Part shown: piece after piece, positions 1 to 64,000 of the stretch
How the letters are laid out: each line of letters starts with the position of its first letter
Numbering within the stretch: position 1 is the stretch's first letter
Assembly (NCBI GenBank): GCA_028564705.1
Contig: JAPXFQ010000192.1
Coordinates: 124,001 to 188,000 of the forward strand
Length of the DNA: 64,000 nt
Direction of reading: 5' to 3'
Source: Apricaphanius iberus
Taxonomy: Eukaryota > Chordata > Actinopteri > Cyprinodontiformes > Aphaniidae
Made by a program: the position numbers and the translations under genes
Notes under the pieces: generated by a model
Told to the model about the DNA's origin: nothing
What the model saw: only the letters and a program-made list of their open reading frames with translations
Databases searched by the model: none

Positions 1-238
1 CAAAGGAGCCTGTCTGTTGAAAGTTCGGGAATCGGGGAGAGACGGACGCCGTTGCCGACACGGACAACGACACGGTCACCGACACCATGGCTGAGAGACC
101 GGTAAGCGATTTTGATCACCTTACAACTAACAGTAACTTACTACAAAACCGTCCTCCCACGCATTTGATAATAATTTTACCACAGTCATTTCATTAGGTA
201 GTGCTACTTAGCTAGCTACCGAGTAAGTAGCTAAACGG
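1..238 (+). repeat. Left terminal inverted repeat with promoter, 5' UTR and shared first exon
   Basis: This block matches the reverse complement of 12,438-12,684 with a few small indels and substitutions. It contains the ATG at 87, five codons reading MAERP and a splice donor at 102. The inner edge is at ctaaacg near 232-238. It should act as promoter and 5' UTR for the integrase gene. The outer end starts at or just before base 1. Confidence 0.88.
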
Positions 239-1935
239 GGGGATAGAGGAAATAGAGAGGCAGAGAGGATTTGGTGTCAATTTATGATGAACGATGCAAA
301 ATTAATATTATAAGTGGAGAAGTACAGGGAGGTGTATGATCCCCAGCACATGTTCTACAAGGACTGTTATGTTTTGATTAAAACATAAAAAAAATAGACG
401 TGGGTTTCTTCATAAGCCGTTTATTGAACTTGCTGCTTCTACTTCACATATAGTAGACCAAAACTCACGGCAGCCCCCTGGCGGTCTAGCTGTATTAATG
501 CTTAATACTTTTAATCAACACAAGGACAACAGCTGATCAGAAACGCTTGCTGACCGTCGCGGAAAAATAGGTGTCTGGTGTGAAGGGGGGGCAGATAGAA
601 CATAACAGAACACACAACAGCCTCGCTTCTTCTATATGTTTCTTGCTCTGTCTTTTGGTGTTTTCGCTGACTACCAACCACAGAGCACACAACAGCAGCA
701 GTAACACCTCCATTGTTGTGTTTACTTTACTGATCACTGCTGACAGTAGGCTACATACGCCGTCTAAAAACGACTTCACGGCAGTGTCGACCAACTCCCC
801 CCAGATGACACTACCTACTGTATGGAAACACAACCCATCCTGGTTGTCCAAAGCGTGCCGTGCTGTACCGTGCCCTATGCAGTTACAGTGGAAAAGGGGC
901 ATTAGTTATCGAGTTCGTACAAATTAATATTGCGCTATGGACTCACATATTGTTTTGTTGTATTATAGATTACACTTTGAGAAACTTCAAGCCAAGTTGA
1001 TATTATTTTGTGTGTGTTTTTGAGAATTGTTGATCAAATTTCTGATGTTTTTATCTACAGGATGGACTTCAAGATGTGCTATTTGAACGTCTACAATCAA
1101 GGCTGCCGGATGCACTATCCAGACAACCTTTGAATTTAGATTTTCTTGAGTTTGTCTGTGAAAGTGAACTAAACTTGATTGAATCTTTTGCTGATCAAGT
1201 GTTTGTGAATAATGACATTGTTCAGCAGCTAAATAATTTGTTGCATCTTGTCCAAGGTGCAATGACAGAGGGTGCAGCTGTTTCTCACATTGAGGAAGTG
1301 GTGGGTTCCAGGGGAAGACCCACACTTGTTATTGAAAAACAGCGCCTTGAATTTCTGTTGGGATCACAGTTCTCAGTTCCATTTATTGCTGATCTTTTGG
1401 GAGTTTCGACCAGAACCATTTTTCGCAGGATGCAAAAATATGGACTTAGTGTTTCAGCAGGCTACAGTACCATGACTGATGCAGAACTGGATACCATGGT
1501 CAGAACTGTAAAGCAACAGTTTCCAAATGCAGGCTACAGAAACGTCAAAGGACAGCTCATGGCAAGGGGTAGCCGTGTACAGTGGGATAGGATCAAGGCA
1601 TCCATGCATCGCGTGGATGCAGCTGGAGTCCTGACCCGCCTATTTCAACTTGGATGTGTTGCACGAAGATCTTACTCTGTCCCAGGCCCTTTGGCATTGG
1701 TGCATGTGGACACCAACCACAAACTAATCAGGCATTTTTTATACCTACTAATTTTCCTGCCTGCTTTAAAATCTTATAATTTCTTTTGTGCTTGCATCAG
1801 TGTTCACATTTGTAAAAAAACATTACTATGTTTGTAATATATTTTTGTTTTTTTGTTATACAGGTACAACCTGATTATATTCGGGGGAGTTGATGGATTT
1901 TCCAGAAAGGTAATCACATGTCCTGTTTGCTGGTT

Positions 1936-1976
<41 letters not shown>

Positions 1977-3929
1977 TACTCTAATACAGTGGTTCTCAAT
2001 TGGGGGTACGTGAAGGCACTCCAGGGGGTACGTGAAATTTTAAAAGGCATGTTTAAAAAGTAGCATCCATGCAAAAATCCTTTACAAATAATTATTTAAT
2101 AAGTATAAGCTGATAAAATTTATTTTGTTTTCAGTAGGGCATCTCAATTCCATTATCCTAAACCTAAAACCTCTTTCTAGTTCTATCTTTTTATTTCCAA
2201 ATAGTTCAGGAGAGAATTAATGTTTTTCACATTTATGGAGTTTTAAAGGACCTAACCATAATCTTATGGTTTTAAATGGTTATATGGTCACTATTTTCAC
2301 TATAAAGATTGAATCACTGCGTTTTTGTGATGATAAATATTTGCAATAAATTCAGTTATGGATTATGTTAAATCTTCTTTTTTCAAATGTTGGAATTTTG
2401 TTCATGTTTATCAGTTCCAAAGTTTAATAAATCCGACACTGATGGCACAGTTTTCTGTTTTAGGTCTTTTTTTCCAACCAAAAATGCTTTGCGCTGGTTA
2501 GGAATACTTGGCTGAAAAATTATTTTACAGGAGGGTCATCACTAAAAAAAGGTTGAGAGCCACTGCTCTAATACATGTGATATTAATATAAGCAGGATAC
2601 ATTCATTAGTTAATCCTAATGTGTCACAATCCATTTGCACAGTGCTAAATAGTTTTTCTGTAAATTGCCAATTCTGCGTTAAGATACTATAGGTAATAAC
2701 TTTCAGTTTTACATAGGTCCTGTATTTGGATGCAGCAACGAACAACCGTGCAAGCACAGCATTCTCCTTTTTCCTTGAGGCTACCCAGATCCACGGTCTG
2801 CCATCGAGGTTATTATGCATGCTGTTATTAGACTGTTATCTGCTTTGCTTGTTTTTTTTTAATTCATTTACATGATCTCTACATATATTACATTACACTT
2901 TTTATGTTTCCTTTGTTATAGGGTACGTGGTGATCAAGGAGTGGAGAATGTAGACATAGCATACTTTATGTTTTGCAGACGGGGAACTGGTCGAGCAAGT
3001 TTTATCTCTGGAAAAAGTGTGCACAATCAAAGGCAATGTTTGACAAATAGCTTTAGAAGTAGTAATGTCAGATTGTATAAGAAAGTAGGCTACTTATAAT
3101 TATTAGCAGTAATTACACCTGATCACTTTTCTTCTTGTAATAATGAATGTTTGCATTTCATAGTTGTAACACTCAATGGGCGTATTCTTTGCACATTTAA
3201 GTTATAATTATGATTTAATATACTTACTATTTTGCAAGTCTTTTAAACCAAAAAATAATTTTTAAACAATCAGTTAGTAAATGGTATAAACTGCATATTG
3301 TAGACATGGTATCAATTCTGAAAACATTTCTGAATTATATTTGTTCTATTTCAGAATTGAGCGGATGTGGCGTGATGTGTGGATTGCAGTGACCTGTGTC
3401 TTCTACGAAGCACTTCACACTTTGGAGGAAAATGGTTTCCTAGACATTTCAGACATGGTTCACCTTTTCTGTGTGCATTATGTTTTCCTTCCTCGGCTTC
3501 AGTCTGCGCTGCACGCTTTTAAAGCTGGCTGGAATAACCATCCCCTCAGTACTGAGGGAAATCACACCCCAGAACAACTGTGGAGAATGGGCCAACGGAG
3601 CTCTTTGGTGGAAGAGGGAAATCTTGAGGTACAGTTATGTAATGTAAGTATATACAGTTACAGTAGTTCAAATTTTATTTTTTAATTATTTTCCTTCTAT
3701 TTAGGGCCCACAAGATTCTGAAATGGACGGGGAGGGTGCTGAGATGACCCTTGACACCTCTGAGAGTGGAGTTCAGGTCCCGGAAATTGTAGTACCTTTG
3801 TCTGATGAAGATCTCACAGCACTTCAGTCTGCAGTTGACCCTCTGAGTGACTCAGAATCCAATGGATGTGATATATTTATACAGGTGTTAGATTTCATCA
3901 GACGAAACACTTCAACATCCATAGAATAA
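87..3929 (+). CDS. Transposon integrase/transposase, DDE type, 7 exons, 477 aa
   Basis: Joined exons are 87-101, 1061-1731, 1864-1909, 2717-2808, 2922-3032, 3355-3628 and 3705-3929; the sum is 1,434 bases, 477 residues plus stop, open throughout. Visible parts: an N-terminal region, a helix-turn-helix at about residues 109-135 ([12 protein letters not shown]), a second IS3-like HTH around GYRNV at 163-167, then an rve-type catalytic core. The acidic triad reads D222 (HVDTNHK), D279 (VRGDQG) and E314 (IERMW), spacing D-56-D-34-E. The acidic C-terminal tail is probably disordered. Introns 2 and 5 have GC instead of GT donors (1732, 3033); the rest are GT-AG. The ATG in the TIR is preferred because its exon joins exon 2 in frame and is duplicated at the other gene. 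It is expected to cut and join the TIR ends. An AATAAA overlaps the stop at 3925. Confidence 0.82.
1910..2716 (+). other. Integrase intron 3 with (TA)n tract and hAT insertion
   Basis: Intron bounded by AAAG/gtaatc and acatag/GTCCTG. It holds a (TA)n microsatellite near 1938-1974 and the complete 579-bp hAT-type element described separately. Nothing coding is evident. Confidence 0.75.
1987..2565. mobile_element. Non-autonomous hAT (Charlie-like) element with perfect 8-bp TSD
   Basis: The ends read CAGTGGTTCTCAA and TTGAGAGCCACTG, the classic terminal inverted repeat of Charlie-type hAT elements. The element is flanked by the perfect 8-base duplication CTCTAATA at 1979-1986 and 2566-2573. It is 579 bp with no transposase ORF and lies in integrase intron 3. 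The gggggtacgtga motif is repeated near its left end. Confidence 0.9.
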
Positions 3930-4412
3930 AGAACTGCTTTCTCATATCACCCTGGACTTTTGACATTGAGTCGTGTCTTGTGACTACCTGTTATATGTAT
4001 TACATTTCCTGTGTGTATAGAACTGCTGATCAGAGGTGTCGAAGAGCTGAATCATGTGAGAAACAGCAGATGGAGAACTACTGGCTAGTGGCCCATCCCT
4101 ATCTAACCCTATTAACTGTACTCAATAAATTATCCAGAAGCCTGGTAGAGAGAAACAAATTTATTTCATTCTGCGCATTTTATCTTTGAACAAGACAAAA
4201 ATAAAACTATTTTATTACAAATGGTTTGAGGATAACAGTTAATCGATGAAGTTAGACTCAGTGCAGTGGTTAAATTCTTTTATACTGTAGCTTCAAATAA
4301 ACAATGAAGACCTAAATTTCTGGGCACTAATATAAAACGCAACCGCATGATAAAACAACCAATACTATTTCCAATCGATCAGATGAACAACAAACGAATG
4401 ATGAAACAAACC
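3930..4412. terminator. Convergent 3'-end region between integrase and HECT genes
   Basis: The two genes end tail to tail about 480 bases apart. On the plus strand, AATAAA occurs at 3925-3930 and again at 4124-4129. On the minus strand, AATAAA is seen as tttatt at 4211-4216. These are plausible opposing polyadenylation signals. No further ORF of note is present. Confidence 0.6.
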
Positions 4413-7400
4413 TCATTGTTGCCATATCTCACAGTTGTGGCATGATCCAATTGAGGCTTCTAGTGCATGTCTGAAGTCCTCATAAGTGCTGAAATGGCCA
4501 GGGATCCGGAGGGTCTGGTAACAGGTGGAGGCTTTTGGGAGCTCCCCACGCACAACCTCCACCTTCAGATCTCCAGAGAGTACCGCCCAGCCTGTCCAAA
4601 ATGTAAGGAGGTTGCAGCGAGTCTGTGTCGGTACTGAATAAATGAAAAATCAAATTAGACAAATTGGTGCAGCCCCTGATGGAATCACCAGACATGAAGG
4701 ATGTTTATTCAGTTATTTTAGACTTGTAAAAAGCTAATCACTGACATGCCACAAAACAAAAGAAATTGCTGTTGACAGGATAATATTTACAAACGTCATA
4801 GTGGGCCAAAATACAAGGAGATGAGCCAAATTTTACCTCTGCACCTACTTTTTTTTTATGCAGGGAAATGTGCATATAACGGGCAGTACAGCATAGGAAT
4901 ATAACATACCTGTTTCAATGAAATACCTAAGGTACATCCCAATCTTCATCCTTGTTTCCTTCGGGAAGTCCTCATCTTCTTCATCCACTGACTCCCCGGG
5001 CCAGGTGATGTGATCAAGCATGATCTAGTGTTTGAAAATTAAAATTCATTACTTGAAATTAGATAATCTTGCACATCAGTATCACTGAGGAGTAGAGGTG
5101 GGCGATATATCTCGTCATCGATAATATCGTCAAAGTAACTTTGAAGATATGCATTTTCCCATTATTGAGTATTTATACTGTCTCCTAAAGAAAAAGACTA
5201 GCGGTGCATGGCTTGTAAAAGAGAAGCCCATGCTTCCCTCAGAAGCCAATCAGTAATGATCAGTTTTTTAATCTCTCGACAGCACTAACAATAGCATACA
5301 TCAATAGTTAATATATAGTCACAATAACTGAGAGTTTGTCATCACTTATGTAACATTTAGTTAATAGTTATCTATCAAATACTTTTCAGCTTTTTCTTTA
5401 CCTTTTTAAAACCCCACAATGGCTGTTTTACTGAATATTTAATGAGTTACTGAGTAATTGTATCTTTAAAAGTGACATTTTTAAAGATATCGTCACATTA
5501 TCGTTATCGGGAAATAAGAAAAAATAGGGTTTTTTTTGGCATATATCGCCCACCCCTGCTCAGGAGGATTACAAAAAAATATCTATGTTTGTGATGAAAT
5601 GAAGTAAATGGCTAAATCATTAGTACAAATCTTCTTATTCATATATAATGTCTGCTTCATCACCTCAGGAATTCAGACAGGAATATATGTCTAATGAAGC
5701 AATGCCCAGGCTTTAGTACATTTCAGTTGGAAATCATACCCACACAAAGTATTACCTGGGGGTTACAGATTAAATCTTTTTCTCTTGGGAATAGAGATTC
5801 AGCCACATCCCTCCTCTCAGACAGTATTGGCCATATGCCCGTCTCTTTTATTCCCTTCCTTATCTGCTTGATCTGCACAGAAGATCTGCCAAGAATCTAA
5901 AATAAATGAGGACAATGTAGACAAGTCAAATTACAAAACAGAAATTATGATCAGAACAATAATCTATAAATTACAGGGGAAAAACATTTTGCTTCCAACA
6001 GGCTCTCCCATTACCACATGCTGCAACATATGTTGATGAAGATACATCCTATTTTGGTTGGTCAGTCGGGGCAATTCCCACATATCGCATAGGCTATTCA
6101 TTGCTGCCCTCTCTTCCTCTGACAGCTCTGTGTTGCCATCCAGCTGTATAAGAGAGATACAAAATCTATTCATTATTTTGAAACACCAAAGAAAGTTCTC
6201 AAAGAGACTATACATAATACCAGCTGGATCGTGTTTCTCTGATCTATGTCTGGGCAGTCCTCCAGTGCCAAGGTTGTTGTTTCCATCTGCCCCCCTAATA
6301 GCATGTGAACTACAGCAGGGCTGATCCCTGCCAAACCTGGACCGCCATGTAAGAAGGAATGCCCAAGCATCCTGCCTGCCATCACGAAGAGGTCAGATTC
6401 AACAAGAACTTGAGAGGCACATGGGATGAGGTGATCCCCCTGTCCCTCAAACAGTTTTGTCACATCTGCATTGCCTAAATGATAAAAAAAGGAACAAGTA
6501 TTAGCTCATTGGTTTTAATCATAATGTATTTCATCAAAGACCTAAGATGATGAATTATTTGACCAAATGTCCAGTGATGATTATAACAAAAGAAAAAGGA
6601 TGCAGGCTGCCTTAATAATTCTATTCAACATGTACAAAGCAAAAAAAAAAATATCACCAAGTATTATAAAGGATATATTAATATCATACAAACCCCAACA
6701 GAGGCTCAAACTGTCTCAGCTGGTCTATATTAGACCAAAATTGGCTAGTGTTGGTTTTGGCAATATTATAAAACTGGACATTAATGTAAAACAGAAGTTG
6801 CAAATTCATACCAAAATTGATGTGGAATCCCGACTGCAGGGTATGCATGGCAAAGCTGATGAAGTAACGACTAACACCTTCACCAACAGCAGCATCACCT
6901 ATAACACAGAAATTATTTACTGAAACAAAATTGAATGTATTGGCTCCAGCCCCCTATGACTCTACATGGCAGGGTTAAAGTGGGTTTAAAAGATGGATGG
7001 AAAATGTATGATTATTACCATGGGCAGGAACCAATCACAGATCTGTATTTTATTTCTTTTTTTATCTTTATTGTGCTCTATTCTTGCATTATTTCAGGGT
7101 TTATACAGGAATCATAGAGTTGAATTTACTACCTTTTACTATCTTTTTGACTACCTCTCCATAATTTTTACTACCATCACAACATTGAGCTGCGGCCTCT
7201 TTTGAGGTAGTGATACTGACCCATGCGTGATGATGGCTCATCCGTGACCCAAAACTGAATGTTATCCCACTTACTTCAAGGTATAAATGTGAGGCCGTCT
7301 TCAAAAGGGGTACTATATTGTGAGGCGTAATAATACGAGGAGCACTACGTCCACGCACTAAGGTCACAGGTCACGCTGCTTTTATTGACGGAAGTGAGCG

Positions 7401-10400
7401 GGAGAGAAGTCTTTTGGAGTTAGTGCGCGGACGTAGTGCTCCTCATATTATTACGCTTCACAATATAGTACCCCTTTTTATCCGCTTAGAAAATCGACAT
7501 ATTACATTTCTGTGTTACTATACTTTGTAGTGTAACAGTTCAAGGAATTGTATTTAAATAGGGAAAACGTGGAAGAGTTTGGTAGCTTCTAACAGGAGCT
7601 GATTTGGAGCTATACAGTATGTGGAAGAGGCTGCGTTTTCACTCCGTTTGCATGACAGAGCGCACAGACAAAGACCAGACAGGTACATATCAACAGTGTT
7701 GGGCAAGTTACTTCAAAACTGTAATACGTTATTTATTACTTGTTACTGTCATTTCAAAGTAATTAGTTACATTACAATATTACTGTATTTATAACTACTA
7801 TTACATTACTTTTAAGTTACTCTCACCAAAATAACTTCAAATATCGATTTGTGTAAATGACCCAAAGAGAGAGACAAACCCAGTGCTTTTATTTGTTTAT
7901 TTTTGCTTCTTCCTGGGCTTTATTTTGGTAAAAATACAAGGTAGGAACCGCACCACTGATTATAATGATATGCAGGTGTGATTCACCAGCAAACAACTTG
8001 GTGTGGTTTCTCAAGGAAAGCAACCAGCTAGAAGTGGGATTAAGGTATTTTTCATTTTCTGAATTTATTGTTTTTATTGTGAAACAGTTAAATGTTTTGG
8101 AAAAACCTAACCACTTAGCTGATGTAAAAGGGTAATAATTTTAATACTTTGTATTTTAATATTGTTATGTTTTATGTCTTTTAGTTCTTACGGTGTTTCG
8201 GAGTGAAAGGTGTTCAAAAAGGGATTTGTACAAAAGAAAAACAATGAACACAAATAAAAGACAACTCAAAACATCAGTACGCTTTACCTTTACCTGGCTG
8301 GGTCTGCTACAATTTGTCTATCTAAATGTAGCTCATGGTGCTCAATTAGCTCATTACACATCCAGTAGAAGGTGATGTGGTATCTGACTGAGCTTGGTTT
8401 GTAGTTAAAAAACAGTAAGATGCTGCTGCTTGTGGCGACAGGGATCTCGCTGACGAGTTTTCGGAAAGCTGGCGATTCCATCGTTGAAAGCGGCAGCATA
8501 TCTTCGACAACATACTCTGCCACAAGTCTCCTCACCTCTCGGGGCTGAAGTAGTGTCTCAGATCGGGAGAAGGTTCATTTAGGCTGCTTCATCGGGTGAT
8601 CGCCCTTGTCATCCTCTGCATGTCGTTTTGCTAACTTCACGTGACTGACTGTGGCACCTCAGTAAGTGTTTCATTAAATTACTGGTGCTATTTCGGGAAG
8701 TTGACAGTTCTTTGGGTGTAACACACAAAGTGCCTTGTTTTTAACAAACTTAAAGTAATGGGCATATGCCCTTCTGGAGAATGTACTATCCACTGCAGGC
8801 TCACTCATCTCGGCTCTGTCTGACTACAGGAAGGGAAATATTTTGTGCGGACTTCCCTTTTATCCTCTGCTGATCTCGCATTTTTTTTCCTTCTTCTTCT
8901 TTTACTTCTTCTTCTTCGGGGTTTATGGGCAGCCGGCATCCAATCCGCGTTTTTTTGTTTTTTGTTAATTTGTATGAAGAAAAGGAAAACTTACCACTTT
9001 ATTCCTGGTTAACGATGGATTGTAAAGCGCGTTACTGACATTTGCACCGAGTAAAATATTACATTCCCCCTCCCCTGTAATGCCTTACATTACTGCGTTA
9101 CAGCAAAAAGTAATGCTAATTACAGTAATTTATTACTTTTGTAACGCGTTACTCCCAACACTGCATATCAACTAGTCTAAGGTAAGGTAAGAAAAAAGGT
9201 CGCTATGTAAAGACGGTGGCCTATTCCTTTAACATTCAATGGTCACCAGGAAGGAAAATAAATGCATTCATGGATACGTTTTGCAAACATTTTGGAAAGA
9301 GCTTGAACATCCACAAAATGTAAGACTTCATAAAATCGCGATTAAGACTTTGTAATACTTTTTAAGTGCCATAATTTTCTCATAACTGATTTATCAACTT
9401 TTAATACTTTTTAAAACCCTGCGGACAACTTGATGTAACCCGCACTTCCCGTATCTGTGCCGTCTGCATTTTCTGTATTTTAACAGTCAATGTATGTCCC
9501 TCCGTATTTTTTTAACCTTTAAAAGTTTAATCACTTATTGACACGTGGTAAGGTGTTATTACCATAGACTTTTCATTGATATATTACAAGTTATCTGTGA
9601 ATCCACCTTTGGTCACGCTGTCGCCAGCATGCCGTTGACCCCTTTCCTGTCACGCAACTTTCATATAAAGGCCACTAGAGCCCAAAAAACTTGAACTTGA
9701 GAGGATGTGCCATGAAAAAACCCTATCAAGCTTACAGAAAGCATGATATTAATATTTTATTGTCTTTACTACTCAGGGAAGTGATGAAATATTGGTCTCA
9801 CACAGACTGTGAGGTTGAACGAAACAAAAACCCTCCAAAAGAATTTTCTTTTTTCTATTACTTTTCGAAAATTGTAGGTACCTTCAAGCACACAGTAGAG
9901 AGGGGAAGCCCATTTAGCCCTCTTGGTCTTGTAAAAGGTGATGACAGCCCTTTCTCTGTCCTCAACATCTGAGCGTAGATCCATTGTAAGGCGAAGAGGT
10001 ATCTCCACCTGTTGCTCCCTCAAGAGTCTTTCTCTGAAGATCTTAGCTGCACTTGAAGCATTTATAATTTGCTTCCATTCTATGAGGGACACACAATAAA
10101 CAAGTGTTAATGTACACATTCATGCAACAGATAAGTTTTACAATGTAATTGCAATGGCAACAAAAATGTTGAAATCTTGACGAGTACCGGGGACAGAGTC
10201 AACACCGGATGATGGTCCAGATGTGTCATTGACTGCAACTGACGCAGTGGTTCTTCCCGTTTGACCAGAATCACTGCGTGCTGATCTTGAAGTCCCCTCT
10301 CCAGCATCATTTTGAGGATATGGCAACACATTTTCTGAAAAACTAAAAAAAAAGAAGCAAATATTTGTACCATGGAATATTTGACAATAAATAGCCTACA

Positions 10401-12587
10401 TCTATCACTCTTACGAAATTTTATAAAATAGTACCCGTCTCCACAACTGCTGGCGTGAAATTCAATTTCTTCTTGTGCGATTTGCTCGTCACATATTGGG
10501 CAAGCCATCTGAGTGTGGAAAACGAAGACAAATTGTTATAGTATTTTACAAGCTAATGTAAAAAATTTTTTTTAATGAAGATGATTATGTTACTCAACTG
10601 TGGAGCTGCCTTCTCTTTGTTGAGGACTTAGCATTTCAACCTCATAAGAGCTCTGTGAATTTACAATGAAAAATAACTGAAGAAAAGAAACCTTTAGCTG
10701 ACAAAAATAGTTGTAGTTTTACTTACATCATCATTGCAGGACTTGATGTGCAGAGCCAGGAACTGTAAAGGCATAACAATCCCACACATCTTGCACATGG
10801 CCTTTGGCATTTTGGTAAATTCCGGAGCATCATGGGGAAGTGGACTTGCATCCAGCTCCTCTTGGAGTGGGACAATGTAAAGGATGTGTTTCCCATTATT
10901 TGTCACATTTTTGAGGAGTTGTGCAGTATAACCCTCTGACTCTGTGGCAACCACATTCAGTTTCCGGTGTCCTTGACCACCTAAGTAAAAATAAATACAT
11001 TACACAATAATTCTATGTAAAATTTTGTATTTGCAGCTGTTTTGCTTATATGTTGTTTTCTTGTAGCTGTGATTTGTGGTGTCTTAAGTACACCACCAGT
11101 TATGCAACAAAGGTGAATTAACATTCACATTATAATAGCTGAACAAAAACTTAGAAAAAAAACTTAGTCGCATATTTACTGTACCTGATGCTTTGTAACA
11201 AAGCCACCCTCCAGACAACTGTTTCAGTTTGGGATAATGATCTTCAAGTACACTGACAATCTAAAAATTAAAGATTTCCATGAAAAACAGTATGATGTAT
11301 AGTTTAGATAAATGATATATAGTTTAGATAAAATGCATACATAAGCCGGGCATGCACTCACACACCTTGAAGGTCAAAGGTTGCATCAATCCATAAAAAA
11401 AGCAAACAAAACTTTAGGAAAAGCTAATCTTAACTGACCAAACCTTTTATACATAAAATTATACCCGATTTAAAAAAGTAAGCTGCTATGATACACAGGT
11501 AATTTATACAATTATGTGAAATTACCTCATCGTGACAAGAATTGTCAGCCACTATCACAGTTCTTTTCCCCAAGCCTGCCTCAAGGAGTCTGATATATTC
11601 AGATGCCTTTGGAGTGTGATCAGTTGGAGAAGCGATAAGAAAAAACTGCAGCGTAACCGATTTTACAGGCAGTGCTGGGGACATTCTGGATAAGGCAAGA
11701 GGGCGTCTCTTGGTGCGGATCACTTCACGGCGAAAATAACCTGGAAATGACCTGCATCACAGGAAGACATACACTGAACAATAAATCTTGAAAATATTTG
11801 TTTTAGACCACACTGACATTTTAACTCTGTTCATCCCCCTTTACAGGATCTATAAGTACTGGAAAACAAGTTTCATGTACTTAAATGATAAAAAAATAAA
11901 ACAGCTGTCCATACAGGCAACAACATTAGCTTACTCTTAAATTGACACCCGCTGATGTTGTGCATATCACCTTTAGTAACACAGAGAACACTGGAATAGT
12001 ATCTAATATGCAATTAAAATCTTCAAATCTTCTGGTGTGGTTGTACTGTATTACTCTATCAACGAAAAAGTATGAAATTGTATCACTACCGTCGCATTTC
12101 ATTTGCAACAGATTGGGTTGTCACAGCAGGAGTTGAGAAGGCCAACCTTGCAAGGGCTTGGTCTGTCCCTCCCTGGCTACTTTCAAGTGGCTGTCCAGAT
12201 GGCTGGTGCCTTGAAATGAGGCTGAGTAGTGATTGTGCGGCATCTGCAATAGCAGCATAGTTGTCCTACAAGAAACATAAGCAGAAAAGTGTTATCAAGT
12301 GATTTTTCGAATAGAGAAACCTCCAACCGAGTGGCCAGATCAAATTAAAATTTTCATTATTTCACACAATAGTTTCATGATATAGCCAAAAGTCAGCTAT
12401 AGTAAAAGACGCCTTGTGGATAACGGCTCATTGGTGCGTTTAGCTACTTACTCGGTAGCTAGCTAAGTAGCACTACCTAATGAAATGACTGTGGTAAAAT
12501 TATTATCAAATGCGTGGAAGGACGGTTTTGTAGTAAGTTACTGTTAGTTGTAAGGTGATCAAAATCGCTTACCGGTCTCTCAGCCAT
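4413..12587 (-). CDS. UBZ-HECT E3 ubiquitin ligase, G2E3-like, 15 exons, 738 aa
   Basis: Exons on the minus strand: 12587-12573, 12265-12090, 11751-11526, 11260-11185, 10980-10727, 10652-10599, 10508-10435, 10342-10188, 10079-9882, 6898-6812, 6474-6221, 6143-5975, 5898-5756, 5024-4910 and 4633-4413. They total 2,217 bases, 738 codons plus stop, with consistent phases. Two UBZ-like zinc fingers (C-x2-C ... H-x3-C) lie at about residues 227-246 and 270-289. A HECT domain follows from about 345 to the end, with signatures GEGVSRYF, HGGPGLAGISPAVV and the C-lobe loop LPKASTCYQTLRIP, whose cysteine (about residue 703) would be the catalytic thioester residue. Exon 6 uses a weak donor (ACA/gttgag) and may be skipped without changing frame. 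HECT ligases transfer ubiquitin to substrates; its role in the element is unknown. Resembles multicopy fish genes annotated as G2/M-phase-specific E3 ligase-like. Confidence 0.82.
5093..5558. mobile_element. Short hAT-like MITE in a HECT intron
   Basis: The ends carry matching inverted repeats containing AGGTGGGCGATATAT on the left and ATATATCGCCCACCCCTG on the right. Flanks ctgaggag (5085-5092) and ctcaggag (5559-5566) form an 8-bp duplication with one mismatch. 466 bp, A+T-rich, no ORF. Located between HECT exons 13 and 14. Confidence 0.78.
7303..7478. repeat. Foldback MITE with ~58-bp inverted arms
   Basis: Left arm 7303-7360 (aaaaggggtactatattgtg...) and right arm 7420-7478 (...cacaatatagtacccctttt) are near-perfect inverted copies around a ~60-bp centre. 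No clear target duplication was found. It resembles a short palindromic MITE; the family is not recognised. Confidence 0.75.
7694..9163. mobile_element. Non-autonomous hAT element, 1,470 bp, perfect 8-bp TSD
   Basis: The ends read CAGTGTTGGGCAAGTTACT and AACGCGTTACTCCCAACACTG, the inverted termini of a widespread fish hAT family. The 8-bp duplication CATATCAA is perfect at 7686-7693 and 9164-9171. The interior has long runs of degenerate gtaattacatta-like subterminal sequence and no convincing ORF. Confidence 0.9.
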
Positions 12588-12684
12588 GGTGTCGGTGACC
12601 GTGTCGTTGTCTCCGTGTCGGTCATACGGCGATCCGTCTCTCCCGATTCCCGAACTTTCAACAACAAGGACAGGCTACCTTTGG
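12438..12684 (-). repeat. Right terminal inverted repeat with promoter, 5' UTR and shared first exon
   Basis: Inverted copy of 1-238. The ATG lies at 12,587-12,585 on the minus strand, followed by the same MAERP codons and a donor at 12,572. It supplies the first coding exon of the HECT ligase gene. The 5' UTR portion differs from the left copy by a few short indels, such as around 12,612-12,640, so the TIRs are not freshly homogenised. Confidence 0.88.
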
Positions 12685-12689
12685 CAACG

Positions 12690-14960
12690 AGTCTGTCAGT
12701 CATTGGCGCATCACACTGTCAGTCCTACTTGTTCTTACATGTGATTGGACTACACGATTGGGCACGTGTCCCTCCCCGGAGCGATGAGTTTTATTTGTTT
12801 TTTTTTTTCAGCGAGTGTGAGTTTCAGAGTTTCGAATCGTAAAGCACCGAGAGAACGCTGCCAAAAATCACGTCATCGCAACCAGACGAATCTACGAAAG
12901 ACAGATGTTGGAAAGTTGAATATTTTTTCAGATATCATATTACAAGCTTTCAAAGGTTTTTTGCAAAAATAGCGTGGTGGGAAAACACTGCCATATTTGA
13001 AACTGTGAAAAAGCTTACTTGAAAAACGGCAAAGGTGAAACAAGCAGTTTGAATCCCTGAAAACGTGAGGCTGAAACTCTGTACTTTGCATGTTGAATTA
13101 ATGAAAACATAAATGCTATTTACAAAATTATAATTGCAGAGATTCAAATTTTATTTTCAGACTTTCAAAACTTTATTTCAGGTTTTAATTGTTCAAATAC
13201 TGATTTTCAAGGTTTCAAAACTTGTTTTTTCAGTTTCAGATTATGTCATCGATCTCACTTCATATGATTCTACACAGAAAAAAACCTATAGCCTACATAA
13301 ATTACAAAAACAGGGTAACTGTTCATCAAACTATTTATTTTTTGTGATGAGGAGAACAATAACCAGGAACAGGAGTTGCATTTTGTTTACTTTATAATTA
13401 CCTATCAGACTCCTATAGTTCTACAAAGTTTAGATACTCCGGTAAAGTTAGAACTTTTTTTTTCTCATGATCCCAACAAATTAGCTAAACAATGCTCAGC
13501 TGTGAGCACAACAGACAGTCAGCCTAAAACACATTCCTACTGCGGACAAAGTACACAAACCCCCGCTTTGAACGCGTCTACTCTTTTCCCCCCACGTATT
13601 TAGTAAAGATTTCTTACCTTTCAAGCAAACATGACGCCAGCTGCAGGTCTTTTCTCATACCGAGAGATTCAGCGTTCTCCTCTCAAACGTCGCCCGCACC
13701 GGCTCTTTGCCTACATCGATCCAACTAGTGTTTCTCCCTCTTTGGAGCGCTGGAATAAACTCTTGGTTAATTTGGGCTGGAGTGTTGGTGGTGCTTGAAG
13801 CAGCTCTTTTCTTGTTCTCGGCAGAATCATAGGGCAGAATCCATGCTTCCAACGCTATCCCTGCTACAGTTTCAGCTGCAGGAAGCGATAGAACGTGAAC
13901 GCGCCTGACGTTGTCACACATTAGGAGGCGCAGAGGGGGCGCTACTTTTTCGACCCGAACAGTAACAAAAAATAATTAATAAAGTTATTTTACAGGCATG
14001 TACAAGCAACCACAGTGAAAAGCCCAGGGCTCTTTTTACAGACCAGGACATTGCTGGATTATGTATGAGGAATACATTTTGCAGCTCTATACATTTATTT
14101 GCTGTTAAACTTCCTTAGAGTCCCTTTAATGCCATCCAGACATAGACATATCCGTCACAAACCAGGCATGGACTGAAACGTGGACCCAAACATTAGTTAC
14201 GCCCCGCGGAACATTATTCAGCAAAAAACACATTTTTTTTTAAATTAACAAATTTTATTTTTGATAAAAAACTAAATTAAAAGGTATAATCTGTCCCTAA
14301 TGTAAAGGCGCCACAGAACATTTTTGAAAAAGAAATCAAATATATTTTTGAGATGCACTGGCAGGAAGTGACACCAGAGGTCAAACATTGCTTCCTGTGT
14401 AGAATCAGAAAAAGAGTTGTGGTTCGCAGTACTGACTTTTCAAACTTAATTTTACGAAATTGTTCAATGGTCTGTCAACTTCAATTGGAGACTCTTATAA
14501 GACCCTCATGGATTGACAAATATCGGCTTTTATCGCATTGGCGCAAATGCATGACGCTAAACGTCCACTGAGTAAGTTTTTTTGTTAATTTTGACTGACA
14601 TTTCATATATTTTTACACGTTTTATCATTACTTTAATTGCTCAGCTTTTTTAAGAGTTCCCCAAAAAGGAAGCAATTTTATTTGGGTACCCAGAAACGAA
14701 CGTATTTTAATATTTATGGCCATATTTCTGCGAATTTTATGGTCGACCTTTTGGTCAGTCTGATGGCAGAAACCCCAGGTGATGCATCATACCTGTCTAA
14801 AACCAGCTAGCTATTTTCTTATCAAAATTTAACCTGAAAGACTCCCAAGCGCCTTCGGCTGATAGGATACACTCAATGTTATTGTGATTGTTAACCTTGT
14901 TTTCTCAGTGTTTTTCTCCCCATAGAAGCTCCACATGGTCTGGTATCCTGCTCAACTCTC
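12690..14960. other. Non-coding stretch right of the two-gene transposon
   Basis: 12,800-13,350 is rich in tttcaaa/gtttcag words, resembling a degenerate internal repeat. 13,655-13,921 is open on the minus strand (88 codons, ending near a possible gtatga donor) and 13,631-13,797 is open on the plus strand from an ATG (55 codons). Neither matches a family I know. The rest is A+T-rich with no recognisable gene. Confidence 0.5.
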
Positions 14961-15094
14961 CTTATCTGCAAAAAAAATCTACACACAGGTATAAATAAAG
15001 TAACCTGAAATAATGAAGTAAATGCCCCCTGTTGGATGGGGGACATCGGTCCAGATGATGCTCAAAGTGACCGAGCATCCTCCATGCTGTCTCT

Positions 15095-15446
15095 TCTCTG
15101 TCTTCTTAGACCCCCAGACGGTCGTGGCAGATGACCTCTTGACTTTGGGTTCTGGTTCTGCCAGAGGTTTCTTCCTGTTAAAGGGGAGTTTTTCCTCTCC
15201 ATTGTCGCTACATGCTTGCTCAGTATGAAGGATTGATAAGGAATTGCTGTGGTTGGAGTCTGCATGATCCGGGCACAACCTCATGTCGATAACTCATCAC
15301 AATCTGCTGGGATTCCTTACATAGAAAACTTTTAACTGATTGGAATGTTTGTATAATTGTATTGAGATGACTTTTTTTTGTAAAGTGCCTTGAGATGACA
15401 TTTTTTGTGTATTGGCACTATATAAATAAAAGTGAATTGAATTAAA
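15095..15446 (+). repeat. L2-type LINE 3'-UTR fragment
   Basis: Contains the fish L2/Maui-type 3' tail: the block around ggtttcttcctgttaaa, then aagtgccttgagatgaca, then tatataaataaaa and gaattgaatt. The same blocks recur at 17,275-17,499 behind a recognisable L2 reverse transcriptase remnant, which identifies this copy. It is 5' truncated and non-coding. Confidence 0.78.
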
Positions 15447-16034
15447 AATAAATTCAATGTTGTCTAGCCACGATCTGCTAGTGTTTTAAACATCCGCCTG
15501 AGAAATGTGCTTTGCAAGCTTCGGCTTCAAAATTTCTAAGCGCCAAACCAGTCACTTTGTGAGTGTTGTTGGACGCTGACAAATTGTGCGGTGTGAACGC
15601 ACAATAAAAGATGTAAATATCTGTCATTCACCCTTTTTGTTTTAAGTAACAGTTTAAGAGCATCTCTTTTTTAATAATGTCTGTATGGTTTCATTCAACC
15701 ACAGGAAGTGATTCTTTTTTAAATGGTTTTACTTTAATTTTTCTAGTCAATGCAGACACTGTTTCTTGGATAACAGTCATGAAGACGTTACACTTGTCAC
15801 TAACTTGACTAAAGGTGAGATAACTACCCCAATTGATATTGTTTAGTGCCTGTATCAAATTTGGAATCTCCCTCCTCGGTACTCTCCTCTGTTCTGATAT
15901 TGTATTCTTAGTACAAGAAAAATCTATTTTTAGATGTCTTTCTTGAGAACAGAATGAATTTATGGTCTGTTAGTCCTGTGATCATATTGAACATCTTTTA
16001 AATTATCTCATACTTATCGAAAAAGACTATATCT

Positions 16035-17499
16035 ATGTACATATGCAAGTCTGATAAAACAGAAGTTGTTGTCATTGGACCAGAAGCTCTGAAAAAGAAA
16101 CTACTTAGTCAGCCCCTTCACCTGGACGGCATTAAATTAGCCTCCAGTAAAAAAGCAAAGAACCTCTGTGTTAATTTTGACCAAGATTTGTCATTTAGAT
16201 CTCACATTAAAGAAGTCTCTAGGATTTCCTTTTTTCACCTTAGGAATATTGCAAAAATTAGAACCATCCTGTCCAGGAATGATGCTGAAAAACTAGTCCA
16301 TGCCTTTGTTACTTCAAGGCTGGATTACTGTAACTGTCTATTATCAGGTAGTCCACAGAATACAATTAAAAGTCTTCAGTTAGTCAAAATGCTGCTGCTA
16401 GGATTCTGATGAATATTAAAAGAGATCACATTTCCCCTGTTTTAGCTTCTCTTCACTGGCTCCCAGTAAAATCTAGAATAGAATTCAAGATCCTCCTTCT
16501 GACATATAAAACTCTTAATAATCTAGCTCCATCATACATAAGAGACCTGATTGTTCCATGTGTTCCTAACAGAGAACTTCGCTCTCAGACTGCAGGTTTA
16601 CTGGTAGTTCCTAGGATTTCTAAAAGTAGAATGGGTGGCAGATCTTTCAGCTATCAGGCTCCCCTCCTATGGAACAGGCTCCCAGGGTTGGTTCGTGAAG
16701 CAGACAATTTGTATATCTTTAAAACTAGGCTTAAAACTTTCCTCTTTGACAAAGCTTACAGTTAGAGATATGTTAATAGGCAGTTAGAGACAGGTTAGAC
16801 AGGTAGCTAGGAAGACACAGGTTAATGTTAGTAGTCAGGAAGAGTATCAAAAGCTAGGAAGAGATATGAAGAGGTGGAGTAGCTAGGTAGAGATAGATTA
16901 ATGTAAGCCAGGTAGAGAGTGTTAATAGCTAGGTCTCCTAGTAGCTAGGAGACAGGTTAATGTTAGTAGCTATGCTGCTTTAGGCTGTTGGAGAACATTA
17001 TTATAGAAAGTTCCTACTTTCTCTCCTACTTCTCTCCAACTGCATGTTGTGCTGTCATTTCAAGCGCTAACCTGTTTTCTCTTAGTCTCTTCCTACAGTA
17101 GGTGCTCATGACCCACCCTGCTTGACGACCCTGACTAAAATGGCATTCCAGTGGAGGAACGTTCTCCATGTCCTGCTACCAACTTCTGCTTCTGCATCAG
17201 TTCTGTTGATCTTTCTGTGTCTCTGCTGCCTTTTCCAAACCCTAGAGAGTCTCGGCAGATGACCGCTTATGCAAAGCCTGGTTCTGCTGGAGGTTTCTTC
17301 CTGTTAAAAGGGAGTTTTTCCTTCCCACTGTCGCTTCATGCTTGCTCAGTTTGAGGAATTGCTGAGAAGTCCCAACGCAATCTTCTGTGGTTCTCTAATT
17401 CCTAGATTAAACATTGTATTTTAATAACTTTTTTTGTAAAGTACCTTGAGATGACATTTGTTGTGAAATGGCGCTATATAAATAAACTGAATTGAATTA
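16035..17499 (+). pseudogene. L2-clade LINE, 5'-truncated: RT C-terminus and 3' UTR
   Basis: 16,035-16,409 and 16,409-16,765 encode adjacent pieces of the C-terminal part of a fish L2 ORF2. Landmarks are SDKTEVVVIGPEALKKKLL, SRLDYCNCLLSG, LASLHWLPVKSRIEFK and APLLWNRLP. A one-base deletion near 16,388 breaks the frame between them. The 3' UTR follows, with gagtttttccttcccactg, ccttgagatgaca and the terminal tgaattgaatt tail near 17,499. The sequence 53,470-53,647 is almost identical to the start of this copy, so they are the same family. Not capable of making RT. Confidence 0.88.
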
Positions 17500-17539
17500 C
17501 ATTAGGAAGAACAAGTATACATATACTCGAGAATACATT

Positions 17540-18340
17540 GCTGATTTTTGAGGTTTTCCCACAGGACCTGGTCAATGACCTGAATAGAGCTGGGACCACA
17601 GTCCCAAAGAAAACCATCAGTAACACACTCCACCGTCATGGATTAAAATGCTGCAGTGCACGAAAGGTCCCCTGCTTAAGTCAGCGGAAGTCAAGGCCCG
17701 TCTGTTTGTCAATGACCATCTGGATGTTCCAGAAGAGGAATAGGAGAAGGTCATGTGGTCTGATGAGACAAAAGTGGAGCTTTTTGGTGTAAACTCCACT
17801 CGCCTTGTGTGGAGAAAGAAGAATGATGAGTACAACCCCAAGAACACCATCTCAACTGTAAAGCATGGAGGTGGAAACATCATTCTTTAGGGATGCTTTT
17901 CTGCAAAGGCGATGGGACGACTGCACCGTATTGAGGGGAGGATGGATGGGGCCATGTATCATGAGATCTTGGCCAACAACCTCATTCCCTCAGCAAGAGC
18001 ATAGGAGATGGGTCATGGCTAGGTCTTCCAGCATGACAACGACCTAAAACACACGGCCAGGGCAACTAAGGAGTGGCTCTGTAGGAAGCATCTCAAGGTC
18101 CTGGAGTAGCCTAGCCAATCTTCAGACCTGAATCCAATAGAAAATATTTGGAAAGAGCTGAAAGTCTTTGTTGCCCAGCGATAGACCTGAAACCTGAACA
18201 CTCTATAGAAGATCTGTATGGAGTGGGCCAAAATCCCTGCTGCAGTGTGCAAACCTGGTGAAGAACTACAGAAAACGTCTGATTTCAGTAACTGCAAACA
18301 TTTATCCTGTATCAAATATTGAGTTATGTTTGTCTGATTT
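17540..18340 (+). pseudogene. Tc1-like (Tc1/mariner) transposase remnant
   Basis: In shifted frames this encodes fish Tc1 transposase blocks: [33 protein letters not shown] and SDLNPIENIWKELK. The final motif holds the DPN/E region of the DDE catalytic core. In-frame stops (near 17,742, 17,890 and 18,003) and frame changes inactivate it. The N-terminal paired-like domain is missing. No terminal repeats were identified at either end. Confidence 0.85.
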
Positions 18341-19326
18341 ATCAGATATCCATGTCATGCAACAAACTTGAAATTAATTGTTTAAAAATCATCCACTGTG
18401 ATTTGCTGCTGTTTTTTTTCCGTTTGGAATGCTGGTCTGGACTTTATATGCAGGTGTGACTACACACAAACGAATCCTGCTGCAGATCAGAGAAATGGAC
18501 CGAGACCAACGTTTTTAGTTGGTCTCGGTCCGGTTCCAAATGGACAGAGGTTCGCTTCGCTTCAGTTCTGAATACAACCAGTCTCGTTGCGAACCGACTC
18601 CACAATACATGCTTCTTTATGTCAAATATATATTATTTAACCCACGCTTTTGACTCAGCGTCAAAAATTAAAATCCCATATGCTGTATTGAATGTTATTA
18701 ATTCCTGATCTTTGTGTTCTGTTTAATCATCAGCAAAAGCAGTGCACATCATCTCCTTCGGGTTACTGCACACATTCACTGTTCCAAATATTCAAACAGA
18801 GCATTGGGAAACTTGCGTTGAATGAACTGCTCAGAAACGCAATTGTCGGGGGATCATGACACTGACAGGACAATTTTCTTAGTCTAAACTGCTGAGCAAT
18901 AGGTGAACAGGAAAGAAGGTTAGCTTCAGTCTGAAGACTCCTGCACTTACCACTCATTGCTCAGTCATTGTTCCAAACTTGCCTCTGATCGTAACCACGC
19001 ATCAGTTCAACAAATCACGTCACCACACATCTCAAAAACTCAGCTCATGTCCGCCTGCTCCGTCACTCTCCAGCTTCGTTCTGCCGCAGCTCTCCCAGCT
19101 GGCTGTAGCCCTAGTGCTAACAGCGATCTGCTCCAACTCCTCTCAGGTCTCATCTGTAGCTCGGCCCGGTGCTCACTCACCTCCCAGCCTCATCTTGCTT
19201 CTGCTCTCCTCCGTGTTTCTTTGCCCTCGCATTCATCCTGCTGCTCTGATATCCATATGATTTTGCTGCTGTTTACATCCATGTCCGGGTCTTTGCGCTT
19301 AGCTACGCCCGGTCATTGCTGTCTAA
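18341..19326. other. Non-coding stretch, possible degenerate MITE material
   Basis: Contains a short palindrome around 18,498-18,535 (accgagaccaacg ... gttggtctcggt). The 19,000-19,320 part is C/T-rich and open in two frames on the plus strand, but the predicted peptides are low-complexity and match nothing I know. Confidence 0.45.
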
Positions 19327-20965
19327 CGGTGTGTCCACACCTGTTACATCCCACCTGGCTAGGTGAACAGGGGGTGTAACAAAAAGGACCCTGCAGACAG
19401 GTGTTAAAGTGGAGGTACAAAAGAGTTTAATCAGAGTAGAGCAAAATGCATGTACAGAAACAAAAATGGTGCTAAACAAAACTGACAAATGCTTGGTTTC
19501 TGTAAAACAAACTGTGCCCCAAAACACAGGCTAAGAGAAGCCCTAAATAAAATGGGGCACAAAACAAATAATCTAAAGCACCAGCTAACTAAATGAAAAA
19601 GGGTGCTATCTAAAACAAGCCCAAACATAACACAAAAACAAAGCACTAAACCAAAGTTCTTACAAAACCTAAGCACAAAACCCAGAAACAAAAAAGCAGA
19701 GAAATGGTGCAGGCTCTGGGGGAAAAGAACATTGTATCATGCTGCTCCCCCCAACTACAAGTGAAGCTGAGGCTCGTTTCAAAAGGCAGGGGACCAATCA
19801 GGAGCCCCAGCCCTTCTTGATGAGCCACACCTGGTTCTGATCAAGGAGGAGAGGTGGAGCAGTCTGCAAAGAATGCAGGCAAGCTTTGACCTGCAGACTG
19901 AAATTAAACAGAAACAAAGTTAATACATTACAAGACGGCCCCTGTACCACAGGTGGCTGTAACACGATAAAGCAACCAAAAAAGCGCGACATGCACCTAG
20001 CTGTTTGCGTGCACATTCGTACCTTGAAGCATGTACAAAGCGAACTGGATGTGCTTAAAATATGGCATTTTCACGCGCGAGAGTGCATCTGGCGGTGGAT
20101 TATGGACCGAGCTGACGGAGGACTGCGTGTTCGGCCCGGCCTTCAGCGGAGCTTGGGCTAGAGTGCAGCTACTGGTGGATTATGGATTCTGGTCTCCGAT
20201 CTGATGGAGGACAGAGTGGATTACGTGTTCGGCCTGGCCTCCGGTAGAAGGAAAACGTGACTTGCTCGCCCAGTTTGTGCCGTTAAGGTCCAAGCTTCGC
20301 CTGTCGAAACACCAACTACATTTCTGAGCAGCTGTCCATCTGTCTGCAGTTCGTAAAAGTTTATAATATTTGAGTAGCGTGGAACGTGGTGCTGGAGCTG
20401 CTACCAGGAGGAGGCCGTTTCAAGGCTGACTTCTATGCCGAGAGGTGCTTTTACAGCAACAACGGCTCTTTTAAGAGCCACCCACAAACATCTTAAGAGC
20501 ATTCCTGTCTAAATAGTTTAACCTATTTAAATTGTTTTTTATTTCTGTCTCTCTATAGAAAACTGCTTGTGTCATGTAGCTCGGGGTGATTAGCGACGAT
20601 GTTTATCAGTATTTCCTCCATGTCCTGCTGAGGCTGTGACGCCATGACACTCACAGAATCACTGAAACTCTGTCCCCTGATGGTTGTCGCGGTGCGATTT
20701 GACGCTGGAGTTCAGATTTTTCCAACTCGAGTGGTATATGCCATGAACGCGAATGCACAAAATGCACCACATAAAATGCATTTTTTCATCGCATCTGCAG
20801 TGCGAATTTTTCGTGCAAATCAGGCAGACAAGATTTTTCGACACTTCAGAAGCATATTTGTGTTGCGGGACCCCAAGTCGCACTTCATCGCGCTCCTCCA
20901 TTGATTTTACATGTTAACCTGAAGCTCTAGTCGCTCCTATCGCGTTTGGTGTGGACACACCGTAA
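19327..20965. repeat. Candidate MITE bounded by ACGGTGTGTCCACACC inverted repeats
   Basis: ACGGTGTGTCCACACC at 19,327-19,342 is exactly inverted at 20,950-20,965. The right part (20,640-20,949) has the gcgatgaagtgcgac style of sequence common in fish MITEs. An LTR-like segment appears to be inserted right after the left terminus. No clear TSD. The family is not recognised. Confidence 0.5.
19343..19966. repeat. Possible solo LTR or TG...CA-ended insertion
   Basis: Begins TGTTACATCCC and ends GGCTGTAACA, giving 7-base inverted termini TGTTACA/TGTAACA over 624 bp. It interrupts the MITE immediately after its left terminus. The flanks (acacc and cgata) do not form a target duplication, so the call is tentative. 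Confidence 0.35.
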
Positions 20966-21274
20966 TAGCAGCACCGATCGTCACACACGTGGATGTGTTT
21001 ACAAAATATAGTCCACTTGCACAATTTAACAGTCTGAATACAAACCGCACCAAAGGAAAAAAAAATAGTTTGCCTTTGATCCGGACCAAACAACCGGACT
21101 ATAGGACATTTCTGGTCTGAATACATTCTTAGATTATGTCCCTGCAGTTGAAGAGTACCTTTTATACAAATTACAGACCTCTACATGCTTTGGAAGTGAG
21201 AAAACTTCAAAAATCAGCAGTGTATCAAATACTTGTGCCAACAATATGCTTCTGTGGAAGTATTCAGTCTAGTA

Positions 21275-21416
21275 CATGGGTGCCCAAAGTGGGGCCTTCA
21301 ATACTTTACTATTCTTTAGTATTGATATTTGTGTTTTCCTTAGTTATTACATTTGGCCCTCGACCGTCTAATAGTTTAATTTTGGCCCTCTGAGGGAAAA
21401 TATTTGGACACCGCTG
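21275..21416. mobile_element. 142-bp hAT-like MITE with near-perfect 8-bp TSD
   Basis: Left end CATGGGTGCCCAAAGTGG, right end TTTGGACACCGCTG, approximately inverted. Flanks gtctagta (21,267-21,274) and gtctatta (21,417-21,424) are an 8-bp duplication with one mismatch. No coding capacity. It lies 24 bases left of the CACTA element terminus. Confidence 0.75.
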
Positions 21417-21441
21417 GTCTATTAGGACCTTTGATTTATTC

Positions 21442-23270
21442 ACTGTAAAAAAAGATTAGTTGACTCAACTTAACTAAGTCAAGTCATTTTGTTGCTTTCA
21501 CTGAGTTAATTTGAGTCAACTTATAGTGTCAAGTTTATTACACTTCAAAACACTAATTGATGCAACATGCCGTTTGTTTACTCAACTTCCTGTATCAAGT
21601 AAGTTGGACTTTAAAATATTATTTGAGATAACTTTAAGAGATGTTGGTTGAATTTATTTGCTCAAGTTCCTACAACTGTGAATCAAGTTGGCTAAACATG
21701 GAATACATAATTGATACAACTCGCGATTTGTTGACTCAACTTTCTGTATCAAGTAATGTGGACAGGAAAACATTACTTGAGATAACTAAAAAAGATGTTG
21801 GTTTAACTTGTTTTATCAGGTTAGGGCAACATTATTATTATCTTTTCTCATGCTCTATTGCCAATTTACTTGAGTTTACAGAAATTGCTAGATTTCAAAA
21901 ATTTAAGCAAACTAATATCTACAAAAAATCTACATGAGAATTGGCCAGTCAAACTTAAATATTAACACATGCAAAAATAGCTGAAAAGTAAGAGATGAAA
22001 TTATATAAAAAGAGATGAAAGATGAAATCCAATTCAATAAGGACCTTTATTAAAACCCCAACAAGTCCAACTTCAACCAGCCTTGCTTTAAAATTGAGAC
22101 ATCAAAAAAAGACCTTCCTTGGGACATGTTCAAAAGTTTGCCTTTACACTCTCTAACACACTTTTGCTGTTGGCTGCTTACTAACTGAAATTACACTGTT
22201 CCACAAATAATAATCCATCCATTTTCTTAACCGCTTAATCCTTTATGGGTCACGGGGGTGCTGGTACCTATCTCCAGCTGTCAACGGGCGAGAGGCGGGG
22301 TACACCCTGGACAGGTCGCCAGTCCATCACAGGGCAGGACAAACAGGACAAACAACCATGCACACACTCACACCTAAGGACAATTTACAGTGATCAATTA
22401 ACCTGACAGTCATGTTTTTGGAATGTGGGAGGAAGCCAGAGTACCCGGAGGGAACCCACGCATGCACGGGGAGAACATGCAAACTCCATGCAGAAAGACC
22501 CTGGGCCGGGATACGAACCCACAACCTTCTTGCTGCAAGGCAACAGTGCTAACCATTGCACCACCGTGCAGCCCACAAATAATAATATAATACATAAAAA
22601 TAAGTGCAGCCTTCGTTTGGGGAAAAACAATAACTCTCCAAATTCAACTGAGTCAATTGTTGTGGATGTTCAGAGTTGCTGCAGTAAATTGCAGAAAGAT
22701 TTGTAAAAACAAAACAAAAAATGTATCTCTGAGAAACTTGCTCAAATGTCAGTCAGAAAATGAACACATTCAAACATTACAGAAATCTCCACTCTGTTCA
22801 TGTTTGCTCTACAACATAAAATACAAATTAGTGTCTGCAAGTGACATTTCCTCCACAGAGAGCAATAGACATCTGTTAGAACATAAAAACAAACTGTTGT
22901 GACCCACAGAAGGGCTTTACATTTATTTATTTATTTACATTTGTATTGCTTGTGTGAGTGTATGTGCGTGTGTGTTTGTGTGTGTGTGTGTGTGTGAGAG
23001 TGAGTTAATGAGTGTGTGTGTGTGAGAGTTAGTGAGCGTGTCTGTGTGTGAAATTTAAACTAACAAACTCATTTATCTATCTACTTCAAACTAATTTAAA
23101 CTTCAAACTAACATAAACTTCTTTAAACTTTCTGGTCCGGCTTTCTCAAGCCAACTTAAAGTTGTCTCGACAAACTTTTTTAGAAAATGGCAAGAAAATT
23201 AGAAAAAAAAAATAATTATAAAATTAATTCCTCATGGCCAAATGCAGAAACATCCTCCTGAGCCATCCCT
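21442..23270. other. Left subterminal non-coding region of the CACTA element
   Basis: Holds multiple short direct and inverted copies of gactcaactt/caagttga between 21,455 and 21,780, a SINE at 22,215-22,573, and a (TG)n/(GAGTG)n microsatellite at about 22,955-23,050. No gene seen. Confidence 0.7.
22215..22573 (-). mobile_element. tRNA-headed SINE-like retroposon with 13-bp TSD
   Basis: Read on the minus strand, it starts gggctgcacggtggtgcaatgg, with a Pol III A-box-like tggtgcaatgg, and then has a B-box-like GGTTCGTATCC about 40 bases on. It ends in an atggatgg tail. It is flanked by the 13-base duplication CACAAATAATAAT at 22,202-22,214 and 22,574-22,586, indicating target-primed retroposition. 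The body is a very common fish interspersed repeat; exact family not assigned. Confidence 0.82.
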
Positions 23271-26200
23271 CTAACTGAGCAGTTTATTCTTTAGAGAGTG
23301 GACCCTGGGAGTGCACATCTCAGACCCGATTCCCATGAACAGGCGCTGAATCACCTCAAAAGTATATTTCATCTCTTTTGGATAGTCAAGGTTCAACATG
23401 TACAGCAGGCCCATCAGGTTCACAAAAGCGTTGGGTACATCACCAAGATGACGCATGACAATCTTTTCCTCAATGACAATGGCAACATCGTTGTAGGAAA
23501 CTGGAAGGGGCTCTTTCACATCTTCAATGACCAAAAGGATTCCAATCACCATTCCTTTGATGAAGTCCTCCCCAGGGTCTGTTGGCTTCATGCAAAAACA
23601 AACAAAAAACAAAAAGGTATCGTGTTTCTTTAGTGCCAAAATCCGCACGCATAAAAACACTAATCAGTGAGCATAAAGATCACTCTCTGCTTGCTCGCAG
23701 TCTCTGTACACGCGCGCGCCGTCACTCTCTGCGCGTTCGCTGTCACTCTCCTGCGCTCGCTGTCTTACTCCATGCCTTCTGCTCGCTTGCCTTTGTTGAC
23801 TTTTGGCACTTTGGGGGCGGGCTTTGCATTGACGGACTGCCAACCCTCCTCCTTTCTGATTGGCCACTACTGTCTCCAGGTCAGAGCCAATCCGAGGCAG
23901 AGTAGGGCGGGTCATCATCAGACAAAAAAGAGGTAAGTTGAGGAACAGACAGATATGCTATGCTAGGCTATAACAGCAGTGGCTATGTTTCTAGTTACTA
24001 TGAAAAATTGCTGACCCAGCACATAAAATTCTCATAACCTGCCGTTATAGTGGTCAGATCACAGTGAAGGAAATCTGGCAGTTTCCTGGGGGAATTTTTT
24101 TTTCCATGAAGCTATCATGGCTGAGCAAGTAAGTCTTACACAGTTAGCCTATCCCTCAGATTTTCTTTTGATATGATTTGATTTTATGACTGGACCAGTG
24201 GGGTAGTTTGATTTAAAAAATATTTTTTTTTGTCAGTGGTATGTTTATGAGTTTTACATAAGTTACCAAAGTAAACAGTGTTTGATTTTATACATTGTCA
24301 CAGATGTTGTTTACCCTTGTTGCCATTGAAATTTGGTGACTAAAACCATATAGTGTCTAAAATATCAGTTTCCCACTGCTAAAGTGTCCAGCAGCCACAG
24401 AATGTCAAATAGGAGACAGGCTTTGTTCTCACCTCATACAAGCAGAGTCATCCCAAGCCCCCTGGACTGCAAAATTGTGGTTAAAAGTGGGCAGACGGTG
24501 TCTTCTAACTACAGCCCTGACACACTCATGATGGGGCTGTGCCAGATAAACTGGGATGTCTGGTAAAGCCTTACTTTACTTTAGTCTGGGTTGTTCACTG
24601 TAATGTAAATGTGTTCTTTTAAATCACATTAAAATCCTATTAATTAATTCTATTGATATTCTGTCATTAATTACAGTTCTACTAAATTGAAATTATACTT
24701 GCAATTATAATATTAACAATTAGACCCACATGATAGTCCTGCAGAGCTGATATGAAGTAAACATACAGAAGCGGGTTCAGGTGGGTTTACTCTTGTGTAA
24801 AGGAGCACAACTGCAGATGGGGGAAAGAGAATAAATCGTTCCACATTGCTGCATACATTCTATATTTAAATTTACAACTTTTTAATACATAAATGAAAAG
24901 TGGTAAAATGTTTTTTAAAATAGACAAACAAGGAAAGAAAAAATATTTATTTTGCTGCCGCCAACCGCAATGATGACCCGCCCTACTCTGCCTCGGATTG
25001 GCTCTGACCTGGAGACAGTAGTGGCCAATCAGAAAGGAGGAGGGTTGGCAGTCCGTCAATGCAAAGCCCGCCCCCAAAGTGCCAAAAGTCAACAAAGGCA
25101 AGCGAGCAGAAGGCATGGAGTAAGCCTATCAGGTAAGACAGCGAGCGCAGGAGAGTGACAGCGAACGCGCAGAGAGTGACGGCGCGCGCGTGTACAGAGA
25201 CTGCGAGCGAGCAGAGAGTGATCTTTATGCTCACTGATTATGGTTTTTATGCGTGCGGATTTTGGCACTAAAGAAACACCATAAAAAGGTGCCTGTGCTT
25301 TAGACAGTTTGGCTATATAGTGTATCCACACAGAGGATGCCTGAAATGATGTGTAACCATTCCCATTGTGAACTAGTTTTTGTATCAATAAACAACATTT
25401 TGCTGCTTACCTCACATCTCTTCATCAATGTGGAAGGATTTTCCTTCATGTACCATGGCAGTCCCTGCAAAGCTGCTGCTCTCTTCCTTTGGTTTGATGC
25501 CTGCAAAAGCACAATACGTGAATTCAGTTGATATCAGAACTCTGATTTTTGTCATCCCTCAAATGACAGAAACTGAGCTTTCAGTTCAAAGAGGTAACTT
25601 GAACTCTGGCCTTCTCTCCATCTACTCCATCTTACAGAGCCATTTTCTTATTTATTCAGTCTGTATCAAATGCCTATCCAAGTACATTAATTAGAGGAGG
25701 TTTACTGTCTGTCATAATCTACATCCTGGTCCCTCTCCTCAGTGGGGTTGCACAATTAATGTGGACCACAACTACAACAAATATGCACTTACATCCTTGT
25801 CGAGACTCTCCATTAAGGATGTCATGTCTTGAACTTCCTCGAAGCGCTTCAACCGGAATAACTGAAGAAGTTTATGCAGATGGCTGTCCAAACCCTCATA
25901 GAATTTATTGATGTCCATTGAAGTGAGCCTGGTGAATTCCTTGGCGATCTATGTGGAGAAGTAACATTACAGTTTTAGTTCAAGTTAAAAGTCACCTAAA
26001 TGTTCACATTTCAGCACTACAACTGACATGTTGTCAGACATGTGACGTACAGCGGAGACCTGTCTCAAGGTGCATATTTCATTAATATTAACTTCAACCT
26101 CAACGATCTGTGTCCTCAGATGGGCAGATTGGCTTGTGTGACAGGTTATTGAGTTTTATTAATGTTTACATCAGACTGATATGTCAGTGCTTTGTTAAGT

Positions 26201-27738
26201 TGTCATGATAATTCATACATGCTAAGTAACAAGGCTGTAAGTTTAACAAATCAGTATGTACTACTATGATTTAAGTAGTTAAATAAAAATATGTAATTCA
26301 TATCAGTTCAAGCATTATTTCATATCATAACATATAGGAGTGGGCTACAGGAAATATCAATTTATGTTTAATGTGTCAAATATTCTGTTAGTCATAACAG
26401 AGCAAGTTATTGCTTGCGTCTGTAGATTAAAAAAAGATTAAATATTTCCATGTTTTTATATTCCGGGTCACATCAGAAGTCATCAAATTAGTCATAAGTT
26501 GAATTGTTGAGGGTGTTTTTACTGTTATCAAATGTATAAATGGGTCGCTTTGACCCTCAACATTATTTAAGCATTACATAAATGTTACTTAAACAATTTT
26601 TAATTTTACTCCAAAATATTTCACTTTAGGAGCACATGTGCTCAATGGGAGGAATGTTAGCATAGAGCCCTGCAATATACACAATACAACATTACTACTT
26701 TGTTATGACTAAGAAAAAATGTACACATTTTACCTGTCTTTCAGTAAAAAGGGCAGGCCATCTGACTCTCATTTCGGCCACAGGTGGCTCCTCTTCAACG
26801 ATCTCCTGTCTTCTCAGTGCATATGTGGCATTCATTGCATCATCGATGTAGGCCAGGTTTGGGGTTGTTTTTTTCATCTCCTGGACCATCTTTTCTCGAT
26901 CTTCTTCAAGACTTCTGCTGTCTCTTCCCTGGGGGAGATCTGGAAGAAAATTTGTTTCAGACCGTCTAGGTTTCTTCACTTTGTTTCTCTTCCCTCGCGT
27001 GTCCCCAGCACCTCTTTTCTCAGAATTAACCTCCAGTTCTCGGCAGCCCACACCTTTCAATTTCTGTCTGTAATTGCCCATCTTGAACTTTATGCTATGT
27101 TTCCATCCATACCATCCAGATGTGGAGCCAGGTTCTGTAAGGCAAGGATGTTTTTCAACAAGTGCCTTAGCTACACATCCAAAATGTTCAAGTGTAGGGT
27201 AGGTGATGAATGAATATATTGTTTCAGCAAGTTTGAGCAGAATCTGAGACTTTATGTCCCTTGAAATGGATAGAAGTGCTCCACTTTCTCTAAAAGCATC
27301 ATTGCCCTGCCTGAGCTTCAGCTCAACATCATATGAGAAGGTGGGAATGGGGAAATAAGCTGGCCATTGCTGTGAACGCCGACCTACAAAGCACTCTGTT
27401 TGGCTGCTCAATGAAGAGGATGTCGTCGGAGATGATAAATGAGCTAAAGATGATGCTGCCAGAGATGATGGTACAGCAGAGCTAGAAGTGTCCAAACTTG
27501 AGTCTGAAGAGACAGGGAAGAAAACGACTTGCAATGTCACCTTGTCCTTTGGTAGATCATCAACACACGTGAGGTTACAGAAGTCTTTGAAATCCTCATC
27601 TTCATATTGAAGGTCAAATGAAGAGCGTAACTGCAGTTTGTTTTTCAACACCAGTTTAAGGCCGTCAACCGAATCTGGAACAGAGTCCAAGCGGAGCTTT
27701 CTAATGTCCTGTGCTGAAATGATCACACGCAACAGCAT
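23271..27738 (-). CDS. SAMD3-like / PB1-like protein carried in the CACTA element, ~520 aa
   Basis: Predicted exons on the minus strand are 27738-26734, 25948-25793, 25500-25411 and 23585-23271, all phase 0, with GT donors at 26733, 25792 and 25410. The N-terminus (about residues 1-75) looks like a PB1 or ubiquitin-like fold with an acidic YEDEDF motif. A Ser/Thr-rich linker follows, then the region typical of fish SAMD3-like proteins: FPIPTFSYD, GWYGWKHSIKFKMGNYR, RWPALFTERQ, and at the C-terminus LNLDYPKEMKYTFEVIQ. The start of the last exon is uncertain (acceptor at 23,586 keeps phase), and one exon may be missing. The third intron contains a 1.66-kb foldback transposon. Function is unknown; it may be an accessory protein of the transposon or a captured host gene. 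Confidence 0.7.
23619..25282. mobile_element. Foldback non-autonomous DNA transposon, ~310-bp TIRs, 8-bp TSD
   Basis: Left arm 23,619-~23,925 and right arm ~24,960-25,282 are near-identical inverted repeats (for example ggcactttgggggcgggctttgc on one arm and its complement on the other). Termini ATCGTGTTTC and inverted ATGGTGTTTC. The flanks are the perfect octamer AAAAAGGT at 23,611-23,618 and 25,283-25,290, consistent with a hAT-type duplication. The centre has no transposase. The right arm has a short insertion (cctatcaggtaag) relative to the left. It sits in an intron of the SAMD3-like gene. Confidence 0.88.
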
Positions 27739-27963
27739 CTTCTTGCGACTGAGAAACTCTCAGGACTTCTCTGCTGATGAAGAAAAAAAGAAAGAATGTA
27801 AGAAAAGACAAAATGAACAATAAAGAAACATTAATAAACATGAACATTCATACACATTTTATTCTGTTTAAATCCTGTTTTTACAATTATGGACATACTG
27901 CATGTTTTTCAGAGGAAGAAGAGGAACACACCATTTAAAGTAAAATAACAGCCCAACTATACC

Positions 27964-30617
27964 TTAATGAAGCAAAAAAACTTTTGATGTCACCATCAGT
28001 TTGCCTGCTTTTGTGTATGGATACAGGGGTTGATATCCATTTAGTTCGTGTAATTCCACAATCACCAGTTCAGAAGACTGTTTTTTCATCAACTCATAAC
28101 TCCGCAGGTGCTCCATGTACCATGCATGATATGGTTCTATGAGGAAAGACACTTTGCTGGACACAACTACAATTTTAACCAGCTTCCCAAAGTCAGGCAG
28201 GCCACTGGTGTGCCCCACTGACAGAAACATACCCTCTGAATACTTTGTGCCATAAAGGCAGGCATGGGTTGCAAGAGACACAAGACTTATGTTTCCATAT
28301 TTCAGCTCTACAGCCCGCCTCATGGAGTGCTCAAGTGCATCAGGTGAAACAATTGCAGTGTGTCCAACTTCCAGATCAGGTCTGAAAAGACTTGGCAAGT
28401 CTAGATGGTAAGCTAAAGAAAGCTGGTGTTTTGTTGATAGTGTGAGCAAGATGTTTCTGAAATTGTGAGAATCATGCACCACCCTTTTAAAAAAGCTGTG
28501 CTTAGCTTCAAATCTAATGGTCCAGAAATCAACCAGGGGACCAAATCTCCGAATCAGTTCAGGATAATGTTCCAAGAAGTGGTGCTTGGGCAGGAGGTGG
28601 AAATCAGGAAACACCTCTTTTAATAGGCACCTGTGATCGGAGATTTTACACTCCAAGTATGCCAATGTCTCTTCTGAAAAATGTCCACTAGCTAGAAGCT
28701 CTACTATTTCTTTCAAATCTAACAGAATCCCCCAAGTTTTGTCATCTTCTGGTATAATGTGACCGATCATCAGAGGCAGAAGCCTCAATAGTGTCCAGTT
28801 TTCGTGGCAATTCCCACCAATAGATTTTTTCGATGCAAAATACTTTGAAATTGGATGAGGTCTGTTGGTTTTATCTGTAAATTTGAAAGGGAAGGATTCA
28901 ATGATGGAATTCAGCTCATCTATTGTAAAGTAATGTTTGAATATCAGAGACTTTATGCATAGACTTAATTCCCGTGGCACTATTCCTTCAAAAAGGTCAT
29001 GCATAAAATCTGGGGGGAAGCCCTGGATTGTGTGGAAATGAGAAAGTCTATCGAGAACACAGTCACTCTTTACTCCATTCACGGAAACTAACTGATGTCT
29101 GTTTAATTCCAGAAGGTCCTGTTTGTGAGCTTCAACTGTCCGGAGTGGAAATACTCTCTCCTTTACCTCGTGAATGTCAATATCTTGCCGACTAGCTAAA
29201 CAAAACCGACAAAATTTGTCGACATTAAAACTCTCATGAAACCCAGCAAGTGAGTGGGCCCCCAAGTTGTCTGCAGACACATACAGCACAGTACCTCTAA
29301 CAGTTGTTCCCAATTTCTGAACATACAATCCTTGCTGCTCAAGTACTTCAAGGTCTTTTAGCAGTGGTTCAAGAATGGCTCCATACCCATATTTCTTCAC
29401 ATCATTGCTATGACACAGACATGCGAGGTAGATTGACTGTACAGATGATCTATATCGTATATGTAAATTTGAAATCACCCAATAGACTGCACAGACCTTG
29501 TGCTTTTTTTTGATGTACCTAGTGGGTTGCAAACTTCAAAGTCGTCTATGTACAGTCCTAGGGCAATGCTAAGATCTTCTGACGAGAGCAAATTATTGTC
29601 TTTGTAATATAGACCATCTCTGTATGTTTTGTACTGAGACAAGTGTTCAATTGTTTCAATATGTCCTGTCTCCAAGACTTTATCTAACACATCATTACGA
29701 CTTAACAGCTCTGTCAGGACTTTCAAAACCGGAATATAAACAAATTTCCGTCTTGAAGATGCATCTAAAACATATTCAATCGGCTCAATGACTTTAAATT
29801 TTTTCTTGTAAAAAGTTTCTCTTTTGTATTCAGAGCCAAAAGGCCCGTCTTTTAACAAGAAACTTAGGGGGTTTACTTTCTTAACTATCTCGGTTATAGC
29901 AGCAGTGATTGCACTGTTTTCTGCACAATTATGCTTGATCAGTACACTTTCAATTATTTTTGGTGTGCACTCTTCTACAACTGAGCTAATACTACAAAGC
30001 TCATTTATTATTTCCTGAGTTGTTGATTTAGACACATGCAAATTTGTTTGCATACGCAGTAAGAGAGATGCAATTTTGTGTTCAAGTAAATCATGCAGAT
30101 CTTGATCCTCTATTAAATCATCTGTTGAGTCTAGATCATCTGAATGTGTCTCAAAGTCTGTACTTTCAGAGTTTAAAGTGCCTTGAATAAAAGTTTGATA
30201 CAGGTTTTCTCGAAAATTGTCAACGGTACAGAGGTGATGTTTCTTACTCTTATGTGCACGAAAAGTACTGTACACTCTCGACTGAAAACTACAGTCTTTA
30301 AAGGGACATTTAACAGTTTCCTTATTGTGTAGGTGTATTGTCAGATGTGCAAAATACTGTGTATCACTACAAGTCTCTAAAAAATTGCACAGTTCACAAT
30401 TTAACCTTGCAGTCACCTGCTTTGAACGGGCTTGACTATGGTCTCTAGTTAAATGTTTTTTCAGAGATGATTCTGTCCTAAAGGAGCACACACAGTCTGC
30501 ATAGACACAGGGAAGAGGATAGTTCCTTGCCTGATGACAGTGCTTCAGCTTATAATGGACAATTAGTGTGCGTTGGTTCGGAGAGGAGAAATTGCAACAC
30601 TTGCAGGACCACCTCAT
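27964..30617 (-). pseudogene. C2H2 zinc-finger EnSpm-type transposase, one frameshift
   Basis: The start is taken at ATG 30,617 (MRWSCKCC), just after a good acceptor (tgtacag/GGTTAC at 30,676), implying an upstream non-coding exon. The first ~368 residues hold four C2H2 fingers, starting CKCC, CVYADC, CELC and CPFKDC. The frame then breaks in an A8 run near 29,512, and the second half (~515 residues) continues one frame over to the stop at 27,964. The second half carries FPPDFMHDLFEGIVPREL and related blocks seen in vertebrate EnSpm-like transposases. Without the slip the protein would be about 880 aa. Either one A has been lost in this copy, or the run (A AAA AAA) is a -1 slippery site; the former is the simpler reading. 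Confidence 0.75.
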
Positions 30618-30676
30618 TGAAGGGTAGTTGCCCCAAACAGCGCTGTGCTGAAGTGAAGTGCTACACTGAAGTAACC

Positions 30677-32400
30677 CTGTACAGAAAAAATACAAAGAAA
30701 GAAAGAAAAAACATATACAATCGTTATCAGCAAAATTGGGTTAATTATTTTTCATGTAGTATGAAATACTTTTTCCTATTTAAAGCGGGTCGATCCGATT
30801 TTAAACGTCATAGGGCTCCTTTTCCACTGGCCCCAAAAAAAACATAGACAGTAAAAGAAATGGACAGAGTGACGTCATAGATTTCAACGGAGACCAGTGA
30901 AGTCTTTTTACATTTTTTTACAAAAACATCTGCTACGGAGCCATAACGTGAGATACAAGGTAACGGAGCCTTTTATACATCGTGATGTTTCTTTAGAATT
31001 AAATAATGGACAAATAAAGTCTTTAAACGCTTCAGATGTAAAGTTATTCGCAAAGTGACGTCAAAATGAATGGCAGTCAATGGAATGCTAACGGCGAGTG
31101 AGTGCCAGGTAGCATCAAAATGGCGCCATAGGAGGTACGAGTTGTGGAGAAAGGCAATTTTAAATGTATTTACTTGGACGGCTGAACTGAACGGATTATT
31201 GTGAGTTTTTAATGAGTTTCCGCGCTTTTTTCAAGTTGAAGTTGTTGTAACTCTTCATACTTTCCCCCTTTCAAAAAACCCACGTCTGATCTCCAACCGG
31301 CAGTCTGCGCGACCGTTCACCCCACCCCCACTGCTGCATGTTGCCATGGATACAGAGTGTAACGGCACACATATCACTACACTTGAAAACAATCACCTAT
31401 CACTACGTGTTTATACCGCATCTAACTCAACATAAAAAATATAGTCCATACACTACGGCGGTGGTCAGTGTTTTTTTTTTGCTATCTCGCTGTCTGTTAA
31501 GGTTGTGCCAGGTTGATTGAGTGCGAGCAAAGCTTCTTGTACGAGACGCGACGTCACGTAAATTGGCGGGTTGACCCGCGTTTAATGTTCCCACTGTTCA
31601 CACATTTTTCCATAATAATGAGGACAGGTTTAGCACCGTTTCACTTGTATAAGAGCATATTATCGGTGCCGAATACTTGTTAATGTCGAATATGAGGCTC
31701 AACCCTACATTAAATACTTGCTGTGAGCCTGTGACACTCCGGCGCTAACATGACAACGTATTTCCAAAAAATGAACATGAAATATTCATCACAGGTTATG
31801 TTTACGGATCATTAGACGACGAATGCACATTACCAACAGATTAACTAAGTTAAAACAATTTTAAATGTACTTACTTGGACAGCTCGGCTCCGAGGAAAAA
31901 AGATGACGAATACTTGTTAATGTCGAATATGAGGCTCAACCCTATATTAAATACTTGCTGTGACACTCCGGCGCTAACATGACAACGTATTTCCAAAAAA
32001 CGAACGAACATGAAATATTCATCACAGGTTATGTTTACGGATCATTTGAGACGGAGAGACATTAGACGACGAATGCACATTACCAACAGATGAACTAAGT
32101 TAAAACAATTTTAAATGTACTTACTTGGACGGCTCGGCTCCGAGGAAAAAAGATGGCGGTCAGCTCGGATTTTCCAGAGTTGATCATGGCGCGTGACGTC
32201 ACTGCTTGCGCATGCGTGTTGGTTGAAATGTCCACCTTGACCTATTTTCTGAAGTGAACTGAACGGATTATTATGAGTTTTTAATGAGTTTCCGCGCTTT
32301 TTTCATGTTGAAGTTGTTGCAACTCTTCTTGCTGTGTTGTAATGGGCAATGAGTTCTCTCAACTTGACAACAATAGTCCCTCTGACTAAAAGCCCAAATC
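30677..32400 (-). promoter_or_regulatory. Right subterminal/promoter region of the CACTA element, internally duplicated
   Basis: A ~240-base unit is tandemly repeated: 31,670-31,905 and 31,906-32,151 share gaatacttgttaatgtcgaa, gacaacgtatttccaaaaaa and acttggac-ggctcggctcc. A second direct repeat pair, ~31,183-31,258 and ~32,255-32,327 (gaactgaacggattatt ... gagtttccgcgctttttt), brackets the tandem copies. This region is upstream of the minus-strand transposase gene and probably holds its promoter, leader exon and TIR-proximal binding sites. Confidence 0.65.
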
Positions 32401-32413
32401 ATTTTTAACAGTG

Positions 32414-34495
32414 TTGAATAAAGTTAAAATTAGTGAATTATGCAGGGTTTCCCCAGAAAACATGCAAAACCCAGTGGTAGAGAAGCTCATGTGTGGCCTA
32501 CTGGGATTTTGTAAAAAAAGAAAAAAAAAGAAAAAAAAGAAATTTCAGGATGTTTAAAATTATGACTATTATATGGTGTTATAAGCCATTTATTAACAAT
32601 TTGTCCAACAAAAAAGGCACAGTCAAATGGCTAATGTTAAATGATTTCACTTAAATCATATTAATCTCAAAACAAGCCTTTAGTGCTCACATTTAAATAT
32701 AACATAAATTGACACAAGAAAGTACAAACATGACCCATGGGTAAAACCAGGGAACTCAGAAGTTTAGTAGGTGTGCTGTGCTTTGACTATGCCCACAAGA
32801 CACCACACACGCTGTCCGCCATCTGCCCAGAACAGTGTAAACCAGGATTCTCTACGGTGGCTTAGAAGTGCAAATCACATTTACATTTTCAGAAAACAAA
32901 TTACAAAATTGGAAAACAAAATTTCCGAAATAAAATTACAAAATTAAAAGTCAGTTCTAGGCGGAAAGGGATTGTCCGAAACGCTGGAAAGGAGGGCTTG
33001 CCTTGTAGTCCAGACATCATGATTTGTAGTTCAGCTAAATCGGGAAGTTAATGGCAGTTTTTATTTTATTTTTTAAATAACAACACATAATCAAATTTAT
33101 GAAGTTTCTGGTACATTAACTATGTTTAACAGAGTAAGTTTTAGCAAGTTTACACCTTTGTTGGCCGAATATTTCCCTGATATATTAGACTCCTCGGAGC
33201 TAGAGCAGCAGACAGGAAGGCGGAGAAGCAGCAGTATTCACAGGACGGCTGATAGATGATAAAAAGATGCTATGCATTAAGTTTATGCTTTAGATTTTTG
33301 ATATAGGCTACAGTTCCCGGCATAGGCATAATTTCATGTCCCCAGCAATATTTATAATTTAGTATTTTGTCGCCACACTTTTAAAACCTGTTGTAGAGTT
33401 TCTCAACAGATCAGCAATTGAGCTTCATGCATAATTTCCACATAATGTGTATCTGAATAGACTTTTTGTTTAAATAACTCAATTCCACTTGGTTATTAAT
33501 TCGTCTGGCAGAAATCTATATGCTGCTGGTGAGTTGTGAGTGAAAAACATATTTATGTAGCCTAATTGATTAAGTTTATGTCAGGGGGATAGTTTGAAGT
33601 TTTAATTTTCTTTAAACCAACAAGCAACAGTCCAGATTCGGGATAAGCAAAACACCCGCATGCTTTCTTAATGCTGCCGTATAAAACAGCGCATCGTGAA
33701 CAGACCCACAGAATCCAAAGTGCAGCATCCAATGGAAGAGTATGGAGGTAGATTTGTGTTTTTATTATTCAATCAAAAAAAAGTTTCTTCAATCAAAAAG
33801 ATAGATTTTCAAACACTTCAACCAAAGAAAAGGAAGTTTAAGCAAAGAAAAAAAGTGTTTGAATGCAAAAATATAGCTGAGACTCAAAAAATAGCCAATA
33901 GCAAAAACTGGAAAAAAAAGATTTTTCTCCGATAGAAGTAAAGTTTTTTTTGTTTGATTGAAGTGCTGTTGTTAAGTGTTTGGGTCATGTTATAGGTAGG
34001 ATATTTGTGTCTTTATTATGCAATCAAAAAAAGGTTGTTTAAAAAAAAACAAATTTCAACTGAAAAAAACCCACTGATAAAAATAAACTCATAATCAAAA
34101 TCAAACTCAAACTCAAAATCATAGAAAAAAAGGTTTTGAATGCAAAAAATATTTTTTGAGGCTCAAAACATTGCATTAGAACACGTTTCTTTGATAGAAA
34201 ATGTTTTCTTTGATTGAAGTAATTTTTTGTGTCTTTGCACCATATTATGGGTAGGAGTTGCTTCTAACAAAAAATATTTTCAATAATAAAAAAAAAATTC
34301 TTAAAAAAAACGTTGAAAGTCTTAGAAAAAGTTTCAGAATTCCCCAAAAAAATGTAACCCCAAAAATTGCATTTTTTTCTTTTGGTTGAACAATTTAAAC
34401 ACAAACGTTTCACAGTGGACGGGTGGGCGGGCAGAGGAAAATCACTCTCTTCAGAGAGCTTCTCCCACGACCCCAATCCCTGGAATTATGGTAAA
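32414..34495. other. Intergenic stretch between CACTA and Kolobok-like elements
   Basis: A+T-rich. It contains an A/G-rich run (32,512-32,543) and, at 33,750-34,370, a zone of recurring aatcaaaaaa / tttgattgaag words in both orientations that looks like a degenerate repeat. ORFs here are short and lysine-rich with no family resemblance. No gene identified. Confidence 0.5.
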
Positions 34496-34902
34496 TTAAA
34501 GGAATACTTCACCCCTGGAAAGATGAATGTGTATTTAAAGTGGGTCAGATATGTAGTAGAAGTGTGAAATTGTTTTTGAATTTGGAGCACTCTAGACTGA
34601 GAAAAGCCAGAAAATGTATTTTTTACTCATGTGGCTGAAATACAACATCTCCCGGAATGCACTTTCTTTGCTGCCCTGAGTCCACTCACAAACCACGCCT
34701 ACAGGCTTGCTTACACAATTTCTCTAAGCTGAAACATTCTTTAGGTTAACATATACTCTAATATAGCAACACTAAAGGTTTATAACAAACACATCAAATG
34801 TGATTTATAAAGTTTATTTAAAAAGTAAATAAAATAACATTTTTAACACTCAAAGCTCTTCAATAGCTTCGGCAGTTTCCTGATATTCTCAGTATTGACC
34901 GT

Positions 34903-35584
34903 TGAAAGATTTTATTCTTTATTCAATTTAAACCTTAACTCTATAAATTCCATGCGTGTTCATTTTTATCAGAGAGGAGACGAGAGTAATTTAATTTTCT
35001 TTAGATTTTAATACAATAAATCAAATACTAGTTCACAGGGTTGCTTAAAACAAATCAAATATTTAGCTTACAGAGTGGTATAAATTATTCACTCTCTGGG
35101 TCACCCTACCTAGGAGGAATGACAACGTATATAACAGAAACATTAAGTTTTATATTTTAACACAAAGTTAGAGAACCTCCCCCCTAACATTAAATATGGG
35201 ACACAAAACATGATTGGTTCATTCAAACTTTTGCCAAGACCAGCCTCCTTATAACCATGCATGCATAATTAATTACCTTCCTGTTATTCTGACTTTGCAA
35301 ACCAGCTCTAACTAGAGTTTTTGCTGACTGTTATTTCTTACATTTCCTAATCTATTGCCCTAATCTTTTGCAGTCCAGACATCCTCCATATCCTGTTTTT
35401 CTCCAATAGTTTGGGTGCAAAGGTTTAACATCCTGTTCTAAAGTTCCTGTTTTTATCTAACTAACTTGTATGCACATGACAAAACATCTCTTTAAGCAGT
35501 AACAACACTTCAAAGCGGTTATAATAAAGTCACCAATACATTTCATACATCCCAAAGTAATGTTTTATAATGTATTTCCCATCA
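34903..35584 (-). repeat. 3' LTR (minus-strand orientation) of the outer LTR element
   Basis: 682 bp, matched to 47,528-48,209 with few differences (for example a one-base difference in the cctcccccctaac run, and taata/tactg near the end). The adjacent purine tract just inside, on the minus strand, supports this being the 3' LTR. Confidence 0.88.
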
Positions 35585-38500
35585 TTTTCCCTCTTTTGAC
35601 CCTTCCTAAAGAAGGATCAATATATTCCTGTTTTTCTGTGACCCAAACAAGAGCTGACTCTGCAAAATACCTCTAAAACAATCTTAAAAGTATAATTTAA
35701 AGGTATAGTAACTAAAACACCTTAATCAAACATTAGTAATCAATTACTTTTTACAGATCCATCAGATAACCATTTAGTTTAACAATATAAAAATACAGAA
35801 ACATAAAAACAACACAATTTACAATGGTTTTGTCACATTTTTTTTTTCACAATCATTCATACATTTTCATTGTCTGTAATCATCCTTTTGCGTCCAGGTG
35901 AAATCTTCAGAACACAGGTGTAGACTAATCTGGTCCTTTTCAGTCACAAGGGATTATTCTGCCCGTAAATGTGAACTTAGTTTTTTTTTTCCTTATTTCT
36001 TGAAACCTGTTGCTTCTTGGTCCAGTGAGCTCATCAAATAATCACTTTAAATCTCCAACTACTTCACCAGTGGTCGGCAAGAATTCATGGCAAAGAGCAT
36101 TCATTATGTGCAGTGTTTAACCTGTTGACGCACTGGTTTGTCCATCATCCTCCACATTATAACAGATTTGATCCAAACAGCCTGGAGCCGACCAATTTTA
36201 TGTTGTTTATAATGTGTCAGAAAGGTATTTCATTCTCCACAAAGAATGAAGAAGAGTAATCTCCAACGTGTCCGGGTGTCTGTGAATGAGCTCAAAGAAC
36301 TACAAACATACATGTATGACTTCTCATCTAATTATATAAGTTAGGGTTAATGATTATCCAATTCCTAAAACATCTGAAAACAAAAAGTAAAAACCAAAAA
36401 GAATTCTGTGTAGGTATCATCCTCTAAGCAAACCAGAAGGTTCTAATTTACTTCACTAAAACACACCATCCTGTTAAATCAGAAAAAAATAAAAGTTATA
36501 ATAATTGCAAACAAACAAAACAGAAATCTCATCCATTCCCCATTCTTTACCTTCAACACAATTAGTAATAATAATAGTAATAATTTATCTAATCATCATT
36601 GTAGTGCTAGTATGAACTCAGCTCTTCCCTCTTTGCCAAATTGCTAAATTTTGCACTAGAAAACATAAAAATAATCCCAATTTAGCCAAGGTCCTGTTTA
36701 CAACACGGAGCAAAACACAAAATTTTAGTAACACAAAAATTAATACTATCATGCTATTTGATGCCAGGATTCTCAACATAATTTTTTTTTTTTTTTTATC
36801 AGCCCTCTGAACAGTCTGTAAGGCCTATGACATTAGCTATATATTCAGAAATAGCACATTTAATGATATGCGTAAAACTAATTTATCTTGCAAAGCAGTT
36901 AACCTGAATTTTTATATTTCAGCAGTCAGACCCTTTAAACTTGCCAGGAATTTATTAACAAAACTAGTAAACCTATAATTTAGAGTTTCCAAACTCTGTA
37001 TAATCTTACCAAGCCCGGCCCATGTGAAAATAGAATCACTTTTCTGTCCATCACTCCATAGCTTGTGCTCTGGTGAAACGTTAAAATGTCCAGATACGGT
37101 AATTTGGAGCAGTGGCAGTGCACTTCCTCCTCCTCCGGTTCTTGATTCTCTACTGCGAACAAAGAAAAGAATGCTCTTTAAATTCAGCAAGTCCTCCTGC
37201 CTGTCCAGGTCAAAAGCAGATATGAACAGATATCCACAGAGAAGCAGATGATCGTCAATAGGGCAAGTTCCCCTTACGTCCACAGTCTCAGAATGGAGCA
37301 CACGTCCTAACTACATAACTACTTTGATCATAGATATGTATACAAAATCATTGTGATATATTTCCCATGTCCCGGATTTGGCAAAACATGACCAGATTTT
37401 TTCAAAACATTTTCAAACAAATAGGTCTCTGGTCTGATCTCAAATGTAATAATGATTGCTGAAATACCCAGGTTAACACTAAGTTACGTCCGTCTCTCTG
37501 TCAATCTTATCCTTACTGTGGGTGTAACTGAAAATCTTTTCCTCACCCATTTAACTTCCTTCCTGGGCAATACATTTCAGTTTCAACAGTCTCCCAAATC
37601 CTTGAGGTGAGTAAAATATCTGAAAATTAATCAGTAAAATCAGTATGCTCTATGTTGATGTCCTACAAAATATGGTGTCTGAGGGCAAACATAACAATTA
37701 ATAACATAATGTCTATTCCTCAGATATAAACTGTATCGATACCATTGATTAATTATTTTCTTCAAAGTTTAGTGGTCTGTTCATAAAGTAAATAGATAAA
37801 TAAAAAATATTTAAAAAAAAAGGCTGGATTTTTCTTTTAGATATTGCTGTTGTTAAGCACCACTAAAAAATTGCAGTAACAAAAATAAAAGTACTAACCA
37901 TCTGCAAAGGTTCTATCCTCTTTTTTCTGTCTCTCTTGTAAACAGTCTCTATGGAAAAGTGGCTCTCCTGGTTTCGCTTCACTGAGGTTGAGACGAATAG
38001 CTCATATTGAACTAAACCCCTCTGATATTCAGACTTCACACCACTTTTCCCAGACTCTGTCCCTTTAATCAATTAATAACTTCTGCTACTATAATTGTGC
38101 TACTTACAGTGAGATAAAGATGTCCAACTAGGTTTCTCTTCTATTTTAACTGTTGTTTGTGTCGTCAAGGTTACCTGTGAAGCTCCTCCCACCTGAGCAA
38201 TGACCAATAAAGATCCAGTCTCCAACTCCCCCTCTTTTCAAATTTATCCAAAGTAATGTAGCATCATTTGTCACATCAGTACACTGGATCGCTATCAAGC
38301 TGGCTCAGAGAGAGAAAATATCAAAATTAAAAAACATCAAATGTTTAAAACAAAATCAGAGAATAGTACTGACTGAAAAACACAACATAGTTTAACAAAA
38401 ATGGTCTTCAGTTTGCTATTATAACACTTCTGGAGTAGTTATAGTATACTAGGCTCAGTTCTAGGTTTCGTTACGGGAGCAGTGATTGATGTGAAATGCA

Positions 38501-38894
38501 TTAATGACCACAGACCACAGAATCAGTTTGAATTGCCGGCTTAATACATTTAGTTGACAACAGAAAACAGACAGTTGACATACAGTTACGTTAATTTCTG
38601 AATCACTTTAAAAGGAAAATTAATTATTTCCCCCTTTTTTTCTTCCAATGAAAATTAGTTTTTTAATCCCTTTTTATGTAAACATATCGTTTGGCTTAAA
38701 AGGATACTATTTTCAACCTAGGTTATTATCAGTCTCAATGGTTATCGCTAATTTATTTGAGTTAGGCCTAACTCAGCTTTATCCTGAATAAAGTTTAGTT
38801 CCTTAGTTTCAAGGTTTAGTTCAAGTTTGGTTTAGGTCAAGTTTGGTTAAGTTCACGTTAAAGTTTAAACCATTTCCTATTTTGTTGTTCGTTC
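35585..38894 (-). other. Internal region of the outer LTR element, 3' part
   Basis: A+T-rich, mostly without long ORFs. A 129-codon minus-strand ORF (37,301-36,912) and a 69-codon one (38,072-37,863) lie where an env or other 3' gene would be, but I cannot match either to a family. Otherwise nothing coding is visible. Confidence 0.5.
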
Positions 38895-39477
38895 CCATAA
38901 AGAATATTACATGTCAGAAAAAACGCGCTTACAGCATTAATATGAATGGGTAACAATTACAACAATAACAAAAACAAAACAAAACTCAAAATGTATTCAG
39001 CAGAAAACTGAATAAACTTGTATTGCACAAGGAATTGTCTCTGTTCTCTTAGATTTAAATCCGTTAGTTGTCCTGAATGGTTAATCCAGTGTATCTGTGG
39101 ATCCACTGCAGTTCTACAGTGAAATGTGGATCAATCCTACCAGTTTCTGATGAAAACCGTGCTATATCCAGCCGAGGGCTCTTTGCTCCTGTGTGATGCA
39201 CAGTTCATGGGGTCACTGGTGGCTCGCCATCTTGTATCTCGCACGTGGAATCCAACTCCAATATTCGCTCTGAATTTTCCGTCCAAACCGTAATGGCCAA
39301 GTCCCGTTCGGTAATGAACACAAGTATGTGACGTCGCCAAGTCACGTCAGGTTGGCAACATCAAAAAATAACTCCTTCAAGGCACAAAAGCAACTTTAAA
39401 TAAACTCTTTACTTTTTTATTTTTTTTTTCTCCGTTTTCAGCAGCAGCTCTGCAGCAGCTGTCTGCGTTTCTCCCTC

Positions 39478-39819
39478 GTTCAGAAGCAGGAATAGACCAA
39501 ACAACCCGATTGGCTGTTACTAGTCTCAAGGGTCACGCTGCAACGTGACTCTACAAAACAAAAGTCTGAACACAGTTTAAGGCATGTTAAGTGAAATACA
39601 TAAAAAATAAAATGAATTTACATATTTTTAACCCTTTTTTCTATGTTTTTAAACCTAAATGAAACATTTGTATCATGAAATAAAGCATTTGACTATTTTA
39701 ATGCATTTTAAATTCATTTTAACCTATTTATTGCCTATTCATTGCTTACAATGCATTTCTTTGGGACTGTTTTTATTTACAAGCTTTAGTTGAAATGGTG
39801 TTTTGTAACCAGGGTTACA
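39478..39819 (-). repeat. Gypsy 3' LTR (shared part)
   Basis: Matches 43,911-44,252 almost base for base, beginning gttcagaagcagga and ending agggttaca. The full LTR extends left of 39,478, perhaps to 38,900, where only this copy retains sequence. Confidence 0.85.
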
Positions 39820-39865
39820 CCCTCCCTGCTTAAATATATGCAAGACCCTTTGCATAAGGCATTTT

Positions 39866-42800
39866 TTAGACTACTTTGATCTCATGGACTTCAATAGTGT
39901 TAGTTACAGCGTCACTTAAGCGTTGGAACAAAGATTGAACTATGCTGACAAGAGGATTTCCCAATTCAGGGTAGGTTAAGAGTTTAGGTTTTATTCTTTC
40001 TCGAGAAGATCTCCTGAGAGCTTGTTCTGCCTCTAAGTCATGTTCTTTGTTGTCATTGTTCACAGATGGGTCCTCATTCATTTCAATATGAGTTTGACTA
40101 GTTTCCACATTTGAATTTGGTGCATTGACTATTTCACCTAGTTTAGTTTTTGGTTATCCTTCGCTTGCAGGTTCAAGTACATTCTCTGTTTCAAGTGAAT
40201 TTGCCATTTCCATCATGTCCATGCCTTCTGAGGCATTATCAGGCAATGTAGTTTTACCAGGCTCATTATGGTCTCCCTTGGGTCCAAGAGCTTTGGGGTG
40301 ACCAGGGGCAACATAGCTGGCCGACGCCTCACACTCAGCCTCTCTAAAGGCATCAATCAGTTCAGGGGGTCTGGCAGGTGCTGATACTTGAGCGTTGTCT
40401 GATTTTGGTTGCTCAACAGCAGGGTTTAAATGAGTGTTGATGGGAAAAACTACTTTGTAGTCCTCAAGGGACCTGGAGAACTCTCTGAGAGGACTTTGAG
40501 GGTAATAGAGAGGGTAGTTATCCTCTTCCTCAGAATCATAGTCATGCTCCGGTTCATCAGGATCAGTAATAGGGTGTTGACGCGTGTTTGCTCGCCGTGG
40601 TTTTCATTGAACTACCGGAGGATTTTCAGGGACGGTTGGCAAGAACCCGCATGGTAACAAAAGGTCTCTGTGAAGAGTTCTAGTGGGACCATTGTGGTGC
40701 TCTGGTTGGACCGTATATACCGGTAGGTTGTCCTTCTGACTTACAACCACATGGACAATGGATTCCCACCTATCAGCCAACTTGTGTTTACCCCTAATTC
40801 TAACATTCCTCACAAGCACACGATCGCCAACATCCAGGACAGATTCAGTTACATGTTTGTCATATCTGGTTTTATTCCGTTCAGCAGCTTTAGCAGCATT
40901 TTTGGTAGCCAGTTGGTAACTTTCTTGGAGGTGAGATTTAAGGGCTATTAACGTACTGTGCGTGAGACTGTTGCTGACGATGGTTCAAAGGGATATTGAA
41001 AGCCAGGTCTATTGGTAATCTCGGCTGCCTGCCAAACATTAACTCGTAAGGTGTAAACCCAGTGCTTTCATGTTTGGTGCAGTTATAGGCGTGTACGAGG
41101 GGCTTAACAAAGTCACGCCAATGTATCTTGTGTTCGTCGTTGAGTGTACCTAGCATGTTTAGTAAGGTTCTATTAAACCTCTCTACAGGGTTTCCCCTGG
41201 GGTGATAAGGTGAAGTTCTGACTTTTTGAATTCCCTCTAGGTCACACAGCTCTTTGATGGTTTTCGATTCAAAGTCTGCTCCTTGGTCACTATGCAACTT
41301 CTCCGGGAAACCATAGTGGATGAAGAAGTTTTCCCACAGGGCTTTGGCTACGGTTCGAGCCTTTTGGTTTGGGGTAGGAGTTGCTACAGCGTACTTCGTA
41401 AAAAAGTCTGTAATGACAAGGACATCCTTTGTATTACTGCGGTCTGGTTCGATAGTCAAAAAGTCGATGCATACTAACTCGAGAGGTCTGGTGACTTGTA
41501 TGTTTACTAGGGGCGCTGCCTTCTCTGGCAGGGTTTTTCTGCAAACGCACCTGCTACACTTTTTAACCTTTTGCTCAATGTCTGAAGCCATTTTTGGCCA
41601 GAAAAATCTGGTTCTAGTTAAGTCAAGAGTCCGGTCAAAACCGAGGTGACCCATGTCATCGTGAAGGCTTTTTAAAACCATAGATCTCAGGTTTTCAGGG
41701 AGAACGAGTTGATAATGGATTCCTTCGCCTACTTGTCTCCTTCTGTACAAAATCCCATTCTGAAACTCAAGTTTGTTTAGTTCGCGCAGAAAGATGGAAA
41801 GTAGTGGAATTTCTTGCCGTACAGTAGGGGGAGATGTTTCACCTGTTTCGAGCTGGTGTATGATTTCACCGATAGCAGGATCGTTTCTTTGACTTTGTCT
41901 TAACTCTTCTTCTGACATACTTTGAATGACAGGAAAAGCGTTGCACTGCTCGAAACTCTCAGGAAAAGCATTAGTGCTCATGGACAGGGATGTTACGAGT
42001 GGGCATACAAAAGCATTTTGGTCTTTATCAAGAGACTGGAGGACCAGGTGTTTATCACAGATTGCACTGACAGCGTGAGGAGGAATGTGAGTGCAAGCAT
42101 CTGTGCCAGGTAAATGGTTCTGTACAAACTGGCGAATCCGCTCTTGTTCCTTCAGAGAGACTAAGTCATTTACTGGCTCGGGATGTGGACAGCGGGATAA
42201 GCCATCTGCGTCAATGTTTTGTTTGCCTGCTCTGTACTGGAGATGGAACTCAAAAGAGGACAGGGCGGACAACCAGCGGTAACTTGTCGCATCTAACTTA
42301 GCGGTGGTCAGAATGTACGTTAAGGGGTTACTGTCAGTTAGCACTGTGAAAGGACTGCCATGTAAGTAATCACAAAACTTTTCCGTTACAGCCCACTTGA
42401 GGGCAAGAAACTCGAGCTTGTGGGCGGGGTAACGACTTTCACTTTTTGATAGTCCCCTACTCGCGAATGCGATTACGCGCATCTCTCCCTCCTGTTCTTG
42501 ATAAAGAGCTGCCCCTAACCCAGTTGTACTAGCATCCGTATGTAGTACATAAGGCAGCTTGTGATTGGCAAAGCCTAACACGGGGGCAGTAGTCAGTTTG
42601 TCTATTATTGTCTCAAATGCTCGTTGGCAACTTTCTGTCCACCTCTCCCCGAAAGAAGCTTTTGGCTGAAAGTACTGGACACAGTTTGGCTTAGGGCTAT
42701 TATTCTTTTTCAGTGGGGGGTATCCGGCAGTCAGATTGCTAAGAGGTTTGACAATCTTAGAGAAGTCCTTGATAAACCTTCTATAATACCCTGCAAACCC

Positions 42801-43910
42801 TAGGAAGGAATGGAGCTCTTTAAGGTTTTTGGGAGTTGGCCATGTTTTTAAGGCTGCAACTTTTTCAGGGTCCGTTTCAACCCCATGCTGAGAAACGATG
42901 TGCCCTAAGTACTTCACGGACGTCTGGAAGAACTTGCATTTTTCCATTGATAGCTTCAGACCGTATGCTTTTAGACGACTAAGCACATGAAGAAGACGGG
43001 TTTCATGTTGTTCAAGGGTGTCGGAGAAAACTATAAGGTCGTCCAGGAAGACCAGGACTTCCTTAAGGTTGATGTCACACATACATTTCTCCATCAACCT
43101 TTGAAATGTACTGGGAGCGTTTGTTATGCCCTGGGGCATCCTGTTAAACTCGAAGAACCCCAGCGGACATACAAAGGCGGTCTTCTGCTTGTCAGTCTCA
43201 TCAACCTCAATCTGATAATACCCGCTTTTGAGGTCAAGGACCGAAAACCACTTCGATCCAGTGAGGGCTGAAAATGCCTCTTCTAAATTCGGAAGCGCGT
43301 AGGCATCTTTGATTGTGTTCAGATTCAACTTTCGATAATCAACGCAAAGTCTTATATATCCATTCTTTTTCTTAACCACCACTATCGGTGAGGAAAATGG
43401 CGATTCCGACTCACGGATTACTCCTGCCTCACTTAGTTCTTGCAAATGCTTCCGTACATCTTCCAGATCTTGGGGTCGAATGGGACGGGGTCTATGCTTA
43501 AAAGGGGTTTCATCACTCAGTTTGATTTGGTGTTTTACTTTGTCAGTACAACCGAAATCTGTATCATGTAGTGCAAACACTTCTGGCATGGCACTCAGCT
43601 TTTGTATAATTCGCTCTTTCCATTCAGCAGGGACTGGAGAATCGGCAAAGTTGAGGTCGAGCTTAACGGCTTTTGAGCTGGTAGTATGCTCGGGCTGCTG
43701 AGGGATCTGACTGTTTGGCAATACCTCCTGCATGGCATATATTTCCGCGATGACACTCTTTGCAGGGATAACTATGTCATGTTTACTTTCATTTCGCAGG
43801 ACCACGGGGAGCTTTTGTGAGAGTTTATCAGGGAGGGTAAGTAAACAATGGGTGACTAGGATACCACCTGGCAAGGAGGATGAGGAAGGAGACTCAACTA
43901 CTACCCACTT
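39866..43910 (-). pseudogene. Ty3/Gypsy pol (RT, RNase H, integrase), disrupted
   Basis: The main open stretch (to 40,938) carries, in order, a reverse transcriptase with SVLDLKSGYYQIEV, the FLDD catalytic box and KYLGHIVSQHG; an RNase H region (LHTDASTTGLGAALY); an HHCC integrase zinc finger (H...H...CSRCVC); and the integrase core with ITDFFTKY, SDQGADFES and NPVERFNRTL. A single-base change in reading frame near 40,944 cuts off the integrase C-terminus, which continues in another frame to a TGA near 40,605; further downstream a TAA near 40,155 precedes the RRSSRERIKPK tail ending at 39,866. Gag and protease are absent. The first residues of the open frame come from LTR sequence. Confidence 0.9.
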
Positions 43911-44252
43911 GTTCAGAAGCAGGAAGAGACCAAACAACCCGATTGGCTGTTACTAGTCTCAAGGGTCACGCTGCAACGTGACTCTTCAAAACAAAAGTCT
44001 GAACACAGTTTAAGGCATGTTAAGTGAAATACATAAAAAATAAAATGAATTTACATATTTTTAACCCTTTTTTCTATATTTTTAAACCTAAATGAAACAT
44101 TTGTATCATGAAATAAAGCATTTGACTATTTTAATGCATTTTAAATTCCTTTTAACCTATTTATTGCCTATTCATTGCTTACAATGCATTTCTTTGGGAC
44201 TGTTTTTATTTACAAGCTTTAGTTTAAATGGTGTTTTGTAACCAGGGTTACA
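43911..44252 (-). repeat. Truncated Gypsy 5' LTR fused to pol
   Basis: Homologous to 39,478-39,819. At 43,911 it abuts pol coding sequence directly, so the 5' LTR has lost its downstream part together with leader, gag and protease. Confidence 0.85.
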
Positions 44253-44257
44253 CCATA

Positions 44258-47200
44258 CTTCAAATTCTATCCATATTTATAAAGAAAAATCCAAGATTTA
44301 AATCAATAACAAAACAACTTCCCTATACATATTTCTTTGGGACTTTAAGACCATAGAGCAAAACAGGCATGTCTCATTCCCTGATCAAATTGATGTGAAA
44401 GTAACCAGGTGGTTGCTTATTGTTAGAAATTACCAAACCTAAAGTACTTGTTTGTTCTAAAAGTCCAATCTATATTTGTAAGCGACTTTTTTTTATATGT
44501 TTCCTAAAAACCCAAATGTGCTAACTGGCCTGACTCATTTAACATTCTGTTAAATGAGTCAAACATAGTCAAACTAATTTGTGTAACTAAAACTCCAGTT
44601 ACTTCCTCTATATGGCAGTTTAGCTTTTTTCTTAAATGTTTGTAACATGTATAATATTCCAATTTCCATTAATCAATAAAACTAAAAATACAAAATAATT
44701 TCATAAACAAGCTTCAAAAGATAAAATATCTCTAAACAAAAGTTTTAAAATTAATTAAAACAAAACAACAAAAATCAGCATTTTACAGTCAATCCCAATT
44801 ATCCTCTCAGGCTTCTTTTTGTTTCTCAAATTATAAACACCAAATTGAATTGAAGCTTCTAGATATGTCAAATAAATGACCACCGAATCATTTTTGCTTT
44901 ACCTCAGTTTTTCAATCAACATTCCCCAAATGTATCATTAATAAATAGCCAGCAGTTTTGCAATTCCAGTCAGGTTCCACTTCAAGGTAAATATACATAC
45001 AAGTTGAGAGAAATAAAAATAAAAAATTAAATAAAAATCTATATCAACTGTCAGCAACAAAGTCTTCACTACTTAAATGGTATATTATTCCATTGTTCTA
45101 TTCTATTATCATATCTGTTCTAGAACCCTTTTCTCTAAATTCAAGAGGCAGAAATTCCCTCTCAGCATCAGGTAGACTACCTACCAGATCATGCATAACA
45201 TCTGACAGATTAATTTTAAAATTCAATTTTTCCCAAACAGCATTTCTAAAGTCTACAGGGCTAGAACAAATAGCCAAAATGAAAACAATTTCAGTAGTTA
45301 ATAATTACTTAAATTGTACTTATTTAAATCATGGAAATAAGAAAAATGTGTATAAATCGTGTAGCACTTACTATATTTATTCCTGTAAATTGAAAAACCT
45401 GCCAATTCCTAACCGTTCATACTAGACAGGGTTATATGCTTCTCTGAGATGTTTTTACAGTTTTCTAATGAATTTCTAATTCTTCAAAAACTACAGCAAT
45501 TAAGATGTCCATAATACCTAATCATTAATCTCATTCTTTTATAAAGGATTCTACTATTCAATAGTTTATCAGTTTTGTACATTTTTCTATGTCATGTCTA
45601 AACTAACTCATGAAAATGGACACACCAATATTCATCAAAGTGTTTCAGTTTTCTTTGCAAGAATTTAAACATTATTTGTAAAAAATCAACTTTTCTGCTT
45701 TTCAATATATCCAATTAATTATTTTATCAATGCATCTTTTAATTTTAGTCTTTAAGCAGCTCATCAACCATTCACAGTCATTGTCCGATTTGTCAACTAG
45801 ATATTTTACTTTGTCACCAGACTGTACTAATTTCATCATCTACACCCATTTATCATAATTTTATTCATGCTCAAATTTTCCATTTTCACTTCAATACAAC
45901 TTCATATCACCTTGGCTATCTGCTTTTATTGCTCCCTTTCTGTTCTGCAGTTTATCCACCTCAATTTTAAGATTTAATTCTTAGATTATTACAATATTAT
46001 TTTATTTAGAGGTTCCGAGACTTAATTGTCCACAAACTGGAATCCTATTTGGGTCTGAATATGGGGCCGGCTTCCGTAAACAGACACAAAAGGAACCGAA
46101 CAGTATCATCTCAGAAAGAATATCTCCATAGCAGATAAATTACGGTCAGCAATCACTTCTTTATCTATTTAAAATATATTTTTACGGACGATTTTATTTG
46201 TTACAGCCTCACCTTTTCAACTCAAAGTTGGTCATACTATGAAAAAAGAGGAAGCAGATTTAATAAAGTATTTAGTTTAAAATAAAATGTAGATATATTC
46301 ATCTGACTCTTGAATGTGTGCACTGCTGTTTTTTCTTTTTCTGTTTTACTGATAGGTCGCTTATAAACGATACATCCCTAAGGACAAACTCTTCAATAGT
46401 AACCGAACTCCTATAGGAGTCGAAATGGTATTAACAGTAAGCCACAAGGATCTAATCTTCAAAATGAGGCGGAATTCTCGACACACTACGTCACATCGCC
46501 TGCTTCAAAAACTATTTAATTACTCTTTATGTTTACTTTTTTTTTCTTCGATGTAATATGTTTAATTCAGTTTCTTCTACTTTATTTATTTATTTATTCA
46601 TCATTTACTTTTAAATAATACTTTATACTCGAGTTTTACAAGATTCCTCAACAACCACAACACAGAGACCTCATCTCACACACACCCACATACACACACA
46701 CACAGACACACACAATTGTTCGCTATCTCTCATTTATACAAGACTCAGATAGATATTTATCCATTTATTTGTAAGCTTATCGCTTCAAGGACTCGAAACC
46801 TCAGAATTTATGAAATAATATTATCTAAAACTTCTCTTACCGGTTTTGAGTCCTTGAAAAGATTCACCAGCTGACTCCACTCCGGGGGAGAACCTCACAT
46901 CTGAACCGGGTCCCTAAGACGGAGAACCTCCAATTTCCAGCAGCTCATGGTGCTCCTTCCCCGGAGTGCAGATCAGATGCCGGGAAAAAAGAAAAGAGAA
47001 ATACATCAACAATAAATTCTTAATCAGACTCACATTCACTAACCTAGGTTTAATTTCACTTTATTCCATGACGTCTTTATTCCTAAATCACCATAAAAAG
47101 TCATTGACCTTAGAGAGTCCCACACTCTCGCAGCTTCCCACAAGCTGTTAATGACCTGTGATCACAACCCAAACAAGTTTTTGTAGACCTCACCTACAGG

Positions 47201-47527
47201 AACACTTTAAACCTAGTCTTGATCCCAGATCGTTTCGGCAGAACGCGTCCGCTCTTGCTTAGGGGCGACAAAACCCAGAGGCACAGGCAGTTTAATTAGT
47301 CTCACACTAATACCATAAAACTCCAAAATTCACTTCACATTAAGCCTTATACTTCCAAAAAACTAAATATTTAACCTGCCCAAAAATAGAAAACATAATT
47401 CTTTCATGTACACATTTATTTTAGAGTAGAACTTTTTGTTCATTTTATTTTTTAAAGTCTACTTATCTGTATATCTGCAAAAATTAAATCCCGTCTCCAA
47501 ACTCTGATCGCGTCTGAGGTCACCATC
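44258..47527 (-). other. Internal region of the outer LTR element, 5' part, with PBS
   Basis: A+T-rich and without a convincing ORF although a gag gene would be expected here. A CA-rich microsatellite lies at about 46,675-46,716. The PBS-like TGGTGACCTCAGACG (minus strand) lies at about 47,511-47,525 beside the 5' LTR. 46,840-47,300 is less A+T-rich and may be leader sequence. Confidence 0.55.
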
Positions 47528-48209
47528 TGAAGGATTTTATTCTTTATTCAATTTAAACCTTAACTCTATAAATTCCATGCGTGTTCATTTTTATCAGAGA
47601 GGAGACGAGAGTCATTTTAAATCTCTTTAGATTTTAATACAAGAAATCAAATACTGGTTCACAGGGTTGCTTAAAACAAATCAAATATTTAGCTTACAGA
47701 GTGGTATAAATTATTCACACTCTGGGTCACCCTACCTAGGAGGAATGACAACGTATATAACAGAAACATTAAGTTTTATATTTTAACACAAAGTTAGAGA
47801 ACCTCCCCCTAACGTTAAATATGGGACACAAAACATGATTGGTTCATTCAAACTTTTGCCAAGACCAGCCTCCTTATAACCATGCATGCATAATTAATTA
47901 CCTTCCTGTTATTCTGACTTTGCAAACCAGCTCTAACTAGAGTTTTTGCTGACCGTTATTTCTTACATGTTCTTATCTGTTGCCCTATTCTTTTGCAGTC
48001 CAGACATCCTCCATATCCTGTTTTTCTCCACTAGTTTGGGTGCAAAGGTTTCACATCCTGTTCTAAAGTTCCTGTTTTTATCTAACTAACTTGTATGCAC
48101 ATGACAAAACATCTCTTTAAGCAGTAACAACACTTCAAAGCGGTTATAATAAAGTCACCAATACATTTCATACATCCCAAAGTAATGTTTTATACTGTAT
48201 TTCCCATCA
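47528..48209 (-). repeat. 5' LTR (minus-strand orientation) of the outer LTR element
   Basis: 682 bp, begins tgaaggattttattc on the plus strand and ends cccatca. Paired with 34,903-35,584. It is followed outside by CCGT and then the P2X7-C-like exon. Confidence 0.88.
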
Positions 48210-48967
48210 CCGTCAGGAGCGGGGTATCTTCGTCTGATGTCCAAAACAACACAGGTAGACAAAACTAGACGACAGCCTTTGCCAAGTCTCTCGCCTTGCA
48301 GGACCCACTCCATAAAATGATGGTAGGCTGTTGGACGGTATTGTCTGCAAAACAATAAACTCAACGTTAGCAATGCAAACTATTTCCACCTACAGTATGC
48401 TAGAGTAGATATATATATAACAAGAATAGCTCAGCTGACTTCGTGGGAAGAACGCTATGATAATGCCGGGTGTACAAACTCAGTATATGACGTCTTAGCA
48501 ACAAAAAGAAAAACAGGCAAAATACTAACTTTAAACTAATCCGTCTGTTTTTCCCTGCGGGCTTTGGCTGGCGTTTCCAGTTGATCTTTGGGGTCTGCAT
48601 GGGCTCTTCCTTCTGACCACCAAGCCGGTCTTGCTCCCCGGCTGCAGCAGCTGCTCTGACTGCCTCTTGTTCCTCCATCATCCGCAACTGTTCATCGGTG
48701 TACTGCGGCTTGTATAGGTAAGCGTGAGCATCCGATTCTCGCAACACATCTTCAAAATCCCCTTCTGCCATGTCAACTTCAAAACTACCTTCCATTGTGA
48801 TTAGCCTACTATTACTATTACTACTAGCCTGTTAGCTTAGCTTCTACAGAAAGACGGCGGACACGACATCTTTACTTTCTGTGAGTGAGATCCCTCCCCA
48901 TATGGGCTTGGTGAAACATGAACTAGCACTCAATACTGGCTGTAGTCTTATGCCTCTGGCCAAAAAA

Positions 48968-49010
48968 TCCTCAGATGACGCAAAATGATGATTTTTGCGT
49001 CATCTGAGGA
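48968..49010. repeat. Perfect short hairpin near the right end of the Kolobok-like element
   Basis: tcctcagatgacgcaaaa (48,968-48,985) is exactly inverted at 48,993-49,010, with a loop of about 7 bases. It lies between the start of the P2X7-C-like gene and the element end, and contains TGACGCAA, which resembles a CRE/C/EBP half-site. Regulatory role is a guess. Confidence 0.7.
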
Positions 49011-50174
49011 CTTTTTTCAAGCCTAAAAATGCACAAATCTCTCATCTCAGGGGGATATGGGGGGGCACGGTCATTCGAAAATACTGCTGGTTCTCTACTG
49101 TTACAAAGCTTAATGCTAAATGCTGAAGTATCCCTTTAAGCGTGTTCCTTTATGTATTTTGTTGTATACTTTTGGAAGTGCTAATTCACTATAGTAAAGT
49201 TATTTTAGTCTGGCTAATATATGTATTCCAAAGGTGCAAATTCAGCTAGGAGGTGGTGTAGAATACTCAAGCCACCTTAAATGTAGTTAATCCTTTACTC
49301 ATAAAAATAAATATAAGCATGTCCAGAAAGTATTACTGACTTTTGTCCACTGTAGTATCAGTTTTGAGCTTGATAACGTTGCCTGAATTAAAGCTAAGCT
49401 ACAAAAGGCAAGGGACACGTTACCATAGCAACGCTTAAGCACGCTGTTGTCCTCCCTGTGTCTTCCCTCCAGCTCCCAGGTGTTCTCTTTTCCCTGATTA
49501 TTCTTCCCCAGTATATATACCTCCCTGTCTCTGTCTGTCTTTGCTGGATCCTTTGTCATACCTCCCCTCGTGTTATTCTTCGTGCTGTGCGCCCAGGATT
49601 ATACTTGGAAGTTTAATAAAATGGGAAACAACTTCTCCAAACCCGTCTCTGTGCTTGAGTCCGACCCCCAGAACCTGACAGTAGGATCCAGCCACTTGGA
49701 CTTACTTCTGGTGGAGTTTTGCTGGCCTGAACCTTTTTCTCTCCTCGGAGGTGAGACCTGCCGATCCCCGGCGTAATTCCTTGCCCGTAAGGATACTGAT
49801 TCAGAGGAGGACGCCAACGACTTCCCAGATTCCTTCTTCGACCTCTAGGTTGCTGAGCTGGACCTCGGCATCAGTCAGAGTGCTTGGATTCCGCTCCAGC
49901 CTTCCGCCTGCCGGTCCGACCTGATGATGTCCCTGGCTCCTTCCTCTGGGCTTCCTGCCAGCTCCGGTTCCTCTGGGACTGGTTCTCCCCCCGCCTGCTT
50001 CGCGGCGTCGAGGAAGGAGGCGTCGCCGAGCTGCTCCGTCTTCGCTCCAGGAGAGCTCTGCTTCCTCTTTCAGTGCTCCTGAGTGGGCCGCTCCTACTGG
50101 CGATTCTTTGGCGGAAGCTTCCTCCAGTGCCAAACCATCAGCTCCTGGATGGTCCTCTTTTCCCTCTCAGGGTT

Positions 50175-50446
50175 AAGCCTGTGAATATTCTCATTCATCC
50201 AGGTCATGGTTATCTCAAGGAAATTTCAATCAAACGCAACTGGACTTGGTAATTTGTCTTGGAAGACGTTTCACCTCTTATCCAAGAGGCTTCATCAGTT
50301 CATGCTCGCCGCTGACCAGGCTCGGACCAGTCCCAGCCGGTCAGCGGCGAGCATGAACTGATGAAGCCTCTTGGATAAGAGGTGAAACGTCTTCCAAGAC
50401 AAATTACCAAGTCCAGTTGCGTTTGATTGAAATTTCCTTGAGAAGA
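50175..50446. mobile_element. Retroposed palindrome: perfect 105-bp inverted repeat, 12-bp TSD
   Basis: Arms 50,213-50,317 and 50,339-50,443 are exact inverted copies separated by 21 bases. The insertion is bounded by the 12-base duplication CCTCTCAGGGTT at 50,163-50,174 and 50,447-50,458. Arm sequence (gatgaagcctcttggataag followed by aggtgaaacgtcttcc) is a common fish repeat that I associate with Penelope-like or related retroelements, without being able to confirm. Each arm has CTGATGA, a 5-bp stem and then GAAAC, resembling part of a hammerhead ribozyme core. Confidence 0.8.
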
Positions 50447-50849
50447 CCTCTCAGGGTTGCAGCTCCTCAGCTTCTCCACCCGCAGACCCCAGCCTGCCTT
50501 CTTTTTCGAGCTTCCAGCGAAAGCGGTCCGCTTCCGCATCTTCTTGCTTGACGCATCCAGCCACAGAGCATCGCCCTGGTTTCGCTAGAGGTGGCACCAT
50601 CTAGTGGCCGCAAACAGAAGTGGACTTTGTACTATTTTTTAAATAGTTCAAGAATTATTCTACAATGCTAGACAGCATTTTTGAACTGTATGATGAGTTT
50701 GTTCAAAACAAAAAAAAAGAATTCCAGAGTGGTTGTAGAGACTGTTTCAGAGCCCAACACCTCTGTAGAGATCATTTCTGAGCCCTCTTCTGGAACAGTC
50801 CCAGAACCCAGTTCTTCAGAGTGTGATCCTGAAGTCCTAACTTCTGAGT

Positions 50850-51920
50850 GTGGTGAGGAGTCCAGGTCCTTGGACTTGGTTCGCTTCTGCTCCAGTGGTG
50901 GTTCCCAAGGTCGCTCCTGCGCCAGTGGTGGTTCCAGTGGTCGCTCCTGCTCCAGTGGTGGTTCCTGAGGTCGCTCCTGTCCCAGAGATGGTTCCTGAGG
51001 TCGCTCCTGTCCCAGAGATGGTTCCCGAGGTCGTTTCTGTCCCAGAGACAGTTCTTGAGGTCGCTCCTGTCCCAGAGACGTTTCCAGAGACGACTTACGC
51101 TCCAGAGACGGTTCCAGAGACGACTTATGCTCCAGAGATGGTTCCAGAGGCGGTTCCAGAGACGGTTCCAGAGACGACTCATGTTCCAGAGATGGTTCCT
51201 GTAATTCTTAACGTTCCAGTGACGGTTCCTGTGACTCCTGACGTTCCAGTGACGGTTCCTGTGACGGTTCCAGAGATGGTTCCTGCAACTCCAGACGTTC
51301 CAGTGACGGTTCCGAAGACTCTTCACATTCCGTTGGCGGTTCCTGAGACGAGTCCTGTGTCCGAGCCAATGGGGCCCTACTCTTGCGGTATGGGGCACCT
51401 GACCTTCCTAGCGGCTGCCAGCAGCAGGCCGCAGCACCTCCTAGTGGCTGCCAGCAGCAGGCCGCAGTCCCGGATTCCTCTGAGGCCGCTGTGGAAAACG
51501 TGCCTCAGTTCCAGGGCCCCTCTGGGGACGCCTTGGTCCCAAGACTCCGACGAGGGTGTTCAGTTGAACACGCCTTGGTCCCAAGACTCCGCCGAGGGCA
51601 TCCAGAAGGACACGCCTTGGTTCCAAAACTCCGCCGAGGGCATCCAGAAGGATGCGCCTCGCGTTCCTGATTCCTCCGAGGGTGTTCTTGAGAACACCCA
51701 TCTGGTTCCTGCCTCCACCGATGTTGTTCATGGGAACACGCCTCTGGTTCCTGTCTCCGCCTCTGGTGTTCAGGAGAATGCGCCTCTGGTTCTTGTCTTC
51801 GCCGAGGGTGTTACGGAGGACATGCCTCCGATTCCTGGCATCTCCGAGGGTGTCCGGTTCCATTCTTCCTCTCAGAGGTGGTCCAGGCAGACAAGCCTCC
51901 GCTGCCAGCGCCTCATCTAG
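50850..51920 (+). CDS. Low-complexity VPE-repeat ORF in the non-autonomous LTR element, 356 aa
   Basis: An open frame of 356 codons whose first half is a degenerate VPE(M/T)VPE-type repeat coded by a minisatellite of gttccagagacggttcc- and gtcgctcctgtcccagaga-like units (about 50,890-51,330). The second half repeats a longer unit with SEG and NTP/DTP (residues around 230-330). All three plus frames and one minus frame are partly open because of the repeat, so coding is uncertain. No gag zinc knuckle or protease motif is seen. It may be a degenerated gag-like or stuffer ORF. Confidence 0.35.
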   Translation: MVRSPGPWTWFASAPVVVPKVAPAPVVVPVVAPAPVVVPEVAPVPEMVPEVAPVPEMVPEVVSVPETVLEVAPVPETFPETTYAPETVPETTYAPEMVPEAVPETVPETTHVPEMVPVILNVPVTVPVTPDVPVTVPVTVPEMVPATPDVPVTVPKTLHIPLAVPETSPVSEPMGPYSCGMGHLTFLAAASSRPQHLLVAASSRPQSRIPLRPLWKTCLSSRAPLGTPWSQDSDEGVQLNTPWSQDSAEGIQKDTPWFQNSAEGIQKDAPRVPDSSEGVLENTHLVPASTDVVHGNTPLVPVSASGVQENAPLVLVFAEGVTEDMPPIPGISEGVRFHSSSQRWSRQTSLRCQRLI

Positions 51921-52428
51921 GTACCTCAGCACCTCTCCGAGGGTCCTCCGCTCCTTGTCATGGATCCCTCTTCCATCACCGGCCTTCGCCACTACACAAG
52001 CGTCAGCATCCCAGCCAGCCTTCGCCACTACACAAGCCTCAGCATCCCAGCCGGGGATGGGGAGGGGTGGGGGGTGGGGGGATACTGTTATAATCTGTCC
52101 CTGTCTCTCTTCCCCGTCTGTATGTGTTAATTATGCCTAGTTGGTTTAACCTGTTGTCCGCCCTGTGTTTTTCCTCCAGCTCCCAGGTGTTCTCTTTTCC
52201 CTGATTATTCTTCCCCAGTATATGTACCTCCCTGTGTCTGTCTGTCTTTGCTGGATCCTTCGTCATACCTCCCCTCGTGCTGTTCTTCGTGCTGTGCGCC
52301 CAGGATTATACTAGGAAGTTTAATAAAATGGGAAACAACTTCTCCAAACCCATCTCTGCGCTTGAGTCCGACCCCCAGAACCTGACAGGACGAGCTTGAA
52401 GAATAGCAGAAGATGAGAAAGAGGTGGT

Positions 52429-53647
52429 TTGGAGGCAATCAGCGGGGTTCTCTGTTGGGACCAACTGTCCTTAGTAGCTCTTAGTAGTGACGACTTCATG
52501 AATTTTTTTATAAATAAAATAGACTCTATAAAAAATAAGATAATTGGGAACCTTCCCAATATGCTTGCTTCTTCCTTAGTTAACGAGGCAGCATCAAAAA
52601 TGATTGAACCTAATATATGCTTGAACTGCTTTAATGCAGCCGAACTTTCAGATCCACTAAAATTATTAGCTTCATCTAAACCTTCAACTTGCGTTTTAGA
52701 CCCAGTCCCACCTAAACTTTTAAAAAAGGTTTTCCCTCTAATCGCTGCTCCAATTTTAGATATAATGAATCTATCCTTAGTCAATTGATATGTACCACAG
52801 GAGTTTAAGATTGCTGTAATTAAACCTCTACTTAAGAAACCATCTCTTGATCAAAACGACTTAATTAACTATAGACCGATATCTAATCTTCCCTTCTTAT
52901 CTAAAATTCTTGAGAAAATAGTGGCACACCAGATATGTGAGCATTTAAACAATAATGAGCTGTTTGAGAAGTTTCAGTCAGGCTTTAGAGCTCATCATAG
53001 CACTGAAACAGCTCTGGTGAAGGTTACTAATGATATTCTCATAGCCTCAGACAATGGACTGGTGACCATTCTGGTCGTGTTAGATCTCAGTGGTGCCTTT
53101 GACACTGTTGATCACAATATTCTCATAGAAAGGCTTCAAAGTGTCGGTATAAAAGGAATCGCACTAGGCTGGTTTAAATCTGATTTGTCTAACAGATTTC
53201 CCTTTGTTCTGGTAAATGATAAATCTTCCTCAACCTCAATAGTTACTTGCGGAGTACCACAGGGTTCGGTGCTTGGGCCGATTCTTTTTACTATATATAT
53301 GCTTCCTATTGGTAAAATAATTAGGCAGTATGGGATACATTTCCATAGTTACGCAGTTGATACACAGCTATATCTATCCATAAATCCTGAATAATCCAAT
53401 CAGTTAGGTAGACTACAGGCATGTCTGGAAGATATAAAAACTTGGATGACTCTAAACTTCTTGCTTCTAAATTCTGATAAAACAGAAGTTGTCGTCTTTG
53501 GACCAGAAGCTCTGAAAAAGAAACTACTTAGTCAGCCCCTTCACCTGGACGGCATTAAATTAGCCTCCAGTAATAAAGCAAAAAACCTCGGTGTCATTTT
53601 TGACCAAGATTTGTCATTTAGATCTCACATTAAAGAAGTCTCTAGGA
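52429..53647 (+). pseudogene. L2-clade LINE reverse transcriptase fragment
   Basis: One frame runs from 52,429 to 53,647 with stops at 52,786 and 53,392. It carries RT motifs in order: [60 protein letters not shown] and YAVDTQLYL. The catalytic YADD box has become YAVD, so the enzyme would be dead even without the stops. The copy ends abruptly in SHIKEVS, where the hAT terminus begins; the expected L2 C-terminus and 3' UTR do not resume beyond the hAT element. Close kin of the copy at 16,035-17,499. Confidence 0.9.
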
Positions 53648-56600
53648 CAGGCCTATTCAACTAACGGCCCCCGGGCCGGTTACGGCCCTTTAGAATTTTT
53701 TTCTGGCCCGCTAAAAGCTGCCAGAAACTCGATTTGACTTGTATGAATACAATGTGTAAGTATCAAACATATCAGCATTTGTTTGAGACTGAACTTCATA
53801 TTAAGTCAGTAGTAGTAGTCCGCTGTTGTATAAACGATCTATGGGTAACTATAGCAACGCAGAAAGGAGTGGCTAACCCCCATTGGTAATCCTGCGTGCA
53901 GATAAACGCTGATTGGCTGAACAAGTGGTTTGACCTCTGTGCTTAAATAGCGGTAAAACTGCTTTTCTGACTGAACACAGCGCAAAACTTTAAATGAGAA
54001 AAGCAGACAATAAGCTTAATAATGTCTCTTTCAAAACCAAAAAGACGCAAAATAGACGGTGAAAATCGCCAATTTCAGGGCGAATGGACCTACAGTTATT
54101 TATTTACGTTGCCAACAACCACAAGTGGGAAACCCGTCTGCCTTCTCTGCAATGAATGCATTGCTGTTGTAAAGGAATACAACGTGAAGCGGCACTACAA
54201 GTCAAAGCATGCCTCGTTTTCGCAAAGTTTTCCAGAGGGCTCGGAGGAACGGAGAAGAAAAGTGCAGGCGCTGCTTTCATCTTTCGAAAGGAGTCAAGTT
54301 GCCATCGGCCGCTTTTGCACCGAACAGGAGAGATCCATGATTGCATCTCTGCGAGTAGCATGGACGTTAACCAGGCAGAAGAGACCTTTTACAGAGGCAG
54401 AGACGGTGAGAGATTGTATGCTGGCTGTCATTGACGAAGTTGTTGTTGATGAAAAAGTAAAAGAGAGCATTGTTTCATCCATAAAAAAAATCCCATTGTC
54501 TGACACGACGACTCTCCGCAGAGTGGAATTGCTGGCAAAGGATGTTTCAACAAAGCTAATGGAAGAACTTAAAAAAGCTGATGTGATGTCGATAGCCGTG
54601 GATGAATCAACGGACTGTACCGACATAGCCCAGCTCTGCAACTACGTGAGGTTTTTTGACGGCGTTTGCTTTCGGGAGGAACTTTTAGGACTTATTCCAC
54701 TTGAGGGACACACGACAGGTGAAGTAATTTTTCAGTGTCTTGTGTCATTTTTTAAGGCGCACGATCTTGATTTACAAAAAGTTTGCCTGTTGGTTACCGA
54801 TGGCGCTCCAGCTATGATGGGTAGGCTGCAAGGGCTGGTTGCTAGGCTTTCAGCCGTTGCCCCACATATGCAGTTTTTACATTGCATCATCCATCAATCC
54901 GTGTTATGTGCAAAGCTCAGTGGTGATCTTAAAAATACTATGGACAATGTCATGAACATTGTAAATTTCATTCGGTCAACCTCCAGCTTACAACACCGCC
55001 TCTTCCGAAAGCAACTTGCGGATGCATTTGCAGAGCATGCAGACCTGCTAGTACACAACGACGTCAGGTGGCTCAGCAAAGGCAAAGTCCTTGACCGTTT
55101 CTGTGAACTCCGCATGGAAATTGTGTCCTTTCTCCGGACATGTAAACACAAGAGGGCAACCGTCTTTTTGGATCGCATTTTGGATGAACAGTTTATGGCA
55201 GAAGTGTACTTTCTCTGTGACATTTTTGGACATTTGAACTCTTTGAACCTGGAAGTGCAGGGCCGTGAAAAGACCATTGCTGATTTGTTTGAGAGACTTT
55301 GTGCTTTTAAGACAAAGCTAACAATTTTCACAACAGACCTTGTGTCAAAAAAAATGCTGCACTTCCCTCACCTTCGCACATTCTTGGACACAACTGCAGG
55401 TGCACAGATGACGCCCATTATGACAGATTTTATGACAAAATTAACTGAAAACTTTTTAGAAAGATTCCAAGACTTCAGCATTCCCATGGAAGTACTGCAG
55501 TTTGCTCGTGACCCATTTTCCTTTAAACCTGAGGCAGACTTTTGTGTCAAAGTCAAGGAGGTGATGTCTTGTATTGATGAGGGCACCTTTCAGATGGAGT
55601 TAGTTGATCTGCAGTCCTGCTTTGCTTTAAAACAGCACTTGGAAGCCGATGGGGTAATGCACTTTTGGTGTAAATATGTTAACCAATATCAGTATCCCAC
55701 AGTGAGAAAGATGGCCTTGCTCATACTCACAATGTTTGGATCCACTTATACTTGTGAGTCAAGCTTTTCTCATATGAACGCCATCAAAACCAGGGCACGC
55801 TGCTCCATGACCAATAAAAAGTTGCATGAGTCTCTCAGGATCGCTCTTACTACTTATGAGCCAAACTTTGTAGGAATAGCAAAATCAAGGCAGTGTAATT
55901 TCTCTCACTAACTGAAAAACAGACTCAGTATGGCAGAGGAATAAGAACTAGTAAATCACCTGGTTTAGGCGAAAATACAAAACTATATTTTTGAGTTGCT
56001 TGGATTTTTAAAACCCACTTATTGTTAAAGTGAGTACTGTTTTGTAACTTCCATCCTTTAAATATGAGTTGAGGAGCTGCTACAGTATTTGCACCTTTTT
56101 ATATTTTTATTGAAATTGGGTTCAGTAGTTCTAATGATCTGGCGGATTTTTTATATAAAGGCCACTGTTGTACTGTTTTGTATTTTACACAAGTGAATAT
56201 GGACTTGGATTGATATTGTTATGAACAGGAGTTAAACCAGTGTGTTCTTTTACCAGTCATATTTGGTATCGCTGGAAATGCTGCTCATATAGTGAACATA
56301 CCATAAATGTCTGTTGTTATAGCTTCTGTTTTATTGAGTTCATTAACAGTCATGGAAATGAATGAGGAAGCTTCTGTATGCTTGAAATTACTGTTATGAG
56401 GAATACTTGATACTATTTTCATTTTGTTTTCTATGTTTGAGGAGTAATATGCTTGACAGATATACTCACTTTTCTATGTATTCTGTTGATTTCAACCGCA
56501 ATGTCGGGTATTTGTGCAATGTTGCCATTAAGGTGACAGCAAAGCGGTTCAAATGGAAGAATATGTTCTTTGAACTTACGGTTAGAAATGTTTTTCAAAA

Positions 56601-56691
56601 TTGCATTTTAAATAAAATGATTGACTTTGGCCCATGAACCTTTTGTAATTTCCATATTTGGCCCACCTGCATTTGAAGTTGAATAGCCCTG
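53648..56691 (+). mobile_element. hAT (Charlie-like) DNA transposon with intact transposase
   Basis: The ends are CAGGCCTATTCAAC and GTTGAATAGCCCTG, inverted with one mismatch; a second inverted match, cggccc/tttggccc, lies just inside. The 3,044-bp element holds a single 629-codon transposase ORF. The flanks, ctctagga on the left and cagtacag on the right, do not match, and the L2 sequence on the left does not continue on the right, so one flank was rearranged after insertion. Confidence 0.87.
54022..55911 (+). CDS. hAT-superfamily transposase, 629 aa, intact
   Basis: One uninterrupted frame from ATG 54,022 to TAA 55,911. About residues 20-60 form a BED-type zinc finger (CLLCNECIAVV ... HYKSKH). 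The catalytic core has VDESTDCTDI (first Asp, about residue 194) and LLVTDGAPAMMG (second Asp), then LHCIIHQ. The C-terminal hATC dimerisation domain reads FGSTYTCESSFSHMNAIKTRARCSM. The product resembles the Charlie-lineage transposases domesticated as GTF2IRD2/EPM2AIP1/ZBED-like host genes. Intact length and matching TIRs suggest a young copy. It would excise and reinsert the element after binding its termini. Confidence 0.9.
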   Translation: MSLSKPKRRKIDGENRQFQGEWTYSYLFTLPTTTSGKPVCLLCNECIAVVKEYNVKRHYKSKHASFSQSFPEGSEERRRKVQALLSSFERSQVAIGRFCTEQERSMIASLRVAWTLTRQKRPFTEAETVRDCMLAVIDEVVVDEKVKESIVSSIKKIPLSDTTTLRRVELLAKDVSTKLMEELKKADVMSIAVDESTDCTDIAQLCNYVRFFDGVCFREELLGLIPLEGHTTGEVIFQCLVSFFKAHDLDLQKVCLLVTDGAPAMMGRLQGLVARLSAVAPHMQFLHCIIHQSVLCAKLSGDLKNTMDNVMNIVNFIRSTSSLQHRLFRKQLADAFAEHADLLVHNDVRWLSKGKVLDRFCELRMEIVSFLRTCKHKRATVFLDRILDEQFMAEVYFLCDIFGHLNSLNLEVQGREKTIADLFERLCAFKTKLTIFTTDLVSKKMLHFPHLRTFLDTTAGAQMTPIMTDFMTKLTENFLERFQDFSIPMEVLQFARDPFSFKPEADFCVKVKEVMSCIDEGTFQMELVDLQSCFALKQHLEADGVMHFWCKYVNQYQYPTVRKMALLILTMFGSTYTCESSFSHMNAIKTRARCSMTNKKLHESLRIALTTYEPNFVGIAKSRQCNFSH

Positions 56692-57480
56692 CAGTACAGA
56701 CTACCACGGTTTGTACTATGCACAGCACAAACTTATACAAGGGTTTTCAAGCTGAAATGAAGTAATGTCTGACACTTTTGAAACAAGAGATTTAACGTTA
56801 ACAGAATTTAAACATGACGTTGATCCTTTGTCCTACTCTCAGTTGATGCGGTGCCTCTCCTTTCTTCATCGAGCGATAACACCGGGCTCTAACTATCACC
56901 TCGCCTGTCAGTCGGCATTTACCTGACACTTGAAGAAAATTAAAAACACAATGAACGAAACACGTCTTTAAAATATAGCGATTAAGTCAATATGCTACAA
57001 TCCGGTCTTACAGAAAGCATTTTGATACCTCCCTGCATTGCTAGTTTGCTAGTTATCATTAGCACAACTTACCTTCAAAGTTATATATATATGACGAAAC
57101 GTAGAATTGAAATCATTTTTCCATCTTGCTCAGTGGTGTAGAGCTACGCAGGTGAACAAGGCGTCTGACATCGTTGACAGTGACTCTTGGAAGCTTCAAC
57201 TATCTCCTGGTGAACTCCAAAGACTCAGTTATTTTCTTTATCGATATCACTACCGAGCGACCAAACGGAAGTAAAAGGTCTCCCGAGGAAAAACGTGGAA
57301 GTGATACGTGCATATAGCGAATACCCCTCTACAAAAACTCCACAGACCACAATTTTATATTGCTCCCCATAGGATGATCTTGATGATGAAAAAAAAATGT
57401 TTATGTTTTCTCGCAATGCATCATTGTAGTGTGTGGCAGGAAACTGAGTATTTTACCTGTATCTGATTGTTTTGCACGTT
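56692..57480. other. Non-coding stretch right of the hAT element
   Basis: Contains no convincing ORF, a short (TA)n at about 57,083-57,092, and no terminal repeats that I can pair. The L2 fragment that flanks the hAT on the left does not continue here. Confidence 0.5.
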
Positions 57481-57494
57481 TGGAGGACGATTTA

Positions 57495-57663
57495 GCAGGG
57501 GTGATTCACTCCCGTTGTGTGGTCGACTGTACGGCCTGCTGTAAAAGTTTATTTTTGAAAAACAAAAGAGATTGAGGGCAATCAGGAGATTAAAACTAGA
57601 TGGCCAAAAGAAAGCCTGGGTCCTGCAGCAACTGACAGAGTTTGTGAGGATCATTTTGTTTAT
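57495..57663 (+). pseudogene. Possible THAP-domain exon remnant
   Basis: On the plus strand, in two frames joined by a one-base slip near 57,570, the sequence reads a Cys-containing segment (HSRCVVDCTACCKSLFLK) followed by EIEGNQEIKTRWPKES and DRVCEDHF, ending at a gtaagt donor (57,664). The C...C ... W ... C-x2-H-F order is that of the DNA-binding THAP zinc finger found in P, Kolobok and host THAP proteins. The frame is broken, so it is a relic at best. Confidence 0.4.
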
Positions 57664-58069
57664 GGTAAGTCCTTGTGATCGCATATTTGTTATATAGAGA
57701 ATCTTTAAATAAAAGTGTGAGGTTTGCGTATTTTAAAATCCTCTGCGTTATATTGTTTTTGCGTTCCGATTCAGATGTTCCAAATTGAAATCAGCACGTG
57801 ATTATTCACGCTGCTGTACATGCAGCAGCTGTAAGTCATATAATGGCAGCTGCTTCTAATTAAATCATTAAAGCTGCTACATGACTACATGTTTCTCCAA
57901 GAATAGATTTTTTTTTTATTGGCAGCCGTGATATTCAGTTTTTCGCCAATGACCAGACGCCACTGAATTACTAAAGTCACAGGACAACTTAAGTTGTACA
58001 AAAGCGACTATATTACCATGAATAAATAAAAAAATAAGAACAATGATGAATGAGGATTTACCAGCTTTG

Positions 58070-58133
58070 TAGACGAGTTGAGGATTTCGCCATTCTCCTT
58101 GGCAATCACCCAAAGGTAATGCAAATCATGCTG
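58070..58133 (-). pseudogene. Possible exon fragment preceding a SWIM zinc finger
   Basis: On the minus strand, acceptor cacag is followed by codons reading HDLHYLWVIAKENGEIL, then a gtaaat donor. The LxPWVIAxxxGxIL pattern just precedes the SWIM zinc finger in transposon-associated proteins of fish, but the finger itself is not found next to it. Short and tentative. Confidence 0.3.
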
Positions 58134-58290
58134 TGTTTGTCTGACCTCCGCTTTTAGCACAAGCACGGCTTTCTGTTTCGCAGAGATTGGCTCAACTTTC
58201 CTTGAAACAACATAATCTCAGGCCTCTAGACTTTTAAAAGCCGTAAAAAAAATGTATGTGCGAACAGTCGGCTTTAGGAATAGAATAAAT

Positions 58291-61200
58291 GTTCATACAA
58301 TTATTTTACATCGCCTTATGCATCGCTAAGAAAAATATCCTCTTGAACTGGAAAAATAAAAATACTCTGAATATTAATCAATATAGAGATCTCCTTCTGG
58401 ATTACATTGGTCTAGAAACAGCATCTGCCTCCACATCTGATCAATCTTTCTGGTCACCCTTGATCAGTTCCATCACCTAGTGGGGTCGGGCCCTTGATTC
58501 CGTTCTGTGGGACACGGTTGCCGATGTGGAGCTTAAGGGTTGGTGGTGACTGCGGGGAGGTCCTTGGGGGTGGGTCCGCTTGCGGTTCGGCGGTAGGTCC
58601 CGTGACCCTAGCCTGGGGTGGGACTTTGGGGGCTTTGTGTGGTGACTCCTAGTGGCTGCATGCGGCGCCTTAGAGGGGTCGTGCTGGCGGACACGGGTTA
58701 CTGGCCTGGTGCTGTGCTGCTCTGGGGGGGTCTGGGCTGGGCCTGGGGCTCGGGGTTCTGGGGCGGCGCGCCCCCCGGCTGGGGCCCTGGCGGGGCTTGG
58801 CCGGGGGGGGGCGCTGCCGTCGGTGCCGGCTGGGGGGGGGCTGTGGTCGGCCGGTGGTTGGCGGGCGCTGCTGCCCTTTCCATCTCCCCGGGCTGGTTCC
58901 TGTCGCTTGCTCCCCGGTGGCCGCTTGCCGCGTCCGGGCGTCGGCGAGAGGCCGTGGCGGGTGGCCGGCGTCTCCGGGCCCGATCGGCTATATTGACACT
59001 GGACATGGCTCCTGGGTCTTGGTCTTAGCCCTCGCGGGGGTGCTGAGGTGGGGGCCTCTGGCCGGTGTTGGTTGGCCTCCACGGTGACTGACCGGTTGGT
59101 GGGGTGTGGGCTGGTGGGTGGAGGTGCTGGGTTCTGTTGCCACCCGGCCATCGGGCGGTAGTAGCAAGGCTGGAGGATGTCGGCCTGGGGATTGGCCGCC
59201 CGGGACTGCGGTCTGCTCACGGGCCTGGCGCGGCATGTCCGGGGTACCCGAGTCGGTGGTGCGCCGGGTTCCGGCCTCGGCGCGGGGGCCCTCGGACGCT
59301 GGCGGTGCCTGGGGCGTCTCTTATTGGCGGGGAGGCTTTTTACCATCTAGCACAGGCGCTCGTTTTAACGGGGTGCGCTTGGGACGGGAGGGGGGAGGGC
59401 GTTGAGGGGGAGGGGGGGCTAAACTCAACCTGGGTGTCTAGTGACATGTGTTTTGTTAGCAGTGTGAATGTTGGGAAGGATTTAGGTATGCCCCTGGCAT
59501 GGGGGCTGGTGGATTGCCGGGGCCCCCATGGGGCGCAGGGGTGCCGCTGCCATGGGCCCCGACTAGACGTGCTGGGGCCTCCCAACCCTGGTGGATCGGC
59601 CGAACGGGGGTGCCTATTGGAGTCAGCAGGGGAGCTGGCTCCCTGGGGTTGGCAATGGTCACCCCAGTTATTTTCTCCCCATCCTCATGCCTCTGTCCAC
59701 CTGCTCCTTCATTCTACCATTCACAAGGCCTTGGGACGTGGGCACGTCACTGGGGTGCGGGATGGAGCTTCCGTCTTTGCTACCCGGTGGCGGCCTGGGT
59801 CCCGATTTTATTGAGCAACTTAGACACTTACACTTGCAACATTTACATGGAACGCACATGTAGGGACCTGGCGGTGTGGCGCATTGGCGCTGGGGGCGGG
59901 ACCCCTCATGGGGGGCCCCCTATAGGGGCCCGTTGTGGGGGCCTCGCCTGTGGCGCCGGCACCCACTGGTTAAACGCATCTAGACACTGAGGGCCCGGGG
60001 GGGGAGATGGGGGTACCCGGCAGTATTCCCATGTCCCCCCCCTCTGTTTTAAGTGCACATTAGAACAACACGCAACAACACCACATTGAGCTGGGGGAGA
60101 GAGGCTGGGGGGTCTTTCCACACCCCTGTTCGTTGGACCATCAGGGGTCGGAGCCTGGATAGAACATCACGCCGTCTGGTCGGGGTCCTGGGCTGGTGGA
60201 CTGCTCTTGCCGATGTGGGGGCCTTGGCGGTCTGCTTGTCCCCGTCCTGGTGGGCAAAGGGGTCTGTCTCCTGGGTGCAGGGGCAGGGTTCTCTATTGGG
60301 GCGTCTGTCCCTGGGCCTGGGAGTATGGAGTGTAGTGTACGTATGGGGGGTATGAATGAGTGTATAGCGTCCTTTTTTCGTATGTCCTGTATTTGTAAGA
60401 ATGTGTACGCATGAGAGGGAGGGTACGTATGAGTGTCTCTGTCTGTCTATGTCTACCTGTCAGGTTGGGTGTTTGGCTGCTCTCTTGCCTGAGGCATCTT
60501 CTTCCCTCCCCGTCACTCCCCGTCGGTGATGGTTGCTCCTGCCCGCTGGTTGATGATGGCTCTCGATGTCTGGGGCCGGGGGTCCCGGTTGCGGCCCGGC
60601 TCGGTCCTGGTGCATGTCGGGCGGGTCCTGGGTGGTCCGGTGTGTCGGGCGGCCGCTGTTTCGGGCCGACGTCCTCCTTGGATTGACTGGGGCACCTCTT
60701 CTGGGGGTGCCGAGGTTGTAGAACAGATTGGTGCCGTCCAGTGGATCGGTGGGGACCGTGCCTGGCGCCCAGTCCTCCTGCCGGTTCCAGGACTTCTGCT
60801 GGCTGGTCTGTTCGCCTGGTGGGGCTGTCCGGCATTGGCTGGGCCCCTGATCTTGGCGCCCTACGTGGGGCGGGATCTGGACCCGGGAGCTGGAAGATCT
60901 GGATGTCCAGGTGCCGGCTGGGCGCGGCCTGGGGAGGGCGTACATCCGCTGTGGCTCATGCTGTGGCTCCCTGGCGTGTGGGTGTGTGGAGGCGGGCCGG
61001 GTTGTTGGCGGTGGGTATTGGTCCGGGGTGGCGGCGGCGTGTGTTGTCCGTCGGTTGGCTGCGGATCCTCCTTGCCTGCGGCGGCGGCGGGGGGCCCTTG
61101 TCGGCTGGTCCCTGGTTGGGGCCCCGCTGGGGGGCGGGGTGCCCCTGGTCCCCGTGGCCTCCGGTTCCTGATCCGGTTCCACCCTGGCGTAGCCGGTTAC

Positions 61201-61900
61201 CGGCGGAGCCCGAGGGCTCGTCACTGCGATCTCTCGGGCCCCAGCATTGCGGCCGGTGGGTGTTCCCCTGGGGCTTCCATCTGTTCCCCTCTTGGCGGTT
61301 GATCGACCCTGCGCTGATCCGCCTGTGGACTCTGTACTCTATGGGACCCTGGATGCATACATCTCTTGCCTCCTCCATGTCTGTGCCGATTCCTGTAGGA
61401 CGGATTGACGGTTCCTTACACCAGCTATCAATCACTTGCGTGGGGAAACCTTATTCCGACCTGCATGCTCGCACACACATGGGTGTGGGGACATTGGTGA
61501 GGACGGACATATCTTAAGCAGAGGTTATCATCATCATTAGTTAGTTGTTCACGGAGCTTACCAGAAACATTTATATTATGTTCATTAATCAATGCTTGTG
61601 TGTAGTGAATGTGTAATTCTTAGTTTATTCTACTAGATCCGAACTATTGGTTTGGTTCTGTACAGTTTGTCGTTTTTGTTTTGTATTACTGTTTCTCTGC
61701 CGTCCGGCAGAAGTGGAGGACTGGGATGTTTTCTTGTGTTCTTTGTTTGCCTCCCTGTCTTGTGTCGTCGGTTCGCACCTCTGTTGGTCCGGTTTCTTTT
61801 CTTCACCTTCTTCCTTTCTCCCTTCTTGTCTCGGTTTAATGTCCATGACGTCAGGAAATTGAACCCACAGTAATCACTAATAAAGATTTTTCATACATAT
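58291..61900 (+). pseudogene. L1-type LINE, severely 5'-truncated: RT C-terminus and G-rich 3' UTR
   Basis: 58,289-58,480 encodes the last 63 codons of an L1-clade ORF2 (IALCIAKKNILLNWKNKN ... SFWSPLISSIT, stop). The 3' UTR that follows, to about 61,900, is long and for most of its length (58,490-61,300) extremely G-rich on the sense strand, with many runs of four or more G. It ends with an AATAAA (61,880-61,885) and a short A+T-rich tail. Large ORFs within it on either strand (up to 289 codons on the minus strand) are by-products of the G+C bias. ttcatac occurs near both ends and could be a short target duplication, not firmly. Confidence 0.7.
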
Positions 61901-63756
61901 ACATCAAGTGGCGTACTACAGCGAAGCTGTAATACTCTGCTTGGGAAAGTAAAACTGTTGGGCTTGTACTTGGTACTCAGACACCAATTCTGAGTAGCAT
62001 ACTGCTAGACAGGACACGTTAAAAAAAAAAAAAAAAAGAATAACTTATATTTCACCGTCGATAGATATTTTAAGTTTCTCTCCAAAGCTCTCCCTGTTTT
62101 CAGATATTAAAGTAGTTATATATTGTGGATTTCGCCCTATAACTCTCCTGGAAGTGTTCATTGCGTCTCTTTAGCGTCGTTCATTTTGTATGTTTTCTGC
62201 CATCTTACCACTTGTGCATGCGCACAAAGATGTCAACAAAGATCCTCTCTAAGTTTACCATCTCTTTTAACCCTAAAATAGCCTTTAGCAAGCTGTAAAT
62301 AATGGCATTTTCTTGCACTACTGAAAAATAAAAATAACAACAAATTAATAACTATTGCCATGCACAAGTAGGAAAATACATAAGGCCTGATTTATCAATG
62401 GTTGCTCTTATTAAACCCCGCGTAAACAGCACAGCATCACAAAAACAGGCTCTGGCTGATCTATCAACACGGCGCAGAGAGCATTGCGCCTGTTAAACCC
62501 GCAGCAAGACGCACAAAATCCATTACGCGCTTTTGCCCTTGATGAATATACAATCTGGGTGTTTCTGTAAGAAGAAGCAAAATATTGGTAGGACAACAGG
62601 CAAAGAAGTAGGCGTTCCAGGCGCGGTGTGATTTACTAAGCATAACCATGTTTGCGGTGGCTATTTTAGCATCTATTGTTAGCACTTCTGAAAAGAAAGA
62701 TTCCTTCATTTTATGTTGGAGGTTTAATTATATTCCAATTGATCATACAGGAGAACAGTCTAGATCACAGTGAATGCTGAATGCTGCCTCCCCTGTTCAA
62801 ATGAAAATAAGTATTTATAAAGTTCAGCAACCTTGCCTCTATAACTTCTGAAGACAAAGCTATTCTCTCAGGGTGGGGATTTCTCAGGATGAAGGCACCT
62901 GGCTCTTTAGCTGGGAATAAGTAAATCTTGGCAAATACAAAACAATGGCAATAGCTTTGGGTTAAATCGTAACACAATAAGAGAAACTCTCAAAACTAAG
63001 TATATAAGAAGAATCAATTTTCTCAGGCAGTGAGGTTTTCTCTAACCTCGATTCCCATGTGAACTCAACACCTGTTTTCTGGCCCATCTGCTGTTCTGTT
63101 CTTCACACCCTCTGCTCTGTGTTAATAGTACTAAAAGATGAATCATAATAATACTTTTCTCCATCACACCGGAAAAACAGTTTAATATCCCACCCCGCTT
63201 GCGCTTGGCTGAGGACTAAATCCGAACATCGGGCAAACTCTCCGTCTGCAGAAATATCCCCCTGCTGTCACGCAGACACAAGCTGTCTGAGAAAGAGGAA
63301 GAGGTGGAGGTGTTGCAGCTGCAGTCGGGTATTATTGGAGGTGTGCGTAAAATAGCGTAAAGAAGAAGTACGAAACACAATATCTGGCAGTCAGAGTTTA
63401 ACCTGTGGCGCACCGCCACACATTCGTCTATGTGTGGGAAACACTGCAGTTTGTAGATTAAATGTAATTATTTAGCATTTAATATATTGTGTTATTTTCA
63501 TTCCTTGTACACCACACACACCTATACATACTGAAACAAGTGTATACCTCATTTATTCAAGCTGAGAGATGCTGTGCTGCTGTAAATCATCTTCAGTGAT
63601 TAAAGAGGCTAAAGAGATTCAAGCATCCTGTGTTCCTTACCGACACCCCGAGGTGGATATCAGTCCTAAAACCATAATCTAAACAGTTCTTGAAATTAGT
63701 TAATACCTACCGAACAGACAGAGTATCTGCCTCATGGACTAAAACTGGGAGCTGGT
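61901..63756. other. Non-coding stretch with MITE-like words
   Basis: A (A)n tract lies at about 62,020-62,038. Around 62,384-62,640 the phrase tgatttatcaa / tgatctatcaa / tgatttactaa recurs, as in several fish MITEs, but paired termini were not found. No gene was recognised; short minus-strand ORFs at 62,464-62,977 and 63,216-63,419 have no family resemblance. Confidence 0.45.
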
Positions 63757-64000
63757 TCTACAGGAGAGGAGCCTGATAACTAAAAGATCTGCCTCCTATT
63801 CTACTTTTAGAAATCCTAGGAACTACCAGTACACCTGCATTCTGAGAACGAAGTGCTCTGTTAGGAACATATGGAACAATCAGATCTCTGATGTACGATG
63901 GAGCTTGATTATTAAGGGCTTTATAAGTAAGGAGGAAGATCTTAAAATCTATTCTGGATTTAACAGGGAACCAATGGAGAGAAGCCAAAACAGGAGAAAT
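63757..64000 (-). pseudogene. L2-clade LINE fragment running off the window end
   Basis: On the minus strand it encodes LASLHWFPVKSRIDFK, YKALNNQAPSYIRDLIVPYVP and RISKSRIGGRSFSYQAPLL, the same C-terminal region of L2 ORF2 as 16,440-16,680. The sense strand is minus, so its upstream part would lie beyond 64,000. The matching sequence stops at about 63,757, so the end of the ORF is missing or diverged. Confidence 0.85.

Follow-up and report, generated by a model that had tools for sequence, protein, structure and literature searches.

A transposon in the genome of Apricaphanius iberus carries two convergent genes, one for an integrase and one for a probable HECT-type ubiquitin ligase, and both of its terminal arms hold the same start codon, short coding exon and splice donor, in frame with a different gene at each end. 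We consider it very probable that this is an IS3EU/GingerRoot-like teleost transposon in which the arm serves as a portable gene start for the two genes, the arms being kept alike by arm-to-arm copying.

Results

The element measures 13,925 bp and runs from position -660 to 13,264 of the window (the whole 64,000-nucleotide stretch analysed), with its left end outside and base 1 already inside the left arm. Its terminal arms are ~0.83-0.9 kb each: the inner part of the left arm occupies 1..237 on the forward strand, its outer 660 bp preceding the window (contig C112 from 123,340), and the right arm occupies 12437..13264 on the reverse strand and ends CTTCATA. The target site duplication (TSD) TGATTC follows at 13265..13270, and its left copy precedes the window. 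An inner inverted repeat (63-237 and 12437-12611) is 99% complementary. The original prediction had recognized a transposon, which the TATGAAG..CTTCATA ends and the TSD bear out, and repeats sharing an ATG, the codons for MAERP and the donor gtaagc, which they do; but its limits of 1..12684 were wrong on both sides and its repeat length of ~240 bp was too short.

A search for further copies yielded two more of full length beyond the window, C1092 and C1005. Across most of their extent the three are ~97.5-99% alike, and all of them, together with the short derivative L007, have the termini TATGAAG..CTTCATA. TSDs of a fixed length, 6 bp, were found at two of the three full-length copies (TGATTC in the window, TTCAAC at C1092) and at L007 (GAGGAA); C1005 and C1223 have none, which leaves a TSD in three of the five elements with both ends read. 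Because the copies are this similar and two of three retain a TSD, recent mobility of the window element, suggested from the outset, is plausible on sequence grounds. Kinship to IS3EU, likewise proposed earlier, is upheld by matching ends and 6-bp TSDs rather than by phylogeny. An Rfam scan of window positions 1-14000 gave no match at the gathering score.

Exon 1 reads ATGGCTGAGAGACCG (MAERP) in both arms and is followed by the donor gtaagc. At 87..101 on the forward strand it is the first exon of the integrase, and at 12573..12587 on the reverse strand that of the HECT gene; exon and donor are identical in all six arms of the three copies. As the original prediction held, both joins are in frame: 101 meets 1061 in phase 0 to give an integrase model open over 477 aa, and 12573 meets 12265 in phase 0 to give a HECT model open over 724 aa. 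Upstream of the ATG, the observed/expected CpG ratio is 0.79-1.12 across the four families described here, the value for window 20-60 kb being 0.57, and CCAAT boxes are present in the window arm and in C1175 and absent from C136 and C1001. In C1898, exon 1 of the right arm is damaged.

The integrase model has seven exons, which continue on the forward strand with exon 2 (1061..1731, acceptor ctacag, GC donor), exon 3 (1864..1909), exon 4 (2717..2808), exon 5 (2922..3032, GC donor), exon 6 (3355..3628) and exon 7 with the stop codon (3705..3929). Its product is of DDE type, matching the Pfam integrase core rva_4 (E 2.3e-72) and, weakly, rve; no MULE transposase family is among its Pfam matches, and ahead of the core there are weak helix-turn-helix matches and no HHCC family. 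A search of solved structures with the integrase returned no convincing sequence relative. The frame is open in all three full-length copies, among which synonymous and non-synonymous codon changes number 5:6, 3:1 and 2:5, too few for a selection test. This integrase probably moves the element.

The HECT model is convergent with the integrase and spans 15 exons on the reverse strand: exon 2 (12090..12265, acceptor cttgtag), exon 3 (11526..11751), exon 4 (11185..11260), exon 5 (10727..10980), an uncertain exon 6 with the poor donor gttgag (10599..10652), exon 7 (10435..10508), exon 8 (10188..10342), exon 9 (9882..10079), exon 10 (6812..6898), exon 11 (6221..6474), exon 12 (6015..6143), exon 13 (5756..5896), exon 14 (4910..5024) and exon 15 with the stop codon (4413..4633), which holds a putative catalytic cysteine in ASTCYQT. 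Pfam assigns the protein to HECT (E 1.7e-7), the cysteine column is conserved in at least 90% of 15 relatives in the HECT alignment, and the HECT profile matches the ligase AREL1 among solved structures (E 0.0016), all of which supports the HECT half of the earlier label UBZ-HECT and makes a HECT-type ubiquitin ligase with a putative catalytic cysteine the probable product. The UBZ half corresponds to two CxxC..H..C stretches (CKMCG..HIKSC in exon 5, CPICDEQ..HASSC in exon 7), for which finger matches appear only in relatives and below the curated cut-off. The earlier statement that both genes stay open over 7 and 15 exons is correct for the window copy; in the other copies the integrase is intact and the HECT gene is broken, its frame thus being open in one of the three. 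In C1092 there is a stop at codon 405 and the donor after exon 12 is lost, and in C1005 exon 5 is split by ~2.2 kb.

Three further families in the same genome (C136; C1001/C371/C1223; C1175) have dissimilar arms with another short exon in both. The arms of C136 are 933 bp long and 99.8% alike, those of C1175 1,735 bp and 99.2%; C1001 and C371 arms compare over 924 bp at 93.7%, and C1223 has both arms on one contig, 85% alike. The first bases of the C1001/C1223 family are TATGGGGG. In C136, C371 and C1175 an AG acceptor precedes HECT exon 2, which continues the arm exon in phase 0, as it does in all four families examined once the window family is included; the same holds for integrase exon 2 in C136, C1001 and C1175. 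Since three families with dissimilar arms, as well as annotated fish proteins, repeat the layout, it exceeds what chance would give. Both genes lie within 25 kb of each other on 40 contigs and are convergent on 38, a count that includes near-identical copies, with sequences ranging from near-identical to ~30-70% alike. Ten contigs have HECT matches and no integrase match within 25 kb, and at least C427, C117 and C217 have integrase matches and no HECT match among those listed on the contig. An apparent exon MAEQ followed by gtaag in C117 and C217 was dropped, the stretch being a dispersed repeat with at least 21 matches (one at window 23930-24329) and no inverted partner on the contig. For the candidate exon MAQQAL of C1440, neither a pair of arms nor the N-terminus of a HECT gene turned up in the stretches examined.

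Copying between arms has occurred at least once in the direction from integrase end to HECT end; in C1175, the arm beside the HECT gene contains the integrase exon 2 acceptor together with the initial 24 bases of that exon. Between C136 and C78, 35 difference events are common to both arms of each, a joint change that agrees with the proposal that the repeats are corrected together; such copying between arms accounts for their continued similarity. Although the C136 and C78 arms are 79-80% alike, they share a 93-bp identical run over the ATG, exon and donor, and a run at least that long arose in 35 of 20,000 shuffles.

The same sharing seems, from protein sequences, to extend to relatives in several other fish. 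When integrase and HECT N-termini of annotated fish proteins of known species were paired, the five best of 12,096 pairs were all same-species, a class that numbers 171; label shuffles never reached five in 20,000 trials and attained two at most. In five other fish, HECT models start identically or almost so to an integrase of their own species, with up to 61 identical residues. Such database N-termini come mostly from predicted gene models, which may lack transcript support, and of the 171 same-species pairs only five have a long N-terminus in common, many models being truncated and several families occurring per species. Short shared prefixes prove little, because five of the ten pairs with at least five identical first residues are between species. 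P0011 is an integrase of 482 aa, free of interruptions and starting MAQNTTTNDGAS, and the contigs that carry it are no longer than 1,981 bases; as these are too short for the ~1.17 kb first intron of its C1175 relative, it looks like a spliced transcript.

Discussion

We suggest that each arm comprises upstream DNA with a putative promoter, a 5'UTR, and a start codon opening a short exon for an N-terminal peptide that ends at a phase-0 donor, and that in the host the left exon would be spliced to the DDE-type integrase and the right exon to the HECT ligase. A common start of this kind would place both genes under the same regulation, and the ligase may aid the element against its host or control the transposase. 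Because the peptide differs between families, the arm exon more likely serves initiation than acts as a fixed tag. More tentatively, and as a reading to which we give somewhat less than even chances, this fish transposon lineage may control two genes jointly without an operon: a mobile phase-0 start would fit any phase-0 exon, repeated overwriting of arms would leave both genes with the same up-to-date promoter and start codon at all times, and transposase and ligase would be silenced, or escape, together.

The arm might instead belong to the integrase only, the right arm being a passive copy of its first exon and the HECT gene starting elsewhere or being dead. The broken HECT frames in two of three copies would fit, as would the C1175 HECT-end arm, which derives from the integrase end and carries a piece of integrase exon 2; yet in all four families examined HECT exon 2 joins the arm exon in phase 0, and in five other fish HECT models start like an integrase of their own species, so that we think this unlikely. 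Still less probable, in our judgement very improbable, is an artefact of gene finding or assembly, in which automatic pipelines see one ATG exon upstream of two genes. Database entries are indeed mostly predicted models; the arms, however, can be read in the genomic DNA of separate contigs and families, the models of several species agree, a pipeline could give two genes a common exon only where that exon stands at both, and P0011 behaves like a transcript.

That two host genes were captured between inverted repeats, and are not the transposon's own gene set, strikes us as extremely unlikely. HECT-type ligases are also host genes, and the ten contigs with HECT matches and no integrase match within 25 kb would accord with capture, but TA..TA ends with 6-bp TSDs mark two of three full copies and one short derivative, and the convergent pairing recurs on 38 of 40 contigs in sequences from near-identical down to ~30-70% alike. 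We favour the portable gene start, shared by the element's own two genes.

IS3EU/GingerRoot elements have TA..TA ends, a 6-bp TSD and an integrase-like DDE transposase, as far as the available part of the source describes them (PMC10045372). The window element resembles them in its ends, its 6-bp TSD and its DDE-type integrase; it and the further families differ from the elements as described in that part of the account (PMC10045372) by arms of 0.83-1.7 kb that supply two genes with a coding first exon, and by a HECT gene. Fungal TET-bearing IS3EU elements, according to the accessible portion of their report, combine a transposase and an alpha-kinase gene in opposite orientations with 6-bp TSDs and TIRs >30 bp (PMC12730594). 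They thus likewise pair a transposase with an oppositely oriented gene for a second enzyme, but there that enzyme is an alpha-kinase, with TET/JBP between the two genes and no shared exon mentioned in this portion, whereas here it is a HECT ligase. In the open-access papers surveyed, as represented by the available text, no HECT gene in IS3EU and no coding exon in both TIRs is described.

Maize MuDR, in the part of the source at hand, has promoters in its TIRs and convergent transcription of mudrA (transposase) and mudrB (function unknown) (PMC3276141). The present element also has two convergent genes, with exon 1 of both and a putative promoter in the arms; unlike MuDR, it belongs to another transposase family (rva_4, with no MULE match) and shares a coding exon with a donor. 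What MuDR shares is the promoter and 5' leader; it is not known to share a coding exon with a donor. In the US1/US12 genes of herpes simplex virus, inverted repeats carry a promoter and 5' exon for two inward-reading genes, with a non-coding leader. There too inverted repeats supply the start of two different genes, but that system is viral and its leader non-coding, whereas ours is a transposon with a coding exon.

Terminal repeats are usually regarded as transposase binding sites, and sometimes as promoters. In four families of a single genome they here carry coding sequence, with a start codon and a donor, that is in phase with two proteins unrelated to each other. Sharing of the arm exon would explain the identical N-termini of some unrelated fish proteins in databases, and a shared N-terminus offers a marker for finding such elements. 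The arrangement of the arms represents a testable way for a eukaryotic element to keep two genes in step, in which arm copying could update both.

Results

When the sequence preceding the window is compared with two more full-length copies recovered by searching the genome (contigs C1092 and C1005), the true ends of the element prove to be TATGAAG..CTTCATA, with base 1 of the window falling within the left arm, so that the limits first proposed, 1..12684, give way to an element of 13,925 bp; the other two copies measure 14,024 and 16,203 bp. Target duplications of the expected fixed length, 6 bp, flank the window copy (TGATTC) and C1092 (TTCAAC), but none was found at the element ends of C1005; a short derivative of 861 bp (locus L007) has GAGGAA on both flanks. 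These termini and duplications uphold the suspected kinship to IS3EU, whose families are reported to have TA..TA termini and usually 6-bp target duplications and to join with GingerRoot (PMC10045372).

As predicted, both inverted arms carry the same exon and donor, ATGGCTGAGAGACCG followed by gtaagc, on the forward strand at 87-101 and on the reverse strand at 12587-12573. Exon and donor are unchanged in all six arms of the three full-length copies, and about 140-190 bp of the window copy's outer left arm are unmatched in the other five. The predicted joining of the left exon to an integrase and of the right to a HECT ligase holds in frame: the left copy fits an acceptor at 1061 in phase 0, giving a seven-exon gene for a 477-aa protein that contains an integrase core (rva_4, E 2.3e-72), and the right copy fits 12265, also in phase 0, giving a 15-exon model of 724 aa that contains a HECT domain (E 1.7e-7), the cysteine motif ASTCYQT and two CxxC..H..C stretches. 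Teleost fish supply the best named protein matches. GC donors occur in two of the six integrase introns, 1732-1863 (gcattt) and 3033-3354 (gcaatg), and C1005 has them too. HECT exon 6 (10599-10652) has a weak donor and may be skipped; as its length, 54 bases, is divisible by three, the frame would be kept. The long HECT intron at 6900-9870 contains an inverted pair (7303-7361/7420-7478) and other repeat-like sequence, and this content predates the spread of the copies, since the alignments of C1092 and C1005 run through it. The claim that both genes stay open stands for the window copy; across the three copies it stands for the integrase (3/3) but not for the HECT gene (1/3).

About 34 places in the genome carry the first 50-83 arm bases, L014-L026 and L007 among them being short palindromic derivatives. 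In the 13 that were fetched and compared, the junction of the two arms hardly varies in position, lying at about 52 and 83 in window numbering, just before the ATG at 87; the short derivatives thus keep the upstream DNA without the start codon.

Querying the same 1.2-Gb genome with a single stretch from each gene brought up many relatives; the counts are lower bounds. Integrase and HECT matches are convergent in 38 of the 40 contigs holding both within 25 kb, a count for which matches were typed by hand, further exons of a locus were omitted and many contigs are near-identical copies. The nearest matches lie on the same strand only in C1736 and C824, which are perhaps damaged or neighbouring elements. 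Contigs C427, C117, C217, C175 and C1668 have an integrase match and no HECT match among the matches listed. Six integrase loci were fetched for the arm search, with C1223 and C1440 added later, and both arms were recovered for C136, C1001 (through C371), C1223 and C1175; no arm pair was found in the fetched stretches of C1440. An apparent exon-bearing arm on C117 and C217 was a false lead, the stretch proving to be a dispersed repeat. In the window, 23930-24329 is a copy of this repeat, which has at least 21 genome matches, 13 of those listed being at least 97% identical.

The families so recovered repeat the arrangement. In C136, a 933-bp repeat at both ends (99.8% identical) contains the exon ATGGCGGCGCATCTCGGGGGTCAACCCTCAGAA (MAAHLGGQPSE) before gtaag, and the second exons, NLLKQHILERL.. 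for the integrase and QVVENMAQALVSSL.. for HECT, both follow AG in phase 0. The C1001/C371/C1223 family has the arm exon MAANSETGRTFGTTNNPW and, again both in phase 0, the second exons VLLRRNILERL and GQGAGSEKNVESVARNL; its arms are 93.7% alike when the integrase end of C1001 is set against the HECT end of C371, and in C1223, where both lie on one contig, the figure is 85%. In C1175, a 1,735-bp repeat (99.2% alike) carries the exon MAQNTNDGAS, with EILLNHLLERL (integrase) and DTQADEIVESARRLL (HECT) downstream. The inner edge of the arm falls past the donor in each family, within intron 1 except in C1175, where the arm extends over 24 bases of integrase exon 2. At E 1e-5, no DNA similarity links the arms of the window family, C136, C1001 and C1175; the common feature is therefore layout, not sequence.

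To look beyond this genome, we took the best 120 of 949 integrase relatives and two overlapping sets of 46 and 91 HECT relatives from the databases, whose models may lack RNA support. Pairs were ranked on their first residues with names unseen and species added afterwards; the ranking took 119 x 111 proteins with Met near the start, a fused model (P0154) being excluded, and dropping ten species-less proteins left 112 x 108 = 12,096 pairs, 171 of them same-species. The top five are all same-species: Brachyhypopomus gauderio (61 identical residues), Acanthochromis polyacanthus (17), Oryzias javanicus (11, with neighbouring gene numbers), Trichomycterus rosablanca (10) and Oreochromis niloticus (8/9 after Met). 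None of 20,000 species-label shuffles reached five, the maximum being two. The sixth pair spans two genera, Leuciscus and Phoxinus, after which scores drop from 35 to 25, and the remaining 166 same-species pairs have no long N-terminus in common. Melanotaenia boesemani has MAEAQ on two adjacently numbered genes (LOC121653126/LOC121653125); five common residues alone prove little, because five of the ten pairs with at least five identical first residues cross species. Outside the ranking, P0011 and P0167, a pair without species, share MAQNTTTNDGAS; P0011 looks like a spliced transcript, since its 482-aa frame is uninterrupted and no contig carrying it exceeds 1,981 bases. Two single proteins joining integrase and HECT parts, P0154 (Brachyhypopomus) and P0224 (Dissostichus mawsoni), are perhaps convergent genes fused by gene finding. 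The public name of P0018, a Labeo rohita integrase relative, 'Botulinum neurotoxin type D', looks erroneous, since the window integrase matches it over 97% of its length.

Discussion

This kind of transposon is already known; the coding exon shared by both arms looks new. Related accounts describe TET-bearing fungal IS3EU elements with oppositely oriented transposase and alpha-kinase genes (PMC12730594), and maize Mu, whose terminal inverted repeats contain promoters and whose two-gene MuDR (PMC3276141) has mudrA and mudrB at TIRA and TIRB (PMC8224964). The literature searched, with Repbase outside its scope, yielded no description of an IS3EU element with HECT or of a coding exon in both terminal inverted repeats.

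The arms of one element change together. Between C136 and its relative C78, 35 difference events are common to both arms of each element, 19 separate the two C78 arms and none lies within C136; none follows one end across families. This points to one arm being copied onto the other, which could occur by conversion or during transposition. At the HECT end of C1175, the arm (L076) retains a remnant of integrase exon 2, its first 24 bases together with its acceptor, which shows that this arm was copied from the integrase end.

Several features lead us to interpret the arm as the start of a gene. All families retain an ATGG start, a phase-0 donor and a short peptide, the composition of which varies, and C136 shares with both arms of the 79-80% similar C78 an identical 93-bp run that spans exon and donor, a length reached in 35 of 20,000 shuffles of their difference events. 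The observed/expected CpG ratio in the upstream DNA of the arms is higher, at 0.79-1.12, than the 0.57 of the window. CCAAT boxes upstream of the ATG number three within 163 bases of it in the window arm and two in C1175, with none upstream in C136 or C1001. In the right arm of C1898, exon 1 is damaged. On these sequence features, the arm would act as a gene start serving the integrase at one end and HECT at the other, and the HECT protein may, speculatively, target the transposase or some host factor for degradation.
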